DNA of 64,000 bases from Rhodocyclaceae bacterium (GTDB taxonomy: Bacteria > Pseudomonadota > Gammaproteobacteria > Burkholderiales > Rhodocyclaceae), in assembly GCA_018883265.1 (NCBI GenBank), contig VEQK01000004.1, positions 1 through 64,000 on the forward strand, read 5' to 3'. The position numbers and the translations under genes are program-made. Positions 1 through 64,000 of this stretch are shown in pieces. The notes below the pieces were generated by a model, which saw only the letters and a list, made by a program, of their open reading frames with translations, was not told where the DNA came from and did not search any database. How positions within the stretch are numbered: the stretch's first letter is position 1; every line of letters begins with the position of its first letter.

Positions 1-2
1 AC

Positions 3-239
3 TGCACGCAGGCTGGGTGGCTGATAGATGCGGGATTACTGGAACTTTTAGCCGCCGCGCAACCCGCCGACCCTACCCAGGCTGATGGCCAGTGGGTGCG
101 CACCCAACACGCGGTGCAAACCCTGCTCTCACCGGCGGAGATGGGTGAGTTCTTCAAAGTGATCCTACTGACCAAGGGATTGCCGGCTGATCTTCGTATT
201 CCGGGCTTCTTGCGTAGCGACCGGTCGCATACGCTTTAG
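3..239 (+). CDS. MidA-like SAM-dependent methyltransferase (COG1565 family), C-terminal fragment truncated by window edge
   Basis: Manual translation of frame 3: CTQAGWLIDAGLLELLA...HAVQTLLSPAEMGEFFKVILLTKGLPADLRIPGFLRSDRSHTL*; matches the typical C-terminus of the family (LLSPAEMGELFKV). Not in the ORF track because it is partial. Confidence 0.75.
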   Translation, partial: CTQAGWLIDAGLLELLAAAQPADPTQADGQWVRTQHAVQTLLSPAEMGEFFKVILLTKGLPADLRIPGFLRSDRSHTL

Positions 240-244
240 CGCGC

Positions 245-1081
245 TTATTGTTTGTTTCGGCTAGCGCCCACGCTATTCGGCGCATCTTTTACCACCGCCT
301 TCAACCAATCATTGATCACGCCCGCTACGTGTTCCCAATCGCGCTCCAGCATCATGCCGTGGCCCATGCCCGGGAAAATCACGGGTTCGACACCGTAGAC
401 CTCGGCCGTGTCGCACACCTGGTTGGCCGGGATGATGTGATCCAGTTCGGCACCGATGATCAACTTGGGCACCGGCTTGAGCCGTTCCGGTTTGATCAGG
501 TTGAACATGGTCATATCCCAGATGGCGCGTTGCGATTCCATCTGTGAGAGCAGCAGGTAACGCTGCAGATCAGTCAGCGAGGCCGGCTGCGCAAAGAGCG
601 CGTCTTTCAATGCATCGATATCGATAGGGCCACCCGTCATCAGCTGGGAGAGATTGCCCAGCATATCGGGGCGTGACCAGAGCAGCGACATCGAACTGGC
701 AATGAGCCCACGCGGTGGCACCGAGCACATCAGCACCGCCGCAGGGAATTCTTGTCGCTCCAGACATTTCTGCACGACAAAGCCACCCATCGAGTGACCA
801 ATGAGCGCGGGGGATTGCCCCAGTTCTTCGATCACCTGCATGACATCGTCGACGTAGTGGTCGACACCCCAGTTGCCGAGCTGGTCATGGCCTTCGCTGC
901 CGCCGTGTCCGCGTACGGAAACCGCATGCGCCGGCCACCCCCGTTCGGCAAACCATTCGAGAAAATGTTCGGACCAGACCCAGGCGGCGGTAAATGCACC
1001 GTGCACAAAAAGCAGGGGGGTCCGTTTTTTGCCTTTGCTGGGATAACGGCTGATGACTTCGAGTGAGAGGGCGTCGGACAA
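245..1081 (-). CDS. alpha/beta hydrolase
   Basis: LLFVHGAFTAAWVW, nucleophile elbow GHSMGG, C-terminal GMGHGMMLE histidine motif. Confidence 0.9.
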   Translation of the reverse strand: MSDALSLEVISRYPSKGKKRTPLLFVHGAFTAAWVWSEHFLEWFAERGWPAHAVSVRGHGGSEGHDQLGNWGVDHYVDDVMQVIEELGQSPALIGHSMGGFVVQKCLERQEFPAAVLMCSVPPRGLIASSMSLLWSRPDMLGNLSQLMTGGPIDIDALKDALFAQPASLTDLQRYLLLSQMESQRAIWDMTMFNLIKPERLKPVPKLIIGAELDHIIPANQVCDTAEVYGVEPVIFPGMGHGMMLERDWEHVAGVINDWLKAVVKDAPNSVGASRNKQ

Positions 1082-1090
1082 AATGATTCC

Positions 1091-2161
1091 TTAGCTAAGG
1101 TTCCGGATGGCTTCAATGCGCGCATCACGAATGCGCGTGGCGATGTGTTCTTGTGTACGTACTGCCAGCGCGATGGCACCAGCATCTACGTCTGCCGCAG
1201 CGGCCTGTATTTTGGCCCACTGCGTGACGATGTCGGGTGCTGCACCTAGAATGGGCAGCGTGGAAAGCAGCAGTTTGAATCGATCGGCGCGCCGCAGACC
1301 ATCGCAACGTTCCAGCGTGTCGAGCTGGTTTTCCGCGCTGAGTGCGTCCGGTTGTAATAGCGCAATTTTATGCCGCACGAGGAGCAGCGCCAGATCCCGG
1401 CAATCCGTTGGCAAGCGCAGATGGCTAGCAACCTCGCTGACCTGCTCCGGGCTGCAATCGGCCAACCAGATGGCGACCCGCGCCGCAAGGGGCAATCCAG
1501 CGTCTGCTGTGGCATTGAGCCGACCGGCGACCACCGGAATGGGCGGATAGAGATCTGTACTGGCAGCGCTGGCATCAAGTTCAGCAAACATACGTTCCGG
1601 TTGTTCCGCCATCAACCCGCGCGACAGTTCCTGCCACACACGTTCGGCAACCAGATGTCTGACTTCGCCCGCTCGCACCATCTGCTGCATGAGCGCCTGC
1701 GTTTCGGGTGCCACACTAAATTGCGGGAAGCGCGCCGCAAATCGCGCCAGGCGGAGGATGCGTACGGGGTCTTCGGCAAAAGCCGGGCTCACATGGCGCA
1801 GCACTTTCGCTTGCAGATCCTGCTGCCCACCATAGGGGTCGATCACGCGTCCTTCGGCGTCTTCAGCCATGGCATTGATCGTAAGATCACGACGCGCCAG
1901 GTCTTCTTTCAGGGTGACTTCGGGGGCTGCATGAAAACTGAAGCCGTGATACCCATGACCCGTTTTGCGTTCGGTGCGGGCGAGCGCATATTCTTCGTGA
2001 GTTTTTGGATGTAGGAAGACCGGGAAGTCTTTACCGACCGGGGTATAACCGGCAGCAAGCATCTCGTCAGGAGAACTACCAACAACAACGTAATCCCGAT
2101 CACCCGGCGGCAAGCCAAGCAGACGGTCGCGTACGGCACCGCCTACCATATAGATCTTCAT
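1091..2161 (-). CDS. cca: CCA tRNA nucleotidyltransferase (short form, HD domain apparently missing)
   Basis: [67 protein letters not shown]. Confidence 0.93.
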
Positions 2162-2199
2162 AACCGGCGCTTGACTATCTGAAGCGCGGCGCCGAAAAA

Positions 2200-3159
2200 T
2201 CAGCGGCCGGCGCGGCTACGGTAATCGTCGAACTGAACGGTATCACCGCTACCCAACAGGTACAGCGGCGCAACGGCTTCGAGCGGCACCGGGTTCCAGT
2301 TCGGCGGCGTTTTGCAGCCACCGCTGCAAACGCTATCGACTTCCATTGAGCGGATATTGTCGGCCGACATCATTTTGTTCGGCAGCAGCGACAGCAGCGC
2401 CGCCTGGAAGTACGCCAGATTCTCCGACAGCGGAATGATGCGACGCTTCACATCAAGCACCTCGGCGGTGTACTCGACCAGTTCTTTCAGGCTATAAACG
2501 TTCGGGCCACACAGGTCATAGGCCTGACCTTCCATGGCCGGGGTATCGAGCGCCTGAGCAAAGGCCTTGGCGACATCATCCACCGACACCGGCTGGAAAC
2601 GGGCGTCGGCGCAGCCTAACGGCAGGAACGGCAATTTGCGCAACAGGCTGGCAAAGGTATTGATAAAGGAATCGCGGGCACCAAAGATCACCGACGGGCG
2701 GAAGATGGTGGTGAGCAGACCGGATTGAGCAACGGCCTCTTCACCAGCGGCCTTGGAGCGCAGGTATTCGGAGGGCGCATTCCTGTTGGCGTTCAATGCG
2801 CTCATGTGCAACAGACGATTCACACCAGCAGATTTACAGGCGGCGACAATTCTCTTGGGCAATTCAACGTGCGCGGCAGCAAATTCCTTGCCGTAGGGAA
2901 TGGCCGGCGTATCACCATGCAGAATGCCGACCAGATTGACGACGGCATCCTGACCACTGGCCAGGCGCTCAATCACACCTTTTTCATGGATGTCAGCCTC
3001 GACGAGCGAAACACTCGGTAGCATCGTGATGTCACGATTCTTTTCGTAGCGGCGCGTCGGGATCGTGACCTGAACGCCGGCATCGACCAGCACGCGTGCC
3101 AGATGACGCCCAACAAAACCGGTGCCACCAATGAGGAGAATTTTCTTATTCGTCAGCAT
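2200..3159 (-). CDS. NDUFA9-like / NAD(P)-binding atypical SDR (complex I NDUFA9 subunit family)
   Basis: N-terminal [22 protein letters not shown] Rossmann motif; [15 protein letters not shown]. Confidence 0.85.
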
Positions 3160-3232
3160 GAGTCTTCCTTGGTCGATCGTCTAATTGGGTCGATTCGTCG
3201 ATGGGTCATCCAAGCGGCTATTTTATGCCATT

Positions 3233-5197
3233 TCAGGGCAATTCCGGCATCCCGTCAGATTGACCCGACTTGGGAGCGATCGTGCCGAGCATGATCTTGA
3301 GCGATGGCGTGTTGCCCGTCATCACCGTCTGATAGAAAACGGCGTTGCTCATGACCTTTTTGACGTAATCCCGGGTTTCCGAGAACGGGATGGTTTCGGC
3401 GTAGATCGCGCCTTCCAGCGGTTTCACGTCACGCCATTTGCGGGCACGGCCGGGGCCGGCGTTGTAGGCCGCCGAGGCCAGCACGGGGTGGTTATCCAGA
3501 CTTTCCAGGACTAACCGCATGTAGGTCGTGCCCAGCATGACGTTGGTGTCCGGGTTGTGCAGATCGCCCGGCCCCAGTTTGACGCCGATCTTGTTAGCCA
3601 CCCATTTGCCGGTGGCCGGCATCACCTGCATCAGGCCGGCCGCCCCCACATTGGATTTGGCATTAGTCACAAAGCGGCTTTCCTGGCGCATCAACCCATA
3701 GACCCAGGCTTTATCCAGATTCTGCCGGTCGGAGTGCGGCATGATCTTGTCGGCATAAGGCGTAGGAAAACGCAGCTTGTAGTTGTGTTCCTCTTTGGTG
3801 CGATCAGCCGCGCTGATCGAGCGGTCGATAATCTGGTTGCGCTGGGCAATCTCGGCGGCGGCCAGCAGTTGCCGGTCGTTCATGCCGCGCAACGCCCAGC
3901 TCCATTCCTTGACGCCTTCGGGCCGTAGATCCAGCCGGTACATGGCAAGCGCCCGGCGGATCCCGGGTTGTTTTTCAACGGCGCGAATTTCATCCGGTGT
4001 TGCCGGTTTGGCCTGGGCCGGAACTTTGGCTCGACCGCCCAGCTCTTCAGCCGCCAGCACTCCATAGAAGTTGGATTGCCCGGCAATCTTCTGGAACTGC
4101 TCTTCGGCAGCACTGTCTCGCCCCTGTGCCTTGTAGGCACGACCCAGCCAGTACACCCACTCCGGTGAACTGAGCATGGGTTCAGGCATGGCTTCGATAT
4201 CCTTGCGCACCAGACTCCAATCCTGCGCACGCAGGGCGACACGAATGCGCCAGGCCATCGCATCGTCTGGCAGCAGGGCCGTGCCGCTCATCTTCACGGC
4301 ATTCAGCGCGTCTGGGCTTTGCTGGATTCCCAGCTGCCAACCTATGATGCCCCAGACGTATTCCTGTTGCGTTTTGTCCAGGTGGCCGCCATAGCGCTTC
4401 AAGGCAGATACGGCGGTTGTCGGCTCGTTGCGCGCCATGCGCACCAGCGCCAGGGTGACAAGCTCTTTCTGCGTGTCGTCGTTCGGCGTACCGACCCGTT
4501 CCAGGAAAATAACCGGGCGACCCAGCACGGCATCCAGACCGCCCGCAGCGTCATTAGCGTTCACCCGCATGACCGACAGGGTCAGACGCGCCTGGGCGGG
4601 TTTGTTCATGGCCACCTGACGGCGCGCCCGCAACCAGCCATCACTGGCCTTGAGTTCGCCATTGGCCCACATCGCATCAAAAAGCATCTGGCAGGCTTCG
4701 GGCGTATCGACACTGGTGGCCCATATGGCACGAGCCTGATCTTTAGCCGCGCTATCGCCATTGTTCACCCGTGGCAACAGGCTGTAGCACTGGACATCAG
4801 GCTCCGGTTGCAGCATCTGCGGCCCCTGCTGGGCAACCAGCACCCAGTTGCCCTGCTTGGCCTGAGCGCGAATCCAGTCTGCCCGCAAAATTTCGGCAGG
4901 ACGCTCCCCTTCGTATTTTTTGAGGAATGCGCGAATGTCCGGGCTATCGGTGCTGAGCTGCGGCTTAAGCATCCAGGATTCGACGTAGGGCGCCAGCTCA
5001 TGCTGTTTTAGTTGCGGGTAGAGCTGCTCCACTTTGTTGAGCTGGCCCTTTTGCACCGCTTCGCGAGCGCTCAGGTAGGCTGCGTCCTGGGCGATGGCAA
5101 TCTCGGTAAGGCCTGGGAACAAAACCAGGGCCGTAACCATGAGGCATACCCGTAAGGGTTTCGCTGAAAGAGGGCGCATCGACATAAGCTGAGACAA
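3233..5197 (-). CDS. slt: soluble lytic murein transglycosylase
   Basis: Signal peptide-like N-terminus; YGLMRQESRFVTNAKSNVGAAGLMQVMPATGKWVA and SAAYNAGPGRARKW catalytic domain motifs. Confidence 0.93.
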   Translation of the reverse strand: MSQLMSMRPLSAKPLRVCLMVTALVLFPGLTEIAIAQDAAYLSAREAVQKGQLNKVEQLYPQLKQHELAPYVESWMLKPQLSTDSPDIRAFLKKYEGERPAEILRADWIRAQAKQGNWVLVAQQGPQMLQPEPDVQCYSLLPRVNNGDSAAKDQARAIWATSVDTPEACQMLFDAMWANGELKASDGWLRARRQVAMNKPAQARLTLSVMRVNANDAAGGLDAVLGRPVIFLERVGTPNDDTQKELVTLALVRMARNEPTTAVSALKRYGGHLDKTQQEYVWGIIGWQLGIQQSPDALNAVKMSGTALLPDDAMAWRIRVALRAQDWSLVRKDIEAMPEPMLSSPEWVYWLGRAYKAQGRDSAAEEQFQKIAGQSNFYGVLAAEELGGRAKVPAQAKPATPDEIRAVEKQPGIRRALAMYRLDLRPEGVKEWSWALRGMNDRQLLAAAEIAQRNQIIDRSISAADRTKEEHNYKLRFPTPYADKIMPHSDRQNLDKAWVYGLMRQESRFVTNAKSNVGAAGLMQVMPATGKWVANKIGVKLGPGDLHNPDTNVMLGTTYMRLVLESLDNHPVLASAAYNAGPGRARKWRDVKPLEGAIYAETIPFSETRDYVKKVMSNAVFYQTVMTGNTPSLKIMLGTIAPKSGQSDGMPELP

Positions 5198-5237
5198 GAG
5201 GGCAATGGTGAATCTGGGGTGTGTTACTGTCCGGACT

Positions 5238-5810
5238 ATGCCGAACCCGACGGATGAAAAATTCTATCGCAGTACGCTGCGCACCCGCATGAAATCTTGG
5301 CGACGAACCTTGTCGGCTGTAGACCATGCCGCATTTAGCCGGCGTATCTGCGACATTCTGGAAGCCCATTTTCATCCACCGCCTTCGCCCTTTGCGTTCT
5401 ATCAGCCGATTACCAAAGAACCAGACATCGCGCCGCTCATGCACGAATGGTATGCCGCGGGGGTCGGTGTCTGTCTGCCTCGCGTCACCGAAGCGTACTC
5501 ACCGCTGACATTCTATTTATGGGATCCATACATCCGGCCAACGCTGGATGAGGCCGGCATCGCCGCACCGCCCGTCAACCCGGACAAGCTGGTGGTACCC
5601 AGAATGCTGTTCATTCCCTGCCTGGGGCTGGACAAAAACGGTTACCGGTTAGGCTATGGCGGCGGTTACTATGACCGAACGCTGCCGCTGCTACCGGGCG
5701 TTAAAACCATCGGGGTGCTTTTTTCAGGCCAACTGCTGGATGACATCCGGCCCCAGGCGCACGATGTACCGCTCGACGGTTGGATTACCGAAAAGGGCCT
5801 GGTGCTCTAG
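5238..5810 (+). CDS. 5-formyltetrahydrofolate cyclo-ligase
   Basis: LFIPCLGLDKNGYRLGYGGGYYDRTL motif; start ATG at 5238 (MPNPTDEKFYRS) preferred over the ORF-track start. Confidence 0.92.
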   Translation: MPNPTDEKFYRSTLRTRMKSWRRTLSAVDHAAFSRRICDILEAHFHPPPSPFAFYQPITKEPDIAPLMHEWYAAGVGVCLPRVTEAYSPLTFYLWDPYIRPTLDEAGIAAPPVNPDKLVVPRMLFIPCLGLDKNGYRLGYGGGYYDRTLPLLPGVKTIGVLFSGQLLDDIRPQAHDVPLDGWITEKGLVL

Positions 5811-6097
5811 ACACCTTCCGCAGATACCGGCTGACGAATCGCAATGCCGGTCAATACGAAGAGCAGCGCGGCCTCAATGAATGCCAGCACCGCGTCGGCC
5901 TGATCGTACAGGGCTGTTTCGACGGTAAAGAAGGCCGTATTCAGAACCCGGTCGAAGACCACCACGAGCAACAAGGCCAACCAGAAACGCAGGCCTCTGA
6001 AGCCACCGGAATCGGGCAGCCGTGGCAGCAAACGGCAACACGACCAACCCACTAGGACCAGTGCGCCCGCCAGCAGATAAACGGTGGTTTCGTACAC
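5807..6097 (-). CDS. small hypothetical integral membrane protein
   Basis: Hydrophobic segments (VYLLAGALVLVGW, FWLALLLVVVF, AVLAFIEAALLFVLTGIAI); stop overlaps the 3' end of the cyclo-ligase gene. Confidence 0.6.
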   Translation of the reverse strand: MYETTVYLLAGALVLVGWSCCRLLPRLPDSGGFRGLRFWLALLLVVVFDRVLNTAFFTVETALYDQADAVLAFIEAALLFVLTGIAIRQPVSAEGV

Positions 6098-6114
6098 GGT
6101 GGCCGCTCCCGGCG

Positions 6115-7665
6115 TCAGGCAAGGAACAGACGATACGCCGGATTATCCGATTCGTTGCGATATGGATAACCCAACCCCGCTAGGAAGGCTTCAAAGGCTT
6201 TCATATCGCCCGCCGGCACCTGAAAACCGACCAGCACACGGCCAAAGTCGGCACCATGATTGCGGTAATGGAATAGGCTGATGTTCCAGCCCGCACTCAT
6301 GTTTTCCAGAAAGCGCATCAGGGCGCCCGGGCGCTCCGGAAACTCGAAGCGATAGATCAGTTCGTTGGTTGTCGCACCGCCCTCGCGCGGCGTGTGGCCA
6401 CCCACCATGTAACGCACATGCAGCTTGGCCATTTCGTCGTCGGTCAGATCCAGTGCCGGGTAGCCTTCGGCCATCAGCATATCGACCAGCGCCGTCACTT
6501 CGCCGCGCTTGGCCGTCTGGATGCCAACGAACACATGCGCGGCCCCCGGATCGTTATAGCGGTAGTTGAATTCGGTGATGCTGCGGCTACCGAGCAGTGA
6601 CAGAAACTTGCGGTAAGCGCCCGGCTTTTCCGGCAGGGTGACTGCGAGAATGGCTTCGCGCTGCTCGCCCAGCTCGGCCCGCTCTGCCACAAAACGCAGC
6701 CGATCAAAGTTCATGTTAGCGCCCGAGGCCACGGCCACCAGCGTTTTGCCCCGGGCGCCTGTTTTCTCTGCCCAGGCCTTCATGCCGGCCACCGCCAATG
6801 CGCCCGCCGGCTCCAGCACAGAGCGCGTATCTTCAAAAACATCCTTGATGGCGGCGCAGATAGCGTCGTTATCGACGAGGATCATCTCGTCAACATATTG
6901 CTCAGCGATGCGGAAACATTCACCGCCGACCTCCTTGACGGCGGCACCATCAGCAAACAGGCCGACCTGTTCCAGACGAACCCGCTCATGCGTAGCGAGC
7001 GAGCGTGTCATGGCATCCGCATCGACGGCCTCGACTCCGATGACTTTAATGTCGGGGCGCACCTGCTTGACGGCGGCAGCCACGCCGGCGATGAGACCAC
7101 CACCCCCCACACAGCAGAAAATAGCCTCAATCGGTTTCGGGTGCTGACGAAGGATCTCCAGGCCGACCGTGCCCTGACCCGCAATGACGTCCGGGTCGTC
7201 AAAGGGGTGAACAAACGTCAGACCCTCCTCGCGCTCCAGGCGACGGGCCTCGTTGTAGGCATCATCAAAAGAGTCACCGAATAACACCACTTCGCCACCA
7301 CGCGAGCGGACTGCGTTGACCTTGATGCCCGGGGTGGTGGTCGGCATAACGATCACCGCCCGACAACCCAGTTTCTGCGCCGAGAGCGCCACGCCCTGGG
7401 CATGGTTGCCGGCCGAGGCTGCAACGACGCCACGGTTAAGTGCTTCGCTCGGCAACTTGGCCATCTTGTTATACGCGCCGCGGAGCTTGAACGAAAAAAC
7501 CGGCTGCTGGTCTTCGCGTTTGAAAAACACCTGGTTACCGATGCGGGCCGACAGGTTTGGCGCAAAGTCCAGCGGCGATTCGATGGCCACGTCATAAACC
7601 TCCGCTGCCTCGATACGGCGTAGATAGTCGGTTAGCGGAAAGGGCGCATCGATTTTGGCGGTCAT
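6115..7665 (-). CDS. ilvA: threonine ammonia-lyase, biosynthetic
   Basis: KREDQQPVFSFKLRGAYNKM PLP-lysine motif, two C-terminal ACT-like regions; start taken at MTAKIDAPFPLTDYL, ORF-track upstream extension not convincing. Confidence 0.94.
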   Translation of the reverse strand: MTAKIDAPFPLTDYLRRIEAAEVYDVAIESPLDFAPNLSARIGNQVFFKREDQQPVFSFKLRGAYNKMAKLPSEALNRGVVAASAGNHAQGVALSAQKLGCRAVIVMPTTTPGIKVNAVRSRGGEVVLFGDSFDDAYNEARRLEREEGLTFVHPFDDPDVIAGQGTVGLEILRQHPKPIEAIFCCVGGGGLIAGVAAAVKQVRPDIKVIGVEAVDADAMTRSLATHERVRLEQVGLFADGAAVKEVGGECFRIAEQYVDEMILVDNDAICAAIKDVFEDTRSVLEPAGALAVAGMKAWAEKTGARGKTLVAVASGANMNFDRLRFVAERAELGEQREAILAVTLPEKPGAYRKFLSLLGSRSITEFNYRYNDPGAAHVFVGIQTAKRGEVTALVDMLMAEGYPALDLTDDEMAKLHVRYMVGGHTPREGGATTNELIYRFEFPERPGALMRFLENMSAGWNISLFHYRNHGADFGRVLVGFQVPAGDMKAFEAFLAGLGYPYRNESDNPAYRLFLA

Positions 7666-7913
7666 GGCAACTTCGGAAATCAGAGGAAAAAGTTGCGCGG
7701 AGCATCGCTGAAAATCCATGCCGGCGCATGATTGCATTATACCGGTGGCCGCCCAAGCACGCAGGAAGCAGTTTTCGGTACTAATCCCCACGCAAAGCAC
7801 GGTTTTATCAGGCATTTCTGGCTCAATGGATTCTCGGCGGCCACCTTCTGTTGCGTTACAATACAAGGTCCGAAAATGGCCATACTGGCCGCCATCGATC
7901 TGAACAAAGAACC

Positions 7914-10900
7914 ATGAACGCACGCCTCCGCGAGATCCCTTACAACTACACCTCCTACTCCGACCGCGAAGTCGTTATTCGCCTACTCGGCCAGGAGAAC
8001 TGGGCGATTCTCGATGCGCTACGTAGCGAACGCGTGACCGGCCGTTCGGCCCGAATGCTGTATGAAGTACTCGGCGACATCTGGGTGGTACAGCGCAACC
8101 CTTACCTGGAAGACGATCTGCTGCAGAATCCGCAGCGCCAGGCGGCGCTGATCTCGGCGCTGCGTCATCGCGTGGCCGAAATCGAGAAGCGTCGTGATGG
8201 CAACGAGAAAGTGGCGCAATTGCTCAAGGCGACGGGGGAAGCGATTGACCGTTTTGCCGCACACCTCAATTCCGCCGCCGCACGCCGCCGTAAAGTGATG
8301 CGCGCACTTTCGAAGCACACGCGCAAAGACAATATCGCCTTTGATGGCTTGGCCCGCGTATCGCATGTCACCGATGCCACCGACTGGCGTGTCGAATACC
8401 CGTTTGTCGTTCTGTATCCGGATACAGAAGACGAAATTGGCCCACTGGTGCGCGACTGCATCAAGCTGGGGCTGACGATCATTCCGCGTGGCGGCGGCAC
8501 TGGCTACACCGGTGGCGCCGTGCCGCTGACCGCCGACTCGGTCGTTATCAACACCGAAAAGCTGATCGACATCTCCCCGGTAGAATTTGTGAATCTACCG
8601 GGTGTCGACCATGCGGTCGGTACCGTGCGTACCGGTGCCGGTGTAGTCACCAAGCGCGTATCAGAAGCAGCTGAACGAGCCGGCCTGGTCTTTGCGGTGG
8701 ACCCGACCTCAGCCGAGGCCTCGTGCATCGGTGGCAACATCGCTATGAACGCCGGTGGCAAGAAAGCTGTGTTGTGGGGCACCGCGCTCGATAATCTGGC
8801 CTGGTGGCGGATGGTTACGCCGGACGGCAACTGGCTGGAAGTGGAACGCCTCGACCACAACCTGGGCAAGATCCACGAACAGGAAACCGTGCGCTTTCGC
8901 CTCAAGCGTTTTGACGCGCACAACAAGAAGCTACTGAGCGAGGAAATCCTCAGCATCGCCGGCGCCGCCTGCCGCAAGATCGGCCTGGGCAAAGATGTGA
9001 CCGACAAATTTCTGGGCGGTGTGCCGGGTGTGCAGAAGGAAGGCACGGATGGCATCATCGTTGCCGCCCGCTGGGTACTGCACAAGATGCCAGCGCACAC
9101 ACGCACCGTGTGCCTGGAGTTCTTCGGCCAGGTGCGCGAAGCCGTACCGGCCATCGTGGAAATTACCGATTACTTCAAGCCGAATGGCGGTGGCCGTAAT
9201 CTGGGCGTGCTGCTGGCCGGCCTGGAACACCTGGACGAGCGCTACCTGAAGGCTGTGGGTTATGCGACCAAGGCCAAGCGCCACGGCCGCCCGAAGATGG
9301 TCTTGATCGGCGACCTGGTCGGCGATGATGAAAACGCCGTCATGCAGGCCGCCTCCGAAGTTGTGCGCATGTGTAATCTGCGTTCGGCCGAAGGCTTTAT
9401 TGCCGTGAGCCCCGAGCAGCGCAAGAACTTCTGGCTCGACCGCTCGCGCACCGCTGCGATTTCGAAACACACCAACGCCTTCAAGCTCAACGAAGACGTG
9501 GTGATTCCGCTACCGCGCATGGGGGACTACTGCGACGGTATCGAGCGCATCAACATCGAACTCTCCATCGCCAACAAGCTGGCACTGTGCGATGCGCTTA
9601 GCAGTTACCTGGGAGGCAACCTCACGCTGGACGCAGGTGACGCCAATGTCGGCAAAGACGTACTCATCGGCGACCGTGCACAACAGGCGCTGGAGACCGT
9701 TGCCCAGGTCCGCACACGCTGGCAGTGGCTGCTCGATCATCTGGATACGCCGCTCGGCGAGGCCGAAGCCTCGTTCGCCTCCCTGGGCATTGTGGCTGGC
9801 CCGCTGGAAAACAAGGCCGCGAATTCGGTGCTGTTCCACCGCCTGCAGGACTACAGTGTCCGCGTGTCGTGGAAGCAGGAGCTGAAACCTGCGCTCGAAA
9901 ACATTTTTGATGGCAACGTCTATCGCCCGATTCTTGATCGCATCAACGCGATCCACAAGGACGTACTGCGCGGCCGAGTCTTTGTCGCCCTGCACATGCA
10001 CGCAGGGGACGGTAACGTACACACCAACCTGCCAGTGAACTCCGACAACTACCAGATGCTGCAGACTGCGAACAAGGCGGTGGATCGCATCATGCTGTTG
10101 GCGCGTTCGCTGGACGGCGTGATCTCGGGCGAGCATGGCATCGGCATCACCAAGATCGATTACCTGGAAGACAAGGAAATGGCCGCGTTCTGGGCCTACA
10201 AGGAAAAGGTCGATCCCGAAGGCCATTTCAACCGCGGCAAACTCATGCGCGGCGGCAACCTCGACATGGCATACACACCGAGCTACAACCTGATCGGTAG
10301 CGAGTCGATAGTGATGGAGCAATCGGGGATTGGCGAAATTTCGGAGATGGTCAAAGACTGTCTTCGCTGCGGCAAGTGCAAACCTGTCTGTTCGACCCAC
10401 GTGCCGCGTGCCAATCTGCTGTATTCGCCACGCAATAAGATTCTGGGCACCTCGTTGCTCATCGAGGCCTTCCTGTATGAAGAGCAGACCCGCCGTGGCG
10501 TGTCGCTGGCGCATTGGGCCGAGTTCGACGACGTAGCGGCACATTGCACGGTATGCCACCGCTGCGAAAAGCCATGTCCGGTTGACATCGATTTCGGCGA
10601 TGTCACGATCGCCATGCGCAATCTGCTTCGCAAGCAGGGCAAACAGCAGTTCAATCCGGGTACGGCGGCAGCGATGGCCTTCCTGACCATCAAGGATCCG
10701 ACCTTCATCAAGGGTATCCGCGAAGCCATGATCCGCTTCGGCTACGCCGCCCAGAACAAGCTGTACAGGCTCGGCAAGTCGTTACACCTGATCCAGAATC
10801 AGACCGCCCACCCGCCGGCCACCGTGCACAAACCACCGGTGCGGACGCAGATTATCAACTTCATCAATAAGCCGATGCCGGGCAATCTGCCAAAGCGCAC

Positions 10901-11765
10901 CGCGCGCGCGTTGCTGGACATCGAAGACGACAAGGTGATCCCGGTCATCCGGAACCCGAAGCTGAGCGCCGAGGAATCGGAAGCCGTGTTCTACTTCCCG
11001 GGATGCGGCTCGGAACGTCTGTTCTCGCAAGTCGGTCTGGCGACACAGGCGATGCTGTACGAAGTGGGGGCAACCACGGTGTTGCCGCCGGGCTATCTGT
11101 GCTGTGGTTATCCGCAAACATCGGCCGGCCAGGAAGACAAAGGCCAGCGCATCACCACGGATAACCGCGTGCTGTTCCACCGCGTCGCCAACACGCTGAA
11201 CTATCTGGATATCAAGACGGTCATCGTCTCCTGCGGTACCTGTATGGATCAGCTGCAGAAGTACGAATTCGAGCGTATTTTTCCGGGCTGCCGCCTGCTC
11301 GACATCCACGAATACCTTATGGAGAAGGGCGTCAAACTCGACGGTGTTGAAGGGACGCGCTACATGTACCATGACCCGTGTCATAGTCCGATGAAGACCT
11401 ACGCGCCTCTCAAGGTGACCAGCGAGCTGATGGGCACCAGCGTCCCGTTGAATGACCGCTGCTGCGGCGAATCAGGCACGCTGGCCGTAACCCGTCCGGA
11501 CATCTCAACGCAGGTGCGCTTCCGCAAACAGGAAGAACTGGTTCAGGGTACCGCGGCGATTCGTGCTGATGGTTTCAACGGCAACATCAAGGTGCTGACC
11601 TCTTGCCCATCGTGCCTGCAGGGCTTGTCCCGTTTCCGTGACGACACGGGAGAAGAGGCCGACTACATTGTCGTGGAACTGGCAAAGCATCTCCTGGGCG
11701 ATAATTGGATGGCCGACTACGTCAGCCGCGCCAATACCGGCAGTATCGAGCGCGTGTTGCTGTAA
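7914..11765 (+). CDS. FAD/FMN-binding oxidoreductase with fused 4Fe-4S and CCG domains (GlcD-like plus GlcF-like; DUF3683-type N-terminus)
   Basis: FAD_binding_4 motif [28 protein letters not shown]-terminal FAD-oxidase [23 protein letters not shown] and [12 protein letters not shown] clusters; CCG motifs LCCGYPQ and CCGESGTL. Confidence 0.9.
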
Positions 11766-11788
11766 ATAGACTTCCCATATCCTTATCC

Positions 11789-11816
11789 AAGGGGCAGCAT
11801 CGCTGTCCCTTTTTTA
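11789..11816 (+). terminator. Rho-independent terminator downstream of the FAD oxidoreductase gene
   Basis: ggggcagc-atc-gctgtccc stem (one G-U) followed by TTTTTTATTT. Confidence 0.75.
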
Positions 11817-11868
11817 TTTCCAAAAATGGGTATAGATTTGGAGCAGTTGGTGCTGTGAGAGGATGGCC

Positions 11869-13539
11869 ATGAAATCCCATAACCTGACACTTCAAGAGGC
11901 CGCTTTGCGGATGCCCGGGCATCAGGATAAAACGCACGAGGCCGAGACTCTTCTCGCCGAAGCTATTGAGCACGGCAATCTACCCGCCAGCATCCAGCGC
12001 TGGGCAACGGAGCAGTGGCAGGGCGGGCGTTTGCCGGGGAATCTGAACCCCCTAACGACAACTATTCGTGAAGCGGATCTGAATGCGTGGCTTGAAAAGC
12101 AGTTCGCTACGGGGTCTCAAGCCAAGGTTCCCATTGGTCTGCATGTTGAGGGCTACCGACTAGAACACGACAGCATGGGGTTCGTTGAGGTACCTGCCAA
12201 TCATTATTGGGGATCACAAACGCAAAGGAGCTTGCATCACTTTAGTATTGGCAAAGAGCTCATGCCGCTAGAAGTCTATCGCGCCTATGGTTATGTTAAA
12301 AAAGCGGCAGCGAGTGTAAACGCCAAGGCTGCACTTTTGCCGAGGTGGAAGGCCGACACTATTATGGATGTGTGCGATGAAATCATCCGTGGGGAACTGG
12401 ATGCCGAGTTTCCGTTATACGTCTGGCAAACCGGGTCAGGCACTCATTCCAACATGAACGTCAATGAGGTCATTGCTAACCGCTGTATTCAGCTAGTAGG
12501 CGGCACTCTGGGTTCACAAACGCCGTTTCATCCAAACGATGATGTGAACATGAATCAGTCGAGCAACGATACCTTTCCGACCGCGATGCACCTTGCTTCA
12601 TATCATATGGTGCACACACAAACCATCCCGGAACTGGTTGCGCTGCACGCCATCATTGCCAACAAATCTGCCCAGTGGCGGGATGTGGTCAAGATCGGTC
12701 GAACGCATTTACAGGATGCCACACCCATAACGGTAGGCCAGGAGTGGTCTGGTTACGCTTCGGCACTGGGCGATGCGACTGAAGCGCTTCGCCAGGCAAA
12801 CGAGCAACTATTGCAACTGGCTATTGGCGGCACAGCTGTAGGTACGGGGATTAACGCGCCGCCCAATTTTGGGCGCGATGTTTGTCGCGAGTTGGCGAGC
12901 CTAACCGGATACCCCTACGAGGAGGCAGATAATCACTTTGCCGCCCAAGCAACGCAAGACCGGATGGCGCGCGCACATAGCGCCCTCAAGTCGGTCGCCG
13001 TAACGCTGTATAAAATCGCCAACGACTTCCGCTGGTTAGGGTCCGGCCCACGATGCGGTCTGATGGAATTAAAGCTACCCGACAACGAACCCGGTTCGTC
13101 CATCATGCCGGGGAAAGTAAATCCGACGCAGGCCGAAGCCTTGCTTATGGTCTGCATGCAAGTGATGGGCAATGATGTCGCCGTGCAGATGGCTGCTGCC
13201 GAAGGCAACTTTGAACTCAATGCATTTCGCCCGGTTGTCATTAGTAATTTTCTTGGTTCCGCCCGAATCTTGGCAGATGCTTGCTTGAGCTTTAGAAAGC
13301 ATCTGGTAACCGACACGCAGATCAACGCCGATACGCTTCGCCGTAATGTGGCCGATGCAGTCATGCTGGTGACCGCGCTGGTACCGCATATTGGATATGA
13401 TCTATGCGCCCGCATTGCCCACGAGGCCATTACACAAGAACGGTCGTTAAGGGACGTTGCTCTAGAAATGGGTGTCGAGGCAGATTTGTTCGAACAGGTC
13501 GTCAACCCGCTAAAACTCGCTCGTCCGGGTGATTTATAG
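11869..13539 (+). CDS. fumC: class II fumarate hydratase with atypical N-terminal extension of about 95 aa
   Basis: EHDSMGFVEVPANHYWGSQTQRSL, TGSGTHSNMNVNEVIANR, signature GSSIMPGKVNPTQAE; extension MKSHNLTLQEAALRMPG...READLNAWLEKQ; RBS gagagg before ATG 11869 (ATG 11863 also possible). Confidence 0.93.
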   Translation: MKSHNLTLQEAALRMPGHQDKTHEAETLLAEAIEHGNLPASIQRWATEQWQGGRLPGNLNPLTTTIREADLNAWLEKQFATGSQAKVPIGLHVEGYRLEHDSMGFVEVPANHYWGSQTQRSLHHFSIGKELMPLEVYRAYGYVKKAAASVNAKAALLPRWKADTIMDVCDEIIRGELDAEFPLYVWQTGSGTHSNMNVNEVIANRCIQLVGGTLGSQTPFHPNDDVNMNQSSNDTFPTAMHLASYHMVHTQTIPELVALHAIIANKSAQWRDVVKIGRTHLQDATPITVGQEWSGYASALGDATEALRQANEQLLQLAIGGTAVGTGINAPPNFGRDVCRELASLTGYPYEEADNHFAAQATQDRMARAHSALKSVAVTLYKIANDFRWLGSGPRCGLMELKLPDNEPGSSIMPGKVNPTQAEALLMVCMQVMGNDVAVQMAAAEGNFELNAFRPVVISNFLGSARILADACLSFRKHLVTDTQINADTLRRNVADAVMLVTALVPHIGYDLCARIAHEAITQERSLRDVALEMGVEADLFEQVVNPLKLARPGDL

Positions 13540-13716
13540 ATCGCTCAGGCTGACGCCCTGTTTTTTGGCAAGTTCCTGAAAACTGGCAAACACACTGCGC
13601 TTTCGCCGCTCGGCCTCTTCGGCGTCATTGTCCTGCGCTTCACGACGACGAATTTCTTCCGGCAGAATTTCGAGCAAATGTTCGAGTTCTGCGGTTGTAA
13701 AAACTTGTAGATCCAT
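13534..13716 (-). CDS. H-NS-like small protein, only the N-terminal oligomerisation-type region (60 aa)
   Basis: MDLQVFTTAELEHLLEILPEEIRRREAQDNDAEEAERRKRSVFASFQELAKKQGVSLSDL resembles the coiled-coil N-terminus of betaproteobacterial H-NS proteins; no C-terminal AT-hook-like motif before the stop. Confidence 0.5.
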   Translation of the reverse strand: MDLQVFTTAELEHLLEILPEEIRRREAQDNDAEEAERRKRSVFASFQELAKKQGVSLSDL

Positions 13717-13906
13717 AACACCGTTCTGGCAACATTCGTGGAGTGAAGTATAAAGAGAAGTGCAGAATTTCGCGAATAGCAAAGCGGGTTTCGCGAATTG
13801 GCCGAGACGGATCCATCACCACCTCGGAAACCCAGGCCTGGCGCGGCATCTGCCCGGCGGCGTTATACTGAGCCCTCCAGCGCGTTTAAAGCTCACCGGG
13901 AATACC

Positions 13907-14317
13907 ATGACCTCACCTTGCCCACTTTGCACGCCCACAGGCGAAGAAGTTCTCTATCTATCTGATTTATATAGAGTAATAGCTGTTAACGACCCGGCCT
14001 GGCCGGGCTTTTGCCGGGTTATCCTCAATTCGCACGCCGCAGAGATGACCGACCTTCCGGTTGAGGATCGTTCATCGCTCATGAAGGCCGTTTGCGTCAC
14101 GGAATCAGTTTTGCGCGATCTCATGAACCCGGACAAAATCAATCTGGCAAGTTTGGGCAATGTTGTACCGCATGTGCACTGGCATGTGATTCCCCGTTGG
14201 CAAAGCGACTCGCACTTTCCTGATCCGATCTGGGCAAACGCTAAACGCGAATGGGCAAACAAGCCCAGGGTTGATCATCAAAAAATCACCGCACGGCTCA
14301 AGGCCTGCCTCGGTTAG
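13907..14317 (+). CDS. HIT family protein (histidine triad)
   Basis: CPLC N-terminal motif and histidine triad HVHWHVIPRW; start at MTSPCPLC. Confidence 0.92.
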   Translation: MTSPCPLCTPTGEEVLYLSDLYRVIAVNDPAWPGFCRVILNSHAAEMTDLPVEDRSSLMKAVCVTESVLRDLMNPDKINLASLGNVVPHVHWHVIPRWQSDSHFPDPIWANAKREWANKPRVDHQKITARLKACLG

Positions 14318-14346
14318 TTTTGTGCAGCAGCCCTTAAAGTAACCTG

Positions 14347-14362
14347 TGTTTCACGTGGAACA
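14347..14362. promoter_or_regulatory. parS-type ParB binding site
   Basis: TGTTTCACGTGGAACA; reverse complement TGTTCCACGTGAAACA equals the classical parS 16-mer. Confidence 0.85.
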
Positions 14363-14398
14363 TCGGGCGCTGTCTCGTGCGACTTGTGGCTGCATAAC

Positions 14399-15358
14399 CT
14401 ACTTGCTGGTCGCAACACCCGGTAGCTGACACGACAAGATCGCCTGACGAACCGCGTCGATGGCTTTTGGTCGTGGAAAGGTCGTCCGCCAAGCCAGACC
14501 AACGGTTCTACCGATCTCATCCGGCCCCCTGGATTTGCCAGTTTTAGCAGCCGGTTTGGTATCAAACGGCAACACCTTGACCATGGGTTCCCGCCCCACG
14601 AGGGGATCCGCTGCCGAGCTGGGCATCACGGCAATACCGGCGCCGCTCGCTACCATGTGGCGGATAGTCTCTAACGAGCTGCCCTCCAGCGAACCGGAAA
14701 GACCCTCCGCCCGCTGAAGACGGGGGCAAGCTTCCAGAACCTGATCCCGGAAACAATTGCCACTGCCGAGCAGGAGGAGGTTCTCGCCTTCTAGCTCATC
14801 ATTTCTGACGGCACTGCGTGACGCCCAGGGATGCAGGGCCGGAACCACAACCCGAAAGGGTTCTTCGTAGACTTTTTGAGTTACTACTCCGGGCAGATCA
14901 ATCGGCAGCGCCAGCACCAAGACATCCAAATCACCGTCCTTAAGAGCGGGCAATAGATTGTGCGTAAAGTCTTCACGCAAAAAAAGTGGCATCTCTGGCG
15001 CCAGATTATGTAGCAGAGGGATCAGCGCAGGCAGTAAATAAGGCGCAATGGTATAAATCACCCCGACGCGGAGCGGACCTTTCAGCGGATCGCGGTTCTG
15101 GGTGGCGATTTCCTCCAGGCGCAACGTTTCATCCAGAACCCGTTTAATCTGGGCAACGATCTGTTCGCCGAGCGGGGTGGTGCGGATCTCGGTAGCACCG
15201 CGCTCGAAAAGTGGCGCACCGATCTGCTGCTCGACTTTTTTGATGGCCACGGAAAGGGTGGGCTGACTCACGTGACACAGGTCAGCAGCTTTTCCGAAAT
15301 GCCTCGTTTTATCCAGCGCTCCAATGTAGCGCATCTCCGTTAATGTCATTGTGGCCAT
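14399..15358 (-). CDS. oxyR: LysR-type hydrogen peroxide sensor OxyR
   Basis: LTEMRYIGALDKTRHFGKAADLCHVSQPTLSVAIKKVEQQIG HTH; redox cysteines in GSGNCFRDQVLEACP. Confidence 0.92.
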   Translation of the reverse strand: MATMTLTEMRYIGALDKTRHFGKAADLCHVSQPTLSVAIKKVEQQIGAPLFERGATEIRTTPLGEQIVAQIKRVLDETLRLEEIATQNRDPLKGPLRVGVIYTIAPYLLPALIPLLHNLAPEMPLFLREDFTHNLLPALKDGDLDVLVLALPIDLPGVVTQKVYEEPFRVVVPALHPWASRSAVRNDELEGENLLLLGSGNCFRDQVLEACPRLQRAEGLSGSLEGSSLETIRHMVASGAGIAVMPSSAADPLVGREPMVKVLPFDTKPAAKTGKSRGPDEIGRTVGLAWRTTFPRPKAIDAVRQAILSCQLPGVATSK

Positions 15359-15397
15359 GCGTATGTTCGCTTGTGTAATTTAGTCATTATCTCCGAA

Positions 15398-15413
15398 GGT
15401 TTCACGTGGAACA
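15398..15413. promoter_or_regulatory. parS-type ParB binding site
   Basis: GGTTTCACGTGGAACA, one mismatch at position 1 to TGTTTCACGTGGAACA. Confidence 0.75.
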
Positions 15414-15450
15414 TTTCGCTGGGGCGAGGCCTTGACCAAAATTCGGAGGA

Positions 15451-15466
15451 TGTTTCACGTGAAACA
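15451..15466. promoter_or_regulatory. parS ParB binding site (perfect palindrome)
   Basis: TGTTTCACGTGAAACA, perfect 16-bp palindrome. Confidence 0.92.
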
Positions 15467-15481
15467 AATCTTGACTGCCTA

Positions 15482-16216
15482 TCAGGGTGACCATCCAGCA
15501 AGTAGCATACTCCGGGCATCCAACCATTGCCAATCCCCGGGCGCAAGATCTTCCGGCAACAGCAGGTCACCGATGGCGATCCGGGACAGCGCCGACACAT
15601 GATTACCCGCCGCCGCAATCATCCGCCGCACCTGATGGTATTTGCCCTGAGTGATGGTCATCTCGAGTAGGGCCGGGTTGATCAACCGGCAAGCCTCTGC
15701 AGCAAGAGTTTCTTCTTCATCCTTGAGCAGCACGCCGGCCAGAAGTTGGTCACATAAATCTTGGCCTGCGGCCTCGGCCAGAACGGCACGGTAAACCTTG
15801 GGCACGGCATGCCTGGGCGAGGTCAGCACGTGAATGCACGGTCCGTCATCCGTCAGCAGCAAAAGACCGGTGGTATCGACATCCAGGCGGCCCACCGGCT
15901 GCACATCGCGTTCGCGCAACGGATCCGGCAAGAGCGACAGAATGCTGGGGTGATGTTTGGGCGCCCTTGAGCATTCGTAGCCGACAGGCTTGTTGAGCAA
16001 AATATAGGCATGCTGGCAATACGGCCAGACACCATCAAAACCCTCGACCTCAAAACGAAGTTCCTCCGTTTCAAACACCTCGTCGTGGTCCTCACAAAGA
16101 TTCCCATTGACCAGAACCCCACCTGATCGAATCAGGCTACGGCAAAACTTGCGGGCGCCAAAGCCCTGGCTCTGCAGGAGCCGCTCGAGGGTGCTGCGAC
16201 GATTGGATTTGTTCAT
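15482..16216 (-). CDS. rsuA: 16S rRNA pseudouridine synthase (RsuA-type)
   Basis: S4-like N-terminus; VQPVGRLDVDTTGLLLLTDDG catalytic motif; GKYHQVRRMIAAAGN. Confidence 0.9.
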   Translation of the reverse strand: MNKSNRRSTLERLLQSQGFGARKFCRSLIRSGGVLVNGNLCEDHDEVFETEELRFEVEGFDGVWPYCQHAYILLNKPVGYECSRAPKHHPSILSLLPDPLRERDVQPVGRLDVDTTGLLLLTDDGPCIHVLTSPRHAVPKVYRAVLAEAAGQDLCDQLLAGVLLKDEEETLAAEACRLINPALLEMTITQGKYHQVRRMIAAAGNHVSALSRIAIGDLLLPEDLAPGDWQWLDARSMLLAGWSP

Positions 16217-16317
16217 AAATTCGGTTATATTTCAGTAAAATCGTCTAATGTGGTGCTTAAATGCAATAAAATCCCTGGTGCACGCCGTGCGCCGCCAGGC
16301 AGCTCGGCTCGACAAAC

Positions 16318-16348
16318 GAAAACGGCCCGCCGTAGCGAGCCGTTTTTT
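16318..16348 (-). terminator. Bidirectional-looking hairpin terminator downstream of gyrB
   Basis: gaaaacggc...gccgttttttg inverted repeat immediately after the gyrB stop. Confidence 0.7.
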
Positions 16349-16362
16349 GCCACCCTTAACGG

Positions 16363-18897
<2,535 letters not shown>

Positions 18898-18923
18898 TTA
18901 TGCTGCTCAGGAATATGTCTGAC

Positions 18924-20027
18924 TTAAATACGCATTGGCATAACGACATATTTGAAATTAGGGCTATCGGCCGGACCAAACAAAGCACTGGAATTCGAGT
19001 CATTAAAGCGCCAGACCACGGTTTCATCGGTGACATGGCTCAGGACATCAAGCAGGTAATTGACATTAAAGCCGATATCCAGACGATCCCCACTGTAATT
19101 AGCTTCAAGTTCTTCCTGCGCTTCCTCCTGTTCGGCATTCGCGGCACTAATGCGCAACGCGCCGTTTTCCAGAATCAGACGTACGCCTGAGAACTTTTCA
19201 TTCGACAGAATACGGGCACGCTGCAAGGCCTGACTGAAAGCGATACGGTTCAACACCAGTTCCTGGGAGAAGCTTGGCGGAATCACTCGCGTGTAATCGG
19301 GGAACTTGCCATCAATCAGTTTGGTGACAAACACGACATCGCCAAAAGAAAAGCGCGCCTGATTATTAGCCAGCGTAATGTTGAGCGGATCTTCGGAATC
19401 GGCCAGCAGACGGGCAAGTTCAAGAACTGACTTGCGCGGCAGAATGACTTCCTGTCGTTCCAGGCTTTCGCCAATCTCCATCTGGGCAAAGGCCAACCGA
19501 TGCCCATCCGTCGCCACTGAGCGCAGCGCCGTTCCCTCTACCTGCAACAACATGCCGTTCAGGTAATAACGGACATCCTGAGCAGCCATGGCATATTGAG
19601 TTTGTCCCAGAAGTTGCTTGAACGACTTCTGGGTCACTGAAAACGATATCTGATTAGCCGCATTGAGATTCATTTGCGGAAAATCTTCGGCTGGTAACGT
19701 CTGTAACGAGAAACGGCTCTTGCCTGCCTTGATCACCAGGCGCTTCTCGTCCAGATCCAGACTGACAGTCGACTCTTCCGGGAGTGAACGCAGAATATCC
19801 TGCAACTTGCGGGCGCCTACCGTTACTGCACCTTCGGCGCCTCCTTCCAGCTGGGTGCCGGTGGTGATCTGAATTTCGATATCCGTAGCAACCAATGTCA
19901 GCATCGCCCCTTTTTTCTCGATCAACACATTAGACAGGATCGGTAGTGTATGACGCTTCTCGACAATGCCTACAACGGTCTGAAGGGGTGCCAGGAGCGT
20001 TTCTCTAGAGGTCTTTAATAACAACAT
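18924..20027 (-). CDS. dnaN: DNA polymerase III beta sliding clamp
   Basis: MLLLKTSRETLLAPLQTVVGIVEKRHTLPILSNVLI; C-terminal YVVMPMRI. Confidence 0.99.
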   Translation of the reverse strand: MLLLKTSRETLLAPLQTVVGIVEKRHTLPILSNVLIEKKGAMLTLVATDIEIQITTGTQLEGGAEGAVTVGARKLQDILRSLPEESTVSLDLDEKRLVIKAGKSRFSLQTLPAEDFPQMNLNAANQISFSVTQKSFKQLLGQTQYAMAAQDVRYYLNGMLLQVEGTALRSVATDGHRLAFAQMEIGESLERQEVILPRKSVLELARLLADSEDPLNITLANNQARFSFGDVVFVTKLIDGKFPDYTRVIPPSFSQELVLNRIAFSQALQRARILSNEKFSGVRLILENGALRISAANAEQEEAQEELEANYSGDRLDIGFNVNYLLDVLSHVTDETVVWRFNDSNSSALFGPADSPNFKYVVMPMRI

Positions 20028-20065
20028 ATATAAGGTTCCTAATACGAATAAGCTCAGGTCACTTT

Positions 20066-20199
20066 GGTGGATAACGCAATTTTCTCACGAAAATTCATAC
20101 TATTGCTGACTGTACAACCCTAAGGAAAACCCTGGGGATTGCGTGTGGTCGAAAAGGGGATGGAATTTCATCTTTCCATGAAACGTCAGGTTATGCACA
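20066..20199. promoter_or_regulatory. DnaA-box candidates in the dnaA-dnaN intergenic region
   Basis: ggtggataa (20066-20074, one mismatch on the reverse strand) and TTATGCACA (20191-20199, fits TTATNCACA). Confidence 0.5.
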
Positions 20200-20230
20200 A
20201 AACGTCCACGCACTCTACAGGAGTTGTTCG

Positions 20231-21655
20231 TCATCCTTTCAAGACCTGCAGAAGAACGTGAATGTCATGATTGATCTGTTGATCCTTACCGCGTAGGTCT
20301 TCCACTGTGCGGACCGCATGCAGAACGGTTGTGTGATCACGGCCGCCGAAGGATTCGCCGATCATCTGGTAGCTGTGAGGCGTCACCTCCTTGCAGAGCC
20401 ACATGGCGATTTGCCGTGGGCGGGCAATTGCCCGACTACGCTTCTTGGAATAAAGGTCCGCAACCTTCAATTTATAGTAGTCGGCAACCATTTTCTGGAT
20501 GTTTTCGACTGTAATCTGCCGGTTGTAGGCGCCAACGATGTCTTTTAGGGCTTCTTTTGCGGTTTCCAGGGTGATTTCACGCCCATGGAACTGCGCAAAT
20601 GCTAAAACCCGGGTCAAAGCACCCTCTAATTCGCGAACATTGGACCGTAAATGCTTGGCAATGAAGAATGCAACCTCATCCGAGATCGGTTTACCCTCGG
20701 ATTCCGCCTTCTTTTTAAGGATGGCGACCCGCATTTCCGTTTCCGGCGGTTCGATCTGGACCGTCAGACCCCAGTCGAGGCGGGTAATCAGACGATCCTC
20801 AAGACCTTCAATTGCCTTTGGGTAGGTGTCGCAGGTAATCACTATCTGCTTGCGCGCTTCGACAAGGGCATTAAAGAGGTAGAAGAACTCTTCCTGAGAG
20901 CGATCTTTGCCCTTGAGGAACTGGACATCATCCAGTAAGAGCAGATCCAGCGACCGGTAATTGCGTTTGAAACTATCAAAAGCCTTCTGTTGATAGGCGC
21001 GAACCACATCCGAGTAATAGTCTTCGGCGTGCACGTAACGGATGACCTTGGTCGGGTCGGCCGTTAGTACGGCATTGCCGATGGCATGGATCAGGTGCGT
21101 CTTACCCAGACCTGCACCACCATAGATAAATAGTGGGTTGTAAGCCCCCCCGGGTGACTGCGATACATTCAGGCACGCGGCGCGGGCGAGCTCGTTGGCT
21201 TTACCAACAACCAGAGAATCAAAGGTGAAATGCGGCATCAAGCGGGTGCCCTGGCCATTGAGCGTGGTGCCGCTTTTACGGCTGCCACTGGCATGGGCGG
21301 CAGATTGACGAATATCTTCTGTGTTTGGGGCGGTATTAATCGGTTTCGGCGCGGAAGTTGGTACGGTCGTCACCCCTGCAGCACGGGTTGGTAAACCGGC
21401 TACGGCTTGTGTCGTACCGATCGAGAGCACAATGGTCACAGGTTCGTTATAGAACGCTTCGGCCAGGCGCTGAAAAGCGGCCAGATAATTGTCACGGACC
21501 CACTTAAGAATGAAGCGATTCGGGGCGTAAATGGTGACTTCGCTGTTCGCATTTTTATCCCCGTCGGACTGTAACGGGCGAATCCAGGTGCTGAACTGTT
21601 GGGCAGGTAAATCAGCCGCCAACTGGTCAAGACAAAAATTCCAGAATGGATTCAT
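20231..21655 (-). CDS. dnaA: chromosomal replication initiator protein DnaA
   Basis: NPLFIYGGAGLGKTHLIHAIGN Walker A; LLLLDDVQFLKGK Walker B; GGRDHTTVLHAV signature. Confidence 0.99.
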   Translation of the reverse strand: MNPFWNFCLDQLAADLPAQQFSTWIRPLQSDGDKNANSEVTIYAPNRFILKWVRDNYLAAFQRLAEAFYNEPVTIVLSIGTTQAVAGLPTRAAGVTTVPTSAPKPINTAPNTEDIRQSAAHASGSRKSGTTLNGQGTRLMPHFTFDSLVVGKANELARAACLNVSQSPGGAYNPLFIYGGAGLGKTHLIHAIGNAVLTADPTKVIRYVHAEDYYSDVVRAYQQKAFDSFKRNYRSLDLLLLDDVQFLKGKDRSQEEFFYLFNALVEARKQIVITCDTYPKAIEGLEDRLITRLDWGLTVQIEPPETEMRVAILKKKAESEGKPISDEVAFFIAKHLRSNVRELEGALTRVLAFAQFHGREITLETAKEALKDIVGAYNRQITVENIQKMVADYYKLKVADLYSKKRSRAIARPRQIAMWLCKEVTPHSYQMIGESFGGRDHTTVLHAVRTVEDLRGKDQQINHDIHVLLQVLKG

Positions 21656-21860
21656 GATGTTATACGATTATTAGGCAAATAAAAGCAATGATAAAAATGG
21701 AAAAATTGTGAATAACCTGTGGATAACATGAATGGCAAAAAACACGAAGGGGCCTCAAAGAGACCCCAATAAGGATGCAGGATACCTCAATACTGGCCTT
21801 TTGTACCATCAATTATCCTTGACGAGGAAACTTTTCCACAGAAACGGTGGATAAGTAAAA
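21656..21860. other. oriC: Chromosomal replication origin (oriC) region between dnaA and rpmH
   Basis: AT-rich start followed by DnaA-box candidates: tgtgaataa 21707-21715, tgtggataa 21718-21726 (perfect), ttttccaca 21832-21840, ggtggataa 21846-21854; conserved dnaA/rpmH gene context. Confidence 0.85.
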
Positions 21861-22001
21861 TCATGTTGAAAATCCACCCCCGATCTGGGCAGCCTGTGGC
21901 TGCCGAACAAATTCTAACTTGACAGTCGGTGGGAACTTGCTGTTTAATCACGGGTTTTCCGCGGCTTTTGTCGCTCTTTTGAATTCCGGGGAGTCCCCAA
22001 C

Positions 22002-22136
22002 ATGAAACGTACCTATCAACCTTCCGTCATCCGTCGTAAGCGCACCCACGGTTTCCTCGTCCGCTCGCGCACCCGCGGTGGCCGCGCCGTTCTGGCTGCT
22101 CGTCGCGCCAAGGGCCGCCACCGCCTGGCAGTCTAA
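22002..22136 (+). CDS. rpmH: 50S ribosomal protein L34
   Basis: [44 protein letters not shown]; 44 aa, below the ORF-track cutoff. Confidence 0.98.
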
Positions 22137-22141
22137 GTTAA

Positions 22142-22172
22142 GTTTGAGTGTCCGCAGGCCGGACACTCAAAC
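22142..22172. other. 13-bp perfect stem-loop between rpmH and rnpA
   Basis: GTTTGAGTGTCCG-caggc-CGGACACTCAAAC; no T-run follows. Confidence 0.85.
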
Positions 22173-22214
22173 CTATCTGCCGGATAAATTTTCTCTAATC
22201 CGGTTGGGACAACG

Positions 22215-22715
22215 GTGATTCAATCCCGTTATCGCTTTAGCAGGGCATCAAGACTACTTAAACCGTCCGAGTTCCAGACGGTCTTTGATGCACGCAAAGC
22301 ATGCAGAGGACAATGGTTAACGGTTCATCGCGCGCTGGTTTCCGAGGCGCGTGATGCTCCAGCCCAGTCTTCAGGAATTCCCGAACCTATCGAACCCGTA
22401 AATCCGATGAGCCGTCTAGGCCTCATCGTCGCCAAACGGCTGGTGCCAGCGGCTGCTCGCCGCAATCTAATCCGCCGGATTTTGCGTGAATACTTTCGCA
22501 CCACGCGCGATGCGTTTCCGGCCGGGGACTGGATCATCCGGCTGCACGAATCACCATTTCCCTCAAGGGCACGTATTCGCAAAGGCGCACTGGTACCGAC
22601 GCGGCTGCAAGTTGTCAGCGGGCTGCGTACAGACCTGGCGCAGATTCTGAAGCGTGTCGCGATTCAGGCGCAACCTCAGATCCGCAAAGATACAGACAAG
22701 AGTCCGGGTGCCTGA
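22215..22715 (+). CDS. rnpA: ribonuclease P protein component
   Basis: [52 protein letters not shown]. Confidence 0.96.
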
Positions 22716-22716
22716 G

Positions 22717-22992
22717 ATGGTGGAAAGAAACATCGCGAAAAAAAATTTCGGAACGCGCCTCTCGGCGCTACCCGGCTGGCTAATCCAACGGGCCTTGCTT
22801 GCGTTGATTACCGTGTATCGCTATGCGGTGAGCCCCTTTTTAGGCCAGCGTTGCCGCTTTCATCCCAGCTGCTCGGCCTACGCGGCCGAGGCTTTAACCC
22901 GCTACGGGGCTTGGCGCGGTTGCTGGCTAGCGGCAAAACGCGTTTGTCGATGTCACCCTTTTCATCCCGGAGGGCACGATCCCGTGCCCTGA
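22717..22992 (+). CDS. yidD: membrane protein insertion efficiency factor YidD
   Basis: [35 protein letters not shown]...[15 protein letters not shown]. Confidence 0.96.
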
Positions 22993-23079
22993 ATCTGGTA
23001 CCCTTGCATGCTTTATGCCGTTGCCAGGCCGCTTGGCTGACGTAACGCCCGATCTCAGTTTTCTTTTGCTGGTTGAACC

Positions 23080-24702
23080 ATGGATTACCGCCGTTTATTT
23101 CTGACCCTGATTTTCACCATTTCTGCGTTCCTGTTGTGGGATGGCTGGAGCCAGCAGAAGGCTGCACAGAAAGCGGCGACGATTCAGGCCGCCGCCCAGA
23201 CTGCGCCGACCGCTTCGGTGGATTTGCGCAAGGATAGCAACGGTGTTCCAGCACGAGGCGCCAATGCACCAGCCGCTGAAGTTGCAGTGGCCAATGCGCC
23301 TACAGTGACCATCAAGACGGACGAGTATGTGGCGAACATCAGCCTTGCGGGCGCCACAATCAGCAACCTGGAGCTCGTCAAACATAAGGGCTGGGATCAG
23401 TCGGGTGACGTCGAGCTGTTTGGCAAGACCCACAAGTATGTCGCGCAGTCGGGCCTGATCGGCGACGACCTGCCGAACCACAAGACGCTGTGGCGTCAGG
23501 TCTCGTCAGCCACCGAAATGAAAGCGGGGCAGAACACGCTGGATGTGGTGTTCGAGGCCGACGGCGGCAAGGTGACCAAGACCCTGACTTTCAAGCGCGG
23601 CGAGTACGGCATTGATGTTACCTACCAGCTAAAGGGCGCCGCTGACAAAGCCGATGCCTACTTCCAGCTAGTGCGCGACGACAAGGCGCCGGCCGGTGAC
23701 CCGAATATGGTCAGCGTCTTTACCGGCCCAGCCTTCTATACCGATGCCCAGAAGTTCAACAAGATCAAGTTTGCCGATATCGCCGATGGCAGCGTCAAAT
23801 TCGACAAGACCGCCGACAACGGTTGGGTCGCCATGATCCAGCACTATTTCGTCACAGCGTTCCTGCCTGCGGCCGGAACGCCGCGCGAGTTTTACGCGCG
23901 CCAGGTGGAGCCCGGAGTGTTTGCCGCAGGGGTCATCGTGCCAATGCCTGCGGCGGTGAATGGCGTGAGCACGCTCACTGTTCCGCTGTACGCAGGTCCG
24001 CAGGAACACAGCACTCTGGAAAAGGTCGCCCCGGGCTTTGATCTGGTCGTGGATTACGGCTGGCTCACCGTGCTGGCCGCCCCGATCTTCTGGGTACTGG
24101 AGTGGCTGGAGCGTCTGACCGGAAACTGGGGTTGGGCGATTGTTGTGCTGACCATTCTGCTCAAGCTGATTTTCTTTCCGTTGTCGGCCGCCAGCTACAA
24201 ATCGATGGCGCGTATGCGGACCGTGACGCCACGCCTCATGGCGCTGAAAGAGCGCTACGGTAACGACAAGCAGAAACTGAATCAGGAGATGATGGATCTC
24301 TACCGCAAGGAAAAGATCAATCCGCTCGGTGGCTGCCTGCCGATTCTCGTGCAGATTCCGGTGTTCATTGCCCTGTACTGGGTGCTGCTCGGCGCCGTGG
24401 AAATGCGTAATGCGCCCTGGGTCGGCTGGATCCATGACCTCACCCAACCGGATCCGTTCTATATCCTGCCAGCGATCATGATGGCCACCATGCTGTTCCA
24501 GGTGAAGCTCAACCCGACGCCGCCCGATCCGATCCAGGCAAAAATCATGTGGATTATGCCCCTGGGCTTCGGCATCATGTTCTTCTTCTTCCCGGCGGGG
24601 CTGGTGCTGTACTGGACAGTCAACAACGTGTTATCGATCGCGCAGCAGTGGGCCATTAACCGCAAGATCGAAGCCGACACCACGCATCGCGGCCATCGCT
24701 AA
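23080..24702 (+). CDS. yidC: membrane protein insertase YidC
   Basis: [21 protein letters not shown]-terminus; [28 protein letters not shown] (as [20 protein letters not shown]); [18 protein letters not shown]. Confidence 0.98.
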
Positions 24703-24703
24703 G

Positions 24704-26035
24704 ATGTTGAATCCTCCCATCGCGGCCATCGCCACGGCGCCGGGTCGCGGTGGGGTGGGTATTGTCCGGCTTTCGGGGGCCGGACTCAAAAACTGGATCG
24801 AACCGCTGACGGGTAAAGCACCGTCGGCGCATTTTGCGGTACCGCGTACCGCCACCCTCACCCCATTTATCGATACTGCGGGTCAGGCCATTGATGAAGG
24901 TCTGCTGATCTATTTTGCCGGCCCGAATTCGTTCACTGGTGAAGACGTTATCGAACTACACGGTCATGGCGGCCCGGTTGTCATGCAACTTTTATTGGCA
25001 CGCTGTCTGGATCTGGGCGCACGACTGGCTGAGCCCGGTGAATTCACACGTCGCGCCTTCATCAACGGAAAACTCGACTTGGCGCAGGCTGAGGCCGTTG
25101 CCGACCTCATCAATGCCTCAACGGCCACCGCCGCCCGCTCTGCGGTCCGTTCGTTGCAAGGTGACTTCTCGCGCGCCATCGATGCGCTGATGGGTCCGCT
25201 CGTTGAGTTGCGAGCGCTGACTGAAGCGACGCTGGATTTCCCCGAAGAAGAAGTCGACTTCCTCAAAAGTATTCAGGCCGAAGCGCGATTGCAGGGCATT
25301 CGTGAAGCGTTGACCAAAGTACAAGCTAGCGCCCGGCAGGGCAAATTACTGCAAGACGGCCTCACCGTCGTACTCATTGGTCAGCCCAACGTGGGTAAGT
25401 CATCGTTGCTCAACGCACTGGCGGGCGAGGACCTCGCCATCGTCACTCCGGTCGCGGGCACCACACGCGACGTGGTGCGGGCGCACCTGCAGCTCGAAGG
25501 CGTGCCGCTGCATGTGATCGATACGGCAGGACTGCACGAAACGACCGATGAAGTCGAGCGCCTCGGTATCGAACGTACCTGGAAAGAAATCGCCAATGCC
25601 GATGTGGCTGTGCTGCTGACCGATGCACAACACGGGCTAACGGCGGCAGAAGAGCGCATCATTGCACGCTTGCCGGAAGGCACAACGCGCATGATGGTTC
25701 AGAACAAAATTGACCTCGGCGCTGCAGCATCCACAGCAGAGACAGTACAGATCTCGGCTAAGACGGGCTTCGGTATTGACGCCCTACGCGCGAAACTACT
25801 GGAAATCGCTGGCTGGCAGCCGGGCGAAAGCCTTTTCATCGCCCGCGAGCGACACCTTCGTGCCTTGAGCGATGCAGCCGACCATCTGGAAACCGCAGCG
25901 GCCGCATTGCCGGCGTTAGAAATCTTCGCCGAAGAACTTCGCCTTGCGCACAGAGCACTACAGAGCATCACCGGCGAATACACGCCGGACGATTTGCTCG
26001 GCGCCATTTTTTCCAAATTTTGTATCGGGAAATAA
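24704..26035 (+). CDS. mnmE: tRNA uridine-5-carboxymethylaminomethyl synthesis GTPase MnmE
   Basis: [52 protein letters not shown]-terminal IFSKFCIGK. Confidence 0.98.
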
Positions 26036-26037
26036 CC

Positions 26038-26388
26038 ATGGCCTGGATCATTACAAAATATCTCATTACGGCAGCCGTCGTCGTTCTGATTTCTGAAGTC
26101 GCCAAGCGTAGCGATAAACTCGGCGGCTTGATCGCAGCCTTACCAATGGTGACCTTTCTGGCGCTCATCTGGCTCTATGTTGAAAAGCAGCCGGTAGAGA
26201 AGATCTCCAACCATGCCTGGTATACCTTCTGGTACGTGGTTCCCACATTGCCGATGTTCTTGGCGTTTCCGTTTCTACACGAACGGATTGGTTTCTGGCC
26301 GACCTTGGGCGCCAGCGCGTTGATTACGATCGTTTGCTTCGTTGTCTTCGCTTACGTGATGAAGCATTTCGGCATCGAGCTTTTGTAA
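26038..26388 (+). CDS. DUF3147-like integral membrane protein
   Basis: MAWIITKYLITAAVVVLISEVAKRSDKLGGLIAALPMVTFLALIWLYVE. Confidence 0.8.
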   Translation: MAWIITKYLITAAVVVLISEVAKRSDKLGGLIAALPMVTFLALIWLYVEKQPVEKISNHAWYTFWYVVPTLPMFLAFPFLHERIGFWPTLGASALITIVCFVVFAYVMKHFGIELL

Positions 26389-26390
26389 GG

Positions 26391-26804
26391 ATGGCTATGA
26401 AACGTTGGTTCGTGGTTTTAGGTCTGGCGTCGCTGCTGAATGGGTGTGCGCCTTCGCTCTTCCCAGTCGAAATGCCGGTGACCGCATCGTTGTCGGACTC
26501 GGGCGGTACGGCATCGTTGATCCCGTATCAACCGCTGGTGGTGCGCTTGCCGACGAATCCGAGCACGGGTTACGTTTGGTCGTATACGGTGACGGGTGAT
26601 GATGTGCTCCGTCTGGATACGGTAACGGGTGAGGCACCTGCACCGGATGGCATGGTGGGCGTGCCGGGTCTGGAAGTGTGGTCGTTTCGTGCCCAGGGCA
26701 CAGGACGCGCCGTGCTGACTTACATTTACGCGCGACCGTGGGAAAAGAATACCCTGCCCGCCAAAATCTTTACATTGACAGTCGTGGTGAGCCCGGCGCG
26801 GTAA
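26391..26804 (+). CDS. chagasin-like (I42 family) cysteine protease inhibitor, probable lipoprotein
   Basis: Lipobox-like LASLLNGC; NPSTGYVW loop; YARPWEK loop of I42 family. ATG 26391 or 26397. Confidence 0.75.
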   Translation: MAMKRWFVVLGLASLLNGCAPSLFPVEMPVTASLSDSGGTASLIPYQPLVVRLPTNPSTGYVWSYTVTGDDVLRLDTVTGEAPAPDGMVGVPGLEVWSFRAQGTGRAVLTYIYARPWEKNTLPAKIFTLTVVVSPAR

Positions 26805-28050
26805 GCCAGGCAATTGCGCCCCGAGCGGCCTGGCGGCCAGTGGCCATACAGGCGGTGAGCAGATAACCGCCGGTTGGTGCTTCCCAATCCAGCATCTCAC
26901 CTGCGACAAAGGTACCGGGGCGAGCCGTCAGCATCAGGTGAGCGTCCAGGTTGTTAAAACAGACACCGCCCGCGGTGCTAATGGCTTCATCAATGGGGCG
27001 GGTAGCTCGAAGGGTGATGGGCAAAGCTTTGATGGTGGTGGCCAGGGTTTTGAGATCGTTGATCCGTTCTTTGCTTAGTGCTTCGTAAATCAGCGCCGTT
27101 TTAACGCTGCTGAAACCGAGTGCGGATTTGAGATAACTGGAGAGCGATTTGCTGCCGCGGCGGCAGAGGGTGTCCAGAATCTTTTCCATCGCTCGGTCCG
27201 GCGCAAGGTCGATCGTCAACATTGCGGCACCAGTGGCATTGATGGTATCGCGCAGCGGGCGCGAAAGGGCATAGATCAAGCCGCCCTCAATGCCATCTTG
27301 GCTGATGATGCATTCACCCTGTCGCTGATGCGTCTGACCCGTGTGATCGGTAAAACGGATCGTAATCGCCTTGAGGGGTTCACCCGAAAATCGCTGTTTC
27401 AGGTACTCAGACCAAGTAACCTCAAAACCGCAGTTGGCGCTTTGCAGCGGCGCAATTTCGACGCCAAGTTTTTCGAGTGCTGTTACCCAGGCGCCATCGC
27501 TACCCAGCTTAGGCCAGCTCGCGCCACCCAGAGCGAAAATGCTGGCGTCGGGTTTTATGACTATTGTGCCGCTGGGCCCGGCAAACGCTAGCGCATCCTC
27601 ATTAGTCCAACCGAGCCAACGATGTCGTACATGAAAGCGCACACCATTCTGGCGTAGGCGGTGTAACCAGGCGCGCAACAGCGGCGCGGCTTTCATTTCT
27701 TTAGGAAAGACCCGGCCGGAGGTGCCGACAAAGGTTTCGATGCCAAGATCGTGCACCCAGCGACGCAGATCACTGGGCGTAAATTGATCCAGACTGGCTT
27801 GTAGTGCATCACGCTCAGGGCCATAACGGCCGCAGAAAGTGTCGAAGTCTTCGCAATGGGTGATGTTGAGGCCGCCAATGCCTGCTAGCAGAAACTTTCG
27901 ACCGACAGACGGCATCGCATCGTATACATCAACAGCAACGCCACCTTGGCTGAGTGTTTCCGCCGCCATGAGTCCGGCCGGACCGCCACCGATGATGGCA
28001 ACATTCTGGCCGGTTTTACATGCGGCAGATTTGGCAGCAATTTCAAACAT
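26770..28050 (-). CDS. NAD(P)/FAD-dependent flavoprotein, HI0933/BaiN-like (TIGR03862-type)
   Basis: VAIIGGGPAGLMAAETLSQGGVAVDVYDAMPSVGRKFLLAGIGGLNITH; TAGGVCFNNLDAHLMLTARPGTFVAGEMLDWEAPTGGYLLTACMATGRQA. Confidence 0.9.
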   Translation of the reverse strand: MFEIAAKSAACKTGQNVAIIGGGPAGLMAAETLSQGGVAVDVYDAMPSVGRKFLLAGIGGLNITHCEDFDTFCGRYGPERDALQASLDQFTPSDLRRWVHDLGIETFVGTSGRVFPKEMKAAPLLRAWLHRLRQNGVRFHVRHRWLGWTNEDALAFAGPSGTIVIKPDASIFALGGASWPKLGSDGAWVTALEKLGVEIAPLQSANCGFEVTWSEYLKQRFSGEPLKAITIRFTDHTGQTHQRQGECIISQDGIEGGLIYALSRPLRDTINATGAAMLTIDLAPDRAMEKILDTLCRRGSKSLSSYLKSALGFSSVKTALIYEALSKERINDLKTLATTIKALPITLRATRPIDEAISTAGGVCFNNLDAHLMLTARPGTFVAGEMLDWEAPTGGYLLTACMATGRQAARGAIAWLTAPGSPRLSM

Positions 28051-28076
28051 GCCGCCATTTTACGTGGCGCCGGTTT

Positions 28077-29651
28077 TTAAGCCGGTGCCGAACTCCGGAT
28101 CAGGTAGTCAAATGCACCGAGTGAGGCTTTGGCGCCCTCGCCCATGGCGATGATGATCTGTTTGTAGGGCACGGTGGTGCAATCGCCTGCAGCAAAAATA
28201 CCGGGGGCTGAGGTCTGGCCCCGGTTGTCAACTTCGATCTCGCCCATTTTAGAAAGGTCGAGCGTGCCCTTGAGCCAGTCCGTATTGGGGAGCAGGCCGA
28301 TCTGCACGAAAATGCCCTCAAGTTCGACTTTGATGTCTTCGCCGTTGTCCCGGTTTTTGTAGACGAGGCCGTTGACCTTGCTGCCATCGCCGAGTACTTC
28401 CATTGTTTGGGCATTTTTGAGAATGACCATATTGGGCAGGCTGGCTAGTTTGCGTTGAAGTACCGCGTCGGCACGCAATTCGGGGCCGAATTCGATCAGC
28501 GTGACATGGCCAACGATGCCGGCCAGATCAATCGCAGCCTCAACGCCCGAGTTGCCGCCACCGATGACCGCAACGCGCTTACCTTTGAACAACGGGCCAT
28601 CGCAGTGCGGGCAATAAGCGACCCCTTTTCCGCGATATTCCTGCTCACCCGGTACGTTGAGTTCGCGCCAGCGGGCGCCGGTCGAAAGAATGACGCTCTT
28701 GGCTCTTAATACAGCACCACTGGCGGTCCGCACCTCTGCATAGCCGCCGGGCGTTGCGGCTGGCGTGAGCGACTCGGCGCGTTGCAGATTCATGATGTCC
28801 ACTTCGTAGGATTTAACGTGCTGTTCCAGCTGGGCAACCAGTTTGGGCCCCTCGGTTTCCTGGACCGAGATGAAGTTTTCGATACCCAAGGTGTCCATGA
28901 CCTGGCCGCCAAAGCGTTCGGCCAGAATCCCGGTGCGAATACCTTTGCGGGCAGCATAGACGGCGGCCGCCGAACCGGCCGGCCCGCCGCCGACGATGAG
29001 CACGTCGTAGGGCGCCTGGGCACTGATCTTTTCGGCTTCGCGGGCCGCGGCGCCGGTATCCAGTTTGGCCAGAATCTCTTCAATGGTCATCCGACCGGCG
29101 CCGAATTCTTCGCCGTTGAGGTACACAGTTGGCACCGCCATGATCTGGCGTGATTCGACGACCTCCTGGAACATGCCGCCATCGATCATGGTGTGCTGGA
29201 CACGCGGGTTGATGGCCGCCATCAGGTTAAGCGCCTGCACGACGTCCGGGCAATTGTGGCAGCTCAACGAGATGAAGGTTTCGAACTGATAATCGCCGGG
29301 CAGGTTGCGAACTTGTTCGATCACACTGGCATCCACCTTCGGGGGGTAACCGCCCATCTGCAACAGTGCCAAAACGAGCGAGGTGAACTCGTGCCCCATG
29401 GGCAGGCCGGCAAAGCGGGCGATGCCGCGCTCACCGGCGTGATTAAGCGGCGCTACCCGAAAAGAAGGCTTCAGATCGGCATCATTCGTTTCAACCACAT
29501 TCACCTTATCGGAAAGCGCGGCGATCTCGTTCACCAGCTCGCGCATCTGTGCAGACGAGTCGCTGGAGTCGAGGGTGGTCATCAGCTGGATCGGCTGCTC
29601 CAGGCGTTCGAGGTAGCCTTTGAGCTGCTGCTGAATGTTTACGTCAAGCAT
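28077..29651 (-). CDS. ahpF: alkyl hydroperoxide reductase subunit F
   Basis: [14 protein letters not shown]-terminal redox motif; [45 protein letters not shown]. Confidence 0.97.
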
Positions 29652-29839
29652 GGTGAACTCCCGAATAATTGTTGGTTGCAGTCATCGCATAGCCAAAAAG
29701 CGAACGCGGGCCGGATTTTGGCCAAAGTGCGCCCAATTCGCCGCTTGGCGATGCAATTACGAAGTTGGGGTTGTCCGGGACCGTAGCCCCGGACGTTCTC
29801 TGTTGCGGCTTTTTGAGTCCGCGGTGCGAACGGTCTGAT

Positions 29840-30415
29840 TTAGATCTTGCCAACCAGATCCAGCGACGGTGCCAGCGTCTTTTCACCTTCTTTCCACTTG
29901 GCCGGGCAGACTTCACCCGGGTGAGAGGCGGTGTACTGGGCAGCCTTCAGCTTGCGCAGCGTCTCACCCACATCGCGGGCGATTTCGTTCGAATGAATTT
30001 CAGCCGTTTTGATCATGCCGTCCGGGTTGATGATGAAGGTGCCGCGCAGAGCCAGGCCTTCTTCCGGAATGTGCACGCCGAAGGCATTGGTCAGTTGATG
30101 TGTCGGGTCACCGATCAGTGGAAATTTTGCTTTGCCAACAGCCGGCGAAGTTTCGTGCCACACCTTGTGCGAGAAATGAGTATCGGTGGTGACGATGTAG
30201 ACCTCGGCGCCTGCCTTCTGGAACTCGGCGTAGTGGTCAGCGGCATCTTCGATTTCGGTCGGACAGTTGAAGGTGAAGGCGGCCGGCATAAAAATCAGCA
30301 CGGACCATTTGCCCTTGAGGCTGGCATCCGATACTTCAATGAATTCACCCTTACCGCTGCGGTTGACAAAGGCTTGAGTTTTGAATGGCTGAACGTGCGT
30401 GTTGATCAACGACAT
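29840..30415 (-). CDS. ahpC: alkyl hydroperoxide reductase subunit C (peroxiredoxin)
   Basis: FMPAAFTFNCPTEIEDAADHYAEF peroxidatic Cys; HPGEVCPAKWKEGEKTL resolving Cys. Confidence 0.97.
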   Translation of the reverse strand: MSLINTHVQPFKTQAFVNRSGKGEFIEVSDASLKGKWSVLIFMPAAFTFNCPTEIEDAADHYAEFQKAGAEVYIVTTDTHFSHKVWHETSPAVGKAKFPLIGDPTHQLTNAFGVHIPEEGLALRGTFIINPDGMIKTAEIHSNEIARDVGETLRKLKAAQYTASHPGEVCPAKWKEGEKTLAPSLDLVGKI

Positions 30416-30509
30416 GGTGTTACTCCTGTTTTGTGGTTGAAGCTGTATGACAGAGGGAAATGTCTTTTCGACCCTTCGCAGTCTACGGGCGCAAGACTGA
30501 TAAAGCCAA

Positions 30510-30548
30510 TTGATTGTTACTAAGCTTCCATTAGTTAAAAACTATCAA
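30510..30548. promoter_or_regulatory. Candidate OxyR-type operator upstream of ahpC (imperfect inverted repeat)
   Basis: TTGATtGTTACTAAgcttccaTTAGTTAAAAACTATCAA; half sites TTGATTGTTACTAA and (reverse) TTGATAGTTTTTAACTAA. Confidence 0.35.
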
Positions 30549-30691
30549 CGACCTTGCGGATCGAAGTGGAATTAACAGAAATTTCCCTGCGAAATCAAAT
30601 GAAAAGCTACAGAAAGCATCACCAAACCCGCAGTCTTTCGCTAAAATTAGCCCCCTTTTGTGACGTGCAGTTAATTTGCTGAAGGCAGTCG

Positions 30692-32596
30692 ATGGAATTC
30701 CCGGATCGTTTCGATGTCATTGTGGTGGGTGGTGGCCATGCCGGCACCGAGGCCGCGCTTGCTTCGGCGCGCACGGGTGCCCGCACGCTGCTGCTAACGC
30801 ACAGTATGGAAACGCTGGGCGTGATGAGCTGCAACCCGTCGATTGGCGGTATCGGCAAGGGCCATCTGGTCAAAGAGGTGGATGCGCTGGGCGGTGCTAT
30901 GGCCGCAGCCACTGATGAAGCCGGGATCCAGTTCCGTATTTTGAATGCCTCCAAAGGGCCCGCTGTGCGCGCCACCCGTGCCCAGGCTGACCGTGTTTTG
31001 TACAAACAGGCGATTCGACGCCGCCTCGAGAATCAGCCGAATCTGACGATTTTTGCCCAGGCCTGTGACGACCTGATCATCGATGGCGACCGCGTGGTTG
31101 GCGCGGTAACGCAGTTGGGTGTGCGCTTCCGGGCAGATGCCGTGGTGCTGACGGCCGGGACATTTTTGAACGGCCTGATTCACGTGGGACTGGATAACTA
31201 TTCCGGTGGACGCATGGGCGACCCGCCTTCCGTCTCGCTGGCCGCACGGTTACGTGAACTGCAGCTGCCGCAAGGCCGCTTGAAGACCGGCACGCCCCCC
31301 CGCCTGGATGGCAAGAGCATCGACTTTTCAGTGATGCAGCCCCAGCATTCTGACGACCCGATGCCAGTCTTTTCTTTCTTGGGCAACGCCGCACAGCACC
31401 CGCAGCAATTGCCGTGCTGGGTGACGGACACCAACGAGCGCACGCACGAAATTATTCGCAATAACCTCGACCGCTCGCCGATGTATACGGGCGTGATTGA
31501 GGGCGTCGGCCCGCGTTACTGTCCGTCGATTGAGGACAAGATTCACCGTTTTGCCGACAAAGCCAGCCACCATGTGTTTCTGGAGCCGGAAGGTCTGGAT
31601 ACGCACGAGATCTACCCGAATGGGATCTCGACTTCGCTGCCCTTCGATGTGCAGCTGCAGATCGTGCGTTCGATCCGCGGCATGGAGCATTGTCATATCC
31701 TGCGCCCGGGTTATGCCATCGAATACGATTACTTCGATCCGCGCGGCCTGAAGGCGTCGCTGGAAACGAAGGCGATCAACGGCCTGTTTTTTGCCGGTCA
31801 GATTAACGGTACGACAGGTTATGAGGAAGCGGCGGCTCAGGGTCTGCTGGCTGGCCTGAATGCGGCGCGCCTGTCGCGCGGAGAAGCGGCCTGGTGCCCG
31901 CGCCGGGACGAATCCTACCTGGGCGTGCTGGTGGATGACCTGATCACGCGTGGCGTGAGCGAACCGTACCGTATGTTTACGAGCCGCGCCGAATACCGTT
32001 TGAGCCTGCGTGAAGACAACGCGGATCTGCGCCTGACCGCAATCGGTCGCGAGATGGGGTTGGTCGACGATGTGCGATGGTCGGCTTTCTGTGCCAAACG
32101 TGATTCGATTGAGCAAGAACTTCAGCGATTGCGCAGCCTACGTGTCAATCCGGTCAAGATCGCCAATGAGCTGATCGAGCCGGTGCTCGGCAAGCCACTG
32201 GAACGTGAGAGTACGGTCTTTGAGCTGCTGCGTCGCCCGGATACAACCCACGCCGGCTTGCAGCAATTGGCAGAAAGCGCCGGGCTGAGCGACGCCGTTG
32301 CGCTGGCGCCGGAGGTGGTCGAACAGGTCGAGATTCAGGCCAAATACCAGGGTTATATCGATCGCCAGCGCGACGAAGTGGCGCGCCAGGCGGCCTATGA
32401 AACGCTCACCCTGCCGGACAATCTGGACTACGCCGAGGTCATTGGCCTGTCGCGCGAGGTCTGCCAGAAGCTACAGGCACATCGGCCGCAGACGCTGGGC
32501 CAGGCGGCGCGTATCCAGGGCGTCACGCCTGCGGCGATTGGTTTGCTGCTGGTCCACCTGAAGCGCCTGGGCGTGGCCTTGGGCACGGCGTTGTGA
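30692..32596 (+). CDS. mnmG: tRNA uridine-5-carboxymethylaminomethyl modification enzyme MnmG (GidA)
   Basis: [62 protein letters not shown]. Confidence 0.99.
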
Positions 32597-33276
32597 GCGA
32601 CGTAGCGACAGCGCGTTCGGCAGAGGCCGCGCAGTTAATGGCCGGCGCTAGCGGAATGGGGGTGGCATTGACCGAAGGGCAAGCCGCCAAGTTGCTCGAT
32701 TACCTCGATCTGTTGCAGAAGTGGAACAAGGCTTATAACCTGACGGCGGTTCGGGATCGGTCGGCGATGCTGACCCAGCACCTGCTTGATTCGCTCGCCA
32801 TCGTGCCGCATCTGCCGTCGGGCGATTTGCTCGATGTGGGTAGTGGTGGTGGTTTGCCGGGGATTCCGCTAGCGATTCTTCAGCCGGAGCGCTCAATTAC
32901 GCTGGTTGATACCGTCGGCAAAAAAGTCGCGTTTCTGAAGCAGGCGGCGATCACGCTCGGCTTGAAGAATCTGAATGCAGTGTCTGACCGGATCGAAAGT
33001 TGGGCGCTACCGGCAAACCATGCCGCCGGTTTTGCGCTCATTACTGCCCGCGCTTACGCCACGTTGGCCACCCTGGTGGGGCAAACCCGGCATCTTCTGG
33101 CAGAAAATGGGGGCTGGTACGCCATGAAAGGTGTCTTTCCGGACGCCGAACTGGCAGAATTACCCTCTGATGTCGCGGTCAAAGCGGTTTTTCCGCTGCA
33201 AGTGCCCGATCTGGGTGCGGAACGGCATCTGGTGGTCCTGGCGCCGACTGTGCCAAATCACGAACACATTAAATAG
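32593..33276 (+). CDS. rsmG: 16S rRNA (guanine(527)-N(7))-methyltransferase RsmG
   Basis: [41 protein letters not shown]. Confidence 0.97.
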
Positions 33277-33294
33277 CTTCAACAAAGGCGCGGC

Positions 33295-34062
33295 ATGCGT
33301 ATTCTGGCGATTACCAATCAAAAAGGCGGCGTGGGCAAAACCACATCAGCCGTTAACCTGAGTGCGGCCCTGGCCAAGCTGGGTAAGCGTGTGCTGATCA
33401 TCGATCTCGACCCACAAGGTAATGCAACGACCGGCTGCGGTATTGTAAAAACGGATGCGCTGCCAACGGTGTATCAACTATTGCTGGGCGACACCTCGCT
33501 GGCCAGTGCCGTTGTTAAAACCGAATACGGTTTTGATATTCTGCCGGCTAACCGTGAACTGGCAGGCGCCGAGATCGAATTGATCGAGCTCGATGGTCGC
33601 GAACAGCGGCTCAAGGATGCGCTGGCAACCGTGGCGGACCAGTATGATTACGTACTGATCGATTGCCCGCCGGCTCTGAATATGCTGACCGTGAATGCGC
33701 TGGTGGCTGCGCAGTCCGTGCTGATTCCGATGCAGTGCGAGTACTACGCGCTGGAAGGTTTATCGGATCTGGTCGAAACGCTGCGTAAGGTGCGCGCTAA
33801 CCTGAATCCGGATCTGGAAATCGAAGGTTTGCTGCGCACGATGTACAACGCGCAGAACACCCTGACCCAGCAGGTGTCGGACGAATTGATGAACCACTTT
33901 GGCGATAAGGTGTACGAAACCATTATTCCGCGCAACGTGCGCCTGGCCGAAGCGCCGTCACACGGCAAGCCGGCCACCGCCTACGATGCGTCGTCCAAAG
34001 GTGCTCAGGCCTATGTGGCGCTGGCCGAAGAAATGCTTGGCCGCCACAAGGCCGCTCAATAA
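33295..34062 (+). CDS. parA: chromosome partitioning ATPase ParA
   Basis: ILAITNQKGGVGKTTSAVNLSAALA deviant Walker A; DLDPQGNATTGCG; YVLIDCPPAL. Confidence 0.97.
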   Translation: MRILAITNQKGGVGKTTSAVNLSAALAKLGKRVLIIDLDPQGNATTGCGIVKTDALPTVYQLLLGDTSLASAVVKTEYGFDILPANRELAGAEIELIELDGREQRLKDALATVADQYDYVLIDCPPALNMLTVNALVAAQSVLIPMQCEYYALEGLSDLVETLRKVRANLNPDLEIEGLLRTMYNAQNTLTQQVSDELMNHFGDKVYETIIPRNVRLAEAPSHGKPATAYDASSKGAQAYVALAEEMLGRHKAAQ

Positions 34063-34082
34063 GAGAAACGACGAGGACAGCA

Positions 34083-34997
34083 ATGAACGCGAAGAAACAA
34101 ACCCGTGGACTGGGGCGCGGTCTGGATGCCCTCCTCGGCGGTTCTAAACCGGCCGTCGCCGACAAAACGACCCCGGAAAAAACCGCTCATTCGTTGCCGG
34201 AGGTGCCGCGCACGCTGCCGGTGAGCGATCTGCAACCGGGCAAGTATCAGCCGCGCACCCGCATGGACGAAGCCAGCCTGAACGAGCTGGCCTCCTCCAT
34301 TGCCGCACAGGGTTTGGTGCAGCCGATTATCGTGCGCCCGCTGGGCGCCGGTGCATCAACACCGTACGAAATCATTGCAGGCGAACGCCGCTGGCGCGCA
34401 TCGCAAATCGCCGGCCTCAAAGAGGTGCCGGTGCATGTGCACCACATCCCCGATGAAGCGGCGTTGGCGATGGCGCTGATCGAGAACATCCAGCGCGAAG
34501 ATCTGAACCCGCTGGAAGAGGCGCAGGGCCTGCGTCGTTTGATCGACGAGTTTGAATTGACGCACCAGGAGGCGGCGGAGGCCGTGGGCCGTTCGCGATC
34601 GGCGGCGACTAACCTGTTACGTTTACTGGAGTTGGCGCTGCCGGTGCAAAACCTGCTGATGCAGAGCCGCCTCGATATGGGACATGCGCGAGCCTTGTTG
34701 GCGCTGACCGGAAGCGACCAGATTGCTGTGGCGCAGCAGGTGGTTTTGAAGGGCCTATCCGTGCGCGAAACCGAGGAGCTGGTGCGTCGGCACCTGAGCG
34801 GCAAAGCGCCGCCCAAGACGGGCGGCGCTGCGGCGAAGGCCGAAAGCGGCGACGTAGCGCGACTGTCGGAAAGGCTGGCAGATGCACTCGGCGCCGAGGT
34901 CAGGATTGCGGCGAACAAACGTGGCGCCGGCAAGATCACGATCAGCTTTCACAGCCTTGATCAGCTCGATGGGCTCATTGAGCGTTTTTCTGATTGA
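34083..34997 (+). CDS. parB: chromosome partitioning protein ParB
   Basis: KKQTRGLGRGLDALLGG; YEIIAGERRWRASQIAGLKEVPV; ALIENIQREDLNPLEEA; HTH AVGRSRSAATNLLRLLEL. Confidence 0.97.
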   Translation: MNAKKQTRGLGRGLDALLGGSKPAVADKTTPEKTAHSLPEVPRTLPVSDLQPGKYQPRTRMDEASLNELASSIAAQGLVQPIIVRPLGAGASTPYEIIAGERRWRASQIAGLKEVPVHVHHIPDEAALAMALIENIQREDLNPLEEAQGLRRLIDEFELTHQEAAEAVGRSRSAATNLLRLLELALPVQNLLMQSRLDMGHARALLALTGSDQIAVAQQVVLKGLSVRETEELVRRHLSGKAPPKTGGAAAKAESGDVARLSERLADALGAEVRIAANKRGAGKITISFHSLDQLDGLIERFSD

Positions 34998-35076
34998 CGG
35001 CCGCGAAAGCTGGTCGTATAGTTACGGCGTTTGAAGGCGCCTTGTTAGGCACAGCACACAAAGCGATGAGGTCACG

Positions 35077-35421
35077 GTGTTTAGAGTCATACGCCTGCAA
35101 CTGATCGCAACAACGATAGCTGTGGTTCTGGCCGGGTTGCTTGCAGGGGGACGTGGCAGCATTTCTGCCGCGATCGGAGGAGGGGCAGTTCTACTACCCA
35201 ATTTTCTGTTCGCGCTGAGATTGATGGCAGCGTCGGCCAATCGCGCAAGTGTGGCGACGGCCGGTCTGTTCATCGTCTACGAATTCCTCAAGCTGGCTTT
35301 CACACTGGTTTTGTTGGCGATCGCCATCGCGCTGTATGCGGACCTAAACTGGCCCAGCATGCTGCTCAGTATGGCGATTACCTTGCAGGTCAATTTTTTA
35401 GCATTGGCGAAAAGAACCTGA
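35077..35421 (+). CDS. atpI: ATP synthase subunit I
   Basis: Small membrane protein immediately 5' of atp[26 protein letters not shown]. Confidence 0.8.
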
Positions 35422-35422
35422 G

Positions 35423-36316
35423 ATGGCGACTGAAAACGTAGCGAACGCAGCGGCCCACAGCGGTCCGACCCAGGGTGAATACATTGTTCACCACCTGACG
35501 CACCTGAATACGACAGGTGAAGCGCAGAAATCGATCGTCGACTGGTCGGTGATCAACCTTGATTCCTTTATTTTTTCGACCGCGCTTGGCGTGATCGCCG
35601 TACTGCTGCTGTGGCTGGTCGCCAGCCGCGCCACCGCCGGCGTGCCGGGTCGCCTGCAGGCGGCCATCGAAGTGCTGGTCGAAATGGTGGCCGACCAGGC
35701 CAAGGGCATTATCCACGACGCCAAGTCGCGCCTTTTTGTTGCACCGCTGGCGCTGACTGTCTTCGTGTGGATCTTCTTCATGAACGCCATGGATCTGCTG
35801 CCGCTCGACGTGCTGCCGACCCTGTGGTCGCAATACTACGCAGCAACGGGCCATGACCCGCACCACGCTTACCTGCGTATCGTGCCGTCGGCCGACCTCA
35901 ACATCACGCTGGCCATGGCGCTGGGCGTACTGAGCGTCTGTCTGTACTACAACATCAAGATCAAGGGCATCGGCGGTTGGGTGCATGAATTGTTTGCCGC
36001 CCCGTTCGGTTCGCATCCGGTGCTGGCACCAATCAACTTTCTGATGCAGATGATTGAGTTCGCTGCAAAAACTATTTCGCACGGCATGCGGTTGTTCGGC
36101 AACATGTATGCTGGTGAGCTCGTGTTCATGCTGATCGCCCTGATGGGCGCGGCCTGGGCCGGAACGCATTCGCTGTCGGGTGGTCTGCTGTTCGCAGGAC
36201 ACGTGATTGCGGGTTCGATCTGGGCGATCTTCCACATCCTGATCATTACCCTGCAGGCATTCATTTTCATGATGCTGACGCTGGTGTATGTCGGCCAGGC
36301 TCACGAGTCGCACTAA
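35423..36316 (+). CDS. atpB: F0F1 ATP synthase subunit A
   Basis: [37 protein letters not shown]. Confidence 0.98.
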
Positions 36317-36354
36317 TCCTTTCTGTAGTACCTTTTACTTTCGTAGTTTTTTAA

Positions 36355-36636
<282 letters not shown>

Positions 36637-36669
36637 TCCTGAACAACCTTTTTCAGGAGGGCTCGTAGC

Positions 36670-37140
36670 GTGAATCTAAACGCAACATTATTCGCCCAGC
36701 TCATCGTTTTCTTCATACTTGTATGGTTCTCGATGAAGTTCGTCTGGCCGCCGATCACGAAGGCGCTGGATGACCGTGCGAAAAAAATCGCTGACGGCCT
36801 GGCCGCGGCAGAACGTGGCAAGCATGAACTTGAGCTTGCCAGCAAGCGTTCCGCCGAGGTTGTTCGTGAAGGCAAAGAAAAATCGGCTGACGTCCTGGCT
36901 GCCGCTGAAAAGCGTGCTGTCCAGATCATTGAAGATGCCAAGGCCCAGGCCAAGGTTGAAGCTGACCGTATCGTGACTGCTGCACGTGCCGACGTCGAAC
37001 AGGAAGTCGTTCGCGCCCGCGAACAGCTTCGTGATCAAGTCGCTGCGCTGGCTGTCGCAGGTGCTGAAAAGATTCTCCGTAAGGAAATCAATGCAGGCGC
37101 CCACGCAGATATCCTGGTTGCCATCAAGCAAGGTCTGTAA
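36670..37140 (+). CDS. atpF: F0F1 ATP synthase subunit B
   Basis: [50 protein letters not shown]. Confidence 0.98.
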
Positions 37141-37143
37141 CAA

Positions 37144-37680
37144 ATGGCTGAATCCCTCACTGTAGCCCGTCCTTACGCCGAAGCGGTTTTCCGCCTCGGC
37201 CGTGAGTCAAGCAAGCTGGCCGACTGGAGTGGTTGGCTGGGTCGCCTGTCGCTGATTGCCAATGAATCGGCAATGCAGGACTGCTTCGGCAACCCGAAGC
37301 TGAGCTCCCGCCAAGTCACCGATCTGGTGGTGGGCGTGCTGGGGGTGGAAGCCCCGCAGGCGCTGTCGCGTTTCATCGAGGTGCTTGCCGAAAACGGGCG
37401 CCTGACGCTCCTCCCCGAAATTCAGTCGCTTTTCGAAGAACTGAAGTCGGATGAAGAGGGTGTCAAAGAAGCACATATCGTGAGTGCCTTCCCGATGGAC
37501 GATGCCCAGGTCAAACAGGTCCTGCCTGTATTGGAACAGCATTTCTCTTCAAAGCTCAAGCCGCGCGTTACCGTGGATCCGTCGCTGATTGGCGGTGTCA
37601 AGGTTGAAGTCGGTGACGAGGTGTTTGACGCCTCAGTGCGTGGCCAGCTCGACGCAATGGCTGTCGCGTTAAAGAACTAG
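37144..37680 (+). CDS. atpH: F0F1 ATP synthase subunit delta
   Basis: TVARPYAEAVFRLG; C-terminal DPSLIGGVKVEVGDEVFDASVRGQLDAMAVAL. Confidence 0.97.
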   Translation: MAESLTVARPYAEAVFRLGRESSKLADWSGWLGRLSLIANESAMQDCFGNPKLSSRQVTDLVVGVLGVEAPQALSRFIEVLAENGRLTLLPEIQSLFEELKSDEEGVKEAHIVSAFPMDDAQVKQVLPVLEQHFSSKLKPRVTVDPSLIGGVKVEVGDEVFDASVRGQLDAMAVALKN

Positions 37681-37691
37681 GAGTTTTCTAA

Positions 37692-39230
37692 ATGCAACTG
37701 AATCCTTCCGAGATCAGCGAGCTGATCAAGAGCAAGATCGAGAACCTGAACCTGGGTGCTGAAACCCGGACGCAGGGTACGGTCGTATCGGTTACCGACG
37801 GCATTTGCCGCGTCCACGGTCTGGAAGACGTGATGCAGGGCGAAATGCTCGAGTTCCCGGGCGGCATCATGGGTATGGCCCTGAACCTGGAGCGCGACTC
37901 TGTCGGTGCGGTGGTTCTGGGTGAATATGAAAACATTTCGGAAGGCGACACCGTCAAGTGTACAGGCCGCATTCTGGAAGTGCCGGTGGGTCCGGAGCTG
38001 AAGGGTCGTGTCGTTAACGCCCTGGGTCAGCCGATCGACGGCAAAGGTCCGCTGGGTAACAAGCTGACCGACAAGATTGAAAAAGTTGCACCGGGCGTGA
38101 TTTGGCGTAAGTCGGTGTCGCAACCGCTGCAAACCGGTGTCAAGGCGATTGACGCCATGGTGCCGATCGGTCGTGGTCAGCGTGAACTGATCATTGGTGA
38201 CCGTCAGACCGGTAAGACCGCCGTCGCGGTTGACACCATCCTGAACCAGAAGGGTCAGGGCGTCACCTGTATCTACGTGGCTGTCGGCCAGAAGGCTTCG
38301 ACGATCGCCAACGTGGTGCGCACGCTGGAAGAGCACGGCGCGCTGGAGTACACCATCGTTGTCGCCGCGACCGCTTCGGATCCGGCGGCTATGCAGTTCA
38401 TCGCACCGTACGCCGGTTGCACGATGGGCGAATACTTCCGCGATATCGGTGAAGACGCGCTGATCATTTATGACGATCTGACCAAGCAAGCTTGGGCCTA
38501 TCGCCAAATTTCGCTGCTGCTGCGTCGTCCGCCGGGCCGCGAAGCCTACCCGGGTGATGTGTTCTATCTGCACTCGCGTCTGCTCGAGCGTGCTGCCCGC
38601 GTGAGCGAAGAGTACGTCGAGAAGCTGACCAATGGCGCCGTCAAGGGCAAGACCGGTTCGCTGACCGCGCTACCGGTGATTGAAACCCAGGCGGGTGACG
38701 TTTCGGCCTTCGTTCCGACCAACGTCATTTCGATTACCGATGGCCAGATCTTCCTGGAAACCGACCTCTTCAACGCAGGTATCCGTCCGGCCATTAACGC
38801 CGGTATCTCGGTGTCGCGCGTAGGTGGTGCTGCCCAGACCAAGATCATCAAGAAGCTGTCGGGCGGTATCCGTACTGACCTCGCCCAGTATCGTGAACTG
38901 GCTGCCTTCGCGCAGTTCGCTTCGGACCTGGACGATGCAACACGCAACCAGCTTGAGCGTGGTCGCCGCGTTGTGGAAGTGCTGAAGCAGCCGCAGTACG
39001 AGCCGCTAAGTATCTCGAAGCAAGCCGTGGTGCTCTACACGATCACCCGTGGCTATGCCGATGATGTGGAAGTGCCGCGTGTACTGGAGTTCACACGTAG
39101 CCTGATCAGCGACATCGAACACAAGAACGTCGCACTGCTCGACAAGATGGAGCAGACCAAGGATCTGGACGCTGATTCGGAGAAAGCACTCGTTGCTGCC
39201 ATCGAAGCATTCAAGTCTGCTTGGGTTTGA
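37692..39230 (+). CDS. atpA: F0F1 ATP synthase subunit alpha
   Basis: [43 protein letters not shown]. Confidence 0.99.
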
Positions 39231-39244
39231 TCTAGGAGAGCGCC

Positions 39245-40108
39245 ATGCCAAGCGGCAAGGAAATCCGTACTAAGATCAAAAGCGTAGAAAACACGCGGAA
39301 GATCACCAAAGCCATGGAGATGGTGGCGGCATCCAAAATGCGTAAAGCGCAGGATCGGATGCTCAAAGCCCGTCCCTATGGCGAAAAGATCCGCCGCGTC
39401 GCCGCGCACCTTTCGCACGCACTGTCGGAGTACCGTCATCCGTTCCTCGAGAAGCGCGACCAGATCAAAAAGGTCGGCATCATTCTCGTGACATCGGACA
39501 AGGGGCTCTGCGGCGGCTTGAACACCAACGTTCTACGTCAGCTCGTGAACAAAATGCGCGAGCTTGAGGGCAGGAACGTGAAGGTTCAGCTGACCGCGAT
39601 TGGTAGCAAGGGTCTCGCATTCCTCCAGCGTAACGGCGCTGACCTCGTGTCTGAAGTGACCGGTCTGGGTGACAATCCGCACATCGATAGCCTGATCGGG
39701 CCGATCAAGGTGCAGATTGACGCCTTTAACGCCGGTGAGATCGACGAGCTACATGTTGCCTACACCCGCTTCGTGAACACGATGCGTCAGGAGCCTGTCG
39801 TTGAGCAGTTGCTGCCGCTGTCAGGTGACGCGGTTGGGTCTGCCAAAACGAGCTGGGACTACGTCTACGAGCCGGATGCCAAGTCCGTGATCGATGATCT
39901 GCTGGTGCGTTATCTCGAGGCGCTGGTTTACCAGTCCGTCGCCGAGAACATCGCATCGGAACAAAGTGCCCGGATGGTGGCCATGAAGGCTGCTTCCGAT
40001 AATGCTAAAAACGTAATTGAAGAGCTGAAACTGGTCTATAACAAGACCCGTCAGGCAGCGATTACGAAAGAGCTGTCCGAGATCGTCAGCGGCGCAGCAG
40101 CGGTTTGA
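39245..40108 (+). CDS. atpG: F0F1 ATP synthase subunit gamma
   Basis: [53 protein letters not shown]. Confidence 0.99.
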
Positions 40109-40117
40109 TTTTTTTAG

Positions 40118-41536
<1,419 letters not shown>

Positions 41537-41553
41537 TCCACAGTTCCATTCCC

Positions 41554-41577
41554 CCGCCGCGTTTCAAGACGCGGCGG
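41554..41577. other. 9-bp perfect GC-rich stem-loop in the atpD-atpC intergenic region, just before the atpC RBS
   Basis: CCGCCGCGT-ttcaag-ACGCGGCGG followed by atcaggagcaaatATG. Confidence 0.85.
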
Positions 41578-41590
41578 ATCAGGAGCAAAT

Positions 41591-42010
41591 ATGGCATTAA
41601 GAATTCATGTAGACGTCGTCAGTGCCGAAGAGAAAATTTTCTCGGGCGAAGCTGATCACGTGGTGCTGCCGGGTGAGTCTGGCGAGCTGGGTATCTGGCC
41701 ACGCCACACCCCGCTGCTGACGCGCATCCGTCCGGGCGCCGTACGCATCAAACTGCCGGAAGGTGGCGAAGAATTCGTCTACGTTTCCGGTGGCATGCTG
41801 GAAGTGCAACCGACCATGGTCACCGTGCTGGCAGATACCGCCATCCGCGCCCATGATCTGGACGAAGCACGCGCCGTGCAAGCCAAGAAGGCGGCCGAAG
41901 AAACCCTGCAAAATCGTAGTGCCGACATGGACTACGCCAAGGCCGAGGCCGAATTGGCCGACGCTGTTGGGCAGCTGGCCGCCATCAAGAAGCTGCGCAT
42001 CCGTCAGTAA
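41591..42010 (+). CDS. atpC: F0F1 ATP synthase subunit epsilon
   Basis: [47 protein letters not shown]. Confidence 0.98.
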
Positions 42011-42032
42011 GCGCTACAAGCAACATCAAAAG

Positions 42033-42066
42033 AACAAGGCCACCTTCGGGTGGCCTTGTTTTTTAT
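42033..42066 (+). terminator. Rho-independent terminator of the atp operon
   Basis: AACAAGGCCACC-ttcg-GGTGGCCTTGTT then TTTTAT; 12-bp perfect stem with UUCG loop. Confidence 0.95.
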
Positions 42067-42078
42067 GCTCGTCAAAAC

Positions 42079-42660
42079 TCAACGGCCGAGGCGTTCTACG
42101 CGTTGCTGAAGTCTGGCCACATCGTTACGCAGTGTATCTACCTCAGACATAAACCCCGCAACCTCTTCGTTGGGGACAATAACGGAATGGCCTTCAGCCA
42201 CATGCTCCGAAAATTGATCCTTCAAACGTGCCGTTAGCTGTTCTGCACCTTGTTTGAGGCTATAGAAAATGCCCATGGCGCGATGCGCAGCGATGTCACC
42301 GATTTTGCTGGCCAGAAAGGCTTCGGGGTCGGGCCGGATGTTATCCAGCACATCGTTGACTGCATTGGCGAGATCAATATTGCCGCGAATCTTGGCCGCT
42401 TTCAGAATGCCGTGTCGCCCATGGCTGATGAATCGGGATGCCGCATCCGATGGGAGATCAATAGAGAGGCTGGGTTCGTCCTCACCAAAGGCTTCGTGCG
42501 CAGCCAGCAAGCCATTCGGTTCGATGGTGTAGCGTAGGAGGGGTTTGTCGGCTAGGGCGATACGCACCGTGGAGCCGGCAAAGGTAGCGAGCCGGCTCAT
42601 GGCCCAGGGGTCATCGCTGAGAGCCCGGTTTATGACGGGAAGCGACAGGCTATTCAGCAT
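42079..42660 (-). CDS. ubiJ: ubiquinone biosynthesis accessory factor UbiJ (SCP2 domain)
   Basis: SCP2-like region IRGNIDLANAVNDVLDNIRPDPEAFLASKIGDIAAHR; adjacent to ubiE. Confidence 0.85.
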   Translation of the reverse strand: MLNSLSLPVINRALSDDPWAMSRLATFAGSTVRIALADKPLLRYTIEPNGLLAAHEAFGEDEPSLSIDLPSDAASRFISHGRHGILKAAKIRGNIDLANAVNDVLDNIRPDPEAFLASKIGDIAAHRAMGIFYSLKQGAEQLTARLKDQFSEHVAEGHSVIVPNEEVAGFMSEVDTLRNDVARLQQRVERLGR

Positions 42661-42671
42661 CTGCGGTGCCG

Positions 42672-43427
42672 TCAGAACTTATCACCAATATGGAGCGCAA
42701 CCACGCCCCCGGTGAGGTTGTGGTAATGCACACGATCAAAACCCACGCCTTCCATCATCTGCTTCAGCGTTTCCTGATCCGGGTGCATGCGGATCGATTC
42801 AGCCAGGTAGCGGTAACTGTCGGAGTCATTAGCGACCACCTTGCCCACACGGGGAATGACCTGGAAAGAATAGAAATCGTAAATCGGTGCCAGCAGCGGC
42901 GTGACTTTGGAAAACTCCAGAACCATCAGTTTGCCGCCGGGCTTGAGGACGCGGCGCATCTCGGCCAGCGCACCATCTTTATGCGTCATATTGCGCAGAC
43001 CAAAAGCCACCGTCACGATATCGAAGTAGCCATCCGGAAACGGCAGTTTCTCGGCGTCGCATTGGGCGGTTTTAACCACGGTGCCATCGTTCAGCAAGCG
43101 ATCACGACCACAAGTCAGCATGGCGTTGTTGATGTCGGTCAGCCAGACTTCGCCGCTCGGTCCCACCTTCTTGCTAAAGGCCTTGGCCAGGTCGCCGGTA
43201 CCGCCTGCGATATCCAGAACCTTCATGCCGGGCTTCGCACCGCTGCGAGAGATGGTGATGATCTTCCACAGACGATGCAGCCCACCTGACATCAGATCGT
43301 TCATGACATCGTATTTGGTGGCGACCGAATCAAAGACCTGGCGCACACGACCCGCCTTTTCGCGCTCATCAACTGTTTCGTAACCGAAATGCGTGGTCTG
43401 GGATGAATGCTTATCTTGTTGAGTCAC
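42672..43427 (-). CDS. ubiE: bifunctional demethylmenaquinone/2-methoxy-6-polyprenyl-benzoquinol methyltransferase UbiE
   Basis: [71 protein letters not shown] start at 43427 inferred. Confidence 0.96.
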
Positions 43428-43428
43428 G

Positions 43429-43803
43429 TTATGCCTTGCGCGTATGACCGGCCGCTTGAAGCCGTTGTAAATAAGTTTGCCAGAGTGCCTGATGCTGGGT
43501 GGCGAATTCGTGGAGGATGTCCCAAGAGTATAGACCGCTGTCGTGCCCATCGGAAAAGATGAGCTTCACGGCGTAATTTCCCACCGGCTCAATCCCGGTG
43601 ATGGAGACATCTTCCTTACCGACTTGAAGGACTTCGTTGCCCTGTCCGTGGCCGCGAACCTCGGCTGACGGCGAGTAAACCCTGAGGAATTCGGCGCTCA
43701 GAGTGACTTCGCCGAGATCTGCGTAGTTCAGAACCAGAGTTTGACCACCAGAACGTAGTCGCAGTTCTTCTGGGACTGGAGTGTTGTTCTGTAGACCAGC
43801 CAT
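43429..43803 (-). CDS. DUF971 family protein
   Basis: [61 protein letters not shown]. Confidence 0.92.
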
Positions 43804-46409
43804 TATTCTTTTGCGCTGGCTGCTTTCTTAGCGGCCGGTTTTTTTGCCGCAGCTTTTTTAGCAGGCGCCTTCGTCGCTTTCTTGGCTGCCGGTTTTTTCA
43901 CGGCTGTCTTTTTCACTGGTTCAGCAGCATCACCCGTGGCCTTGGCTTTGGCGGGCGCTTTCGTTGCTGCCTTCTTCTCAGGCCGCGGTTCAAACTCGAA
44001 GCCAACTTTGCCGTCGTTGCCGAGGGCCAGGAACGCCGAGAATTTGCGGCGGGTCCGTGCCGAGACAAACTCTTTGAGCAGATCGGTCTTGCCGCTGGTG
44101 AGTAGTTTCGACATTTGTTCGGCGTCGATGGGCTGCTGCAGAATGATCTGGCCAGAGCGGAAGGTACAGCTCTTTTCCGGGCCGACCGACTTTTCGCAGA
44201 CGTAGGACGTGACGTACGGATAAATGTTGGCCGCACATTTGGGGCATTTGCCGACGCTGGCGACGCCCGAGAAATCCACGGGTTCGGTGGATGCATCATC
44301 GGATTGGCCAAAGTCGAACGCCGGTTGGTGCTCGTCATTGAGTTTGATCAGGGCGGCGAATGGGCGCCCCATCTTATTGCGGAAGCCATTGAGCGGGCCA
44401 ACCTGGCGCTCTTTGATGAGCGTTTCGATTTCGGCGGGCTCGAACTGGCGACCAGCGACGGTTTTCCACAAACCGTAATCGCAGCTGCCGCACTGGAACT
44501 TTTTGTAGGTTTCTTTGATGACACCGCCGCACTTGGGGCACGGTGTGGTCAAAGTGCCGAAGTCACCGGGGATGGTGTCGTGTTCGTAGTTCTTGGCCTT
44601 GGCGACCATGTCTTCGGTCATCTGGGCGATTTCGGCCATGAACTGTTTGCGTGAGAGTTCGCCGCGCTCCATGCTGCCCAGTTTGGATTCCCATTCGCCA
44701 GTGAGTTCTGGCGAAGTGAGTGCCGTGACGCCCAGGCCGTTGAGCAGGGTCATCAGGTTGAAGGCTTTCGCCATCGGGATCAGTTCTCGGCCTTCGCGTA
44801 GCAGATACTGCTCGGTGAGCAGCCCTTCGATGATCTGGGCGCGGGTGGCCGGCGTTCCTAGCCCACGACCCGCCATCGCGGCGCGAAGTTCGTCATCATC
44901 GATGCGTTTACCGGCGCTCTCCATGGCGGAGAGCAGCGTGGCTTCGGAATAGCGTGCAGGCGGGCGGGTAGCCGAGGCTTTAAGGCGCACGTCTTCGGTT
45001 TTGACTGTTTCGCCGTCGGTCACAGCCGGCAGGTTGGTTTCTTCATCGCTCTCTTCTTTGCCGTAGATGGTGAGCCAGCCCTTTTTGACCAGGACCTTAC
45101 CCTCGGTCTTGAAGGGGTGCTTGCCGACACGGGTGATGCGGGTGGTGACCAGGTATTCGGCGGCCGGGTAGAAGACCGAGAGGAAACGACGCACCACGAA
45201 ATCGTAGAGCTTGGCTTCGACGTCCGACAGGCTCTTGGGTACGGTGCCGGTCGGGATGATGGCGAAGTGATCCGAGATCTTGGTGTTGTTGAAAATACGC
45301 TTGTTTGGTTTGACCCAGCCCTCTTTGACGATTTCGTTGGCGAAGGGGGCGTATAGATCCGGTAGGCCGGCCAATACATTGTGTACGGTCGGCAAATAAT
45401 CTTCTGGCAGGGCGCGCGAATCGGTCCGTGGGTAGGTCAGAACCTTGTGCTTTTCATAGAGCGCCTGGGCGATTGACAGCGTGGTTTTGGCGGAGAAGCC
45501 AAAGCGCGTGTTCGCCTCACGTTGCAAGCTTGTTAGATCAAATAGCAGGGGAGATAGCCGATTTTCCGGTTTGGCGGTGTCAGTCACGACTCCCGGCTTG
45601 CCGAGGCACTCTCCGCGGATCGATTCGGCTTCCTGTTCCTGCCACAGACGCTCGGCGCGGGCGTGTTCATCCTCGCCCTTTTTGAAACTTTCATCGAACC
45701 AGCGGCCGGTGTAAGACCCACCCGCCGCCTCGAATTCGCCCTCGACTTCCCAGTAGTTACGGGGCACAAAGGCGCGGATTTCTTTTTCACGTTCCACCAC
45801 TAGCGACAGGGTCGGGGTCTGCACACGGCCGACGGTGGTGAGGTGAAAACCGCCCGTCTTCGAGTTGAACGCGGTCATGGCACGGGTGCCATTGATACCC
45901 ACCAGCCAGTCGGATTCCGAACGGCAAACGGCGGCATCGCCCAGGCCCTGCATCTCGGCGCCATCGCGCAGATGCTTGAAGCCGTCCTGGATGGCTTCCT
46001 TGGTCATCGATTGCAGCCACAGGCGCTGGATGGGCACTTTGGCCTTGGCGTACTGGGCAATGTAATTAAAGATGAGCTCGCCCTCGCGTCCCGCGTCACA
46101 CGCGTTGATCAGGCCGTCGATATCCTTGCGGCGGAGCAGCTTCTGCAGCACTTTCAGGCGGGGGGCCGATTTTTCGATAGGCTGCAGATCAAAATGGGGT
46201 GGGATCACGGGCAGGTGGGCAAACGTCCATTTACCACGTTTGACTTCGAACTCTTCCGGGCAGATCAGCGCCAGCAGGTGACCCACGGCCGACGATAGAA
46301 CGTAGTCGTCGCTTTCATAATAGTCATCATGCTTGGTAAAGCCGCCGAGCGCTTTAGAAATGTCCAGAGCGACAGAAGGTTTCTCGGCGATGATCAGCTT
46401 TTTGCCCAT
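43803..46409 (-). CDS. topB: DNA topoisomerase III with C-terminal zinc ribbons and Lys/Ala-rich tail
   Basis: MGKKLIIAEKPSVALDISKALGG; LTYPRTDSRALPEDYL active Tyr; CPKCGGVIKETYKKFQCGSC; tail KKATKAPAKKAAAKKPAAKKAASAKE. Confidence 0.95.
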   Translation of the reverse strand: MGKKLIIAEKPSVALDISKALGGFTKHDDYYESDDYVLSSAVGHLLALICPEEFEVKRGKWTFAHLPVIPPHFDLQPIEKSAPRLKVLQKLLRRKDIDGLINACDAGREGELIFNYIAQYAKAKVPIQRLWLQSMTKEAIQDGFKHLRDGAEMQGLGDAAVCRSESDWLVGINGTRAMTAFNSKTGGFHLTTVGRVQTPTLSLVVEREKEIRAFVPRNYWEVEGEFEAAGGSYTGRWFDESFKKGEDEHARAERLWQEQEAESIRGECLGKPGVVTDTAKPENRLSPLLFDLTSLQREANTRFGFSAKTTLSIAQALYEKHKVLTYPRTDSRALPEDYLPTVHNVLAGLPDLYAPFANEIVKEGWVKPNKRIFNNTKISDHFAIIPTGTVPKSLSDVEAKLYDFVVRRFLSVFYPAAEYLVTTRITRVGKHPFKTEGKVLVKKGWLTIYGKEESDEETNLPAVTDGETVKTEDVRLKASATRPPARYSEATLLSAMESAGKRIDDDELRAAMAGRGLGTPATRAQIIEGLLTEQYLLREGRELIPMAKAFNLMTLLNGLGVTALTSPELTGEWESKLGSMERGELSRKQFMAEIAQMTEDMVAKAKNYEHDTIPGDFGTLTTPCPKCGGVIKETYKKFQCGSCDYGLWKTVAGRQFEPAEIETLIKERQVGPLNGFRNKMGRPFAALIKLNDEHQPAFDFGQSDDASTEPVDFSGVASVGKCPKCAANIYPYVTSYVCEKSVGPEKSCTFRSGQIILQQPIDAEQMSKLLTSGKTDLLKEFVSARTRRKFSAFLALGNDGKVGFEFEPRPEKKAATKAPAKAKATGDAAEPVKKTAVKKPAAKKATKAPAKKAAAKKPAAKKAASAKE

Positions 46410-46564
46410 GGGGTGACGTCTCGTCTCGACAGCTGATGGGGCGGCCTCACAGCCGGTTCCGCTATCCGGTAATTGGTGGGTGGCGGACGTCCGGAGATGC
46501 CGCCTAACCGCCGCATCATAGGAGGGCTTGCCGGGATTGGCAAGCCGATCGGCCCCAGAGGGGG

Positions 46565-47026
46565 TTAGTTGTATACGGGGTTGGCTTCGTCGAGCAGGGT
46601 TTCGACCAGCAGACAATCGACCGCCTGATTGCGGCTCCAGAGCACCATCAGCACGATGATCTTGAAGTGTTCTAGCGTCAGATCGTCCATAGCCATGGCG
46701 CGGTCGATGATGAGTTCACGCAGGTCGGCCGGTACCGCGTTCTGCTGTTCCAGCGCCCACAGGTAGTTCAGGCAGTCGGCACCCAGGTGCTCATATTCCC
46801 GATCGGTGTAGATGCGAATTGCCTCAACAGAGGGTAAGGCCACTGCCCGGTGGCGCTCACCGGCAAGACCGGCCAGCCAGCCGAAGGCTTCGTCAATTTC
46901 CTCTCGTTCGAAACCTGCTTCGATCAGGCTTTCAGAGAGGGGTTCCGCATCCAGCTGGATGGTCTGCTGTTCGCTATTGCCAAGTTCTTCAAAGTGTTCG
47001 AATAGATAAACCAGAATATCGAGCAT
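46565..47026 (-). CDS. smg: DUF494 family protein Smg
   Basis: MLDILVYLFEHF start and position between dprA and topA-type gene. Confidence 0.9.
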   Translation of the reverse strand: MLDILVYLFEHFEELGNSEQQTIQLDAEPLSESLIEAGFEREEIDEAFGWLAGLAGERHRAVALPSVEAIRIYTDREYEHLGADCLNYLWALEQQNAVPADLRELIIDRAMAMDDLTLEHFKIIVLMVLWSRNQAVDCLLVETLLDEANPVYN

Positions 47027-47070
47027 GGTGGCAACCTAAGCGTGGGTGAATCAATGAGCTGCTGTAGTCA

Positions 47071-48210
47071 TTATGCACGAATTAACCGTTGATAACGTCC
47101 GCCGGGCAAATTTGTTACCACGCCGTCCAGCGTGAGTTCGGTCAGCATCGCAAGCACCACGTCGGCCGTCAGCGTGCTGCGGGCGATGAGTTGGTCCAGG
47201 GTCGCCGGTTCGTGCCCCAGCGCCCTGAGTAAGGCGGCGTGTTCAGGGCGCGTTTCGGCGGTGCCTGTCTCGTCGTTGGTTGTGGCTGATGTCGCAGCCA
47301 CCACTTGTGGGCCCAGTTCTTCAAGAATATCCTGAGCGCATTCCACCAGTTTGGCGCCCTGCTTGATGAGCGCATGACAGCCTTTGTATTGAGGCGCGTG
47401 GATTGAGCCGGGAATCGCAAAAATGTCGCGACCCAGTTCGCCGGCCAGGCGGGCGGTGATGAGTGAGCCGGAAGCCGGTGCTGCTTCGACCACCAGACAG
47501 GCCTGACCAAGGCCCGCGATCAGCCGGTTACGCCGTGGGAAGTTGCTGGCTGTGGCGGCGGTACCCAGTGGAAACTCTGAAATAATGCAGCCATTACCCG
47601 TGATCAGATGCGCTAGTTTTTTGTTGCTGGCCGGGTAGACTCGGTCAATGCCTGTGCCGATGACGGCGATTGTGCCGCTGCGTGTATCCGAGCGCAGTGC
47701 GCCTTCGTGGGCGGCCGCATCAATCCCTAAAGCAAGGCCGCTGACGATACTAAAACCGGCGTCGGCCAGTACCTTCGAAAAAGCGCGGGCATTCTCAAGG
47801 CCCTGGGGCGTGGCATTGCGGCTGCCGACGATGCCGATCGCGGGATGGTTGAGATAGGCCGGGTCACCGTTTACGTACAACAGGCTGGGTGGATCGGCCG
47901 ATTCCAACAGGCGTTGCGGGTACTCCTTGTCGGCCAGTGTGATGATGCGATGATCGGGCGCTTCCAGCCAGGTTAGGGTCTGCTCGAGCACAGATTGCTG
48001 GGCTTCCAGTGTCAAACCGTCGAACAGGGATTGCGCCAGTTTGATGCCGATCACACCGGCGATGGCACTGAGACCGGCATCCATTACGGCGGCCGGGTGG
48101 CCAAACGCCGAGAGCAGTTGTTGCTGGGTGCGCGGGCCGATGCCGGCGGGCAGTGTCAGGTTAAGCCAGGCGCGTAAATCGTCGGTGGCACTGTTTGCTG
48201 AGGGACTCAT
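47071..48210 (-). CDS. dprA: DNA-processing protein DprA
   Basis: GIVGSRNATPQGLENARAFSKVLADAGFSIVSGLALGIDAAAHEGAL; FPRRNRLIAGLGQACLVVEAAPASGSLITARLA. Confidence 0.97.
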   Translation of the reverse strand: MSPSANSATDDLRAWLNLTLPAGIGPRTQQQLLSAFGHPAAVMDAGLSAIAGVIGIKLAQSLFDGLTLEAQQSVLEQTLTWLEAPDHRIITLADKEYPQRLLESADPPSLLYVNGDPAYLNHPAIGIVGSRNATPQGLENARAFSKVLADAGFSIVSGLALGIDAAAHEGALRSDTRSGTIAVIGTGIDRVYPASNKKLAHLITGNGCIISEFPLGTAATASNFPRRNRLIAGLGQACLVVEAAPASGSLITARLAGELGRDIFAIPGSIHAPQYKGCHALIKQGAKLVECAQDILEELGPQVVAATSATTNDETGTAETRPEHAALLRALGHEPATLDQLIARSTLTADVVLAMLTELTLDGVVTNLPGGRYQRLIRA

Positions 48211-49118
48211 GGTTGATTCCTGAGGAGCATGGAGCGCGCCTGATCATTGATCTGCACCGGTTGCGTGGCGACACGAATACGGACTAGTGCGACGTTAGGG
48301 TACGCGGCGACGACAAGACCGCTCCCGATGCGGTGACCGGGGACCTGGGTTTGGGTAATGCCGGGATTGTCGTCGAGAACGCTGCTGCTGTTGTTGTCGC
48401 GGGCTTCGACGGGTTGATCCAGCTTGCGGCCATGCGTGGTCACCGGCGGACGCCACAGGGAAACGGCCTGCCCGGTTCTCAGGCCAGTCAGGCAGCCACC
48501 GGAAATCACGACCAGATCCAGCGAGGTCGAAAGGGGATCTGCCAGCACATCGCTGGAGACCAGGCCGATGACCCGTGCATCACCGGGTGAGGCGGCAGGC
48601 GTCGGGGCTGCATTATTACCAACGGGCGCATCGCATTCTTTGGGCTCCCAGCGCTGTGCCTCGCTGACAGTCATCAGGCTGTCACCGCGGGAGACTTCCT
48701 GGCGCACGGATTGGATCCGTACCCAGGCGACTCCGGGTTCATTCGGGTCGGCAATTTCCTGGTTTTCGGTCAGGCGCTGCAGGGTACGCCCGCGTCCGAC
48801 CGGCACGGCCAGCACACCGAGCGTGCGATCACCGCCGGGTAATTGCAGGCGAAGTCCTTGCCGGAACAATACAACCTCGGTATCTGCAGGAAGCCGATCC
48901 TGATCGTCGCCCAGTTTGATCCTGATAATGCTGCCCCGATCCATGATGCGTTGTTGCGTTGTGGCGCCAGTGACGCGACCAAGGCTGCTGAAGACCGCTT
49001 CAGGGATGATGATTGGCAGGCCGGGTGCCTGGGCCAGGACGTCTAACGGCACCGTCAGCAGCAAAAAACCTAACGCGCTGACTTGGCGGAAGATGGAACA
49101 GTTGAATCGGAGACGCAT
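48207..49118 (-). CDS. secreted protein homologous by position to the LysM protein of the dprA-def locus, but without a LysM domain
   Basis: Signal-peptide-like [31 protein letters not shown] ... [30 protein letters not shown]; divergent from def. Start at 49118 inferred. Confidence 0.6.
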
Positions 49119-49223
49119 CGCTATAATAGGGGTGATAAGGCGCCGGGCATCGGTCGCCGGACAAGCATAAATCATTTTATACAACCTGCAGCAACCCCCT
49201 GCTTCAGATTTTCCCAGAGAACC

Positions 49224-49727
49224 ATGGCCCTGCTCCCGATTCTGCGATTTCCCGATGAACGTCTGCGCACTGTCGCCGAGCCGGTGACGGTGTTTGATGC
49301 CGCGCTCCGCCAGCTGACGCAGGATATGGCTGAAACCATGTATGAGGCGCCCGGTATCGGCCTGGCCGCCACGCAGGTCAACGTTCACCAGCGCGTGGTG
49401 GTGATTGACGTGTCGGAAGAGCAGAATGCGCTGCAGGTCTTCATCAATCCGGTTATCGAAAAGGTCAGCGGTATGCAGACCTATGAAGAAGGATGTTTGT
49501 CAGTTCCCGGCATCTATGACAAGGTTGATCGCCCGTCGGATGTGCGCGTGCGTTACCAGGATCTCGATGGCAAGGAGCATGTGCTGGAGACGGGGGATCT
49601 GCTGGCGATTTGTATTCAACACGAAATCGACCACCTGAACGGCAAGGTGTTTGTCGATCATTTGTCGCAGCTGAAGCAGACGCGCATTCGCACGAAACTG
49701 GCCAAGCAAGCCCGGCATACCGCCTGA
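49224..49727 (+). CDS. def: peptide deformylase
   Basis: [35 protein letters not shown]. Confidence 0.98.
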
Positions 49728-50671
49728 TGATGCCGGCTACAGGGTTGCGTATCGGTTTTGCCGGAACACCGACGTTTGCAGAACAGGCGTTACAAGCTAT
49801 TCTGAATGCTGGCTTTGGGGTCGCCGTCGTGCTGACGCAGCCTGATCGACCTTCGGGTCGCGGTATGCAGCTCACCCCATCGCCGGTGAAGCAGCTCGCC
49901 GTGCAAGCGCACATACCGGTTGAACAACCGGTGTCACTGCGTAATGCGGAGGCGCAGGCGATGCTACGCGCCTATGATCTGGATGTGCTGGTGGTTGTGG
50001 CGTATGGGTTGATTCTGCCGCAGGCAGTCCTTGATCTGCCGCGTTATGGCTGTCTTAATATTCATGGGTCATTGCTGCCCCGCTGGCGTGGTGCAGCGCC
50101 GATTCACCGGGCCATCGAAGCCGGTGATACGGAGACCGGTGTCTGCATCATGCAGATGGATGCCGGTCTGGATACGGGGCCGGTGGTCGATGCGGCGCGC
50201 TTGTTCATCCTCCCGGCAGAAACGACGGCTCATTTGCATGATCGCTTAGCCGCGCTTGGCGCCGAACGCATCGTGGCGGTTTTACAAAAACTGGCTGAGG
50301 GCGAGACATTGACTATGCAAGCCCAGCCCGAAGCGGGTGTGACCTATGCGCACAAGTTAGAGAAGGCGGAGTCATTACTCGATCTGAAATCGGCAGCAAC
50401 TCAGCTGGATCGAAAGATTCGTGCCTATAACCCCTTCCCTGGCGCCGTACTGCAGTCGGCGGGCAAGCCGATCAAGATCTGGCGGGCCAGTATGGCCGAT
50501 GGCAACGGTCTGCCGGGTACGGTACTGGCGGTTGATGAGGCCGGGGTAATCGTGGCCTGTGGTGAAGGCGCGTTACGCCTGGAGGTGCTGCAGGCACCCG
50601 GCGGCAAACGGTTGCCTGCGGCGGAGTTTCTGCGCGGTCATCCACTGCCGGTAGGGACCCTCCTGGCTTGA
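49727..50671 (+). CDS. fmt: methionyl-tRNA formyltransferase
   Basis: RIGFAGTPTFAEQALQA; NIHGSLLPRWRGAAPIHRAIEAGDTETGVCIMQMDAGLDTGP. Confidence 0.98.
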   Translation: MMPATGLRIGFAGTPTFAEQALQAILNAGFGVAVVLTQPDRPSGRGMQLTPSPVKQLAVQAHIPVEQPVSLRNAEAQAMLRAYDLDVLVVVAYGLILPQAVLDLPRYGCLNIHGSLLPRWRGAAPIHRAIEAGDTETGVCIMQMDAGLDTGPVVDAARLFILPAETTAHLHDRLAALGAERIVAVLQKLAEGETLTMQAQPEAGVTYAHKLEKAESLLDLKSAATQLDRKIRAYNPFPGAVLQSAGKPIKIWRASMADGNGLPGTVLAVDEAGVIVACGEGALRLEVLQAPGGKRLPAAEFLRGHPLPVGTLLA

Positions 50672-50776
50672 AATCTTTCTTGCCGGTGTTATATCTGCCA
50701 GAAGAGCGCTAAGACATTCTTAAGCCCGATTGGCTTTAATACACCCTGGAATTTTGAATTGTCCGAAGGAGTGGCC

Positions 50777-51622
50777 ATGAGTAACTGGTTTAAAACAACA
50801 ATCCTGTTTGCCGCCATTACGGCGTTGTTCATGATGATCGGCGCACTGATCGGTGGCCGCGAGGGCATGATGATGGCGCTGCTCATCGGCGGTGGCATGA
50901 ACTTCTTCGCCTACTGGTTCTCGGACAAAATGGTGCTGCGAATGTATAACGCGCAGCCCGTTGATGAGACCTCGTCGCCGTACCTCTACAACATGGTGCG
51001 CGATCTCGCGTCACGCGCAGAGTTGCCCATGCCCCGCGTCTATCTGATTGATGAAGCCCAACCGAATGCATTTGCCACAGGTCGTAACCCCGACAATGCG
51101 GCTGTCGCTGCGACGACTGGCATCGTCAGTTTGCTGAGCGAACGCGAGTTGCGTGGCGTCATGGCGCACGAGCTAGCGCATGTAAAGCATCGTGACATCT
51201 TGACGTCGACAATCGCCGCAACGCTGGCCGGTGCGATCTCAGCGCTGGCCAACTTTGCCATGTTCTTTGGCGGCCGCGATGAAGACGGCCGTCCGGCCAA
51301 TGCCATCGTTGGCATCATTGTGGCGATCATTGCGCCGCTGGCTGCCGCACTTATCCAGATGGCGATTTCGCGGGCGCGTGAATTCGAAGCCGATCGTGGC
51401 GGCGCCGAGATTAGCGGCGATCCGCTGGCGCTGGCCAGTGCGCTGGGCAAGATCGATGCCTACGCACGCGGCATCCCGTTCCCGACGGCTGAGGCGCATC
51501 CGGCAACCGCCCAGATGATGATCATGAATCCGCTGGCAGGTGGCGCCATCGACAGCCTCTTCTCGACCCACCCGAAAACCGCAGAACGCATTGCGCGTCT
51601 GGAGGCGATGGCCGGCAGATAA
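50777..51622 (+). CDS. htpX: protease HtpX
   Basis: [28 protein letters not shown] zinc motif; [21 protein letters not shown]. Confidence 0.96.
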
Positions 51623-51715
51623 AGTGGCCGACCGGCGGGCCCGGTCCTCATCGACAAAAAGCGTCGTAAACCGGACCAAACCCGCCAGTCATCTACTTGG
51701 TGACAATTTGTGGAT

Positions 51716-52663
51716 TTAGGGCAGATCTTTTAGAGCCTGTGTGACGATATAGGCCAGCCGCCGCCCGGCCAGTGCCAGGCGCATGTGGCTGGTGTCGCGT
51801 CCCTCGAGCCAGTAGTCCTGACGAATGACGAAGCTGCCCGGCAGATTGGGGTCGGGTAGCAGCCCAGGATAGACCTGATCCCGCGCGATGCTGAAAGATT
51901 CCTCGATCCAGGCGCGGGGCGGTTTGATGAGTTCGCTCTCGGTCACCTGCAACGATTGGCTCAGGAGACGGACGAGTTCTTGATTGAAGCGGTTGGAGCC
52001 CGGTCGGGCCTGTCCGGGGAGTTCGTCCCACCAGCGATGTAGGCTGAGGGGTTCCGGCGGTTTTCTGCCAGCATCCAAGACAGTCACCAGGTTGCCGCCT
52101 GCGTCGAGTTCACCAGGGTGACCGGGCACTTGCCGACTGGCGCAGTGCAGGGGTTGATGCGCATCGGCTACGAGGTGGCTGACCCAGGCGAGTGCGACGG
52201 CCCGATCATGTCGGGACAGTGACGCATCGCCAAGCAGCCGGATCTGCGTACTCAACGCCTGCTCCAGAAGCCCATGGGGAGTCTGGCGCTCGAAGGGCCT
52301 GGCGATGTCGCGGTCGGCAAAGTGCCAGCGTCGCGTTGATTCACCGCTGCTGGCCCGGCTTAGCCATTGTCGGTTGGTGGTCGGTGGGGTGTCCGATGTT
52401 GAGGTGTTATCGGCTTTATCTCTCAGACTATCTGGCCAGAGCGCGGCGGCCATCCAGTTGGCTTCAGTGGATTGGCCCTGCGTGTCCGGAATCAGTCGCT
52501 GGCTTAGTAGCAACCGTTGAACGCGATCACGTGACGTCACGTCCAGTGCCGACCAGGCAACGGCCACGACCTCCCGGTGGCCTGCGGCATTCCAGGCGTG
52601 CGCGGTCCCTGATGCCAGTAGGAGCAGGTAGAGTAGCGGGCGTAAGAGAGGACGAAAAAGCAT
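51716..52663 (-). CDS. S1/P1-type zinc nuclease, secreted
   Basis: Signal peptide then W-N-A-A-G-H; WPDSLRD; WHFADRDI; WVSHLVADAHQPLHC; GGNLVTV; SLHRWWDELP (zinc-ligand motifs of S1/P1 nucleases). Confidence 0.88.
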   Translation of the reverse strand: MLFRPLLRPLLYLLLLASGTAHAWNAAGHREVVAVAWSALDVTSRDRVQRLLLSQRLIPDTQGQSTEANWMAAALWPDSLRDKADNTSTSDTPPTTNRQWLSRASSGESTRRWHFADRDIARPFERQTPHGLLEQALSTQIRLLGDASLSRHDRAVALAWVSHLVADAHQPLHCASRQVPGHPGELDAGGNLVTVLDAGRKPPEPLSLHRWWDELPGQARPGSNRFNQELVRLLSQSLQVTESELIKPPRAWIEESFSIARDQVYPGLLPDPNLPGSFVIRQDYWLEGRDTSHMRLALAGRRLAYIVTQALKDLP

Positions 52664-52712
52664 GCAGTGCGAAGCGCTTTGATGGTGTTGTAAACATGCT
52701 ACACTCAAACCG

Positions 52713-54149
52713 ATGATAAGGCGTTCACAAGCTCGACCAACTGCTCCGGTCGCATCCCCTCGTGGGGGCGTCCAGAAAGCCTCGCGCCCAAGCGGCATGC
52801 AAGGTCGGGAGCAGTCCGGAGCGCCGCAGCGTCCACGCCCAGGTGTTACGGGATTACAACCGGATTCGTTGGCCTGGGCGATTAAAACCGCAGCAGGTTG
52901 TGTGACTGATGTCGTGGCCTTTGGCCGGAGCCTGACGGCAGTGCTGGTCGATTTGCGTCGGCAGGAGTTACCGCCTTATGCGGTTCGGGCGCAGGCAATA
53001 GACCTGATTTATGCAACGCTGCGCCGATTTGGCCGTGGCGATGTTGAGTTGTCCCAACTGCTGGACCGCCCAACTGCCGAAGATGAATTACGCAACCTGT
53101 TGCGGGTCTCGCTTTGCTGGTTGGAGATGCACCCGGAAAAAGCGCACGTCGGTGTTGATCAGGCCGTCGAAGCGGCAGCCACACTCTCGGGTGGGCGTTA
53201 TCGCGGCTTTGTGAATGCCATTTTGCGGCGCGCGCTGCGCGAACGCATACAACTTGACGCAGCCATTGCTGCGAACGATGAGGCGCACTATCAACATCCA
53301 GCCTGGTGGTTGCGTCGACTCAAAGCCGATTGGCCGGACGACTGGCCAGCGATTGCGGCGGGCGGTAATCGCAAACCCCCCATGGGCCTACGTGTTAACC
53401 GCTTGCGCTCGGATGTCCGCATCTATGCTCAGAAGCTGGCTGATGCCGGCATGGCGGTTGCGCCAGTGATGCCGGATGCCGGACCGGATGCCCTTTTATT
53501 GTCGCAACCGCAGCCCGCCGATTCGCTGCCCGGATTGGCCGAGGGGGATGTCGCGGTACAGGATCTGGGTGCACAGCAGGCCGCGTTGTTGCTCGATGTG
53601 CAACCCGGCATGCGGGTTCTGGATGCCTGCGCGGCGCCGGGTGGCAAAGCCTCACACCTGCTCGAGTGCGCGCCCATTGAACTGACTGCGGTCGAAGTGG
53701 ATCCGGAACGCTGTGCCGCGCTCAGGAGGGCGCTGGATCCAGCACGTTTCCCGGCCGACCGCAGTATCAACGTGATCTGTGCGGATGCCGGACGACCCGG
53801 GGCCACCTGGGCCAAACGGCCATTCGATACGATTCTGCTAGATGCCCCCTGCTCGGGCTCCGGCGTGGCAGGCCGTCATCCGGACGCCAAGTGGCTGCGT
53901 CGTGACGAAGATATTCCCACGCTGGCACGGACGCAACGTTACTTGTTGAAGGCATTGTGGCCGTTGCTTAAACCCGGTGGCCGTCTGCTGTATGGCACCT
54001 GCTCGTTGTTTGCGCAGGAAAACGGTTGGCAGATCGAGGCATTTCTGCGGGCCGTGCCCGATGCCCGCCTCGTCACCGAACGCCGGTTGTTGCCGGATAA
54101 CTGTCATGACGGCTTTTATTACGCGCTACTGGAAAAGCGTCCGGTATGA
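52713..54149 (+). CDS. rsmB: 16S rRNA (cytosine(967)-C(5))-methyltransferase RsmB
   Basis: VLDACAAPGGKASHLLE; LLDAPCSGSGVAGRHPDAKWLR; YGTCSLFAQEN. Confidence 0.95.
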   Translation: MIRRSQARPTAPVASPRGGVQKASRPSGMQGREQSGAPQRPRPGVTGLQPDSLAWAIKTAAGCVTDVVAFGRSLTAVLVDLRRQELPPYAVRAQAIDLIYATLRRFGRGDVELSQLLDRPTAEDELRNLLRVSLCWLEMHPEKAHVGVDQAVEAAATLSGGRYRGFVNAILRRALRERIQLDAAIAANDEAHYQHPAWWLRRLKADWPDDWPAIAAGGNRKPPMGLRVNRLRSDVRIYAQKLADAGMAVAPVMPDAGPDALLLSQPQPADSLPGLAEGDVAVQDLGAQQAALLLDVQPGMRVLDACAAPGGKASHLLECAPIELTAVEVDPERCAALRRALDPARFPADRSINVICADAGRPGATWAKRPFDTILLDAPCSGSGVAGRHPDAKWLRRDEDIPTLARTQRYLLKALWPLLKPGGRLLYGTCSLFAQENGWQIEAFLRAVPDARLVTERRLLPDNCHDGFYYALLEKRPV

Positions 54150-54730
54150 GGATGGGCCCTGTTCTGCGCATGATCGGTCACCTGCTCGTGGCCGTGAGCC
54201 TGGGATCGCAGACCCTGCCGGCGATGGCTGCAGGCGCCGAGGTTCGTGCGCCGGCCATCGTGCAAACGGACGAAGCGGTGTTGCTGACAGGTCATTTCGC
54301 ATTGGCACTCTCTCCTGCACTGACCGATGCAGTGAATCATGGCATTCCGCTGGTTTTCCAGATGGAAGCGGAACTGAAACGGTCGCGTTGGTATTGGACG
54401 GATGAAACGCTTTACCGCGCGCGCGTCGACCGGCGGTTGACCTATAACGCGCTGGTCAGAAATTACCGTGTGAGCGAGGGTGCGAACGGCCGGAATTTCC
54501 TGAATATGGAAGATGCCGTCGCGTACATCGCCCGTCCGGCGGAATGGCGGTTGCCCACGGGGCAAGCCAGAACCGGCGAGATGATTGACGTCGCGATTCG
54601 CTTTCGTCTGGACCCTGCATTCCTGCCGAAGCCATTTCAGGTGGTCTCTTTTGGCGACCATGACTGGCGGGTTGATAGTGATTGGCGCATGTTCCGCCTG
54701 ACGGTGCCGCCAACCATGGGAGCGAAGTGA
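54146..54730 (+). CDS. DUF4390 domain-containing protein
   Basis: Signal-peptide-like N-terminus, LNHGIPLVFQMEAEL-like DAVNHGIPLVFQMEAELKRSRWYW; typical rsmB-DUF4390-ntrY context. Confidence 0.85.
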   Translation: MRMGPVLRMIGHLLVAVSLGSQTLPAMAAGAEVRAPAIVQTDEAVLLTGHFALALSPALTDAVNHGIPLVFQMEAELKRSRWYWTDETLYRARVDRRLTYNALVRNYRVSEGANGRNFLNMEDAVAYIARPAEWRLPTGQARTGEMIDVAIRFRLDPAFLPKPFQVVSFGDHDWRVDSDWRMFRLTVPPTMGAK

Positions 54731-56889
54731 TGCGTCTGGCGATGCTGATCATGACGCTCGTCTCGGTGGCGCTGCTTTTTCTGCTGACGCAGGCTTCGGC
54801 AAACACCGATTTCTTCGCCCGCCACTATGTCTGGCTCGTCGGTTTGAATGTGGGTCTTGGCCTGGCGATGACGGCTGTGATTGGCGTGCAGCTCTATCGG
54901 CTCTGGCGTGATCATCGCGAGCAGATTTTCGGTGCGCGCCTGAAGTTCCGGTTGATGCTGATGCTGGCCATCATGGCGCTGGTGCCGGGTGCAATCATTT
55001 ATGCCGTGTCCGTACAGTTCGTGACGCGTAGCATCGAAAGCTGGTTTGATGTTCGGGTTGAGCAGGCTCTGGAAGCGGGCCTCAATCTTGGCCGCGATGC
55101 GCTGGAAGGTCTTACTGTCGGGTTGGTCGCTACAACCCGTGATGCGGCGACGGCAATTGCCCAGCGGGGAAATACCGCTGCGCCGGCGGTACTCGTGAAA
55201 CTGAAGGAGGTCACGAACGCGCAGTCAGCGATGGTGCTGCAGGTTGCGGGTAACCGCATCCACGTATTGGCTTCATCGGAGGCGCGTGCTGAACAGTGGG
55301 TGTTGCCGTTGCCCACGCAGATATCGGCGGCTCGCAAGGACGGTGCATTCTCCGCGATTGAAGCCGACAGCACTGGGCAACCCGTGCTGCGCGCCATGGT
55401 GCAGCTACCCGGGGACGAATCCCAGAGTCAGCCGCGCCTGCTTGAAGTCGTGGTGCCGGTACCCGAGAAGCTTGCAGCAGATTCCGAGGCGGTGCAGACG
55501 GTTTACCGGGAATATCGCGAGCTGGAGTTGGCGCGTGCCGGCCTGACCCGATTGTATGCAATCACGCTGACCCTGACCTTGTTGCTGGCCCTCGCGGCAG
55601 CATTTGCCGCAGCCTTCATCCTAGCCCGCCGTTTCACGGCGCCCCTGACGATTCTGGCCGAGGGAACGCAGGCCGTTGCGGCGGGCGATTTGTCGCCGAA
55701 ACAGATTGTCGTGAGCAATGACGAGTTAGGGATCCTGACGCAGTCATTTAATCGCATGACCTATCAGTTGCGCGAGGCGCATACCGAAACAGAACGGCAT
55801 CGGGGCGATCTTGAGCGGGCACGGGCCTATCTCCAGGAGGTGCTCGACAACCTGTCGGCCGGTGTGTTGGCGTTTGACCGGCGATTTGTGCTGAAAGCCG
55901 TGAATGGTGCTGCAAAGAAGCTACTGGCCGAGGAGTGGGTGGGGCTTTTATTTGAGCCGTTGGAAGCATGGCCGCGTCAGGAACAATTGGCGCGCACGAT
56001 ACGCGACGGTTTTGCCCGGCATGGCGATGCCGCCTGGCAGATCGAGGTGGAGCGCGTACAGCCCGATGGCCGTAAGCAGCAACTGATGGTGCACGGGTCC
56101 GAGTTACCAGAATCCTCGGGCGGCGGTTACGTGGTGGTGTTTGATGATATTACCGAACTGATTCTGGCGCAGCGTGCGACGGCCTGGGGAGAAGTGGCGC
56201 GTCGCCTGGCCCATGAAATCAAGAATCCGTTGACGCCGATTCAATTGGCGGCAGAACGACTGGAACACAAGTTGACCGCTCACCTGAACGAACCGGATGC
56301 CGAGATCCTGCAACGCTCGACCCGGACGATCGTCAATCAGGTTCAGGCCATGAAGCGGATGGTGGATAGCTTCCGCGATTATGCGCGTTTGCCACCGGCC
56401 AATCTGGTGACGCTGGACCTGAACGAACTGCTGGGCGACATGCTGGTGCTGTATGAATCCTCACCGACCCCGATTCACACGGCGCTGGCAGCGGATTTGC
56501 CGCGCATCAAAGCCGACCCTAACCAGTTACGCCAGATCATTCACAATCTGATCCGCAATGCCCAGGATGCAACCGAAGGGCGTGGCAATCGGCAGATTGA
56601 TGTGAGTACGCGTCATGTGAATCGGCACGTCGAATTGATTATTGCCGATACCGGACCAGGATTTCCTCCGGAGATCATGGCGAACGCATTTGAACCCTAT
56701 GTCACCACCAAGCCCAAGGGAACCGGTCTGGGCCTGCCGATCGTCAAGAAGATTATTGAGGATCATGGCGGCAGGATCGCTCTGGGTAATCGAACCACCG
56801 GCGGTGCCGAGGTCTGTATTTTCTTACAGACTGCTGAAGCTGCTGAGGGTGTCCATCAACGAGATAATGAAAAGTCGGTAGGAGCCTGA
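54730..56889 (+). CDS. NtrY-like sensor histidine kinase
   Basis: TM region, HAMP, PAS; ARRLAHEIKNPLTPIQLAAERL H-box; ADTGPGFPPEIMANAFEPYVTTKPKGTGLGLPIVKKI. Confidence 0.95.
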   Translation: MRLAMLIMTLVSVALLFLLTQASANTDFFARHYVWLVGLNVGLGLAMTAVIGVQLYRLWRDHREQIFGARLKFRLMLMLAIMALVPGAIIYAVSVQFVTRSIESWFDVRVEQALEAGLNLGRDALEGLTVGLVATTRDAATAIAQRGNTAAPAVLVKLKEVTNAQSAMVLQVAGNRIHVLASSEARAEQWVLPLPTQISAARKDGAFSAIEADSTGQPVLRAMVQLPGDESQSQPRLLEVVVPVPEKLAADSEAVQTVYREYRELELARAGLTRLYAITLTLTLLLALAAAFAAAFILARRFTAPLTILAEGTQAVAAGDLSPKQIVVSNDELGILTQSFNRMTYQLREAHTETERHRGDLERARAYLQEVLDNLSAGVLAFDRRFVLKAVNGAAKKLLAEEWVGLLFEPLEAWPRQEQLARTIRDGFARHGDAAWQIEVERVQPDGRKQQLMVHGSELPESSGGGYVVVFDDITELILAQRATAWGEVARRLAHEIKNPLTPIQLAAERLEHKLTAHLNEPDAEILQRSTRTIVNQVQAMKRMVDSFRDYARLPPANLVTLDLNELLGDMLVLYESSPTPIHTALAADLPRIKADPNQLRQIIHNLIRNAQDATEGRGNRQIDVSTRHVNRHVELIIADTGPGFPPEIMANAFEPYVTTKPKGTGLGLPIVKKIIEDHGGRIALGNRTTGGAEVCIFLQTAEAAEGVHQRDNEKSVGA

Positions 56890-56890
56890 T

Positions 56891-58183
56891 ATGGCGGAAA
56901 TACTGGTAGTCGATGATGAAGTCGGGATTCGCGAGCTGCTTTCCGAGATCCTTGCAGATGAAGGTCACAGCGTTTCGCTTGCCGAGAATGCGACCAAGGC
57001 GCGGGAATTGCGCGGTAGCCGACGCCCGGATCTGGTCTTGCTGGATATCTGGATGCCGGACGCCGATGGTATTTCGCTGCTCAAGGAATGGTCGGCTAAC
57101 GGTCTGCTGACAATGCCGGTGGTCATGATGTCCGGGCACGGCACGATTGATACCGCCGTTGAAGCAACGCGGATTGGCGCCGTCGATTTTCTGGAGAAGC
57201 CGATCGCGTTGCAGAAGCTTTTGGCCACCGTCAAGAAATGTCTGAAACCCGATGCGTCGGCGACGCGCCAACACTATGCGGTGGATTCCCTGCTGCAGAT
57301 TGGGTTACTCAAGAAGTTCGCGCAGCGCATTGCGCAGTCTGCCAAGCATTCGCCGGTTCTTTTCCTACGTGGCGCCCAGGGCCTGGTGGCTGAAGTCGGC
57401 GCTCGCAGCCTGCTGGCGCCGCATGCGCCCTGGCTCAATCTGTCGCAGGAAAGCCGGGCGATTACCCAGGAGATGCTTGAGCAGCATGCGGGCGGTGTTC
57501 TGTTCTTGCCGGAGCTTTATGGCGCCGGTCGGATGACACAGATGAATCTGGCCTTTGTGCTGGAGCGTCTGGTCAAGTACCGGCTGACACTGGTGGTAGC
57601 CAGCGCGCATGCCGTTGAGGCAATTATCGAAAGCGGTGTTGATCCTGCGCTGGTATCCCGTTTAAGCGATGTTTGGGTGGGTCTGCCATCGTTGTCGGAA
57701 TCGGCGAATGACCTGCCGGAACTTCTGCCGGCATTACTGACCCTACTCTGTGAGCAAGGCAACATTCCGCACCGCTACATGGCACCGGATGCGCTCAACG
57801 TCTTGCGCCAGAAGTCTTGGTCGGGTGCCGATGGTGGCTGGAGTTCGCTGTTGGGTACACTGAAGAACCTGGCGCTCAACGCACTGGATGAAACCATTAG
57901 CCGCCAGGATGTGGATGGTCTTTTGCAGACCGCCGAAACGCTGGCCGAAGAATCGCCCGCAGAAGAGGTGGCGGGGTCTTTGGGCGCTTTTTATGAGATG
58001 ACGCTCAAGGAGGCGCGCGACGCTTTTGAACGCCTGTACCTGATGCACCATATTGCACGCAGTAACGGCAACATGACCCGGGTTGCCGAACAGAGCGGCC
58101 TAGAACGGACGCATCTCTACCGTAAATTCAAACAGCTGGGCATTACGCTGGATCGGCGCGATGCCGGCAGTAATGCTGCCTGA
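56891..58183 (+). CDS. NtrX-like response regulator with degenerate AAA+ domain and Fis-type HTH
   Basis: Receiver LVVDDEVGIRELLSEILADEGH, DLVLLDIWMPDADG; degenerate FLRGAQGLVAEVGARSL; C-terminal NGNMTRVAEQSGLERTHLYRKFKQLGI. Confidence 0.9.
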   Translation: MAEILVVDDEVGIRELLSEILADEGHSVSLAENATKARELRGSRRPDLVLLDIWMPDADGISLLKEWSANGLLTMPVVMMSGHGTIDTAVEATRIGAVDFLEKPIALQKLLATVKKCLKPDASATRQHYAVDSLLQIGLLKKFAQRIAQSAKHSPVLFLRGAQGLVAEVGARSLLAPHAPWLNLSQESRAITQEMLEQHAGGVLFLPELYGAGRMTQMNLAFVLERLVKYRLTLVVASAHAVEAIIESGVDPALVSRLSDVWVGLPSLSESANDLPELLPALLTLLCEQGNIPHRYMAPDALNVLRQKSWSGADGGWSSLLGTLKNLALNALDETISRQDVDGLLQTAETLAEESPAEEVAGSLGAFYEMTLKEARDAFERLYLMHHIARSNGNMTRVAEQSGLERTHLYRKFKQLGITLDRRDAGSNAA

Positions 58184-58224
58184 TATCGCTGACTGCTTAA
58201 TCGACTATGAACTCTGGAGTTGCT

Positions 58225-59298
58225 GTGAATCGTCCCCGTAATGATCTTTTTTTGCGAGCCTTGCTCAAAGAGCCTACCGAAACGACGCCTGTCTGGCTGA
58301 TGCGCCAGGCCGGGCGATATCTGCCGGAGTATCGCGAAACGCGCAAGCGTGCCGGGAGTTTCCTGGGGCTTTGCAAGAATCCGGCTTATGCCTGCGAGGT
58401 GACGCTGCAGCCGCTGGCGCGTTATGACCTTGATGCAGCCATTCTTTTTTCGGATATTCTCACTGTCCCGGACGCCATGGGCCTGGGTCTGTACTTTTCC
58501 GAAGGCGAAGGTCCGAAGTTCGAGCGTCCGCTGCGGGACGAATGGGAGATCCGTAACCTCTGTGTGCCCGATCCCCATGACCAGCTACGCTATGTCATTG
58601 ATGCCGTCGCCGAAATTCGTCGGGCGCTGGATAACAGCGTACCGCTCATTGGTTTTTCGGGCAGCCCGTGGACACTGGCTTGCTACATGGTAGAGGGTGG
58701 CGCCTCCGATGACTACGCACGCATCAAGACGATGTTGTACGATCGACCGGATCTGATGCACAAGATCCTGGAGGTCACGGCCGAGTCGGTCATTCAGTAT
58801 CTGAATGCCCAAATCGAGGCCGGCGCGCAGGCCGTGATGGTTTTCGATTCCTGGGGCGGTACCCTGGCCGAGGCAGCGTTCCACGAATTTTCGCTCAATT
58901 ACATGAAACGGATCATTGCGGGTCTGCACAAGACTTGGGACGGTGCGCGCATTCCCTCTATCGTCTTTACCAAGGGCGGCGGGCTCTGGCTTGAGGCATT
59001 GGCGGACACGGGCGCCAATGGGCTGGGATTGGACTGGACCATTGATATCGGCAAGGCGCGTGTCCGCGTCGGTGACCGGGTGGCGCTGCAGGGTAATCTG
59101 GATCCGACGATTCTTCGTGCCGGCCCGGAAGCCGTAGCGCGCGAAGCGGAAAAAGTGCTGCGTAGCTTTGGTGCTGCCGATACCGGTCACGTTTTTAATC
59201 TCGGGCATGGTATTTCACAATTCACCCCGCCGGAGAACGTTGCAGTGCTCGTCGACACCGTGCATTCGGTCAGTCGCGCCATACGGGCGGGCCGCTGA
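58225..59298 (+). CDS. hemE: uroporphyrinogen decarboxylase
   Basis: [55 protein letters not shown] start at 58225 preferred (upstream ctctggag). Confidence 0.97.
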
Positions 59299-59398
59299 GG
59301 CGGCTCTTGGGAGCCCGTCCGCATGGTAACGGCATAATCTGAGTGCAAGGTAGTCCCGTGGCCGGTTTCACCCTGTCAAGAGGCCCGATCCGAGCTTC

Positions 59399-59419
59399 TT
59401 ACCCACAAAGTTATCCACA
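59399..59419 (+). promoter_or_regulatory. Tandem DnaA boxes upstream of priA
   Basis: TTACCCACA (59399-59407) and perfect TTATCCACA (59411-59419). Confidence 0.65.
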
Positions 59420-59500
59420 ATGGGGATTTGTCGGTTTTCATCGACTAAACAATGGGTTGCGGGTTTGTGCAGAGAAGCCCGTTAACAAATATCCTCTAAC

Positions 59501-61579
59501 ATGGTGCTTTCGATGAGCGGACAAAACCTCCTGGAAAATCCGGAGGTTGCATGGCGTTTACGCGTCGCGATTGATGCCCCGTTGGCGTCCTGCTTCGATT
59601 ACCTGGGGCCGTTGGACGTGACGCCGGCAGACGTGGGTTACCGGGTCGTTGTACCCTTCGGATCCGGTCGGCGGGTGGGGCTAATTCTGGAGGTGCTGCC
59701 CCTGCAGGATGCGAGCGACCCCTTGGCCCCCGGTTCAGCCAGCCTCAAGTTGGCCGAGGTTGTCTTACGTGACCTGCCGCCACTACCAACGGACTGGATG
59801 GATTTGTGTTTGTTTGCGGCCAGCTACTACCAGGCGGCTCCGGGTGAGGCCCTGTTACAGGCAATACCGACGGGGTTGCGTAAACCTGATCCGACCAAGC
59901 GACGCTCGATCAAGCGGGTTGAACCTGCACACATCGCTGCGACGTCGCTGCCTGAATTGACGGCGTGTCAGAGCGCGGTGCTCACCGAACTGTTGCCTCG
60001 ACTTCAGGGATATTCGGCAAATCTGCTCTTTGGTGTGACGGGCTCGGGTAAAACCGAGGTCTATCTGCGCTTAATCGACGATGTACTCGCAGCAGGCAAG
60101 CAGGTATTGGTACTGGTACCCGAAATCAATCTAACGCCGTTGTTGGAAGCGCGTGTTGCCGCGCGCTTTCCGGCAGTGACGGTGGTTAGCCTGCATAGCG
60201 AAGTCACTGAAGCCGCTCGTGCCCGATATTTTTCTGCGGCGCTTGGTGGTGAGGCGCGCATTGTTATTGGGACCCGGCTTGCTGTGTTTACGCCGATGCC
60301 GGATCTGGGGCTGATCATTGTGGACGAGGAACATGACCCGGCCTACAAGCAACTCGAAGGCATGCGATATCACGCGCGTGATCTGGCCGTCTGGCGCGCC
60401 CGTCAGCTGACTGTGCCAATTGTGCTCGGTTCGGCGACGCCTTCGCCCGAGAGCTGGTCCAACGTACAGAGTGGACGCTACAAACGTCTCGATCTACCCG
60501 AGCGTGCGCACGCCGAAGCCGTGTTGCCGACAGTGAGCTTGCTCGATACGCGACGGCTAACACTCGACGAAGGATTGTCTCAGTCGCTGCTTGAGGCGCT
60601 GGCTCAGGGCTTGACCGCCGGCGAGCAAAGCCTGCTGTTTATTAATCGGCGTGGCTATGCACCGGTGCTCACCTGCACTGCCTGTGGCTGGGTATCGAAC
60701 TGCCGACGCTGTGCGGCGCATCGGGTCGTACACCGAATGGATCGCACGCTGCGCTGCCACCATTGTGGTGACACCTCGCCGATTCCACGTCAGTGCCCTG
60801 ATTGCGGCAACGCCGATTTGCGGCCGCTGGGCCGTGGAACGCAGCGCATCGAGGAAGCCTTGCAAAAACATTTCCCTCAGGCACGGATACTGCGCGTCGA
60901 TCGCGATGTAGCAACCACACGCAAACAGTGGGAAGCGCTTGAGGAACAAATCCGGTCTTGTGAGGTCGATATTCTGGTCGGCACACAGATGCTGGCGAAG
61001 GGTCACGACTTTCCGGCATTGACGCGGGTTGGCGTGGTCGGGGCCGATTCAGGGTTGTTTGCGGCCGATTGGCGTGCACCGGAGCGGCTGTTTGCCCAGC
61101 TCATGCAGGTGGCCGGTCGCGCGGGCCGCGCAGCACAACCGGGGCGGGTGATTGTTCAGACTGAACATCCCGAGCATCCGCTCTATCAGTGCCTGCTTCG
61201 TCACGATGTGCCGGGCTTTCTGGAAATGGAATTAAAAGAGCGGCAACGCGCCGGATTTCCACCTTACGCCTCGCAAGCGATCGTGCGTGCCGAGGCAAAG
61301 CAGCTGCAGACCGTGCTGGAATTTCTCGGACGAATTCGAACGCTGGTTTCAGCCGAGTCCCATCCGGACGTATTTATGTATGACCCGGTGCCCATGCGCA
61401 TGGTCAAGCTGGCAGGTCGTGAGCGGGCCCAACTGTTGATCGAGTCGCCCAGCCGCATCGCGCTACAGAATTTTCTGAATGACTGGTTGCCAAAAATCAG
61501 CGCCGGGCGTGGTATGACGCGGGGTCATGCACCGGGGGGCGTAAGGTGGGGCGTCGAGGTCGATCCGCTGGAATGCTAG
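59501..61579 (+). CDS. priA: primosomal protein N' (replication restart helicase PriA)
   Basis: LLFGVTGSGKTEVYLRLI; IIVDEEHDPAYKQ; zinc cysteines CTACGWVSNCRRC and CHHCG. Confidence 0.98.
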   Translation: MVLSMSGQNLLENPEVAWRLRVAIDAPLASCFDYLGPLDVTPADVGYRVVVPFGSGRRVGLILEVLPLQDASDPLAPGSASLKLAEVVLRDLPPLPTDWMDLCLFAASYYQAAPGEALLQAIPTGLRKPDPTKRRSIKRVEPAHIAATSLPELTACQSAVLTELLPRLQGYSANLLFGVTGSGKTEVYLRLIDDVLAAGKQVLVLVPEINLTPLLEARVAARFPAVTVVSLHSEVTEAARARYFSAALGGEARIVIGTRLAVFTPMPDLGLIIVDEEHDPAYKQLEGMRYHARDLAVWRARQLTVPIVLGSATPSPESWSNVQSGRYKRLDLPERAHAEAVLPTVSLLDTRRLTLDEGLSQSLLEALAQGLTAGEQSLLFINRRGYAPVLTCTACGWVSNCRRCAAHRVVHRMDRTLRCHHCGDTSPIPRQCPDCGNADLRPLGRGTQRIEEALQKHFPQARILRVDRDVATTRKQWEALEEQIRSCEVDILVGTQMLAKGHDFPALTRVGVVGADSGLFAADWRAPERLFAQLMQVAGRAGRAAQPGRVIVQTEHPEHPLYQCLLRHDVPGFLEMELKERQRAGFPPYASQAIVRAEAKQLQTVLEFLGRIRTLVSAESHPDVFMYDPVPMRMVKLAGRERAQLLIESPSRIALQNFLNDWLPKISAGRGMTRGHAPGGVRWGVEVDPLEC

Positions 61580-61613
61580 GGATACCTTGACCTGAGCACC
61601 CGCGTTGTTGCGT

Positions 61614-62519
61614 TTATAGTCGCGCGGCGCCGCGCACGCCAGAGCTATCGCCAAACTTGGGCAGCAGCAATTTCGTGCGCAGCGGTGTACCCGCCGGAAG
61701 AAAGACATGCACCGGTAGTGCGACATGGAGGTCGGCGACGAGATTCGGACGCTGCGCCACCCCACCGCCAAGGACGATCGCATCCGGATCACAGACGTTG
61801 ATAACGCAGGCCAGCGATCGGGCCAGGCGCTCCGTATGCCGGTTAAGCGCTTCGCTTGCGTCTTGATCGCCTGCCCGGGCAGCGGCAATCAGCGTGGGTA
61901 CATCATGCACATCTGTTTGCCCGTGCTGCCGATGATAATCGGCAACCAGTGCCGGGCCGGATAGCCACGCCTCAATACAGCCCTGCTTACCGCAGTAACA
62001 GCGCGGGCCGGGCAACTCATCCAGCGACGCGATCGGTAACGGGTTGTGGCCCCATTCACCGGTCAAACCATTGGGGCCCTCTAGTAGACGTCCGTGGATG
62101 AACCAGCCACCCCCCACTCCGGTGCCGAGAATAACGGCAAAGACAGATGCGGACTCTTGAGCGATGCCATCCGTCGCTTCAGATAAGGCAAGGCAGTCCG
62201 CATCGTTGGCCAGCCTTACCGCGCGCTGCAGCTGTGCTTGCAAATCGCTCTGGAGTCGCTGACCGTTCAGACAGGTGGAGTTGGCATTACGAATTTTGCC
62301 ATCGATCGGATTCATGGAGCCCGGGTGTCCAACGCCAAGGTGCTCACAGGATTCGTTGAGTGCAGATTCGGCGCGTTGAACCAGATGCCTTATGGCGTTC
62401 AGAGTTGCCGGGTAATCCCCCAGTGGCGTTGCGACACGTTCCCGAAAGCGGAAGTTTCCAGCTTGATCTAGCACAGCGGCTTCAATCTTGGTGCCGCCCA
62501 GGTCGATACCGATACGCAT
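61614..62519 (-). CDS. ROK family sugar kinase (fructokinase-like)
   Basis: MRIGIDLGGTKIEAAVLD; CYCGKQGCIEAWLSGPAL ROK zinc motif; GTGVGGGWFIHG. Confidence 0.93.
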   Translation of the reverse strand: MRIGIDLGGTKIEAAVLDQAGNFRFRERVATPLGDYPATLNAIRHLVQRAESALNESCEHLGVGHPGSMNPIDGKIRNANSTCLNGQRLQSDLQAQLQRAVRLANDADCLALSEATDGIAQESASVFAVILGTGVGGGWFIHGRLLEGPNGLTGEWGHNPLPIASLDELPGPRCYCGKQGCIEAWLSGPALVADYHRQHGQTDVHDVPTLIAAARAGDQDASEALNRHTERLARSLACVINVCDPDAIVLGGGVAQRPNLVADLHVALPVHVFLPAGTPLRTKLLLPKFGDSSGVRGAARL

Positions 62520-62523
62520 GGCC

Positions 62524-63822
62524 TTAATAGTTGGTCGCTGTAATCGGATGGTCTTCCGGCAATTGGCCGATGTTATGCCGCCAGAGCGGGTGCAGACAGA
62601 GGGTGAGCAGCGACACGAATGCACCGAGCATGATGACAATGGCTGGCGCCATCGTGAGTTGAAAGCGCGCAATCAGGAACTCGGTCAACATCGGCGCCAG
62701 TCCGCCGAACAGACCAACGGCGAGACTGTAACCAAAGGACAGTCCGGTGACTCGCACCTTGTGCGGCAGTAGTGTCGCCATGCTGGCCGAGAGCGGCCCG
62801 AGATAGAAGCCCTGGCCAATCGCCAACAACAGACCACCCAGAATCATCAGCGGTATGTTGCCGCTTGCAAACAGAACGAAGGCTGGCCAGGCGCCCGCGA
62901 ATAGAATCAATACGCCAAGCCGGGTAATGTTCAGCTTGCCAAAACGGTCGCCGAGCCAGCCACCACAAACGGAGAGCAGGCTGACCAGCAACAGGCTCAG
63001 CAGGTTGATGGCCAGAGCGGTGGTGGTGCTGATCCCCGTCAGTTTGGTCATCCAGGGAACGGCATACATGAACCCAACAAAGGACACGATGCCGGTAGCC
63101 GTATTGGCCAGAGCGATGGCGAGCATCGGTCGCCAGTAATGGCGGAACGCCGTGCGCACAGGAGATTGCAGCATGTCCTTGCGTTGCATGATCTCGCGCC
63201 CTAGAGATTTGCGGGCCCAGATACCAATGCCGGTCAGCAGGATGCTGGATAGAAAGGGAATCCGCCACCCCCATTCGGCCATGACGGTCTTGCCCAGCAC
63301 GGTGGTACACAGAAAGCTGGCAGCCGTGCCGAGCAGGAGTCCACCAAAAGCGCCCATGGGGCTGAAGCCGCCGATGAAGCCGCGCCGATTGGGCGGGGCG
63401 TGTTCGATCAGAAACACGATCGACGATGAATATTCACCACCGATGGAAAGTCCCTGCAACATCCGGAGCAGGATCAACAATGCCGGTGCCCACAGCCCTA
63501 TCGTGGCATAGGTGGGTAAAAGACCGATCAGTAGCGTCGGGATCGCAATCAGCAGGACGGAAAGTTGTAGTGCGGCCTTGCGTCCGATGCGGTCGCCAAT
63601 GTTGCCAAACAGCACCCCGCCTATCGGCCGCATGACCATACCGGTGGCGAAGGCGCCATAGCTGGCCAGTAAGGCCGCCACCGGATCATCCGTGGGAAAG
63701 AAATGTGCCGCGAAGTAGCCTGCCAGGTAGGCATAGACAATGAAGTCGTAAAATTCGATGGCGTTGCCGATAGCCCCTGCCAGCACTGTTTTGCGCAGGC
63801 TGGTCAAAGGCGTCGGTGTCAT
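62524..63822 (-). CDS. MFS transporter (metabolite:H+ symporter-like)
   Basis: AGAIGNAIEFYDFIVYAYLA; MRPIGGVLFGNIGDRIGRKAAL; LQGLSIGGEYSSSIVFLIEHAPPNRRG. Confidence 0.92.
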   Translation of the reverse strand: MTPTPLTSLRKTVLAGAIGNAIEFYDFIVYAYLAGYFAAHFFPTDDPVAALLASYGAFATGMVMRPIGGVLFGNIGDRIGRKAALQLSVLLIAIPTLLIGLLPTYATIGLWAPALLILLRMLQGLSIGGEYSSSIVFLIEHAPPNRRGFIGGFSPMGAFGGLLLGTAASFLCTTVLGKTVMAEWGWRIPFLSSILLTGIGIWARKSLGREIMQRKDMLQSPVRTAFRHYWRPMLAIALANTATGIVSFVGFMYAVPWMTKLTGISTTTALAINLLSLLLVSLLSVCGGWLGDRFGKLNITRLGVLILFAGAWPAFVLFASGNIPLMILGGLLLAIGQGFYLGPLSASMATLLPHKVRVTGLSFGYSLAVGLFGGLAPMLTEFLIARFQLTMAPAIVIMLGAFVSLLTLCLHPLWRHNIGQLPEDHPITATNY

Positions 63823-63826
63823 GGCG

Positions 63827-64000
63827 TTAGGCCTGTGTGCTGTAGCTGCTCAGCGCTTGATTGTACGCAGGACAGATGGCGTTGAGGCTATGTATCGAGA
63901 TGTTCAGGTTGCGCACGATGCCGTCCTGCAGGCCATAGATGAGGCCGTGCACGGAAACTTCCTGACCACGAGCCCAGGCATCGTAAATCACGGTAGATTG
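63827..64000 (-). CDS. beta-carbonic anhydrase, C-terminal fragment truncated by window edge
   Basis: Reverse translation QSTVIYDAWARGQEVSVHGLIYGLQDGIVRNLNISIHSLNAICPAYNQALSSYSTQA*. Confidence 0.75.
   Translation of the reverse strand, partial: QSTVIYDAWARGQEVSVHGLIYGLQDGIVRNLNISIHSLNAICPAYNQALSSYSTQA

Follow-up and report, generated by a model that had tools for sequence, protein, structure and literature searches.

Judging from their sequence, the three palindromes that bracket oxyR near the replication origin of this Rhodocyclaceae genome are chromosomal parS sites, and ParB is predicted to bind them. The cluster is parS of an ordinary, known kind; what is unusual about it, and at the same time evolutionarily stable, is its tie to oxyR. 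Very probably, the best joint explanation is a parS centromere serving ParB/ParA-dependent segregation, together with a particular history of the individual sites and a modest damping of oxyR. ParB would bind each 16-bp site, close into a CTP-dependent clamp and slide onto the neighbouring DNA, ParA would separate the ParB-loaded origin regions after replication, and Smc would probably be loaded at the parS cluster. The site past oxyR appears to be old and common to one clade of the family, and the upstream pair, located between rsuA and oxyR, would have been added in the ancestor of the genus, within a new spacer that parted formerly overlapping genes. This would locate the centromere of a Rhodocyclales genus, one that crossed oriC relative to most of the family and yet is attached to one gene. 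It also lends itself to a clean comparative test of whether the position of parS is neutral or whether parS-adjacent genes are selected by how they respond to ParB.

Palindromes, origin and partition genes in the window

The window, that is the whole stretch of 64,000 nucleotides analysed, carries the three 16-mers with the letters and at the coordinates that a sequence-only reading had reported, and their distances to the two ends of oxyR also hold (Table 1). All three lie outside coding sequence and depart from the degenerate 16-bp parS consensus TGTTNCACGTGNAACA at zero (site 1), one (site 2) and zero (site 3) positions. The window is expected to hold 0.28 matches with up to two mismatches by chance, and three or more were reached in 1 of 100 shuffles. 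In the whole assembly, a draft of 1,864,122 bases in 72 contigs that is 96% complete, TGTTTCACGTGAAACA was matched at up to two mismatches three times, against an expectation of about 0.5 by our own arithmetic. The three matches are sites 1 to 3, all within 1.12 kb. The next-best matches stand at three mismatches and are chance-like, and the reversed pattern, used as a control, found no match in the whole assembly even at three mismatches. The scatter of equally good matches around the chromosome that the sequence-only reading had named as evidence against itself did not appear, none lying elsewhere at up to two mismatches. A fourth CACGTG at 15264 (TGACTCACGTGACACA, three mismatches) was considered as a site and rejected, as it encodes H-V-S-Q in the LysR helix-turn-helix and is subject to drift within the genus.

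Table 1. Features around the replication origin: name, positions in the window, strand and remarks
HIT-domain protein gene	13907..14317	+	convergent with oxyR; ATG at 13907 read from sequence
parS site 1	14347..14362	.	TGTTTCACGTGGAACA; intergenic between oxyR and the convergent HIT-family gene, 36 bp 3' of the oxyR stop
oxyR	14399..15358	-	LysR family, 319 aa, cysteines C202 and C211
parS site 2	15398..15413	.	GGTTTCACGTGGAACA; start 55 bp before the oxyR ATG
parS site 3	15451..15466	.	perfect palindrome TGTTTCACGTGAAACA; start 108 bp before the oxyR ATG, 15 bp beyond the stop of the rsuA-like gene
rsuA-like 16S pseudouridine synthase gene	15482..16216	-	upstream of oxyR, same strand
gyrB	16363..18861	-	
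dnaN	18924..20027	-	
dnaA	20231..21655	-	start at 21655
probable oriC core	21707..21854	.	four DnaA-box matches, each with at most one mismatch
parA	33295..34062	+	
parB	34083..34997	+	sole ParB_N protein in the genome; parS-type helix-turn-helix residues

The genomes of the genus support the assignment. Five were compared, the one studied here and four others (G001 to G004), with sizes of 1.4-2.3 Mb, the smaller ones being incomplete. Each holds exactly three matches at up to one mismatch to the degenerate consensus, and always in the same arrangement, with one site 3' of oxyR and two in the rsuA-oxyR gap, so that the conservation in related genomes for which the sequence-only reading had called is found in all five. 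Since G002, a single contig of 2.3 Mb, also has exactly three sites, a further site in the missing sequence of the present genome is unlikely. Between species, the parS columns are 93% identical in the gap 5' of oxyR, against 39% for the other columns, and 96% identical in the 3' gap, against 49%; near-perfect sites in a background of 39-49% identity delimit the elements precisely. Substitutions within the sites mostly exchange T and C at position 5 or A and G at position 12, either of which still fits parS.

The genome also encodes a cognate ParB. The protein carries the CTP-binding motifs GERRWRA and ENIQR, and an Smc is encoded elsewhere in the genome (1046 bits against a cut-off of 567). 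Aligned to Caulobacter ParB (6t1f), the window ParB has GRSR for GKSR(173) and MGHAR for AGHAR (G201), such that the equivalents of R173 and G201 (Caulobacter numbering) are both present. These two residues are reported to be absolutely conserved in parS-reading ParB and to be replaced by Q and R in Noc (PMC7383237). The reading as a chromosomal parS cluster, as first proposed from the letters, is upheld by the sequence of the sites, their uniqueness in the genome, their conservation under strong constraint in the genus and the residues of the cognate ParB.

The proposed origin near 21.7 kb is supported by the DnaA boxes and the start of dnaA, which point to about 21.7-21.9 kb, and parA and parB were found at 33.3-35.0 kb as anticipated, in the gene order mnmG-rsmG-parA-parB. 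The parS cluster lies 6.2-7.5 kb from oriC and parAB about 11.5 kb from it on the other side. The placement of the cluster across oriC from its own genes thus stands as a layout; it is not remarkable, since the same is seen in P. aeruginosa. The dnaN-gyrB stretch of the window lacks recF, and a dnaA-dnaN-gyrB run of this kind, like the mnmG-rsmG-parA-parB order, agrees with a betaproteobacterium of the Rhodocyclales. Two adjacent DnaA-box-like sequences (TTACCCACA, TTATCCACA) occur at 59399-59419, 37 kb from oriC.

The bracketed gene had been read as oxyR, a name retained here to express orthology, because the NCBIfam OxyR equivalog NF008361 is the best of 47 model hits for its product and, among solved structures, P. 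aeruginosa OxyR (4x6g, E 4e-90) is the nearest. The score of 218 bits does not reach the cut-off of this model (329 bits), and by its sequence relationships the window gene is OxyR by orthology, outside the membership of the E. coli-type model. The redox cysteines lie in GNCFRDQVLEACP, spaced as C199 and C208 of E. coli, and all eight sequences aligned have a cysteine at both positions.

History of the sites

Across the family and order, sites were surveyed with the 14-mer core GTTYCACGTGRAAC, the outer two bases being relaxed. In Azonexus, Dechloromonas, Propionivibrio, Accumulibacter and the window genus, the core follows the end of oxyR at a distance of 0-160 bp; in eight loci of Dechloromonas/Azonexus type it begins immediately after the stop codon. 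A 16-mer survey at up to one mismatch had suggested that Dechloromonas lacks an oxyR site, a view that the core search overturned. The oxyR loci surveyed in Thauera, Azoarcus, Zoogloea and Oxalobacteraceae carry no site past oxyR. Contigs labelled Desulfobulbus (L108) and Gammaproteobacteria (L127) carry oxyR loci of Azonexus type and Thauera type, respectively, and are probably misbinned.

On a tree of 99 OxyR sequences, labelled by the presence of parS up to 200 bp past oxyR, all 28 labelled sequences belong to a single clade with 32 members (SH-aLRT 98); the label requires 5 changes compared with 24.6 when labels are shuffled. Two of the four exceptions in the clade have a decayed site right after the stop (one and two mismatches), one has a site at 606 bp, and the fourth has no site within 1 kb past oxyR. 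The simplest reading of this pattern is that the oxyR-parS linkage had a single origin that was followed by losses. What is new here is that, as far as these sequences tell, a site just past oxyR is a mark of one clade comprising Azonexus/Dechloromonas, Propionivibrio, Accumulibacter and the window genus. The closest named relatives of the window OxyR are those of Dechloromonas and Azonexus (66-70% identity), and the window genus is the sister of the Dechloromonas/Azonexus group on the tree. A horizontal transfer of oxyR, suspected from the 57-60% identity to most family members, was discarded, given that the tree puts the gene beside Azonexus and Dechloromonas.

The upstream pair has a different distribution. 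In genomes of Dechloromonas, Azonexus and Propionivibrio, the end of rsuA and the start of oxyR share 4 nt (ATGA), whereas all five genomes of the window genus have a spacer of 96-135 bp that holds exactly two parS sites. The start of the oxyR-proximal site precedes the ATG by 48-49 bp in the other four species and by 55 bp in the window, that of the distal one by 86-120 bp across the genus; counterparts of sites 2 and 3 are absent in the other genera compared. Since the relatives have the overlap where this genus has the two-site spacer, we regard the pair as a genus-level gain that would have split two coupled genes. Also new, on the genomes compared, is that the upstream pair is genus-specific and fills the gap between rsuA and oxyR. 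A promoter scan of this gap found no convincing sigma-70 promoter, the sole match lying inside the 3' end of rsuA.

The survey also turned up other layouts. At one locus of the same order (L205, G480:C61:134616-137078), at least 12 perfect parS sites are arrayed head-to-tail over 2.4 kb, the repeat unit being 220 bp; such a centromere array differs from the one to four sites that are usual. Another locus (G349:C157:5841-6016) has three parS sites in 62-bp tandem repeats. A complete family genome (G007:C10) has no 16-mer site at up to one mismatch; its parS sites, with G/C as outer bases (GGTTTCACGTGAAACC type), lie at about 38.7 kb and at 48565-96879 (L282-L287) and are spread over about 58 kb. 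Sites of this type would escape surveys that use the 16-mer consensus.

What the sites may do besides segregation

It is expected that ParB clamps would cover oxyR, as the sequence-only reading proposed, yet such coverage would not be special to oxyR: the ParB peak of P. aeruginosa is about 50 kb wide, and the same span here would take in gyrB, dnaN and dnaA too. Effects of ParB on neighbouring genes have precedents. In P. aeruginosa, mutation of parB or parS raises the expression of genes next to the intergenic parS3 and parS4 but not of those next to the intragenic parS1 and parS2, and in promoter fusions an excess of ParB represses only when parS is intact (PMC5521831). In S. pneumoniae, comCDE rises upon mutation of a nearby parS (PMC7022226). 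Since the sites bracket oxyR and one lies about 50 bp before its start codon, we propose a modest damping of oxyR by ParB, and by this analogy a modest repression through ParB loading is plausible.

It is possible that the sites are primarily regulatory and that ParB is a dedicated oxyR repressor linking oxidative stress to chromosome copy number or segregation. The bracketing has been kept in five species with one upstream site at 48-55 bp before the ATG, the parS-oxyR linkage appears to have arisen once and to have been retained in a clade of about 30 genomes, and ParB of P. aeruginosa does repress promoters beside the intergenic parS3 and parS4 (PMC5521831). However, these are the sole parS sites in the genome, such that segregation must come first. 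Elsewhere in the family, moreover, parS adjoins mnmG or mnmE without oxyR, ParB complexes extend for tens of kb, which would bring gyrB and dnaA under them too, and elements that are tens of bp apart remain linked without any functional tie. We therefore consider a primarily regulatory role unlikely. A functional tie in which ParB loading sets oxyR expression, with the palindrome of some relatives doubling as a terminator hairpin, is likewise doubtful; if true, it would couple the peroxide response to the segregation of the origin. A literature search of open-access text found nothing on point for parS together with oxyR.

Perhaps some or all sites double as terminators, the parS palindrome forming the hairpin core that ends the rsuA or oxyR transcripts. 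Sites do lie just past the stops of both genes. On the strand of the HIT-family gene, the site 3' of oxyR in another genome of the genus (G001) reads AAATGCCGA-TGTTTCACGTGGAACA-TCGGCATTTTTATT, a palindrome extended by 10 bp with T-runs on both sides that resembles a bidirectional terminator hairpin, and the rsuA site there has 8 extra pairs; the site just past oxyR in Candidatus Propionivibrio aalborgensis has 13. Across the order, the flanks of 115 sites form 320 pairs over the first 8 positions, compared with 243 +/- 14 after shuffling (none of 3000 shuffles as high), the effect having first been noticed in another sample that slightly overlaps this one. At least four perfect extra pairs are present at 11 of the 115 sites, against 0.8 expected, and a T-run accompanies 6 of 16 long-stem sites but only 11 of 118 others (Fisher p 0.006).

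Against this, the flanks of all three window sites are complementary for a few bases at most. Use of the window sites as terminators was rejected, none of the three having a GC-rich extended stem or a terminator match. Sites in Dechloromonas abut the stop without any extension, and a class-wide sample from outside the order shows no excess of flank pairing. The latter sample is uninformative for this question because most of its sites are coding and recF-like (FHVE motif). The rows of these samples are not independent; some near-duplicates were left out by hand from the order and class-wide samples, and most LDWG-type sites from the class-wide one as well. A third new point is that, across the order, a minority of intergenic parS sites (G001 C133 and L136 10952 among them) form the core of perfect palindromes that are much longer and in some cases have T-runs, which suggests a use as terminator hairpins; that sites of the cluster double in this way is a quite unlikely prospect. 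A literature search limited to open-access text found no description of parS within terminator-like palindromes. Outside the order, among the class-wide loci (L175-L204), many parS sites fall within coding sequence in which an FHV(E/K) frame is open, typically as two sites about 615-630 bp apart in a recF-like context (LDWG..FHVE and FHVEHG motifs).

That a different palindrome-reading regulator uses the palindromes as operators, or that they are OxyR sites, is very improbable: they do flank a regulatory gene, but they match the parS consensus exactly, as do the ori-proximal mnmG/mnmE sites of the same family, and the genome has no further copies and one cognate ParB. Chance matches or coding constraint, which their short length would allow, can practically be dismissed in view of the match statistics, the uniqueness in the genome, the conservation in five genomes, the constraint relative to the rest of the two gaps and the noncoding position of all three.

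Comparison with other parS arrangements

The parS reading can be set against three known arrangements. Most family and order genomes with a readable locus keep parS on the same side of oriC as parAB, either in the mnmE-mnmG interval or immediately ahead of mnmG, which indicates that the cluster of the window genus has moved relative to the family norm. The mnmE-parS-mnmG arrangement shares with the window the sequence of the sites and the order rsmG-parA-parB beside mnmG; unlike the window, it places usually one or two sites on the parAB side of oriC, away from oxyR. At the junction in Azonexus, Dechloromonas, Propionivibrio and Accumulibacter, parS likewise follows the oxyR stop at a distance of 0-160 bp, in most cases with rsuA-oxyR ahead of it. 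In contrast to the window, these genomes have no site between rsuA and oxyR and carry extra single sites in the oriC region, placed before gyrB or at a distance of 7-9 kb, and in Dechloromonas-type genomes parS abuts the oxyR stop codon itself.

P. aeruginosa provides a close parallel in layout, with parAB about 7 kb counterclockwise of oriC and parS1-4 clockwise within 16 kb of it (PMC4368675). Its parS1-parS4 belong to the same 16-bp palindrome class and are clustered across oriC from parAB, and its intergenic parS sites adjoin stress-related genes with ParB-repressed promoters (PMC4368675, PMC5521831). Two of its sites, however, are inside recF and two stand before PA0011 and PA0013, whereas those of the window bracket oxyR.
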